Of a stretch of 33,530 nt of DNA, positions 1 to 33,530 are shown one piece after another. The stretch is taken from the NCBI GenBank assembly GCA_937902595.1, contig CALELH010000591.1, positions 1-33,530 of the forward strand. Reading direction: 5' to 3'. The notes under the pieces were generated by a model, which worked only from the letters and a program-made list of their open reading frames with translations, had not been told where the DNA came from and searched no databases. Position numbers and translations under genes: made by a program. Numbering within the stretch: the first letter of the stretch is position 1; each line of letters starts with the position of its first letter. Source of the stretch: an uncultured Myxococcales bacterium (GTDB lineage Bacteria > Myxococcota_A > Bradymonadia > UBA7976 > UBA1532).

Positions 1-7
1 CATAGAC

Positions 8-1495
8 GTGCGTGATGAGAGTACGGACGACATCAGGATCGTATTGGAGTTGAAGAGAGGCGCTGCGCCCAACGTGGCCATGGCTTATCTCTACAAGCAC
101 ACGCCGCTACAGCAGAACTTCAACGTGAACCTCACCTGTTTGGTTCCGACGGATCAGCCAGATGTCTGTGCACCAGCGCGGTGCAGTTTAGTCGAGGTGC
201 TCCGATATTTTCTCGACTTCCGCATGGACGTCGTCACACGACGTCTTCAGTACCAGCTTGCCAAGTTAGAGACCGCGATTCATCGTCTTGAGGGCTTCGA
301 GATCATCTTTGATGCCCTCGACGAGCTCATCGCCTTGATTCGTGCGAGCGAAGGCAAGGCCGATGCAGCTCGAAAGATTATGGCCCGTTTTGGCCTTGAT
401 GAGGAGCAGACAGAGGCCATTCTAGAGCTCAAGCTGTATCGATTAGCGCGTCTAGAGATCTTGCTTATTCAGCAGGAGCTTGCGGAGAAGCGTGCAGAAG
501 CGAAGCGACTTCGCGGTTTGCTCAGCAGCGAGTTTGAGCGGTGGAACATGGTGCGCTCTGAGCTCCTAGAGATCCGAGAGGCCTATGGCGATGAGCGTCG
601 TTCAAAGATCATCGGTCCCACGGCGACTGAAGATTTTGATCCTGAAGCGTACATCGTCAGAGAGCGGACTTGGGTGATCGTCTCTAAGCAGGGTCGAATT
701 AAGCGTCAGAAGGGGTTTAGTGACGTCGCGGCTATCCGCGTTCCCGATGGAGACAGAGTCGGTTGGGTCGTACGTACGGACACCACGCACACCATCACCC
801 TCTATACACAGCTTGGCTCTGCCTACACGGTGCGCGTTGACAATATTAACGCGACAACGGGCTACGGTGAGCCCATCCAGAGCGCATTTAACTTCTCTGA
901 TGGAGAGAAGGTTATCGGTATTTCGAGCAGCGACCCGAAGATCATTCGTGTCTGTGAAGAGGCGGACGCGCTCTTAGATCCAGATGACCCTAAGCCTCCC
1001 TACGGTGTCGCTCTGACCCGTGATGGTAAGGCGAGCCGCTTCGCGCTCTCTACTCACTTTGAGGTCAGCACGAAGAATGGCCGCCGCTATATTAGTTTGG
1101 CGTCAGGAGATGAAGCGCTGTCAGTCGCGATCACCTCTGGAGATGAGCACGTCGCGCTGGCGACGGAGCAAGGTCGAGCCATGTTGTTCCATGTAAACGA
1201 GATCCCACCGAAGTCGAGCGCCGTTCGAGGAGTGAACGCGATCAAGATGGACGCAGGAGATCGGATATTGGGCTTCGCCTTGGCCACCAAGAAACGGCAA
1301 GGCCTCACGGTGCGCACCAGCCGCGGACGTGAACTCGTGGTCCGGGAGACCAGCTATCGTCCCGTCAAACGAGGTGGCAAGGGTACGACCGTCATCAAGG
1401 TAGGTCGGTTGACTGATTGTGATTGGCCGCTCGTCATCTTACAGCCTCCGAAGGACGAGGATGAAGAGGTCGTGGCGACGGAGGAGTTGGAGTGA
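8..1495 (+). CDS. parC: Type IIA DNA topoisomerase subunit A (ParC/GyrA-like), 5' end probably outside the window
   Basis: Protein has the subunit A coiled-coil/tower region (VEVLRYFLDFRMDVVTRRLQYQLAKLE...GLDEEQTEAILELKLYRLARLE) and C-terminal beta-pinwheel repeats. The ORF opens mid-domain, so the true start is upstream. No GyrA box in the first pinwheel blade, which favours ParC over GyrA, but this is not certain. Confidence 0.85.
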   Translation: MRDESTDDIRIVLELKRGAAPNVAMAYLYKHTPLQQNFNVNLTCLVPTDQPDVCAPARCSLVEVLRYFLDFRMDVVTRRLQYQLAKLETAIHRLEGFEIIFDALDELIALIRASEGKADAARKIMARFGLDEEQTEAILELKLYRLARLEILLIQQELAEKRAEAKRLRGLLSSEFERWNMVRSELLEIREAYGDERRSKIIGPTATEDFDPEAYIVRERTWVIVSKQGRIKRQKGFSDVAAIRVPDGDRVGWVVRTDTTHTITLYTQLGSAYTVRVDNINATTGYGEPIQSAFNFSDGEKVIGISSSDPKIIRVCEEADALLDPDDPKPPYGVALTRDGKASRFALSTHFEVSTKNGRRYISLASGDEALSVAITSGDEHVALATEQGRAMLFHVNEIPPKSSAVRGVNAIKMDAGDRILGFALATKKRQGLTVRTSRGRELVVRETSYRPVKRGGKGTTVIKVGRLTDCDWPLVILQPPKDEDEEVVATEELE

Positions 1496-3423
1496 GCAGC
1501 AACTATACCGCGAGCGACATCACGATTCTTGAGGGGTTAGAGCCCGTTCGCAAGCGACCCGGTATGTATATCGGAGGCGTCGGAAAGACTGGGCTTCATC
1601 ACCTTATCTGGGAGGTCCTAGACAACGCGGTTGACGAGGCGATTAACGGGCACGCGAGCCTCATCACTGTCGTCTTAGAGGCGGACGGTAAGACAGTCTC
1701 CGTTGAAGACAATGGCCGAGGGATCCCGGTTGAGACGCACCCTACAGACAGCCTGAAACGAAGCACTCTTGAGGTGATCTTCACGGAGCTGCATGCCGGC
1801 GGTAAGTTTGACCAGGGTGCCTATCGAACCGCGGGCGGTCTGCACGGTGTCGGCGCCAGCGTCGTAAACGCCTTGTCGACGAGTCTCGAGGTGAAGGTGC
1901 GTCGCAACGGGAAGACGTACGAACAGCTCTTTAGCCGGGGAATCCCGCTCGGCGGCATCAAGGAGATTGGACCCGGCCGAGGCACGGGCACCCACGTGCG
2001 GTTCACGCCGGATGAGACCATCTTTGAAGCTGTGAAATTTGACGCAAAGCTCATCGGGACGCGCTTGGAGGTAAAGACATACCTTCACAAAGGTCTCCGC
2101 ATTGTCTTCAAGAATGAGACGGCGGGGTCTGGTGAGGAGCGAGTACAGGAGTTTCGGCACGAGGGTGGGATCGTTGAATATCTCGATGATTTACTCACCG
2201 CACGGAATCGTCGGAAGGTCATCGACACGGTCTTCACCGCAGAGAAGGATGATAATGACGGTCGGTTAGAGATCTCCCTCACCTGGACCGAATCTCCCGA
2301 TATCGTCATGCACAGCTTTGTGAACGGCATCCCAACTCATGACGGGGGCACGCACGAGGCGGGTCTTCGTGATGCCATTAACAAGGCGGTACGTGACTAT
2401 GTCGATGTCCATGATCTAACGCCTCGCGGCGTCAGCATAACGGCCGAGGACATCAGAGAAGGTCTCACAGCGGCAGTGAACCTCTTCATTCATGAGCCTC
2501 AGTTTCAGGGTCAGACGAAGGACAAGCTGAACAACCCGGCTGTCCGGGGCATGGTGTCCAGCGCTGTACGACCAATCCTCGAGCAATGGCTGCACCAGAA
2601 CAAGACGATCGCTGGGGCCATCGTCACCCGCGTAATTCAATCATCACGAGCACGTATGGCGAGCCGCTCTGCGGCAGCCGCGGTCCGTCGTAAGTCGCCG
2701 GTCAGCCATCGCCTTAATCTACCGGGTAAGTTGGCGGACTGCTCAAGCACTGACCCATCTGAATCTGAGCTGTTCCTGGTTGAGGGCGACAGCGCGGGCG
2801 GTTCAGCGAAGCAAGGGCGTGACCGCCAAACCCAGGCGATCTTGCCTCTCAGGGGTAAGGTCCTAAACGCTGAGCAGGCGTCGGATCGAAAGGTGCTCGC
2901 CAATCAAGAATTGTCAGACATCGTCAAGGCGATTGGATGTGGTCTGGGGCAAGACTGCGACCTGGACAAGCTGCGGTATCACAAGATCATCTTGCTCATG
3001 GACGCCGACAGTGATGGACACCACATCGCCACACTTTTACTGACCTTCTTCTATCGATACCTGAGACCCTTGATCGACGCTGGATATGTCTATCTGGCAC
3101 AGCCCCCTCTGTATCGAGTGGATATCGGTAAGCAGACCTACTGGGCGGCTGATGACTCGCAGAGAGATCAGATCATCGAGAGCCATCGAGGTAAAGGTAA
3201 GGTCGAGATTCAGCGCTTTAAGGGTCTCGGCGAGATGATGCCTTCGACCCTCTACAAGACGACTCTTGATCCGCTTCATCGACGCCTCCTATTGGTGGAG
3301 ATCTCCGATGAAGACCGCCTCCTCACAGAGACGACGATCACCGAACTCATGGGTAAGGATCCCGCTGCCCGCTTTCATTTTGTAATGAACAGCGCTCATG
3401 AGGCGGAGGCGCTCGACATCTAA
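1492..3423 (+). CDS. parE: Type IIA DNA topoisomerase subunit B (ParE/GyrB-like)
   Basis: GHKL ATPase motifs (VLDNAVDEA, VEDNGRGIPV, GGLHGVGASVVNALS) and TOPRIM motifs (LFLVEGDSAGGSAKQGRDRQTQAILPLRGKVLN, LLMDADSDGHHI). GTG start overlaps the upstream stop (GTGA). Confidence 0.92.
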   Translation: MSSNYTASDITILEGLEPVRKRPGMYIGGVGKTGLHHLIWEVLDNAVDEAINGHASLITVVLEADGKTVSVEDNGRGIPVETHPTDSLKRSTLEVIFTELHAGGKFDQGAYRTAGGLHGVGASVVNALSTSLEVKVRRNGKTYEQLFSRGIPLGGIKEIGPGRGTGTHVRFTPDETIFEAVKFDAKLIGTRLEVKTYLHKGLRIVFKNETAGSGEERVQEFRHEGGIVEYLDDLLTARNRRKVIDTVFTAEKDDNDGRLEISLTWTESPDIVMHSFVNGIPTHDGGTHEAGLRDAINKAVRDYVDVHDLTPRGVSITAEDIREGLTAAVNLFIHEPQFQGQTKDKLNNPAVRGMVSSAVRPILEQWLHQNKTIAGAIVTRVIQSSRARMASRSAAAAVRRKSPVSHRLNLPGKLADCSSTDPSESELFLVEGDSAGGSAKQGRDRQTQAILPLRGKVLNAEQASDRKVLANQELSDIVKAIGCGLGQDCDLDKLRYHKIILLMDADSDGHHIATLLLTFFYRYLRPLIDAGYVYLAQPPLYRVDIGKQTYWAADDSQRDQIIESHRGKGKVEIQRFKGLGEMMPSTLYKTTLDPLHRRLLLVEISDEDRLLTETTITELMGKDPAARFHFVMNSAHEAEALDI

Positions 3424-3611
3424 CGAGATCTATCCGTCTTTGAGTTTAGTCCTACATTTTTGCGCTATTGTTCGCGAGTCTCGCGTGGGTATTCCTAGCC
3501 GAGAGCGTTGCAGTTTTTGACTCTACGGCGTAGCTTTACGCCTACCGCTCGTCGCCTCATCCAAGCGACGGTGGTCACCGTTCTAACGACCATAGGGAAG
3601 GGGAGTCCCAC

Positions 3612-6317
3612 ATGGCCAACCATGATCCGTTTGGTGCAGCTAAGACAATCACGACGCCACTTGGCAAGCTCAAGGTCTTCGACCTGAACGCTCTGACTGA
3701 GGCAGGTGTCGGTGATGTCAGCCGGCTGCCCTACTCTATCCGAGTTCTTCTGGAGGCTGTCTTAAGGAACGTCGATGGCTTCGCCATCACCGAAGAGCAT
3801 GTCCACGCGCTCGCCAATTACAACGCGAAGGATGTAGGGGAACAAGAGATCCCCTTCAAACCTGGTCGTGTCGTCCTACAAGACTTCACCGGTGTACCGG
3901 CAGTCGTAGATCTCGCCGCTCTCCGGAGCGCGATGCATCGCCTGGGTGGTGATGTACAAAAGGTGAACCCTCTTGTGCCGTGCGACCTTGTCATCGATCA
4001 CTCTGTTCAGGTTGACAACTTCGGCGACCATAACGCGTTGGACCTGAATGCGGCGGTGGAGTTTGAGCGGAATAAAGAGCGGTATGAGTTTCTGAAGTGG
4101 GGACAGAACAGCTTTGAGAATTTTCGAGTTGTCCCGCCCTCGACAGGCATTGTCCATCAGGTAAACCTTGAGTACTTGGCTGATTGTGTTCTCACAAATG
4201 TGGTCGACGGAGAGACGGTCGTCTACCCAGACTCTTTGGTCGGCACGGACTCCCATACGACGATGATCAATGGTCTGGGTGTCTTGGGCTGGGGGGTCGG
4301 CGGTATTGAGGCTGAAGCGGTCATGCTTGGTCAGCCAATTTACATGCTGATCCCTGAGGTCATCGGTTTCAAGCTCACAGGTGAGCTCACTGAGGGCGCA
4401 ACCGCGACTGACCTCGTGCTCACGGTCACTGAGATGCTGCGCAAGCGTGGAGTTGTCGGAAAGTTTGTCGAGTTCTTTGGGCCTGGGCTGGACGGCATGT
4501 CGCTCCCGGACCGGGCGACCATCGCGAACATGGCGCCGGAGTATGGCGCGACAATGGGCTTCTTTCCCATCGATGACCAAACGATTCGCTACCTTCGCAG
4601 GACCGGCCGAAGCGATGGGCTGTGCGAGACCATAGAGACCTACTGCCGCATGCAGGGCCTCTGGCGAGATGACGGCGATCAGATCGAGTACACCGATGTC
4701 TTGGAGCTTGATATTGGTATTGTTCAGTCTTGCTTGGCGGGCCCCAAGCGTCCACAGGATAAGATCCTGCTGACGGATATGAAGGGCCAGTTTGGCGTCG
4801 ATCTTAGCGGTACATATGGGATTGACGGCGGACCGCGCTCCCTAGATTTTGAGCTGAATGGTGAGACAGAGACACTCTCAGATGGATCTGTCGTCATCGC
4901 CGCGATCACGAGCTGTACGAACACGAGTAACCCCTCTGTGCTCGTCGCCGCGGGCCTCGTGGCTCGCAAGGCTCGCCGCAAAGGGCTGACCCGTAAGCCT
5001 TGGGTGAAAACGTCCCTCGCGCCCGGCTCCCGAGTCGTCACGGATTATCTCGACAAGGCAGATCTCACCGGCGACTTGGAAGCGTTGGGTTTTCATACTG
5101 TTGGCTATGGATGTACTACGTGCATTGGCAACTCTGGTCCGGTGATCCCCGAGGTGGGCGACGCGATCCGTGAGGGTGATCTCATGGCATCGGCGGTGCT
5201 GTCTGGGAATCGGAACTTTGAGGGGCGCGTGAACCCGTTGGTTCAGCCTACCTACTTGGCGTCTCCGCCTCTCGTCGTGGCCTATGCGCTGGCCGGGACA
5301 GTAGACATAGATCTACATCGTGACCCGATCGGCCAAGACGCGGGCGGTAAGGACATCTATCTGAGCGACATTTGGCCTACCAACGCCGAGGTGCAGCAGT
5401 TGATGGATCGGTGTGTCACCCGAGAACAGTTCGAGACTCGTTACTCCAACGTCGATCAGGGCCCAGAGATGTGGCAAGCGGTCGCTGTTGAGGAGAGCGA
5501 GGTGTATAGCTGGTCCGAGACATCGACCTACGTTCAGGAGCCTCCGTTCTTTGTGGGGCTGTCGAAGGATGTCTCTCCGATAAGCGCAATTCGCGGGGCG
5601 AGGGTGCTGGTTAAGGTGGCCAACTCTGTGACGACGGACCACATCAGCCCTGCGGGCGCGATCGCTAAGGACGGACCCGCGGCTCGCTACCTGATGGAGG
5701 CGGGAGTGAACCCCTTGGAGTTTAACAGCTTTGGTTCTCGTCGCGGAAATGACCGCGTCATGACCCGCGGGACATTCGCCAACATTCGCCTCCGCAACGA
5801 GCTCGCGCCAGGTACTGAGGGTGGATGGACGACCTACTATGGGCCGGAGGGTCATGGCGTTGAGACGGGAGAGGTCACCTCGATATTTGATGCCTCTGTG
5901 GCGTACAAAGAGAGCGGTACACCCCTCGTCGTCTTGGCCGGTACCGATTACGGCATGGGCTCGAGCCGGGACTGGGCCGCGAAAGGCACGTTCCTCTTAG
6001 GCGTTCGAGCGGTCATCGCGGAGAGCTACGAGCGTATTCATCGATCTAACCTAGTGGGTATGGGAGTTCTGCCGCTGGAGTTCTCCGCTGGTGATGGCCG
6101 AGTTCAGCTCGGTCTTGATGGGACTGAGACCTTTGATCTTGAGATCGATGACTCACTCGAAGCGGGGCAAGAGGTGAAGGTGACGGCGACCAAGACCGAT
6201 GGTGAGTCGGTTGAGTTTACGACTCTCTGTCGACTCGATACGCCCGTCGAGGTGGACTACTATCGCAACGGTGGGATTCTCCATACAGTCTTGCGCCGGA
6301 TGGCGGCGGAAGACTAG
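3612..6317 (+). CDS. acnA: Aconitate hydratase (AcnA type)
   Basis: 901 aa. Fe-S and catalytic motifs [67 protein letters not shown]. Confidence 0.97.
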
Positions 6318-6384
6318 CCTTCATGATGTTTTGGGGGCGTGGTTTGACAGCAGGAGCCGAGAGTTGATTGTAGCTCGACATTCG

Positions 6385-6675
6385 ATGACGCGCCTATCCA
6401 GTCTAAGCGTCTGCCTCATCCTCTTCTTCATCATGGTAGGCTGTTCTGAGACGGCTTCAGAGGTTGAGTGCGACCAGGCTTATGACCATCTCATCGCGGT
6501 GCGAACGGGGACTGAGTCTGCTGAGATCGTAAAGAAGATTAAGGCGACTGAGCTCGAAAAGAATCGGCCTATCTTTCTCAAGGAGTGCGTGGGTCGAACC
6601 TCAAAGTCGGTGCTCGCGTGTTGGAACGCCGCTGAAACGACACAGGCCATGAGAGAGTGTGAGGTGTCCCGATGA
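6385..6675 (+). CDS. Small predicted lipoprotein of unknown function with conserved-looking Cys residues
   Basis: Internal ATG at 6385 gives MTRLSSLSVCLILFFIMVGCSE (signal peptide plus lipobox). Provided ORF 6199..6675 begins inside acnA, so the downstream start is preferred. Confidence 0.6.
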   Translation: MTRLSSLSVCLILFFIMVGCSETASEVECDQAYDHLIAVRTGTESAEIVKKIKATELEKNRPIFLKECVGRTSKSVLACWNAAETTQAMRECEVSR

Positions 6676-7019
6676 ACTCTCAGCCGACGGATTGGATACG
6701 ATGGCTTGGCACATTGACTTCAGAATCGGACACGGTTTCTCGTCAGGTCATCGATCGTTGGACAGAGTGGTTTAACGGCGTGCAGAGCGGTGACGCTGAC
6801 GATGGTTTTTCCGCATGGCGTGATGTTGTTCCAGGCTCAATAGTGACTCTCTCAACCATGATTGGTCAGGTTCGAAGTTGGGTGATGGGAGACGCGCCCG
6901 CGCCACCCGGGGTCGACATGGCGTCGATCCAACGTCGTCTAGAGGTATTAGAGCGGGAGTTGGCACGCCTCAAGGCTGACGCTCGAGCCGGCGAAGATGG
7001 TGCATCAGGGGACCTCTGA
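6672..7019 (+). CDS. Hypothetical protein with C-terminal heptad-like helix
   Basis: ATGA overlap with the upstream gene; C-terminus IQRRLEVLERELARLKADARAG is coiled-coil-like. Confidence 0.55.
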   Translation: MNSQPTDWIRWLGTLTSESDTVSRQVIDRWTEWFNGVQSGDADDGFSAWRDVVPGSIVTLSTMIGQVRSWVMGDAPAPPGVDMASIQRRLEVLERELARLKADARAGEDGASGDL

Positions 7020-7100
7020 GCAAGCACTTGACGGCGCGGTGATTTGTGCGCACAGTCGGCAAGCTTTGGTCCAAGAGACGAATCAAATAAGAGGTATGGC

Positions 7101-7733
7101 ATGCGAATGATTCTTGTGGGTCCTCCCGGAGCGGGTAAAGGAACTCAGGCAGCGCGATTGGTCGATCGGTATAAGATTCCACACATCTCCACTGGAGATA
7201 TGCTTCGCGCCGCTGTGAAAGAAGGCACGGCTCTCGGCAGAGAGGCTGAAGGCTATATGAGCCAAGGGGCCCTTGTTCCGGATAGCGTCGTGATCGGCAT
7301 GGCCATCGAACGCATCAGCCAGCCCGACGCCGTGGAAGGCTTCATGCTGGATGGGTTTCCACGTACTCGCCCACAGGCTGAGGCCCTCGATGAAGCTATG
7401 ACTGCAGCAGGTCTCTCTCTTGATTCGGTCGCGCTCATCGAGGTTGATGATTCACTCATCGTTGATCGCATCACTGGCCGCAGGAGTGATCCGGAGACAG
7501 GCGTCATCTATCACCTCGTCTTTAATCCGCCACCTCCAGATGTCGTAGACCGTTTGGTGCACCGGAGCGATGACACGGAGGAGGCGTGCAGAGCGCGTCT
7601 CGTGAAGTACCACAACGACACCGCGCCGATCATTCCTTACTATGAGGAGCACGGGATTCTCTGCCGAGTCGATGGCGTAGGGAGTCCTAATGAGGTCACT
7701 GAGAGGCTTGTCACTGCCCTTGGACACGAGTAG
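7101..7733 (+). CDS. adk: Adenylate kinase
   Basis: P-loop MRMILVGPPGAGKGTQAARL, STGDMLRAAV, LDGFPRTRPQAEAL, LID ITGRRSDPETGVIYH. ATG at 7101 preceded by an AAGAGG-type RBS; ORF track starts earlier at 7044. Confidence 0.96.
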   Translation: MRMILVGPPGAGKGTQAARLVDRYKIPHISTGDMLRAAVKEGTALGREAEGYMSQGALVPDSVVIGMAIERISQPDAVEGFMLDGFPRTRPQAEALDEAMTAAGLSLDSVALIEVDDSLIVDRITGRRSDPETGVIYHLVFNPPPPDVVDRLVHRSDDTEEACRARLVKYHNDTAPIIPYYEEHGILCRVDGVGSPNEVTERLVTALGHE

Positions 7734-7896
7734 CGCTCTGCGCGTACTCGCTGATTCAACGAACAGACTAGCCCATCGCTGTCCATATTCTTGAGTGGGA
7801 CTTCGAGGGGATCAGCCCCCTTGAGCTATCAGGGACGCGGCCAGTACATTTCAAAGTTCACAAGACGCCACCTGAGCCAGGGAGTCATAGGTACCG

Positions 7897-8535
7897 ATGG
7901 AAGAGCTCATCCTCTATGCCCAGCAACACGCCGAGATGGCGCCGTGGTTGATCTTCGGCCTACTTCTCCTCGCTGGTTTGAACATCCCAGTCTCAGAGGA
8001 TGGGATGCTCTTTGTGTCTGCGTTGATCGCGACGGAGCGACCGGACCTTACAGTTAATCTCTTCCTGGGCGTCTATCTTGGTGCGTATTTCAGCGACATG
8101 ATCTGTTACACCCTTGGCCGCACTATGGGACCTCGCCTCTGGGAGATGAAGTGGTTCGCCCGAATGGTCTCTCGAGACAAGGTGGATAAGATCACCGACT
8201 TCTATGACCGGTACGGCGTGCTGACGCTCATCTGCGGTCGATTTATTCCCTTTGGTGTGCGCAACGCGCTGTTTTTGACCGCAGGCCTGGGAAAGATGAA
8301 CTTTCGTCGCTTCGCGCTGTCGGACCTCCTGGCAGCGACGATCAGTTGCGGAGTGTACTTCTGGCTCTATCTCACCTACGGCCGGGCTGTCATTGAGGTC
8401 ATTCAGCAGAGCAACATGGTGCTCTTCGGGATCGCGACTGGCTTTGTTCTGTTCTTCGTGATCAGAGGCCGTTTGAAGGCGAAGAGAGACCGTGAAGAAG
8501 GGGATGCTCTGTCGCCCGAAGAACGCGAGGATTGA
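7897..8535 (+). CDS. DedA/VTT-domain family membrane protein
   Basis: Multi-TM protein with DedA-like core (GAYFSDMICYTLGRTMG...YGVLTLICGRFIPFGVRNALFLTAGLGKMNFRRFALSDLLAATI). Confidence 0.85.
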   Translation: MEELILYAQQHAEMAPWLIFGLLLLAGLNIPVSEDGMLFVSALIATERPDLTVNLFLGVYLGAYFSDMICYTLGRTMGPRLWEMKWFARMVSRDKVDKITDFYDRYGVLTLICGRFIPFGVRNALFLTAGLGKMNFRRFALSDLLAATISCGVYFWLYLTYGRAVIEVIQQSNMVLFGIATGFVLFFVIRGRLKAKRDREEGDALSPEERED

Positions 8536-8660
8536 CGAGTTCCTCCAGGGTGTTTAGGCTGCGCTCCATAAAACTCTATGGTCATGTCACCGAGTGGGTC
8601 GGGATCACCACATTTGTGCGGTGAACCTGAGCGCACTCAATCAGCAAGAAAGGAGGAGAA

Positions 8661-9158
8661 ATGTCGGGGTATAAGCGTATCTTTATCTCCCTCCTCCTGC
8701 TCGGCGTTCTCGGATGTACAAAGAAGAAGCCTGAAGCACAGCCAACTCCAGGCGACGTATCCAAGACGCAGCCAGCCCCTGAGAAGAAGGACCCTACTCT
8801 CGTTCCATCTACTTCACCTCTCGCAGGGGAATGGGCGATGGATCTAGATGGATTTAAGGCGCTGGAAGAATATAAGAGCCTGCCCGCCGAGCTACAGCAG
8901 AGCGCGGTGAAGTCCTTTGAGAACATGGAGATGAAGATTACCTTCTCCAAGGACCAGATTCGTATGAACGGTCATTACATGGGCAAGAAGAAGTCGAGGG
9001 TCTCGACTTACCGGGTAATCAAAGAGAACCAGGGCATCTATAGTCTTGAGACGACAGATGCTGACGGCACAAAGCTCATGCAAGAGGTCACCGTGACCGG
9101 TGACAAGATGAAGATTAGAGAGGGAACACGCCTGATCGTGCTGAAGCGCGCGAAGTAA
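8661..9158 (+). CDS. Predicted lipoprotein, paralog of the next gene
   Basis: Strong RBS aaaggaggagaaATG; lipobox LLGVLGC. Body GEWAMDLDGFKALEEYKSLPAELQQ...KITFSKDQIRMNG aligns with the following gene. Confidence 0.75.
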   Translation: MSGYKRIFISLLLLGVLGCTKKKPEAQPTPGDVSKTQPAPEKKDPTLVPSTSPLAGEWAMDLDGFKALEEYKSLPAELQQSAVKSFENMEMKITFSKDQIRMNGHYMGKKKSRVSTYRVIKENQGIYSLETTDADGTKLMQEVTVTGDKMKIREGTRLIVLKRAK

Positions 9159-9292
9159 ACAGACTATTACCAGGTAAATTCCATCGAAATGGCCAACCGA
9201 GAGGCTGGCTTTGAGACAAAAAACAGAAAGCCTAACGGGCTTCAGTAACGACGCCGGGCGACACCCGCTCGGAGAAAAGAAAGGGTTGAGCT

Positions 9293-10093
9293 ATGGCTCG
9301 CTTTACAATTCTGATCGCACTCCTCGCTCTCGGTTTGACCGCGTGTGGCAAGAAGGAGGCTCCTGCGCCCAAGGCTCCGGAGAAGAAGGTAGAGAAGACA
9401 GCGGATAAGACAGCCAAGAATACCGCGCCTAAGGAGGCCGCTAAGGTAGCTCCGAAGGCCGCGAAGTCAGACGGTATTCAGGGAAAGTGGACTCTCGACG
9501 TTGAAGGCATGAAGCAGTTCGATGAGTTCAAGAAGCTCCCACCAGAGCAGCAGAAGATGGCGCTCGCCATGGTCTCCAGCATGAAGATGGAGATCGAGTT
9601 CACTGCAGACAAGATTAAGATGAACGTGAACGTTATGGGTCAGGCCAAGTCTGAGGAGACTCCATACAAGATCTTGAAGCAGGAGGGTTCGGCGTACACC
9701 ATCGAGACCTCTAAGAAGACTCGAAATCCAGCAGCTGGCGCAGGCGCTGAGCCTGTAGAGACCACGGTTCAGCAGGTGCTCACCCTAAAGGGAGACCAGC
9801 TGATCATCAAGGAGGGTGCCAAGACCATCGCTCTTAAGCGCCTCGGCTCCGCAGGTACTCCAGCAGCAGCGGCACCAGCAGCAGCAGCAGCGCCCGCAGC
9901 GGCACCAGCGGCAGCACCGGCAGCGGCGCCCGCAGCGGCGCCTAAGCCAGGGGCCGCGACTAAGGCAGGTTGGCAGAAGGGCGCTAAGGCACCTGGCGCT
10001 GGCGCGACCAAGGCCGGCTGGCAGAAGGGCGCTAAGGCTCCTGGCGCTGGCGCGACCAAGGCTGGCTGGCAGAAGGGTGCCTCCGGTAAGTGA
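9293..10093 (+). CDS. Predicted lipoprotein with Ala/Pro-rich linker and C-terminal 16-aa tandem repeats
   Basis: Lipobox ALGLTAC. Body GKWTLDVEGMKQFDEFKKLPPEQQK...EFTADKIKMN matches 8661..9158. Tail APAAAPAAAPAAAPAAAPK followed by (ATKAGWQKGAKAPGAG)n. Confidence 0.8.
   Translation: MARFTILIALLALGLTACGKKEAPAPKAPEKKVEKTADKTAKNTAPKEAAKVAPKAAKSDGIQGKWTLDVEGMKQFDEFKKLPPEQQKMALAMVSSMKMEIEFTADKIKMNVNVMGQAKSEETPYKILKQEGSAYTIETSKKTRNPAAGAGAEPVETTVQQVLTLKGDQLIIKEGAKTIALKRLGSAGTPAAAAPAAAAAPAAAPAAAPAAAPAAAPKPGAATKAGWQKGAKAPGAGATKAGWQKGAKAPGAGATKAGWQKGASGK
9956..10090 (+). repeat. In-frame 48-bp tandem repeat, two full units plus a partial third
   Basis: Units start at 9956, 10004 and 10052 (GCGACYAAGGC...), each encoding ATKAGWQKGAKAPGAG; the last ends ATKAGWQKGASGK. 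Confidence 0.95.
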
Positions 10094-10105
10094 GTCGCTC
10101 CTGCC

Positions 10106-10135
10106 TTCACGGGACGGCATCCGTCGTCCCGTGAA
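10106..10135. terminator. Perfect 11-bp inverted repeat between convergent genes, likely bidirectional terminator
   Basis: TTCACGGGACG (10106-10116), 8-nt loop, CGTCCCGTGAA (10125-10135), just after the stop at 10093. No clear U-tract. Confidence 0.6.
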
Positions 10136-10288
10136 CGGCGCCACATTCATCCCTAAGGGCCTAGGAGGACTCCTCTCTTAGAAGTCGAGGTCCGGGTTGG
10201 ATATTCTCCCCCTGAACACTTCAAAGGTTGGCTTGAGGGCAGATGTCGCACCGTTGTGGGTGGGCGCCTGCCTTCGACTGCCTATCAG

Positions 10289-12037
10289 CTATCGACGTCG
10301 GCGTCCCAGACCGAGGACAGCCAAGGGCGTTAAGAGCCACCAGAGCGGGGCGCTTGAGCTTCCACCAACACTGGAACAGCCTCCGCTGTCTTGACTCGTC
10401 TTCATGCCCACCATCCGATCCGATGGCGCCGGCACATTGGGCATCTCCGTGTCATCATCGTCCACATCGTCCATGTCGACTGGCATTGGGGTCATCGGCG
10501 TGATGCGACCTGGATATGGGAGATTGGGTTCACGAACTTCGACGAGGTCCATGGCGAGGCTCCCCGGATCAGCCGCAGCGACGCAGTGTGAGACCCACAT
10601 CCCTTGCTCATCCATTTTGGGGATCGCGACGTGGCCGGTCTCGCACCTGCAGGTCGGGAACCCGTTCAGCATTACGCACTCACCATTTTCTCCACAGAAG
10701 TCACCCGTCTCACAGATGTTGGGGAATTGAGGGCTGCCACCGCTTGAGTCACCATTCGTGAAGTTGAGTCGTACGTCTCCGCAGGCGACGACACCGCGGC
10801 CGTCGGGCGAGATGCCGGCCCGCGCTACGGTTCCTGGAGCGCAGGCACAACCAGCAGCGGCTCTTTGATCGTTGTCTGCAGCTCGAGCGCAGACACCACC
10901 TGAGCCGCAGGCCAAGAACTCACATGGATCCACTCCATCATTCCCTGCGCCTCCTCGATCGCATAGGTCTTCTTCACCTTCTCGGGCCGGGATGATGTGC
11001 ACATTGGAGACATCTCCTCCGTCGACAGTGCCGAAGATGGGATCGATGTCCATCTCAGCCGGACTTACGCGGCTGTACAGCCGTGTGATGTATGGCTTGC
11101 TCTCCAAGAGCGCCACGAGAGCGTCTCGAGCATCGAGGGCCTCCTGCCCGAAGCGCTCCGGCACCCTACTGTTGCGGACTGTCTCTGCGAGCGGTGCGCT
11201 CGGTGCGGCGAACTCGGTGACAAAGCCGTGGCCGCCATTGCTGTCAATCTTACGCGCGACAAGCGCCAGGTAATTGTCTTGCCAAGTGCGAGGATCGAAG
11301 ACGAGGGCCTCATCGGGGATGATGACGTCAGGCACATTCTGAGGACCGAAGCGCTGGTCGCCAAGAATCCAGATCTTTACGCCCATCTCTAGTTGGGCCG
11401 CGATGGACGTGAGCCGGAGTGGCACTGCGGGAGAAGCTGCGTCATAGGTCATCTTGATGGGCTCGATGGACTCGGTGTCTTCACCGGGAGCGAGCTTCAT
11501 TGCCAAAAACTTCATCCCCTCGGCTGTGTATAGAGCGATGAAAGGCTCCATCTCAGGGACGATGCGGTAGTCGTTGAGCCGTAGCCACTCGACAAGCTCT
11601 CGTGGGTCCTCGGATTGAATCGTGACCGTATCGAATGGGCCCACGCGCTCCTGCGCGAGGACATCCACACCATTCTCGTTACGAGCGGGGCCACCACCAC
11701 CTCCGCCAGCTCCGTCTGCCTGAGCGAAGAGGCAGTCATTCTCGAAGTTAAACTGCGGTTGAGTCGCGAGGTCGATGGCGTTGAAGGCGCCGCCGTGCCA
11801 AGTGTCGAGCTCTGGAACAGAGGGGACTGGAACGATCCAGGCGAAGCCCTCCGGGTCGCCTTGGTAGGCGATCTCTACGTAACTCGTCACGGTGTCAGCA
11901 TCTTCTTGCACAAAGATGATGCGCTCGGCCTGCTGATCTACAGGGCTGGCGTTACAGAAGAAACCTCCGCAAGCCATGGCCAGATTTGGCATGAGCGAGA
12001 TGACTCCGAGGATGAAAGAGACTAGACCGATACGCAT
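10289..12037 (-). CDS. DUF2330-type secreted protein with EGF-like Cys-rich region and MYXO-CTERM-like tail
   Basis: Signal peptide then MACGGFFCNASPVDQQAERIIFVQE...GFAWIVPVPSVPE. Cys-rich segments CEFLACGSGGVC...CACAPG and CETGDFCGENGECVMLNGFPTCRCETG. C-terminus GGCSSVGGSSSAPLWWLLTPLAVLGLGRRRR. Confidence 0.85.
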   Translation of the reverse strand: MRIGLVSFILGVISLMPNLAMACGGFFCNASPVDQQAERIIFVQEDADTVTSYVEIAYQGDPEGFAWIVPVPSVPELDTWHGGAFNAIDLATQPQFNFENDCLFAQADGAGGGGGGPARNENGVDVLAQERVGPFDTVTIQSEDPRELVEWLRLNDYRIVPEMEPFIALYTAEGMKFLAMKLAPGEDTESIEPIKMTYDAASPAVPLRLTSIAAQLEMGVKIWILGDQRFGPQNVPDVIIPDEALVFDPRTWQDNYLALVARKIDSNGGHGFVTEFAAPSAPLAETVRNSRVPERFGQEALDARDALVALLESKPYITRLYSRVSPAEMDIDPIFGTVDGGDVSNVHIIPAREGEEDLCDRGGAGNDGVDPCEFLACGSGGVCARAADNDQRAAAGCACAPGTVARAGISPDGRGVVACGDVRLNFTNGDSSGGSPQFPNICETGDFCGENGECVMLNGFPTCRCETGHVAIPKMDEQGMWVSHCVAAADPGSLAMDLVEVREPNLPYPGRITPMTPMPVDMDDVDDDDTEMPNVPAPSDRMVGMKTSQDSGGCSSVGGSSSAPLWWLLTPLAVLGLGRRRR

Positions 12038-12133
12038 TGTTTTCCTCCCAAATAGGTCCGCTAAACGCTACATCGGGAGACACTCTAACGTATCAAGGGG
12101 GTTTGATGCTAAATGAGAATATTACCCATTGAG

Positions 12134-12161
12134 ATCATCAAGAATTACAGTTCTCGATGAT
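12134..12161. promoter_or_regulatory. Imperfect inverted repeat in the divergent DUF2330 intergenic region (possible operator)
   Basis: ATCATCAAGAA - TTACAG - TTCTCGATGAT, 10 of 11 positions complementary, in an AT-rich 12038-12241 spacer. Confidence 0.35.
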
Positions 12162-12241
12162 TATTATCGTACGAACGTTGTAAGATCTCCGCTGGATACC
12201 GTCGGGTAATCAAATCAACATTTTATGAAGGGAGTAAAACT

Positions 12242-13906
12242 ATGCGTTTACTCTTGGGAGCTTTGCTCTTGTTATCACCCCAGGTGGGTATGGCTTGTGG
12301 CGGATTGTTTTGTGACAACACGACGCCCGTGAACCAGTCGGCTGAGCGTATTCTATTTGCGCCGACCGAGGATGGGATGGATATGCACGTCCGCATTACC
12401 TACGCGGGCCCGCCATCGAACTTCGGGTGGCTCTTACCGGTACCACGTGATGTTGAGTATGGACTCTCTAGCGAGTCTCTATTCACCCAGCTTGACCAGA
12501 ACTTCGCCCCAGTGTTTGTACTTCGGACCGAGATAGATCCAGGGTGTAGTGACCTACTGCGTGCAGCCCCGAGCAATGAGTCCGCTGGTTTCAGTGACGC
12601 CGGAGCAGGTCAATCAGATCCGAATGAGGCGACTGTGCAGGTCCTCTCTCGAGAGGCGGTAGGGCCGTACGACCTCGTCGTGCTCTTGCCGGACAGCGTG
12701 GAGGCGTTACGGGAGTGGTTGACTGAGAATGAGTATCAGATCCCGGACACCGCGGACGCCACCCTGCAGCCTTATGTTGAGATGGAGGCGGCCTTTCTCG
12801 CGCTCAAGCTTTTGGCGGGCTCTGATGCGGGCGACGTTCAACCGATTCGCATGAGCTTCGGAGGTAGCACACCTGCGATTCCCATCGTGCCCACCTCGGT
12901 GGCGGCTGATCCCGACATGGGTATTCTGGTTCACCTGCTGGGCCAGTCCCGCGCCGTTCCAAACAACTACCGACATGTGAAGATCAATGAGGCTGCCCTG
13001 GACTGGAACAATAGAGGACAGAATTACGCGGACGTTGTGAGCCAAGCGGCCGATGAAGCGGGTGGTCAAGCCTTTGTCACTGACTTCGCTGGCGCCCATA
13101 ATGACCGACTCTTTCTCGGCACTTTTGAGGCCCAACAGCTCGAACGAGTCCGTACCATACAAGACCCTGCCGAGCTCTTGCAGTATGTGCTCTTCAGCGC
13201 AGGTCTGGGCTCGAATGACCAAGACCTTCAGCGCGTCGTACGTGCCGCGATTTCAACGCGTGGTGACCTCACGGCTGACGAGGTTCTTGGGTGTCCTCAG
13301 TGCTACTCGGATCGGGGGGATGGGGCAGAAGGTCAGGCTTTCGAGGTTGATGTCGAACTTCTCATCACATCCATTGAAGAGCAGATCAATGAGCCACGAG
13401 AGAGGATCGAATCCCTCTTCGGTGAGAACCCATACTTGACGAGACTCTACTCGACGATGAGCGCGCACGAGATGACGGTGGATCCGACCTTTGGATATAA
13501 TCGTGACCTTGAAGACAAGGCTAACCGACGGACCGCGATTCGCCGCGTTCGGTGCTTCATGGGCAGACCCGACTTTGACAACGCGATCATCGAGACTCCC
13601 AGTGGTCTTCGTGTCCGTGAACGGGATGGCGGCAATCCAAACGTCATCGTTCGTCAGGCAGGTGAGACCGTCCGTGGAGAGGGCGTCCCAGGCGCTTGGG
13701 TGATCGAAGAGCCGATGGCAGCAGGTCAGCCAGAGGTGCTCGAGGACAAGACAGAGATCATCGAGTCGATCTCAGGGATTAATGAGAACGCGGGGTGTGC
13801 ATGCGACGCCACGGGCACCAGCGGCACTGCGATGTTGTTTGTCTTTGGTCTACTCTTGGTGCCAGTCTTTAGGCGCCGTGAGCGTGGTGATGAGCTAGAA
13901 GGCTAG
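12242..13906 (+). CDS. DUF2330-type secreted protein with MYXO-CTERM-like tail
   Basis: MACGGLFCDNTTPVNQSAERILFAPTEDG...FGWLLPVPRDVE parallels the divergent paralog. C-terminus NAGCACDATGTSGTAMLFVFGLLLVPVFRRRERG (Cys, TM, Arg cluster). Confidence 0.85.
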   Translation: MRLLLGALLLLSPQVGMACGGLFCDNTTPVNQSAERILFAPTEDGMDMHVRITYAGPPSNFGWLLPVPRDVEYGLSSESLFTQLDQNFAPVFVLRTEIDPGCSDLLRAAPSNESAGFSDAGAGQSDPNEATVQVLSREAVGPYDLVVLLPDSVEALREWLTENEYQIPDTADATLQPYVEMEAAFLALKLLAGSDAGDVQPIRMSFGGSTPAIPIVPTSVAADPDMGILVHLLGQSRAVPNNYRHVKINEAALDWNNRGQNYADVVSQAADEAGGQAFVTDFAGAHNDRLFLGTFEAQQLERVRTIQDPAELLQYVLFSAGLGSNDQDLQRVVRAAISTRGDLTADEVLGCPQCYSDRGDGAEGQAFEVDVELLITSIEEQINEPRERIESLFGENPYLTRLYSTMSAHEMTVDPTFGYNRDLEDKANRRTAIRRVRCFMGRPDFDNAIIETPSGLRVRERDGGNPNVIVRQAGETVRGEGVPGAWVIEEPMAAGQPEVLEDKTEIIESISGINENAGCACDATGTSGTAMLFVFGLLLVPVFRRRERGDELEG

Positions 13907-13920
13907 GCGGCTGACTCTTA

Positions 13921-13950
13921 AGAGGGTCGCTGTGAGAGCGGCGACCCTCT
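13921..13950. terminator. Hairpin between convergent genes, likely bidirectional terminator
   Basis: Perfect 10-bp stem AGAGGGTCGC (13921-13930) / GCGACCCTCT (13941-13950), followed by CTTCCTT. Confidence 0.7.
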
Positions 13951-13955
13951 CTTCC

Positions 13956-15512
13956 TTATGGACTCATCTTCTTCAGCTGAGCGCGACAGCGATTGCTATC
14001 TCCAAAGGAGCGGTTTGGATGCGTACGTGCTTTCGTTTTCTGGGCTGTGCGCAGACAGCTCACGGTGTCCTTGGCTCGTCGACAATACTTTCTAATGGCG
14101 CGTCGGCAGTAGCGTTTTAGCCGCTTCAGTTCAGCTGGTTTTGCCTTACTCGCCTTCCCTGGGGAAGCGCCCTGTGGGGGGTGCCCTAGGTCATGCTCCT
14201 GCACCTTCTTGAGCTGTGATCTGCAGGCGGTGCCGTCCCCAAAGGCGACCCCGGGATACTCTCGAGCTTTCTTCCGCTTCGCCTCGGCCAAGCAATTCAC
14301 GACGTCATCGGCTGTACGACAGTATTTCCGTACCGCCAATCTGCAGGCGCGACGGAGTGTGTCGATGGCCTTGTTCTTGTGAGTGTTCTTTGGGTAGAGC
14401 GTGTTGACGAGGGTGATGTCATTGCCCGTTAGCGTCTTCGATGGCCGAATAAATTTGCCATCCTTCGTGAGCAGAGTGCAGAGGCTGAGGTCACCACCCC
14501 GACCGTGGTCTCCAACACAGCCCCAGTAGTCCTCAGCGAAGAACCCAGAGCCGTAATGCATAATTGAGGTGGCCTCGTAGGTTCCCATCGCCTTGGCGCC
14601 GTAGCCGTCGAGCCAATCCCCGTAACTCAGATCGCTGTGGCGATTAAAGTTGTGGAGATGATTGACGCTGATGTTGTCCTGGTAGATTCGGACGTAGTTC
14701 TCGCGGTCTGATCGGCTCTGCGTATGCCAAAAGCCCGCCGCGTGAAGCAGCTCGTGAATGATCGCTGTCTTAGTGCAGTATGCGTCTCGGTTTTTCATCT
14801 TGGGCGCGATGTTGAGCTCTTGCATCCCACCCTGCATGCCCACCCAAGAGGAGCATCCCTCTGCGACCACGACCTTCACATAATTGTCTTCATCGCTCCA
14901 AGGCACGATCTTCAAGTTAGTTTTCTGATTTAGCTCAGCGATGGCGGCCTGTATGTCGCCGAGGGTCTTCTTGTAGCGCATCATCGATTCATCGATCAGA
15001 TAGGGGATGACCCCATTAGGCCAAATGAAGTCAATATTGTTCTGAACAGCGCCCCGCGCCCCGGTCCCCTTCTTGGAGAGGCGTTTCCCGATGCCCTTAG
15101 ACGGACCCAAGACGATGTCGCCTTCGAAATAGGCGACTCCTTGGCGAGCGGTAAATTGAATTCGGGTCTTCTTCTTTCCGCCAGGGAGATACCCTTTCAC
15201 CTGCCCAGGATAGTCGCTCTTTCGCACCAAGAAATATGGGTTAACTTGGCTCTCTCTTGTAGACGTCTTGGTTCGTCTGGCTGGACGCTTGTTCGTGAGT
15301 CGAGCTTTCTTTGGGCGGAAGACGCGGGATCGGCGGCGACGTTTCTTATGTTTACCTTTGCGGGAGCGAGCCTTGCGACGCGATTTGGAGCCACGAGCCC
15401 CTCGTGTATCTTCTTCGACCTCTTTCGCCTCGGCGACACCGCGGGACATCGTCGGCCCCAAGGATGTCAGGACGAAGCTCCAGATGACGAAGAAGGTCAG
15501 ATGTCTCATCAT
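13956..15512 (-). CDS. Astacin-like (M12A) zinc metalloprotease with duplicated C-terminal four-Cys module
   Basis: HELLHAAGFWHTQSRSDRENYV matches HExxHxxGFxHxxxRxDR, and SIMHYGS is the Met-turn region. ORF extends to 15536 but the ATG at 15512 or 15509 directly precedes a signal peptide. Confidence 0.9.
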   Translation of the reverse strand: MMRHLTFFVIWSFVLTSLGPTMSRGVAEAKEVEEDTRGARGSKSRRKARSRKGKHKKRRRRSRVFRPKKARLTNKRPARRTKTSTRESQVNPYFLVRKSDYPGQVKGYLPGGKKKTRIQFTARQGVAYFEGDIVLGPSKGIGKRLSKKGTGARGAVQNNIDFIWPNGVIPYLIDESMMRYKKTLGDIQAAIAELNQKTNLKIVPWSDEDNYVKVVVAEGCSSWVGMQGGMQELNIAPKMKNRDAYCTKTAIIHELLHAAGFWHTQSRSDRENYVRIYQDNISVNHLHNFNRHSDLSYGDWLDGYGAKAMGTYEATSIMHYGSGFFAEDYWGCVGDHGRGGDLSLCTLLTKDGKFIRPSKTLTGNDITLVNTLYPKNTHKNKAIDTLRRACRLAVRKYCRTADDVVNCLAEAKRKKAREYPGVAFGDGTACRSQLKKVQEHDLGHPPQGASPGKASKAKPAELKRLKRYCRRAIRKYCRRAKDTVSCLRTAQKTKARTHPNRSFGDSNRCRAQLKKMSP

Positions 15513-15625
15513 GTGAAGGCGCTCCTCACCTATCATTGCCCCGGCGCGACCGCCGTGTAGACGGAGAACAGACTAATTTATTCTAGGGATGATGTCTCGA
15601 ATGGCGTTGTCCCAAATCGCTGCCT

Positions 15626-16486
15626 GTGGAGCCTTCGAAGCGCTTGCCGCTCGTTCAAACCCATGTTACGCACCGGCTTATGAACCAATGGACCGTCGAT
15701 TCACGCGCAGAGCCCTTTCGTCAAAAGGGTGATCGTGGCGCGGTGCTCATTTTACATGGTCTAACGGGCTCACCTTATTCGGTCCGGCCGATCGCGGAGG
15801 CGCTCGCGGCTGAAGGCTATGACGTCTCTGTTCCCCTCTTGATGGGCCACGGTACCTCACCGGAGGCGCTGCAACACACGCGCTGGAATGACTGGCTCAT
15901 GTCGGCTCGCCACGCATTCGACGAGCTCGCGGCTGACCATGACCAGGTGTTTATCGCCGGTCTATCCATGGGCGCCCTGCTGACTCTAGTTCTCGCTCAG
16001 GAGCGCGGGGGCCAAGTGGCTGGGATCATCCCCATGGCGACGCCGCTCACTCTGGATCTACTTTCCCAGACTGTGCTCAGTGTCGGGAGGACATTACCGC
16101 TGGCCTCTGTTTGGCCATTCGCGAAGAAGAAGAAGGGGCCCGACGTCTCCGATCCGGCTGTGGCGGCTGCGATGCCCAGCTATGATTGCACGCCCATCGC
16201 CGCTGCGGTGAGTCTGCTAGATGGTCAAGATGTGGCTCGAGAGCGGGCGCCTAGACTGAGCGTGCCGGTGCTGATCCTCCATGGGCGGCAGGACCACGTC
16301 GCGCCAGCGCGAAACGCAGCGGCCCTGTACAACCTTTTGAGGACGCCTTACCGACGTCAGATTATCTATCCACGCAGCTGGCATATCTTGCCTCTGGATG
16401 TGGAGCATGAGCAGGTTCAGCGTGACGTGCTGGCCTTTGTGGAAGACCCCGCCGCTTTCGTCGGCAGGGGAGAGGGAGCGCCATGA
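15626..16486 (+). CDS. Alpha/beta hydrolase (carboxylesterase/monoacylglycerol-lipase-like)
   Basis: LILHGLTGSPYSVRPIAEAL, nucleophile elbow GLSMG, VPVLILHGRQDHVAP and late His in SWHILPLDVE. GTG start. Confidence 0.85.
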   Translation: MEPSKRLPLVQTHVTHRLMNQWTVDSRAEPFRQKGDRGAVLILHGLTGSPYSVRPIAEALAAEGYDVSVPLLMGHGTSPEALQHTRWNDWLMSARHAFDELAADHDQVFIAGLSMGALLTLVLAQERGGQVAGIIPMATPLTLDLLSQTVLSVGRTLPLASVWPFAKKKKGPDVSDPAVAAAMPSYDCTPIAAAVSLLDGQDVARERAPRLSVPVLILHGRQDHVAPARNAAALYNLLRTPYRRQIIYPRSWHILPLDVEHEQVQRDVLAFVEDPAAFVGRGEGAP

Positions 16487-17961
16487 GCAAGTACATACTC
16501 GCTATCGATCAAGGAACAACGGGCAGCACAGTCCTCGTGATTAATGAGTCCTTGGAGATTCTCGGTCGACACACTGAAGAGTTCCCACAGATCTATCCGA
16601 AACCCGGGTGGGTTGAGCATAACCCCCATGAGATCATGGCGTCGGTGCAGGCTGCGCTCGTAGGGGCGATTGAAGTGTCCGGCATTGACACTGGCCAGAT
16701 CGCGGGGATCGGGATTACGAACCAGCGAGAGACGACGGTGGTTTGGGACCGAGAGACGAGTGAGCCGATTCATAACGCCATCGTCTGGCAGTGTCGCCGG
16801 ACAGCAGACCGCTGTCAGGCGCTTAAGGACGAAGGTCGAGAGGCGGAGATTAGGGAGCGAACAGGCCTCGTCATCGACGCCTACTTCGCCGGGACCAAGG
16901 TCGCTTGGATCCTGGACCACGTCGAAGGCTCACGGGCTCGAGCGACGAATGGAGAGCTCGCGTTTGGTACCATAGACTCCTTCTTAGTGTGGCAATTGAC
17001 CGGCGGAGAGCGCCACGTCACAGATATCTCCAACGCGAGTCGCACCTTGCTGATGAGCCTTAAGACCCTGAACTGGGACTCAGGCCTCTTAGAGACTTTT
17101 GATGTGCCGGCCCAGTTGCTTCCAGAGATTCGTGGTTGCAGCGAGGTCTATGGAACGACCAAGGGCTTCCCTGGTCTCCCTGACGGAATCCCCATCGCTG
17201 GTATGGCTGGAGATCAGCAAGCTGCGCTGTTCGGACAGGCGTGTTTTGACCTAGGCGAGGCGAAGTGTACCTATGGGACGGGCGCCTTCCTGCTCATGAA
17301 CACAGGCTCGTCGCCTGTTCCGAGTGAAAACGGTCTCTTGACCACAGTCGGATGGAAGATCGGCGATGATGTGACCTATGTTTTGGAGGGGTCTGCGTTC
17401 ATCGCAGGGGCTGCGGTCCAGTGGTTGCGAGACGGCCTAGGAGTGATCGAGAGCGCTCCTGACATCGAGGACCTAGCTCAGCAGGTTGACGGGAGCGATG
17501 GGGTGTACTTCGTTCCTGCCCTGACAGGCCTTGGTGCACCTCACTGGCAACCAAACGCTCGTGGTGTGATCTGTGGCATTACTCGGGGAACGACCAAGGC
17601 GCACCTCGCGCGCGCTACCCTTGAAGGGATCGCGTTCCAAAATCTGGACATCCTCAACGCGATGTCTGCCGACCTAAAACAGCCACTCACGACCTTGAAG
17701 GTGGATGGCGGTGCAGCGGCGAACAATCTTCTCATGCAGTTCCAAGCCGATCTTCTAGGGGTAGAGCTTGTGCGACCTGAGCTCTTGGAGACAACGGCCT
17801 TGGGGGCCGCATTTCTGGCAGGTTTAGCGGTCGGTGTCTGGTCGGACCTAGACGATGTGCGCGCATCTTGGCGAGAAAATCGTCGCTTCAACCGTGAGAT
17901 GGATGAGGGCGAGGTCGCCTGCACAATCGCGGGGTGGCATAACGCCGTCGCCCGCGCCTAG
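16483..17961 (+). CDS. glpK: Glycerol kinase
   Basis: MSKYILAIDQGTTGSTVLVIN, GITNQRETTVVWDRETSEPIHNAIVWQCRRT, GMAGDQQAALFGQACF, GLGAPHWQPNARGVICGITRGT. ATGA overlap with the hydrolase. Confidence 0.97.
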   Translation: MSKYILAIDQGTTGSTVLVINESLEILGRHTEEFPQIYPKPGWVEHNPHEIMASVQAALVGAIEVSGIDTGQIAGIGITNQRETTVVWDRETSEPIHNAIVWQCRRTADRCQALKDEGREAEIRERTGLVIDAYFAGTKVAWILDHVEGSRARATNGELAFGTIDSFLVWQLTGGERHVTDISNASRTLLMSLKTLNWDSGLLETFDVPAQLLPEIRGCSEVYGTTKGFPGLPDGIPIAGMAGDQQAALFGQACFDLGEAKCTYGTGAFLLMNTGSSPVPSENGLLTTVGWKIGDDVTYVLEGSAFIAGAAVQWLRDGLGVIESAPDIEDLAQQVDGSDGVYFVPALTGLGAPHWQPNARGVICGITRGTTKAHLARATLEGIAFQNLDILNAMSADLKQPLTTLKVDGGAAANNLLMQFQADLLGVELVRPELLETTALGAAFLAGLAVGVWSDLDDVRASWRENRRFNREMDEGEVACTIAGWHNAVARA

Positions 17962-17976
17962 GGCGATAAGCTAGGC
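17956..17976. terminator. Short inverted repeat containing the stop codons of both convergent genes
   Basis: GCCTAG (17956-17961), 9 nt, CTAGGC (17971-17976). Convergent genes are only 9 bp apart. Confidence 0.35.
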
Positions 17977-20343
17977 TGCCTTGTCCTGATTGAGCGCTTC
18001 GGTCATCTGCACGAGCGACGCTGGTAGTCGGTCATAGATGATCTCATCATTCGCCCCATATCGGCCGAATTGAAGGACACCTGTCGGACAGCTTTGCACG
18101 CAGGCGGAGCAGCGAACACACTCAGGGTCCTCCATCGGTAATCCCTTGTTCGCAAAGTTCATGATGTCGATGCCTTGATGACAGACCGACGTGCAGACGT
18201 TGCAACTGATGCACTTCTTCTTCTCTGAGAAGATCCGAAACTTCGTGAAGCGGGCGTAGATATGCATCAGAGCCGCCAGAGGGCATGCAAATCGGCACCA
18301 GATTCGACCTGAGTAGTGGAAGTAGAACCCAACGCCAAGAAACCCGGCGAGCGCGATGTCTACGATCCATTTGTAGCTGAGCGCGCCCCACAACCCTGGT
18401 CCTCCGGACAGCAGAAGATTGAAATACTTGGCCGCCCAGGATTCAGGTTGGAGCCAGCCATAGATCCGGATGAACAGCATCACAAACGCGGCGCCGAGCA
18501 CGACCTGACCGACCATGTTGAGGCGGTTCCACTTGGGTCCGTGGGGCATCTTCTGACGGTGGGTGTCTCCCAGGGTCTCGGCCAGCGCACCACAGCTGCA
18601 CATCCAACCGCAGAAGGCGCCTTTACCCCAGCGGCGAACGATGAAGGGGATGAGCACGAACGTCTGCAACCCACCCAAGACGAGCCAACCGACGATCGGT
18701 TGGTCCGTGAACCAGTTGTAGACCATTAAGGGCCACGCGAGCACGAAGCCATACGCCCTCCAATAGGCTCGTTCTACCCCGACCCCTCCGTCGTAGGGCT
18801 CAAAGAAGAGATCTGCGAGGGGTCGAAGGGTAGCGCCCTCGATGAAGAAGCCGTTGCGCCCCATCAAGGGAAGGATGATCTCAGGAAGAATAAAGAGTGG
18901 CAGCCATTGAAAGAACATCAGCGAATAGGTCTGCAGCCTGACGTATGGCGTCTTGCGACGCTGAATACGGCGATAGCCGAAGTAGCCGATGGCGCAGCTG
19001 TAGAGCAGCGTATAATAGAAGCTGGGACCGCTGGCGCTCTTGAGCAGGGTATAGAGGAGGCTTTTCGTGTCGGCTCCATCGAGGGTGGCTTTGACCCAGT
19101 TGGCTGGGTTAAAGCTGTCTGAAGGGAACCAATAATAGCTCTTCCAGTGGTAGATGAAGACGCAGAAGCTGAAGAAGGCGATGAGGCCAAGCCAGGAACC
19201 AAGAGACCATTCGCCCCTAATCCTGATGCCGGAGCGTCGAAAGAAGTCGAGAGGCGGTTCGCGGCCGATCATCGGAAAGACGACGTCGTTCTCGATGCTC
19301 TCTTGGGAACCACCTTGGAGCGACATCTGCACCGCGCCATCCTCGATGCGCTGCACCTGGCTGCCCATGTGCACGGTGAGCGTGCCGTTGGGGTGTCCAT
19401 CGGGTAGCATCTGAGCGGTGAGACCAGTCGTTACTCGACTCGATGTTGGATGGTCGACGCCGACCTGCGCGCCCGGATCGGCTTGGAGGGCTTGGAGTTT
19501 TTCTATGTTCTCTGGTTTGGGCCGAGCGAACTCCGGTTTACGGTAGCTGAGGGTCGTGTGCGCTCCGCCCAGCGTCAACGCGATGGCCGCCTCGATGGCA
19601 GAGTCGCCTCCGCCCACGACGAGCACGTGTTTACCACCATATTCCTTAGGGTCGTGTAGCCGATTGAAGACCTTATCTTTGTCTTCTCCTGGGACGCCAA
19701 GTGTACGGAAGTTTCCGCTCCGCCCGATGGCGATGATGACTCTGCGTGCTGTCGTCACCCTCGCTTTGGTCTCTCCGGCAGACACCTCGTGATGCACTTG
19801 GAGCAGAGGACCGCTCCGCTCAACCTTATGGATCCGACTGACGACCGGCTCGATCCCTGCGGCGATGAGCTGGTCGTCTAGGTCTTCGACGAGGGGCTCC
19901 TTGACCTCATGGCGGAACTGAAGCTCTCCGCTGGGAGTCATGTCCGTTGGATACGTGTAGATCGGTTTCCCTTTCGGGAAGTTCTTGATGGTCGAGAACG
20001 CTTGGCTGGCGTCGTACACGACGAAGCTTAAGCCCGATCCCTGTGCCTCCATCGCTGCTGCGGCACCGCTCACTCCTGTGCCGATGATCGCGACGTCTAC
20101 GATGTCGGGTCCACCGGAGCGTCGGCTGGCTTCGAACGTAGGGTCAGCGATGATGTGATGGATCGCTCGGGCGCCACTATCGGCGGAGAACTTGAGGAGC
20201 GGGATCCCTGTGAGATCTCCAACGACATAGACGCCGGACACGTTGGTCGTGCCGTCGTCATTGACGTCTGGGAGCGTCTCTACGGTGCCACCAGGCCACC
20301 CTGTGTGAAGCCACTGTGTGTAGCGCTTGACTGCTTCGATCAT
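17971..20343 (-). CDS. Flavoprotein reductase fused to membrane polyferredoxin (NapH/NosR-like)
   Basis: Rossmann motifs DVAIIGTGVSGAAAA and HVLVVGGGDSAIEAA; then multi-TM region with CGWMCSCGA and WCRFACPLAA; then CISCNVCTSVCHQG and CVRCSACVQSCPTG. ORF opens at 20493 but ATG at 20343 (MIEAVKRYTQWLHTGWPGGTVE) is preferred. Confidence 0.85.
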   Translation of the reverse strand: MIEAVKRYTQWLHTGWPGGTVETLPDVNDDGTTNVSGVYVVGDLTGIPLLKFSADSGARAIHHIIADPTFEASRRSGGPDIVDVAIIGTGVSGAAAAMEAQGSGLSFVVYDASQAFSTIKNFPKGKPIYTYPTDMTPSGELQFRHEVKEPLVEDLDDQLIAAGIEPVVSRIHKVERSGPLLQVHHEVSAGETKARVTTARRVIIAIGRSGNFRTLGVPGEDKDKVFNRLHDPKEYGGKHVLVVGGGDSAIEAAIALTLGGAHTTLSYRKPEFARPKPENIEKLQALQADPGAQVGVDHPTSSRVTTGLTAQMLPDGHPNGTLTVHMGSQVQRIEDGAVQMSLQGGSQESIENDVVFPMIGREPPLDFFRRSGIRIRGEWSLGSWLGLIAFFSFCVFIYHWKSYYWFPSDSFNPANWVKATLDGADTKSLLYTLLKSASGPSFYYTLLYSCAIGYFGYRRIQRRKTPYVRLQTYSLMFFQWLPLFILPEIILPLMGRNGFFIEGATLRPLADLFFEPYDGGVGVERAYWRAYGFVLAWPLMVYNWFTDQPIVGWLVLGGLQTFVLIPFIVRRWGKGAFCGWMCSCGALAETLGDTHRQKMPHGPKWNRLNMVGQVVLGAAFVMLFIRIYGWLQPESWAAKYFNLLLSGGPGLWGALSYKWIVDIALAGFLGVGFYFHYSGRIWCRFACPLAALMHIYARFTKFRIFSEKKKCISCNVCTSVCHQGIDIMNFANKGLPMEDPECVRCSACVQSCPTGVLQFGRYGANDEIIYDRLPASLVQMTEALNQDKAA

Positions 20344-20555
20344 TGGTGCCCCCCGGCCGCACAATCTCTCCAGGGTGAGTCTACAATGATGTCGAGGTAT
20401 CCGCACGAGGGAAGCCAGGCGGAGCGAACTCCAGGTCTGGCACGGCGTCCTGAGTTGTAGCGGCTCATCCCTATCGTCCTCCTCGTAGAGCATCCCACGA
20501 TCATGCTCACGGGGCTACCTGAGCATGATGAACATCGCAGATCGTGGTGGCTGTA

Positions 20556-21497
20556 CTAAAGAGGCCAGCGGGAGGTCGTGAGGAGTCCAGTTCTGAGAGC
20601 GCTCATCGACACGACCCACTCCTCTACGCTCAGTAGATGCCCAATCGTCTCGAAGACGACCGCGCCACCTAGGAGCACATCAGCGCGCTCCGGGTCCATG
20701 CCGGGTATCTTTAAACGACGAGCTTGGTCCTGTGCGCCGATGAGCCTGTGGAAGACACCTCTAAGCTCCTCGCGGGTGATCAAGAACCCGTCCACGTCGT
20801 GGGCTGGTTGTCCGCGAAGACTCGCGACGATTCGGGCGATTCTCTGAATGGTGCCTCCGGTCGCGATGACCTTCTCATAATGCTGACCTTTGATGAGAGA
20901 CACGCTCGGTTTGAATCTAGCCCTCAAGGCTCTTCGGACGCGCCGCGCTCTACTCGAGGGTACAGGATCTTTGCCTAGAGCTTGAGTCGTGACATTAATT
21001 GCACCTTGAGGAACGCTGGTGACCACCTGCATGTGTTCACCACATCCGACGGACAACTCCGTTGAACCACCACCAACATCGACACACAAGGTCGGCGTGT
21101 CAGAGACGTTGGGCATCCCAAAATTGACCCCTTGTCGGACCAAACGAGCCTCATCCATAGGGCTGATTACATGGACGTCGGTTTGAGCGACCTCCCGCGC
21201 TTGGCGGACAAAGTCATGAGCGTTTCGCGCCGACCGGATCGCCGCCGTCGCGGAGACTCGGAGTTCAGCGTCATATTTCTGGGCGAGATCGCGAAAGCTG
21301 CTCAGCAACACGATAGCGTTGTCGATGGCAGCCTGAGGGATAGAGTGACTTCTGTCTATGACTCCGGCGAGCCTCACCGTCTCCTTGACACGATCCAATA
21401 TCTCTACGCTGTCGTCATGGACTCGAGCGACCGTGATTTGGAGTGAGTTGGAGCCAATATCTATCGCTGCCACAGTCCTAGGGCTTGGCGCGCTCAT
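20556..21497 (-). CDS. Ppx/GppA-family phosphatase (exopolyphosphatase/pppGpp phosphohydrolase)
   Basis: TVAAIDIGSNSLQITVA, SATAAIRSARNAHDF, CVDVGGGSTELSVG, VIATGGTIQRIA. Start chosen at 21497 (MSAPSPRTVAAIDIG). Confidence 0.9.
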   Translation of the reverse strand: MSAPSPRTVAAIDIGSNSLQITVARVHDDSVEILDRVKETVRLAGVIDRSHSIPQAAIDNAIVLLSSFRDLAQKYDAELRVSATAAIRSARNAHDFVRQAREVAQTDVHVISPMDEARLVRQGVNFGMPNVSDTPTLCVDVGGGSTELSVGCGEHMQVVTSVPQGAINVTTQALGKDPVPSSRARRVRRALRARFKPSVSLIKGQHYEKVIATGGTIQRIARIVASLRGQPAHDVDGFLITREELRGVFHRLIGAQDQARRLKIPGMDPERADVLLGGAVVFETIGHLLSVEEWVVSMSALRTGLLTTSRWPL

Positions 21498-21513
21498 GTC
21501 GATGCTCGCCCCC

Positions 21514-22026
21514 TCAGTCGGGACGGCGACAGCCGCTCGATGCACAGCTCTCTAGCGGTTCACCAAAGAGCACCATCTTATGGTCTGTCAGCACGAACCC
21601 AAGCTTTTCTGCTACGAGCTCTTGGAGCTCTTCGATACGCTGATCTTCAAACTCGATGATGGCGTTGCACTCGGTACAGACCATATGGTCGTGATGTTCC
21701 CCTGGCTGCTCTGGCTCATACCGTGTCTGGTTTTCACCAAAACGAGTGGGGTTAGCCAGATTACATTCGGTGAGTAACTTCAGCGTGCGGTAGACCGTAG
21801 CATATCCCACCTTGGTGTCGAGGGATCGAACCCTAATGTACAGCTCCTCGACGGTAGGATGGTCTTCCTTGTGCTCTGGGTCGAAAAACACCTGGGTTAC
21901 GAGTTCTCGCTGGCCCGTCATTTTTAGCCCATTTTTTGACAGATAGCCTTTAAGGACGTCTACGGCGTCATCAGCAGTCAGCATGGTCAAACCCCAGAAC
22001 TCATCATGATTTGATGGACGTAGCAT
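21514..22026 (-). CDS. Fur-family transcriptional regulator
   Basis: LKMTGQRELVTQVFF, VGYATVYRTLKLLTECNLANP, HHDHMVCTECNAIIEFED. Start could be the internal ATG at 21984. Confidence 0.92.
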   Translation of the reverse strand: MLRPSNHDEFWGLTMLTADDAVDVLKGYLSKNGLKMTGQRELVTQVFFDPEHKEDHPTVEELYIRVRSLDTKVGYATVYRTLKLLTECNLANPTRFGENQTRYEPEQPGEHHDHMVCTECNAIIEFEDQRIEELQELVAEKLGFVLTDHKMVLFGEPLESCASSGCRRPD

Positions 22027-22129
22027 ACGGTCTAATCATGGTAAAGCGAACGAAATTCTAACGTCTTTACATTCAGGTCACCTCCAGCAATAACAAATAA
22101 TGGTGAATGAACATGGGAGTCTTTAGAAC

Positions 22130-23119
22130 ATGGACGTTTTGGATATGCTGGAGCGGCCGCGCCGCAACCGGAAAAGCCCTTGGGTGCGCAATATGGCGCG
22201 GGAGACAAGCGTGGGTCCAGAGCACTTCATCTATCCACTTTTTATCCATGGTGGGTCGGGACGGCAGGCGATCGCCTCTATGCCCGGGTGCGATCGTCTT
22301 TGTCTAGACGCCTTAGTCGATGAGGCGGGCGGCGCCCTCGAAGATGGGGTCGGCGCGGTGGTGATCTTTCCTGCCCTCCCAGACGAATTTAAGACCTCTG
22401 GTGGTGAGGAGAGTTACAACCCTGAAGGGCTGGTTCCTCAAGCCATTCGTCGTCTCAAGACAGCCCACCCAGACCTGACGGTGATCACGGACGTCGCCTT
22501 AGACCCGTATTCCTCCGATGGACACGACGGGATCGTCTCCAGTGATGGTCGGATCCTAAACGACGAGACCGTATCCGTCCTGTGTCAGCAGGCGCTCAGT
22601 CACGCTCAGGCCGGGGCAGATGTGATCTCGCCAAGCGATATGATGGATGGGCGCGTGGGCGCGATTCGTGAGACTCTGGATGAAGATGGTTTCACCGACG
22701 TCTCTATCTTGGCGTACACCGCCAAGTATGCCTCGGCATACTATGGACCCTTTAGAGACGCTCTAGACTCTGCGCCGCGCTTTGGGGACAAGAAGACCTA
22801 TCAAATGGATCCAGCCAATGTTCGCGAGGCGCTGCGGGAGGTGGATTTAGATGAGGCCGAGGGGGCGGACATGCTGATGGTTAAGCCAGCGGGCCCCTTT
22901 CTAGATGTCATTCGCGCCGTACGAGAGCACACCGCGCTTCCCGTCGCTGCCTATCAGGTGAGCGGGGAGTACGCCATGCTCAAGGCGGCGGCACAAAACG
23001 GGTGGTTAGATGAGCGGGCTGCTGTACTCGAGAGCCTGATTGGTATTCGCCGCGCCGGGGCCGATGTTGTGTTGACCTACTTCGCGCGTCAGGCTGCTCG
23101 CTGGTTGAGAGAAGGATGA
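22130..23119 (+). CDS. hemB: Delta-aminolevulinic acid dehydratase (porphobilinogen synthase)
   Basis: RPRRNRKSPWVRNMARET, FPALPDEFK, DVALDPYSSDGHDGI, SPSDMMDGRVGAIRETLD, YAKYASAYYGPFRDA-like segment, ADMLMVKPAGPFLD, YQVSGEYAMLKAAA. Confidence 0.97.
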   Translation: MDVLDMLERPRRNRKSPWVRNMARETSVGPEHFIYPLFIHGGSGRQAIASMPGCDRLCLDALVDEAGGALEDGVGAVVIFPALPDEFKTSGGEESYNPEGLVPQAIRRLKTAHPDLTVITDVALDPYSSDGHDGIVSSDGRILNDETVSVLCQQALSHAQAGADVISPSDMMDGRVGAIRETLDEDGFTDVSILAYTAKYASAYYGPFRDALDSAPRFGDKKTYQMDPANVREALREVDLDEAEGADMLMVKPAGPFLDVIRAVREHTALPVAAYQVSGEYAMLKAAAQNGWLDERAAVLESLIGIRRAGADVVLTYFARQAARWLREG

Positions 23120-24228
23120 CTCCATTACTCATCGATCAGGCCGACCAACTCGATCAGGTCTCAGCGGGTCTCGACGGAGCGAAGGTACTCTTCATCGACA
23201 CCGAGTTTGAGTCTCGGCGGGGTGGCACGGATCTCTGTCTCATCCAAGTGACCGATGGCGAATCCCTATATCTCATCGACGCCATCGCGATTCGTGACCT
23301 AGTGCCACTCGCGGACGTCATCGGTGACGCTGAAGTGACTTGGGTCACCCACGCGGGCCGCCAGGACGTCGACTTGATGATGAAAGCGCTGAAGCTCCGG
23401 TGTCGACCCAAGATCTATGACACTCAGGTCGCTTGGAGCTTGGTGAGCGCCGAACACCAGGTCTCCCTCGCATATCTCGTGGCGGTGCTTCTTGGTGTTC
23501 ACCGAGAGAAGGGGCACCAGACAGATAATTGGACCCGACGACCGCTCACGGACGCTCAGATTAGTTATGCTGCTGATGATGCTGAGGACCTAGTCGCTCT
23601 ATATGCAGCGCTCAATCAGCGCCTAGACAAACTTCAGCGGCGGGACTTGGTCGTGGAGGTGACCTCCGAGACCTTCAAGCCGCCTCCGGCTCGCTCCGAT
23701 CACATCAGCCTCTCTCGATATCGTAATCTCTGGCAGCTAAATGGCCCGCAACAGGCGGCGCTCTCGGCGCTCTTACGTTGGTATAATGCGCTTAGAAATC
23801 ATCGCGGCGCTCCGCACTACAAGACCCTCTTCTCCATCGCCGCTCGATTGCCCGAGGACCCTCGTTCCCTCGGTGACATCAAGGGAGTTAACCCTCGATT
23901 TGCGCATGGTGAACAGGGCGCCGCCATCATTGAGTTGATGGCTGAGGCCGCGGACGGCGCAGATGAGTTGGCCGACGCCAGTGGCCCGTCACCCTACGCG
24001 ACCTTCGACGAATACTTTCGAGAGGCGTGGCTCTCTTGCGCTCGCGCGGAGTTGAGCGCGGCGCTGTGCATCGCTCCCGAGGTGGCCTTTCCTCCATGGC
24101 TCATGAAGCGGCTTCGCGCGGCGGTCAAAGAGACCATAGAGCTCACGGACCTCGCCGGAGAGTTCGATGGTTGGCGTGGGTGCCTAAGTGATCCTTGGCG
24201 CAAATTCTGTGAAGATACGAACGCTTAG
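23116..24228 (+). CDS. rnd: Ribonuclease D-like 3'-5' exonuclease with HRDC-like domain
   Basis: DEDD exonuclease motifs FIDTEFESRRGGTDLCLIQV, WVTHAGRQDVDLM, ISYAADDAEDLVALY. ATGA overlap with hemB. Confidence 0.9.
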   Translation: MTPLLIDQADQLDQVSAGLDGAKVLFIDTEFESRRGGTDLCLIQVTDGESLYLIDAIAIRDLVPLADVIGDAEVTWVTHAGRQDVDLMMKALKLRCRPKIYDTQVAWSLVSAEHQVSLAYLVAVLLGVHREKGHQTDNWTRRPLTDAQISYAADDAEDLVALYAALNQRLDKLQRRDLVVEVTSETFKPPPARSDHISLSRYRNLWQLNGPQQAALSALLRWYNALRNHRGAPHYKTLFSIAARLPEDPRSLGDIKGVNPRFAHGEQGAAIIELMAEAADGADELADASGPSPYATFDEYFREAWLSCARAELSAALCIAPEVAFPPWLMKRLRAAVKETIELTDLAGEFDGWRGCLSDPWRKFCEDTNA

Positions 24229-24250
24229 AACACCTCCAGCGGGAGTCCTG

Positions 24251-25126
24251 ATGCGAATAACGCTGCTATTCTTGTTGATGAGCGTCTCTACGAGCGCGTT
24301 GGCAGACGCGAACACGTTTTGGAGGCATTGGAGTGACGGCCAGGCCGAGGTGAGCGGGTACACGCTCAGCCAACCTCGGTATGGCGAGACTCGGGTTGGA
24401 ACAGCCATCCTTATCTTTGTGACAGAGCCCTTCTCCCGAAGCCGGGCCGTCAAGGTCGATCGCTATAACCCAAAGGATCCAGACCAGTTTACCGCGTTCA
24501 AATTGAATCATCTGCAGCGTTTTCGGACGGGGGTCTACGATTACTCAGTGATGACGAGTGTGTTTACCGACCCATCGAAGAGCTTTGGACCGGTCAAGCA
24601 GGTCTTTTCGAGCCAGGAGTGGTGTGGTCAGGTCTATGAGGAAACCCTCTGGTCGGAGGGGAAGGCCTCTGTCAGAGTCGACAGCTATTTCGAGGGAGAG
24701 TCTCGAACAGGCGTGATGGTTGGCCGAGCGGCCAGTGAAGACGCGCTGTGGATACAGGCGCGAGGTCTCATGGCGAGTGGGCCGGGCTCGAGTCTGATGC
24801 GCGGCCCCATGCTTGGTCGAGGGCAGATTCGACGATTGAGGCATCAGGAGATAGGGACCTTCAAACCCCAGTTGGCCTGGAGTGAACCCAGGTCGTTAAC
24901 GGTGCCTGCGGGGACCTATCGAATCCGAGAGTTAGCTTGGGTTCGCGGAGATAAGAGTCGTTGTCGTCTACACGTAGAGATCGCAGCGCCTCATCGGGTC
25001 ATTGGCTGGTCTTGTGACGATGGAGAGAGCGCCCAGCTGACAGGGTCATTGAGGATGCCCTATTGGAATCAGGTGAGGTCGATCGACGAGCGATTGCTCA
25101 AGGCGCTGGGGTTGCCTGGATCGTAA
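24251..25126 (+). CDS. Secreted protein of unknown function
   Basis: Start at 24251 gives signal peptide MRITLLFLLMSVSTSALADANTFWRHWSDGQAEVSGY. Provided ORF starts at 24188 inside the upstream gene. Confidence 0.65.
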   Translation: MRITLLFLLMSVSTSALADANTFWRHWSDGQAEVSGYTLSQPRYGETRVGTAILIFVTEPFSRSRAVKVDRYNPKDPDQFTAFKLNHLQRFRTGVYDYSVMTSVFTDPSKSFGPVKQVFSSQEWCGQVYEETLWSEGKASVRVDSYFEGESRTGVMVGRAASEDALWIQARGLMASGPGSSLMRGPMLGRGQIRRLRHQEIGTFKPQLAWSEPRSLTVPAGTYRIRELAWVRGDKSRCRLHVEIAAPHRVIGWSCDDGESAQLTGSLRMPYWNQVRSIDERLLKALGLPGS

Positions 25127-26027
25127 CCCGAATGATCGGCGCCTTGGGTCGCATGCGACCTGGCTGCTCTTCATAAATTTGGATCTGCTTCTTGGGCTGT
25201 CTCCAGACCTTGCCCGCCTCTGTCTCCTCTGCCTTGACCTGCCACCCCTGCTGGATCATCTCTTCCACTCGAGCGAGCATCCCCGGGTTACCTGTCGTCA
25301 TAACCTTGAACGCGACGGAGTCAATCTTGTCTTCCGTGACGTTGAAACGAACGGAGAGAGGACGAGTTCGATACTGTAGTGGCGGTAGCCAGGCGACAAA
25401 CCCAGGCCTGGAGCGTCGCTTCATCCTACGGAGCAAACTCTTCGCCGCGTCAGCCTGTGTCTTCCCGATCCAGTCTGCTAAGGCCGTTCGAGCTGGGTCG
25501 CCTCCGGGTCTGAGCGCGTCGCTTAGCTTAAAATATGGCCAGAAGTTGAGTTGAACTCCATCTTGACGTTCTTCCAAAATCGCCTGAGTTTGGGTCTTCT
25601 GGTCGAACCAAAAGTACGCTTTCCTCTGACCGTCAACCTGACCTTCCGTCGGGTCTCCCCACTTAGACGCGAGGGCCTCCTTCGCGCCTTTTGGTAGCGT
25701 GATTTTAATGGACCTCAGGGTCTGGGTGTCAGCGTGGCGAACGATCCTAAAGCGTGCGTCGGGAGCACCCATGATCGTAGACGACTTCTCGCCCAAGAGA
25801 TTCTTCGGGAGCGTCTCTAATGTTCCTGCGCTTGAGGTGAAGTCAGCGCCCTTAAGGATGTTGGGGAGGGATGCAGGCTGAGAGGTGAACTGGTTCAGCC
25901 AGCCGGCATCTTCAATCCGTTGGGTGGGCTTTGCTAGAATCGATGGTGGTGGGTCATCGGACTCAGACTTAGTACAGCCGACCGCTAGGGTTGTGGCGAG
26001 GAGCACGAGAGGAGCGATGCGGAACAC
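25098..26027 (-). CDS. Predicted lipoprotein of unknown function
   Basis: Lipobox MFRIAPLVLLATTLAVGCTKS. 7-bp gap to the upstream PLD gene; 3' end overlaps the convergent gene by 29 bp. Confidence 0.7.
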   Translation of the reverse strand: MFRIAPLVLLATTLAVGCTKSESDDPPPSILAKPTQRIEDAGWLNQFTSQPASLPNILKGADFTSSAGTLETLPKNLLGEKSSTIMGAPDARFRIVRHADTQTLRSIKITLPKGAKEALASKWGDPTEGQVDGQRKAYFWFDQKTQTQAILEERQDGVQLNFWPYFKLSDALRPGGDPARTALADWIGKTQADAAKSLLRRMKRRSRPGFVAWLPPLQYRTRPLSVRFNVTEDKIDSVAFKVMTTGNPGMLARVEEMIQQGWQVKAEETEAGKVWRQPKKQIQIYEEQPGRMRPKAPIIRVTIQATPAP

Positions 26028-26034
26028 AGACTCG

Positions 26035-28029
26035 TTACTCCTGGCTGCTCGGTGCGCGCCAGTTCGGATCTTCTCTAGGGAACTGCTCGCCCCCTGAATT
26101 CGGTTGACCGGGTGTAGCGACGATGTGCTGCTGCCGTTCAGGTCTCACTTGACTGAGCGCCTGTGCCTTGACCTCCTCACTCACCCCAGAGAGGTCGCAG
26201 CCCGCCCATGACGCCGGATCGGCTCCGTTGCGGATCTTCGTGCACGATGAGTCATCACCGCAGTCAAAGTGGACGCGCTCCATGGAGTAGACCACCTGGT
26301 CTCTCGGGTCCTCTCCTGATCCGACCGCTCGTCTACCGCCGGCGAAGGGCGCCGCCCCATTACCAGCGACGTCAACCTCACGGCCTCTCGGGTCCAAGAG
26401 TCGTAGCTTAAACCGAGCGTTGTGCAGATTGGGCCGCAGAAACCGAGCATCATTGGCGGTGTTCATGACGAAGTCTGCGCCGACGTAGGCGCCTCCGCGC
26501 ATGTGTGGCCGCAGGTCGTCATATGCCTCAGTGTTGTGGTCTACGATGAGAAAGTGCTCATAAGGGCCGATGACTGTTCCCGGGTAAAGCCCAACCGCGA
26601 AGTCATCGTCGGTGGCGATGGTCCACATAGAGAGGTCGATCATGTATGGCGTGGTGTTAAAGAGCTCAATAAACTCATCGTTATTGACGAAATGGTCTGC
26701 GCGATCCGTGTCAGGGTTATCGGTCTCGGCGGGGTCGACGAGGCCGTTATATCCGTCCCACTGAATCTCATTGAAGACGACGGAGCCAGGCTTGATACCT
26801 GTCGCGCTGTCTGGCCGATCTCCCAGGTAGCGATTGCCGATTCGCTTCGCCATATTCCAGAGATAATCGAAGTAGTCCGCGTATTGGCCGCCTACGTTTT
26901 GTCCGGACAAGACGACGAGGACTTCGTCATTCGCGACGGTCGCGCTAGACGACCAATTGAAGGAGCCGGTCAGCACTACGGGGGCGTCTGTATTTCCATC
27001 AATGACGAGGGTCTTCGCGTGTTGGCGGCCACCCCCGGCTTGGTAGTCGCCGGGCTGACGGCTGTTGTCATTACCGTCCATGCGCACGGGCACACCAAAG
27101 GCGAGTAGGCGGTAGACCTCATGGTATGGGCCGTTGGAGTGAAGCTGGGACCGATCGATCACGCCGCGAACATATCGGGGGCGGAACGGAGTCTCACAGG
27201 TCACTTGAAGACATTGATCGTCCGTCACATCACCCCGGCCAGCAGGGTCACAGCACGCGTTGTAGCGCTGGAACTCTCTGTGCTTGGAGATGAAGAGAGA
27301 GCCGAGTTGGTCCTTTGTAAAAGCGAAGATAAAGAACTCGATGCTCTCCTTCGCGTTCTCAACGGCCTCAAGAATCCGACCCATTGCGTCCTCTTGAGGG
27401 GAAAAGTAGACCTCGACGCCCGTTTCTCCGACGACGTAGCTATTCCCGTTTTCTTGGTTTCGCTTAGCGAAGCCAAAACGCCCCGAGAACATCTGGTCAA
27501 ATTCGGCCTTAAAGTCTGCCGCGACCTGACCAGAGTCGATAAACACCCAATTGTTATCGTTGCGCTTAAAGCCCGTCGTCGTGATGTTTCCGGTACCGGT
27601 GATGATGAACCGACTGTCGATGATGAAGAACTTGTCGTGCATGATGTGGTTTTGGTTGCCCACCTGAGTTGGAACGTTCAGTCGGTCCATCTCCAGGTAG
27701 CCGCGCACAGTCCCGAATGCGTGTCGAGAGTTACCAACGAAGCGCATGTGTACGCCGCGCTCATATGCGCGGACGAGGGCGTCCACGATGGACCGCCGGC
27801 TGAAGCCCATCACGGCGAAATCGATGGTGGCGTTAGCGCGATCGATCATCTGAACCACGACGTCATCGGCGTGAGGATTGATGCCATTGACCTGGCGGCT
27901 CCCCGGATAGTTGAAGTGAACCTCAACCTTTGGGGTGTTCATGCCTGCGAGATCGTCTGAGTCTAGGCTCGTCTGGCAGCCCGTAAAGGCCATCGATAGC
28001 GCGAGCAGCGTGAAGAGTGAGCGGTTCAT
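26035..28029 (-). CDS. Phospholipase D-like lipoprotein with C-terminal lamin-tail-like domain
   Basis: Lipobox ALSMAFTGCQ. Two intact HKD motifs: HDKFFIIDSRFIITGTGN and HAKTLVIDGNTDAPVVLTGSFNWS. LTD-like VVFNEIQWDG...DEFIELFNTTPYMIDLSMWTI...GPYEHFLIVDH. Confidence 0.88.
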   Translation of the reverse strand: MNRSLFTLLALSMAFTGCQTSLDSDDLAGMNTPKVEVHFNYPGSRQVNGINPHADDVVVQMIDRANATIDFAVMGFSRRSIVDALVRAYERGVHMRFVGNSRHAFGTVRGYLEMDRLNVPTQVGNQNHIMHDKFFIIDSRFIITGTGNITTTGFKRNDNNWVFIDSGQVAADFKAEFDQMFSGRFGFAKRNQENGNSYVVGETGVEVYFSPQEDAMGRILEAVENAKESIEFFIFAFTKDQLGSLFISKHREFQRYNACCDPAGRGDVTDDQCLQVTCETPFRPRYVRGVIDRSQLHSNGPYHEVYRLLAFGVPVRMDGNDNSRQPGDYQAGGGRQHAKTLVIDGNTDAPVVLTGSFNWSSSATVANDEVLVVLSGQNVGGQYADYFDYLWNMAKRIGNRYLGDRPDSATGIKPGSVVFNEIQWDGYNGLVDPAETDNPDTDRADHFVNNDEFIELFNTTPYMIDLSMWTIATDDDFAVGLYPGTVIGPYEHFLIVDHNTEAYDDLRPHMRGGAYVGADFVMNTANDARFLRPNLHNARFKLRLLDPRGREVDVAGNGAAPFAGGRRAVGSGEDPRDQVVYSMERVHFDCGDDSSCTKIRNGADPASWAGCDLSGVSEEVKAQALSQVRPERQQHIVATPGQPNSGGEQFPREDPNWRAPSSQE

Positions 28030-29291
28030 GGTGACGTCCCTCTTTCAAATAGCGAGTCGAAGCTGTCGACCAGATACTGGTAATCAGAGTTAGGTTGAAC
28101 CAAGTTTTGCTGGACGACCCACATGTTCGCGTCAGTAAACCGGTCGGATTGCTGAGGGAGCGGGTCCTCTTCTCCAGCGTCTTCGAAATAGTAAGGGACG
28201 GCCTCAAACAGAGGCATAGACATCACCATCGCGCTGCCTGGATGCATGATCCGGGTGAGCGGACTGCGCTGCCCATCGATAATGACCCACGTGCCGTCGA
28301 TCTCGGGATTAATACGGTAGCCATCGAGCCCGTCGGTCGGCGTGGACGGGGGCTCGGCCAGCACAAGCTTCACGTCGAAGCCGGCGCCAGTCTTGTATCG
28401 TAGTGCCCGCGCAATCTCATCGTTCTTGAACTGCATCGATGCGATGTAGACCGACGATTTCGCGTTGTAGATCCGGTCAATGACCTCTTTAACCAGGCGC
28501 TCTTGTGGTCCGAAGTACACCTCGATCACGCTGTCCTCTGTCGGATAGGAGGTGCGGTTGTTCGTGTCGGCCGATACCGAGTCATCGTAGAAGGTCTGAC
28601 GGGTTGAAAAGACGCCGCCGTGAAGTTGATCGAACATGTCGGAGAAGTCTTTGGCTAGATCCTCAGACGCCGCGATAAATCCGGCCTGGGTCAACTCTTC
28701 ACCATCAGCCGGGAAGCCACCGGTCAAGTTTAGGATGCGGTGGCGATCTGCGATGATGAAGTTGTGGGTCATGAGGTTATCTTCGCCCGTGCGTATGACG
28801 AGCTCTCTCCCAAAGACGGCTTGCCAAGAGACCGGACCATCGCCATAGACCACATCGGCGTTGAGATCGTGCGCCTCTCTATTGGGCAGACCGACGATGG
28901 TTGAGTGAAAGCTGTTGCTGTCTTCAAGGCTTTGAAAGCCGTCTTGGTCTCTGCGGTCGACATCGCCGACCACTCGAACCTTTACCCCTCTCGATTTAGC
29001 CTCGATGAGAGCGTCGGCGATGCGTGTCGACCCGAAGTATTCGAGGGCGACGTCGAGGCTAGTCTCCGCGTTTACGATCAATTCGACGGCGCGCCGCTCG
29101 ATCTCCTCGAGTTGATAGGTCGAGGTGGGGCCGACGCCGAATGCATGAAAACGAGAGAAGTAATTTACGGTTGTATGTGTCGGCCACACTGAGCCTTCAA
29201 AGGGCGTCGGCGTCGCAGGGCCGTCTTGGCAACTCACAGATGCGATGATGAGAGTCAGCAGGACTCCTCGTTTGATGAACTCTGACATCAT
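28026..29291 (-). CDS. PLD-like lipoprotein with degenerate HKD motifs
   Basis: PLD-like fold segments TYQLEEIERRAVELIVNAETSLDVALEYFGSTRIADALIEAKSRGVKVRVVGD and VIEVYFGPQERLVKEVIDRIYNAKSSVYIASMQFKNDEIARAL. Catalytic positions altered. ATGA overlap with the downstream PLD gene. Confidence 0.75.
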   Translation of the reverse strand: MMSEFIKRGVLLTLIIASVSCQDGPATPTPFEGSVWPTHTTVNYFSRFHAFGVGPTSTYQLEEIERRAVELIVNAETSLDVALEYFGSTRIADALIEAKSRGVKVRVVGDVDRRDQDGFQSLEDSNSFHSTIVGLPNREAHDLNADVVYGDGPVSWQAVFGRELVIRTGEDNLMTHNFIIADRHRILNLTGGFPADGEELTQAGFIAASEDLAKDFSDMFDQLHGGVFSTRQTFYDDSVSADTNNRTSYPTEDSVIEVYFGPQERLVKEVIDRIYNAKSSVYIASMQFKNDEIARALRYKTGAGFDVKLVLAEPPSTPTDGLDGYRINPEIDGTWVIIDGQRSPLTRIMHPGSAMVMSMPLFEAVPYYFEDAGEEDPLPQQSDRFTDANMWVVQQNLVQPNSDYQYLVDSFDSLFERGTSP

Positions 29292-30085
29292 TCGAAGCTC
29301 CCTGAGGAGGTGTTTCCACTGTAATCCGGACTGTTGGGCATCCCCGGTGTCGCCATCGTTCGACCAGCGAAATCGGGATTCAAATACTGGCGTAGCTCTT
29401 GGTGCCAGCCAGCCCGCCGTCCCCGATCGAAGTCATTCAGACTGTAGGTGTGCCAGGCTGAGTCTCGGTTGCCTCGGTTGTTAAAGATCAACTGAATACG
29501 CTCCATAGAGCGCGCGGTGTGACCATCCCACGAACCGGCAAAGGGCAACTTACGATCGTCGCCGACATGGTCGATGAGTCGTTCGTCTAGATCCTGAAGA
29601 GTTAACTCGAATGGCCCCTTCGGGATGACGAGATCTTCTATGATGTAGTCGGCATTGGAGAAGGCGCCGTCAGCCTTAGCGGCGATCACCAAGTAATCAT
29701 TCGTCTCGACGGGTTGTCCGCTCTGCCGAGCTGGGATGACATAGGTTCTGCTCGCGCGCGCCGAGCGCCGGACGTGGTACAGACCCTCGGTGTGATATCC
29801 GGACTCGATGGTGAGCAGCCAGCCGGTCAGATGAACAGGACGAGGATGCTTGTTCTGCAGCTCTATGAAGACATCCTGCGGATCGTAGTGACCGTCACTG
29901 TCACGGACACTGCCTGCCCAGTGAATCTCGGTGATCGCGATGTTTCCGCGTTCGCCGTTACTTTGGTAATCGTCAGAACTCGTGCCCGCGCGATACCCGA
30001 CTGACTCATTGCGTCCGTCGGGTTCGACCTCTGGTTCACAGCCGAGGCAGAGAAGCCCGAGTATGGTGAGGACGGCCCAGCGCAT
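29288..30085 (-). CDS. Lamin-tail-domain (LTD)-like lipoprotein
   Basis: Lipobox LGLLCLGCEP. LTD-like ITEIHWAGSVRDSDGHYDPQDVFIELQNKHPRPVHLTGWLLTIESG...NDYLVIAAKADG. 4-nt overlap with the next gene. Confidence 0.7.
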   Translation of the reverse strand: MRWAVLTILGLLCLGCEPEVEPDGRNESVGYRAGTSSDDYQSNGERGNIAITEIHWAGSVRDSDGHYDPQDVFIELQNKHPRPVHLTGWLLTIESGYHTEGLYHVRRSARASRTYVIPARQSGQPVETNDYLVIAAKADGAFSNADYIIEDLVIPKGPFELTLQDLDERLIDHVGDDRKLPFAGSWDGHTARSMERIQLIFNNRGNRDSAWHTYSLNDFDRGRRAGWHQELRQYLNPDFAGRTMATPGMPNSPDYSGNTSSGSFE

Positions 30086-31713
30086 CAGAAGCTCACCTGC
30101 ATGCCGCCGCTCGCGGCCCAGAACATCTCCTGGCCCCCCTGAGCCGTCTGCTGATTACCTGCGACCCTATCTACGATGACCTCGTAGTACTCACCAGGTA
30201 AGAACACACCGCCGGCCACCACGAAGCTTAGAGCCTCGTTCATCGCGAGCTTAAGCTCAGCATCTATCGCTTGGCCAAGGCTCTTACCTAAGCGTTCCTG
30301 GGCAGCAAATTCAGCTCGAGTGTGGCCAAACGGCGGCTCGGGTAGGCTGTCTAGATTAGGGAGATCTAGGAACGTCGTCCCCGTATCCTTGAGGAAGTTC
30401 CAATAGTCCACAGACAAGGACACCTTTCCGTGGCTCAACCCAAGGTTGGCGTGGAGGAACTCAGTACCAGCGACGCGCGCTTGGTCATGAGGTGCATAGG
30501 TCACGCCGGACGCGTCTACATGACTCGCGGGTCGCCAAGCGAGGTAACGACCGACGCTACCACCACCGATGCGGGCGCCCATGAAGCCAACAAAACCTCG
30601 TTCGAACTCAAGGCCATCGCTCGCGTATTGAGCGCCATCGAAGTGATAGAAGTCCGCCCCAAAGGAGAGGGTCGTTTTTCCGCCGACCTTAACGTCCGTG
30701 ACCAAACCGCCACCAAAAGCATTCCCCTTAGTGTCGACGTTGCGATCCGTGGTGGGCTTACGGTCGATCCCCATGGACATCGCAAACTCTCCAAAGAGCT
30801 TGAGGTTTGTCGAACCGAAGTCACCGATGTATGCAGCTCGAACGCCGGCCATGTGCTGATAATCGCGGTCGCGATAATTTCCGAGGGCGCCGCCATAGGT
30901 AATGTCAGCGCCAGACTCTTCGATAGGGCCACCGCCGATGGTCGCATAGAAATAATAGGCTCTCGCCTCGATAGGTAGGGACGGCTGCGCTGCGTTATCC
31001 AGCTCGTACACGAGCCCTGTGCGCAGAGTGTTTGTCTCTCCTCTGAGGTTATATGTGGTCTGTCGCCCGTCACGATAGAATCGGTAGCCCGTCTCGGGGA
31101 GGCTGTTGCCACCGAAGAAGTCGACGCCGAGTAGCCGGAGTCTACCGGCTCCCTTGAAGTCAGCGGTCGCGGTCAGGGCGTCTAAGGTTCCCGACATCAT
31201 GTAGTCGCGGGGTACACCACCAATGGAGAATGGCTGACGCCCCATGCGGATGCTGATGTCTGCGGCTTTGCTCTTCAGCAAGCTGTAGCCAATATTCAGC
31301 TGATAGAAGCTCAGGTCGCCTGCGGACCCGGCGCTCCTACCCAGCATATCTTCACGCCAAATTGCGTTGAATCGCGTCTGGACCTGGAGATCGACGTCTG
31401 GGCGCACGTCATAGGAGAATGTAGCGAGGATGTCGCTGTGGCCAAAGGTGCGGCGATCATCGGAATCTATAATCGCGCGGTCTGAAGACTCATCCAGCGC
31501 GCGAAGGTCGCTATTGTCCGTGGCGTGGACACCTGTCGAGGCCTTCACCGAGACCTTAAGACCGGCGGGCCCTTCAGATTTAGTCGCTGATGACGATGCA
31601 GAGGGTCCAGCAGGTCCGGTGGGAGCCTCGGCGGCGGCGGTGTTTGCGAATCCTAGAGACAGGACGCATACGGCAGTAAGCCAACCAATTGGCTGGTGAA
31701 TCAAATTAGTCAT
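30085..31713 (-). CDS. Outer-membrane beta-barrel (porin-like) protein
   Basis: Signal peptide. Alternating aromatic/polar strands (DLQVQTRFNAIWRED, NIGYSLLKSKAADISIRMGRQPFSIGG). C-terminal GGMQVSF ends in Phe. Confidence 0.75.
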   Translation of the reverse strand: MTNLIHQPIGWLTAVCVLSLGFANTAAAEAPTGPAGPSASSSATKSEGPAGLKVSVKASTGVHATDNSDLRALDESSDRAIIDSDDRRTFGHSDILATFSYDVRPDVDLQVQTRFNAIWREDMLGRSAGSAGDLSFYQLNIGYSLLKSKAADISIRMGRQPFSIGGVPRDYMMSGTLDALTATADFKGAGRLRLLGVDFFGGNSLPETGYRFYRDGRQTTYNLRGETNTLRTGLVYELDNAAQPSLPIEARAYYFYATIGGGPIEESGADITYGGALGNYRDRDYQHMAGVRAAYIGDFGSTNLKLFGEFAMSMGIDRKPTTDRNVDTKGNAFGGGLVTDVKVGGKTTLSFGADFYHFDGAQYASDGLEFERGFVGFMGARIGGGSVGRYLAWRPASHVDASGVTYAPHDQARVAGTEFLHANLGLSHGKVSLSVDYWNFLKDTGTTFLDLPNLDSLPEPPFGHTRAEFAAQERLGKSLGQAIDAELKLAMNEALSFVVAGGVFLPGEYYEVIVDRVAGNQQTAQGGQEMFWAASGGMQVSF

Positions 31714-32803
31714 TCTGTAACACCTCGACCTGACCCAATCTCTGGATCCAGATCTTTAATCCATAACTATCGACGACTGGTCCTGTGACCGAAACTTTGG
31801 TCCGCGTATCGTAAGTCAGGCCTCTACGGACCATCTCCTGGTCTAGGCTTGTCTCCCAGCACATAGGCATCTTCGCGGGGTCAAACTCTGGGTTGGGGCC
31901 TCGGCAGAAGGAGGGGCAAATCCGGTCTTGGCAGACGGAGAACCCGCAACCACATTGGCCCATACAATTCGCCATGCAGATCCGAGACGACCGATCGGTC
32001 TCCTCACTGGGGGCCTGTGCGTTGTCCTGCTCTGCTGCATCGCTGTCATCCCAGAACTTCTTGTCTGCGATGATCATCGTGCTGAAGTTCTTATTTGACG
32101 GTGGCTGGGCCACGTACCCGATGATCCTCTTAGTTTGAGTGATGTCCGCGATCGAGAACGGAGTGGTCTGTCGTTCGTAATAAACGACTCTCTCACGGTC
32201 CGCGCCCGGGGGATCCATCAACTCCATATCTGCGCTGAGGACAGTGCGGGTCGTCGGGTCGATGTACGTATAGGTGACCGCGTTGATGCGCATCCGTACG
32301 CGGTCCCCGGCCGTGAATGGTGCGATGCGGCTGTCGCGTAGCACCATGATGCCACCAGTGTCGTCCTCGATGGTGAAGGTTCCGTAGTGCTTCTCATCCT
32401 GATCGCAGACCGGCACCTTTACGTATTGCCGTGGATGTAGAGTGATGACGCCTTCGATGGTGACCGGTAGCCCGGGCAGCACCTCGACACCCCCGCCAGG
32501 ACAGGGAAATCGGCCTTCTAGACTCGTGAATGTACGTGGATCACTGAAGCGCTCTGGCGCTCGTGCGGCGACCAGGTCGATGAGATCGCCTATCGCGCTG
32601 GCTGACGCGGTTGGGAGGCCGTACGGCGTGTCCCCTTGGCGTTCTTCGTAGGTTACAGGTTCCGCGACGGAGAGCTGTTCAGGTGCCTCTGGCCATCGCT
32701 GATCCTCGGGGATCGGTCCACGTGAGAGGTCGTCCGCGCAGCCAAAGGCGAACACGAGCAACAGGGATAGCGCCCTCTGAAAATACACCGAGTTCATCTC
32801 CAT
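31706..32803 (-). CDS. Predicted lipoprotein with OB-fold-like region and Cys-rich insert
   Basis: Lipobox LLLVFAFGCADD. YGTFTIEDDTGGIMVLRDSRIAPFTAGDRVRMRINAVTY resembles an OB-fold strand pattern. Cys-rich CMANCMGQCGCGFSVCQDRICPSFC. Confidence 0.6.
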   Translation of the reverse strand: MEMNSVYFQRALSLLLVFAFGCADDLSRGPIPEDQRWPEAPEQLSVAEPVTYEERQGDTPYGLPTASASAIGDLIDLVAARAPERFSDPRTFTSLEGRFPCPGGGVEVLPGLPVTIEGVITLHPRQYVKVPVCDQDEKHYGTFTIEDDTGGIMVLRDSRIAPFTAGDRVRMRINAVTYTYIDPTTRTVLSADMELMDPPGADRERVVYYERQTTPFSIADITQTKRIIGYVAQPPSNKNFSTMIIADKKFWDDSDAAEQDNAQAPSEETDRSSRICMANCMGQCGCGFSVCQDRICPSFCRGPNPEFDPAKMPMCWETSLDQEMVRRGLTYDTRTKVSVTGPVVDSYGLKIWIQRLGQVEVLQND

Positions 32804-32821
32804 TGCGTCTAGACGTTGGGA

Positions 32822-33526
32822 TCAGTTGTATACGCGTAACCAGCTCAGATTTGTAGTGTCGAACTGCAGATTTCCCCTATAGAAGCCTACGGGACCTACG
32901 TATGTGACACATTGACCGGTCCCTGCTTCCTCGTGTGCGGTCCGAAAGATCACGGGTTCTCCAAAGCCATAGTTAAGACGCCAACACTTGTTTCCGCTGC
33001 CGCAGCCCTCCGGCGTACCATCGAGTTGGCCCGTGATACGAACGATGCGATGACTGTCTGCCTGAGTGAGCTCGCGGTCAGGAGACCAGATATAGACCTC
33101 TGCGTTGGGCCCGGCGGCGAGCTCGGGGTGCGGGGGTTCGTTCGCGCCGTGCTCAACCCAATCGGTGCCGGCGCTGATCTGCGACTTTCTCTGATAGCGT
33201 CCGATGCGAGTCGCCCTAAATGACAGAACGGTGCCCACCTGGACGACGAAGTTTGGTGTGCCTCCCCGTGCACCAGCATCCAGATATACTTCGACCACAC
33301 CGTTTGCGTCTGCGACCCAGAAGCTGCGTTGGCTTTCAGGGACGTCCTCCTCGGTGAAGTCGCGGGTCGCTACGACCGTCGCTCTCGAGATGGGCATGTC
33401 TACGACGATGGGGTCGGGATCTCCATCGACGGTAGTCTCTGGTAACCGGCTAATCAGTAGCCGAATCCCCGCATCGTAATCGGCTGGATATGGCTCGAAC
33501 CTTGGAGTCCCTCCATTGGGGCGCAC
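32822..33526 (-). CDS. OB-fold-like secreted protein, N-terminus probably outside the window
   Basis: RSFWVADANGVVEVYLDAGARGG...VQVGTVLSFRATRIGRYQRKSQIS and HRIVRITGQLDG. No signal peptide within the ORF, so the start is probably upstream. 18 bp before the next gene. Confidence 0.5.
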   Translation of the reverse strand: MRPNGGTPRFEPYPADYDAGIRLLISRLPETTVDGDPDPIVVDMPISRATVVATRDFTEEDVPESQRSFWVADANGVVEVYLDAGARGGTPNFVVQVGTVLSFRATRIGRYQRKSQISAGTDWVEHGANEPPHPELAAGPNAEVYIWSPDRELTQADSHRIVRITGQLDGTPEGCGSGNKCWRLNYGFGEPVIFRTAHEEAGTGQCVTYVGPVGFYRGNLQFDTTNLSWLRVYN

Positions 33527-33530
33527 AGCG

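Follow-up and report, generated by a model that had tools for sequence, protein, structure and literature searches.

A conserved six-gene cell-envelope cassette of Myxococcota, with a predicted PLD-type nuclease and a possible role in the use of extracellular nucleic acid

Six genes coding for a tandem-OB lipoprotein, a DUF5689/OB-like lipoprotein, an AlgE-like barrel, a Lamin tail domain (LTD) lipoprotein, a pseudo-PLD lipoprotein and a PLD-LTD lipoprotein are kept together in Myxococcota, with a gene order and a co-occurrence that exceed chance. This order, shared across at least nine families, suggests a multi-part machine that breaks down nucleic acid or some other polymer with comparable phosphate linkages. 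The more specific reading, in which the six genes encode outer-membrane machinery for capturing extracellular nucleic acid, cleaving it and letting it in, has about an even chance of being correct; nucleic acid as the substrate, exposure of the proteins at the surface, their assembly into a complex and passage through the barrel are the steps that we infer. No description of the operon was found in the literature searched, Pfam and NCBIfam name only its PLD and LTD parts, and it is apparently undescribed.

Layout and conservation of the gene run

The window, i.e. the whole stretch of 33,530 nucleotides that was analysed, is one entire contig (C591), whose minus strand carries seven ORFs, separated by 18, -8, -1, -4, -4 and 7 bp:

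32822..33529, minus strand: G1, tethered tandem-OB lipoprotein, C-terminal part only, the gene being cut by the contig end
31706..32803, minus strand: G2, lipoprotein with a Cys-rich segment, probably OB-like (DUF5689-like, from orthologue profile matches)
30085..31713, minus strand: G3, beta-barrel of the outer membrane, probably distantly related to alginate-export (AlgE-like) barrels, from orthologue matches
29288..30085, minus strand: G4, LTD lipoprotein (LTD profile), paralogous to the LTD of G6
28026..29291, minus strand: G5, pseudo-PLD lipoprotein (PLDc_2, 1.1e-13), paralogous to the PLD part of G6
26035..28029, minus strand: G6, PLD-LTD lipoprotein (two HKD motifs, then LTD), predicted catalytic unit
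27586..27639, minus strand: first HKD of G6, H131xK133...D138...N148, invariant in 24/24 aligned orthologues
26956..27021, minus strand: second HKD of G6, H337xK339...D344...G355S356xN358, invariant in 24/24 aligned orthologues
26362..26718, minus strand: Lamin tail domain of G6 (Pfam LTD), residues 438-556
25098..26027, minus strand: G7, basic lipoprotein 3' of G6, lineage-specific and outside the conserved core

All ORFs and spacings of the tightly packed run described in the original prediction were reproduced, and its proposal of a single co-transcribed unit is supported; no promoter-like sites were found within the run. The lipoprotein at 25098-26027 had been counted as part of the system and has to be set apart from it: the sole other genome of the genus is the only one with a homologue at this locus (30% identity), other loci being without a match, so that the core comprises six genes. 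G7 has a pI of 9.9, against means of 4.1-4.7 for the acidic core proteins.

Are the core genes scattered in related genomes, or do they travel together? At all 24 other loci examined (24/24), which cover nine families of Myxococcota, the six genes lie in identical order and on the same strand, and the small overlaps between them are conserved as well. Among 377 genomes of the phylum, 60 of the 63 with any of three tested core genes carry all three, a near-perfect co-occurrence (hypergeometric log10 p of about -68 to -69, a statistic that ignores phylogeny). The G3 barrel is found in 62 of the 377, G5 is common to 61 of these 62, and G2 is confined to barrel-carrying genomes. The neighbourhood comparison called for in the original prediction thus finds genes that are not scattered, and the divergence of the six proteins is correlated (r 0.75-0.93). 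Within one family, presence is patchy (5/13 genomes). Clustering of the flanking genes revealed no further conserved partner of the cassette; in a plasmid search the barrel was absent and the PLD matches were all short and generic, so nothing points to a plasmid-borne cassette.

Predicted catalytic, binding and channel components

The predicted catalytic unit, G6, matches PLDc_2 (PF13091) at 2.1e-36 and LTD at 5e-9, above the cut-off, and both HxKxxxxD half-sites expected of an active PLD are invariant (24 genomes). Its first site, HDKFFIIDSRFIITGTGN, is of the Nuc/NucT type, HxK(x)4D(x)6G[ST]xN, with T replacing the S of the published signature HxK(x)4D(x)6GSxN (PMC5714352). Compared with the PDB, the G6 profile finds mostly nucleases (Nuc 1byr, NucT 6ehi, Zucchini/mitoPLD, the PLD3/PLD4 exonucleases and a virion nicking-joining enzyme), ranking far above lipases, although Serratia phospholipase D is also touched. 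Among NCBIfam models, NucT (2.9e-13) comes before cardiolipin synthase (2.5e-6), G6 staying below the curated cut-off in both cases (best score of 49.8 bits for the NucT equivalog, PRK13912 models, with a cut-off of 297; 26.7 bits for bacterial cardiolipin synthase, TIGR04265, with a cut-off of 290). Relatives and signature, as read from the sequence, place G6 in the PLD-type nuclease branch, and homology favours a nuclease function. In G5, whose profile matches the PLD of G6 (E 5e-13), the HKD lysine and the second HKD are lost in 25/25 orthologues, the first His and Asp being kept in at least 90%; without two intact half-sites, G5 is predicted to be catalytically degenerate. The proposal of one active-looking and one degenerate PLD holds.

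The window copy of G4 matches Pfam LTD (PF00932) at 1.7e-6, its 28.8 bits lying below the gathering score of 34.3; LTD matches 25/25 of its orthologues (best 4e-10), and the G4 profile matches the LTD of G6 (E 5.5e-13). A PDB sequence search with G4 gave a single chance match only.

The N-terminal part of G1 lies on a second contig from this genome, C778 (locus L064:1-1292, minus strand), which overlaps the end of C591 by 18 bp with the G1 frame continuous across the junction, and which supplies a lipobox N-terminus, a further tandem-OB unit and a Cys-rich linker. An AlphaFold2 model of G1 (pLDDT 84.7) contains two five-strand units, with the five-stranded barrel of an OB fold. Its top Foldseek matches are HIN-200, POT1, Teb1 and RPA, SSB being matched too, with modest TM-scores (mostly 0.2-0.47), and the model appears to resemble nucleic-acid-binding tandem OBs. 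The orthologues of G1 are likewise lipoproteins, and their tethers are of the (GE)n, (NN)n, (DT)n or Gly-rich type. Among G2 orthologues, 13/24 match DUF5689 (best 9.2e-5), 16 match DUF5818 (best 2.1e-5), one weakly matches the OB-fold tRNA_anti-codon family (0.069), and most carry a lipobox; an OB fold is only suggestive here, and a sequence profile comparison found no relation between G1 and G2. Of the two secreted OB-like proteins first proposed, the OB fold is therefore supported for G1 (by AlphaFold2 and Foldseek) and suggestive for G2, while free secretion did not stand, the relatives being lipid-anchored. PDB sequence searches with G1, G2 and G3 returned no matches. OB structures in the PDB are biased to nucleic-acid binders, and OB folds bind sugars and proteins as well.

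For the barrel, which had also been predicted and is supported, Alginate_exp (PF13372) matches 5/25 G3 orthologues (best 8.9e-8), with no match for the window copy, and an AlphaFold2 model built from four sequences has about 18 strands at low confidence (pLDDT 49). AlgE itself carries an anionic polymer. No TonB-dependent plug was detected in G3, so active uptake is not implied. Profile and structure checks thus recover PLD (G6, G5), LTD (G6, G4) and OB (G1) folds, and, as far as these checks reach, the wrong folds that would have told against the original prediction did not appear.

In the window G6, the first PLD half has a net charge of +3 and the second of -7. The acidic pI of the core proteins is a weak argument against DNA binding, because several cytosolic proteins of the window are acidic too; the charge of G1 lies partly in its tethers. 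In NucT and Nuc, by contrast, the groove is electropositive (PMC5714352).

Proposed mechanism and alternatives

In the proposed mechanism, one transcript would give five lipoproteins (G1, G2, G4, G5 and G6) and one barrel (G3). Tandem-OB G1, on its long flexible tether, would capture strands together with G2, while G4 and the LTD of G6 may hold substrate or partners. A covalent phosphohistidine intermediate and metal independence are established PLD chemistry, and G6, with two HKD half-sites per chain, would cleave phosphodiesters by this metal-free route; pseudo-PLD G5 may bind substrate or act as a scaffold for G6. Anionic fragments would then cross the outer membrane through AlgE-like G3. 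The likely benefit would be salvage of phosphorus, nitrogen or nucleosides from DNA or RNA, for example from lysed prey or biofilm.

The alternative that survives best, itself unlikely, is the breakdown or remodelling of another phosphodiester-linked polymer (a phosphoglycan capsule, a teichoic-type polymer, the envelope of prey or matrix made by the cell itself); the OB proteins would then bind oligosaccharide, and the barrel would transport the polymer whole or in pieces. Exopolysaccharide exporters are probable relatives of G3, the OB proteins are acidic, and polysaccharide binding has also been predicted for OB folds and LTDs (PMC12419801); however, the PDB relatives are nucleases for G6 and nucleic-acid-binding tandem OBs for G1, and no other gene family recurs among the neighbours. 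Also improbable, and placed just after it, is outer-membrane lipid remodelling, in which G6 would be a ClsO-like surface cardiolipin synthase or phospholipase, placed or supplied with lipid by the barrel and the other lipoproteins. ClsO is a widespread, surface-exposed lipoprotein with two HKD motifs (PMC12846801); G6 shares the lipid anchor and the two HKDs, and the weak match to cardiolipin synthase and that to Serratia phospholipase D point the same way, but NucT scores ahead of the former and nucleases far ahead of lipases, it is not obvious what OB proteins and LTDs would do in lipid synthesis, and ClsO works as a single gene.

Natural transformation, in which the system would bind and nick incoming DNA for a type IV pilus/ComEC route, is very unlikely. 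NucT, nearest to G6 among the named nuclease families, has been linked to transformation and purine salvage in H. pylori (PMC5714352), and ComEC-like genes occur in 343/377 genomes of the phylum; this near-ubiquity, in carriers and non-carriers alike, makes ComEC linkage uninformative, no neighbour gene family recurs, and the patchy presence within one family fits an accessory trait. Least likely of all is a surface or secretion assembly with little catalysis, its PLD proteins being structural or adhesive (e.g. exporting lipoproteins or matrix via the barrel), to which the pseudo-PLD G5 in all genomes, the adhesin-like, long-tethered G1 and the export-type barrel would be suited, but against which the strictly invariant HKD sites of G6 argue.

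Relation to known systems and significance

The idea that modules of ExeM (LTD, OB, nuclease) are here split over several genes is supported. ExeM/NucH proteins (NF033681; Shewanella ExeM, Vibrio Xds) likewise combine LTD, OB-like and phosphodiesterase parts that act outside the cytoplasm, the OB-like part of ExeM being essential and its LTD helpful (PMC6085458), but do so in one polypeptide with a metal-dependent EEP nuclease, in contrast to the separate lipoproteins, PLD-type enzyme and barrel of the operon. None of the genes has an EEP domain, and NF033681 finds no match in the same genome. A complementary distribution of the two systems was considered and rejected: NF033681 occurs in 13/377 genomes and in 0/62 barrel genomes, a zero overlap that is not significant and gives no support, since only about two were expected.

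Nuc, NucT, Zucchini/PLD6 and PLD3/PLD4, the best PDB profile relatives, share the HxKxxxxD...G[ST]xN site with G6; the first three carry a single HKD each and form dimers, whereas G6 has two per chain, an LTD, a lipid anchor and a pseudo-PLD encoded beside it. Related genomes also code for orphan PLD-LTD lipoproteins (L020:485-3118, L019:888-2795) that resemble G6 in having two HKDs and C-terminal LTD-like repeats (30-36% identity over the best-matching part), but these stand alone, in genomes where the barrel is missing. ClsO, most similar to ClsC (PMC12846801), differs from G6 in lacking LTD/OB partners, G6 being closer to nucleases; as a surface PLD lipoprotein that is a cardiolipin synthase, it also exemplifies how hard PLD function is to predict (PMC12846801).

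Sus-type systems of Bacteroidota join lipoprotein binders, a lipoprotein enzyme and an outer-membrane channel in one operon, and the operon follows the same logic, but with an AlgE-like barrel rather than a SusC/TonB-dependent transporter, without SusD, and with a PLD instead of a glycosidase; no gene has a SusC or SusD Pfam match, and the best reading is Sus-like logic rather than Sus membership. A tentative extension, less probable than the reading from which it starts, would make the cassette a nucleic-acid foraging machine (tethered tandem-OB capture, PLD nuclease and pseudo-PLD, LTD scaffolds, dedicated channel). It would do for nucleic acids what polysaccharide-utilisation systems do for polysaccharides, and would have spread as a single unit through Myxococcota, cultured predators like Bradymonas among them.

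Roughly one in six of the genomes sampled from the phylum carries the six-gene cassette intact, and the cassette is a strong candidate for a novel surface system. If nucleic acid is what it handles, it would represent a multi-component way of feeding on DNA or RNA at the outer membrane, of interest for prey-lysing predators and for phosphorus cycling.

Layout and conservation of the operon

The original prediction placed seven minus-strand ORFs at spacings of 18, -8, -1, -4, -4 and 7 bp, and all are present as claimed, from the tandem-OB lipoprotein gene G1 (32822-33529) to the basic lipoprotein gene G7 (25098-26027). Promoter-like sites were not found between the operon genes, an absence that alone is no evidence. 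The genome is a draft and the window spans an entire contig of it, so G1 is truncated: the first bases of another contig of the same genome, C778, are the window's last 18 bp, and the G1 frame carries on there into a further tandem-OB unit and a lipobox N-terminus, the two-unit protein being intact in a single ORF (644 aa) at the sister-genome locus L015. G7 is confined to the genus when compared with 24 loci outside the window (20 picked from the search with the AlgE-like barrel, G3, and four in the family).

The order G1-G2-G3-G4-G5-G6 is kept on a single strand at all 24 loci, from nine families, with 1- or 4-bp overlaps retained at many junctions; G6 runs past the contig edge at L045, and G1 lies at a contig end at L018. 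The sole large break seen is a 2.7-kb insertion parting G2 and G3 at L053. Among 377 Myxococcota genomes, the barrel occurs in 62, G2 (DUF5689-like, probably OB-like lipoprotein) in 61, every one a barrel genome, and G5 (pseudo-PLD lipoprotein; E < 1e-50) in 62, 61 of them shared with the barrel set; all three occur in 60 and any in 63, the co-occurrence p-values ignoring phylogeny. Since the exceptions are draft genomes, assembly gaps may explain the incomplete sets. Within the family, the same five genomes hold both the barrel and the PLD-LTD protein G6, two more PLD matches (genomes G004 and G010) being orphan PLD-LTD genes. The six core proteins diverge in a correlated fashion (r 0.75-0.93), and no neighbour family beyond them recurs in most families in the flanks examined.

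Other genes and insertions in the window and at related loci
24188-25126 (+): basic secreted protein (pI 9.8), convergent with the operon, 29-bp 3'-end overlap with G7; adjoins HemB and RNase D, likewise in the sister genome
10289-12037 (-) and 12242-13906 (+): divergent pair of acidic secreted proteins, by eye apparently paralogues; their N-termini are of CGGFFC/CGGLFC type and their tails MYXO-CTERM-like
9293-10093 (+): lipoprotein containing Ala-Pro-rich stretches; a KAGWQKGAKAPGAGAT unit is repeated at its C-terminus
L053:7027-9173: the insertion parting G2 and G3, holding a MopE-type metal-binding/beta-helix protein on the opposite strand
L042:6112-9000: G2 frame of 963 aa, in which an insert of about 560 aa separates the OB-like part from the conserved C-terminal part

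Domains and active sites

Pfam finds an LTD and two PLDc_2 halves in G6, PLDc_2 in G5 and, slightly under the gathering score, LTD in G4, which all 25 G4 orthologues match; G2 has only a sub-threshold DUF5818 match (orthologues: DUF5689 in 13/24, DUF5818 in 16/24), and G1, G3 and G7 have none, Alginate_exp being matched by five of 25 G3 proteins. G5 is paralogous to the PLD part of G6 (5e-13) and G4 to its LTD (5.5e-13); the operon therefore carries its predicted catalytic protein twice, the second copy being split and degenerate. Across 24 G6 orthologues neither HKD motif (the PLD catalytic motif) varies, whereas all 25 G5 orthologues have lost the first-motif lysine and the entire second motif, the first-motif histidine and aspartate being at least 90% conserved.

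The AlphaFold2 model of G1 (eight input sequences; pLDDT 84.7) has two five-strand units, and its Foldseek matches (E <= 0.001) are HIN-200 domains, POT1, Teb1, RPA and RADX, nucleic-acid-binding multi-OB proteins or their relatives. Because TM-scores are modest, the OB fold is supported and a nucleic-acid ligand only suggested. The G1 proteins of relatives are lipoproteins in which a long low-complexity tether, for example (GE)n, (NN)n or (DT)n, precedes the OB part. A second such lipoprotein (tandem OB, long tether), divergent from the operon, occurs in this genome and same-family relatives, a candidate further component in the family.

Second G1-like lipoprotein
L064:1511-2608 (C778, own genome)
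L015:2975-3994
L016:18-1223
L017: about 182-1813

Comparisons and proposed function

In ExeM, an LTD, an essential OB-like part and a nuclease share a single chain (PMC6085458). Here the same roles are divided among separate proteins and the predicted nuclease is of PLD type, so the operon is not an ExeM member, although by analogy it may work like one. Simpler, single-gene kinds are the orphan PLD lipoproteins of family members without the barrel.

Orphan PLD lipoproteins (two HKD motifs, then LTD-like repeats)
L020:485-3118
L019:888-2795

The layout resembles that of Sus systems, but the SusC/SusD pair is absent.

Surface lipid synthesis by G6 is the strongest rival in principle, because ClsO, an outer-membrane lipoprotein with two HKD motifs, is a cardiolipin synthase (PMC12846801); for G6, NucT models far outscore cardiolipin synthase, neither reaching its curated cut-off, and a wide profile gives as solved relatives Zucchini/mitoPLD, Nuc, NucT, Serratia PLD, the PLD4/PLD3 exonucleases and a virion nicking-joining enzyme. 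Cleavage of a different phosphodiester polymer is equally open, and the acidic pI of core proteins weakly tempers the nucleic-acid reading.

Lipid anchors are predicted by motif for operon proteins, which would presumably lie at the outer face and may form a complex. Most likely, tethered OB lipoproteins would capture the substrate, probably nucleic acid, for cleavage by G6, supported by the pseudo-PLD and LTD proteins, and the anionic fragments would pass through the AlgE-like barrel.
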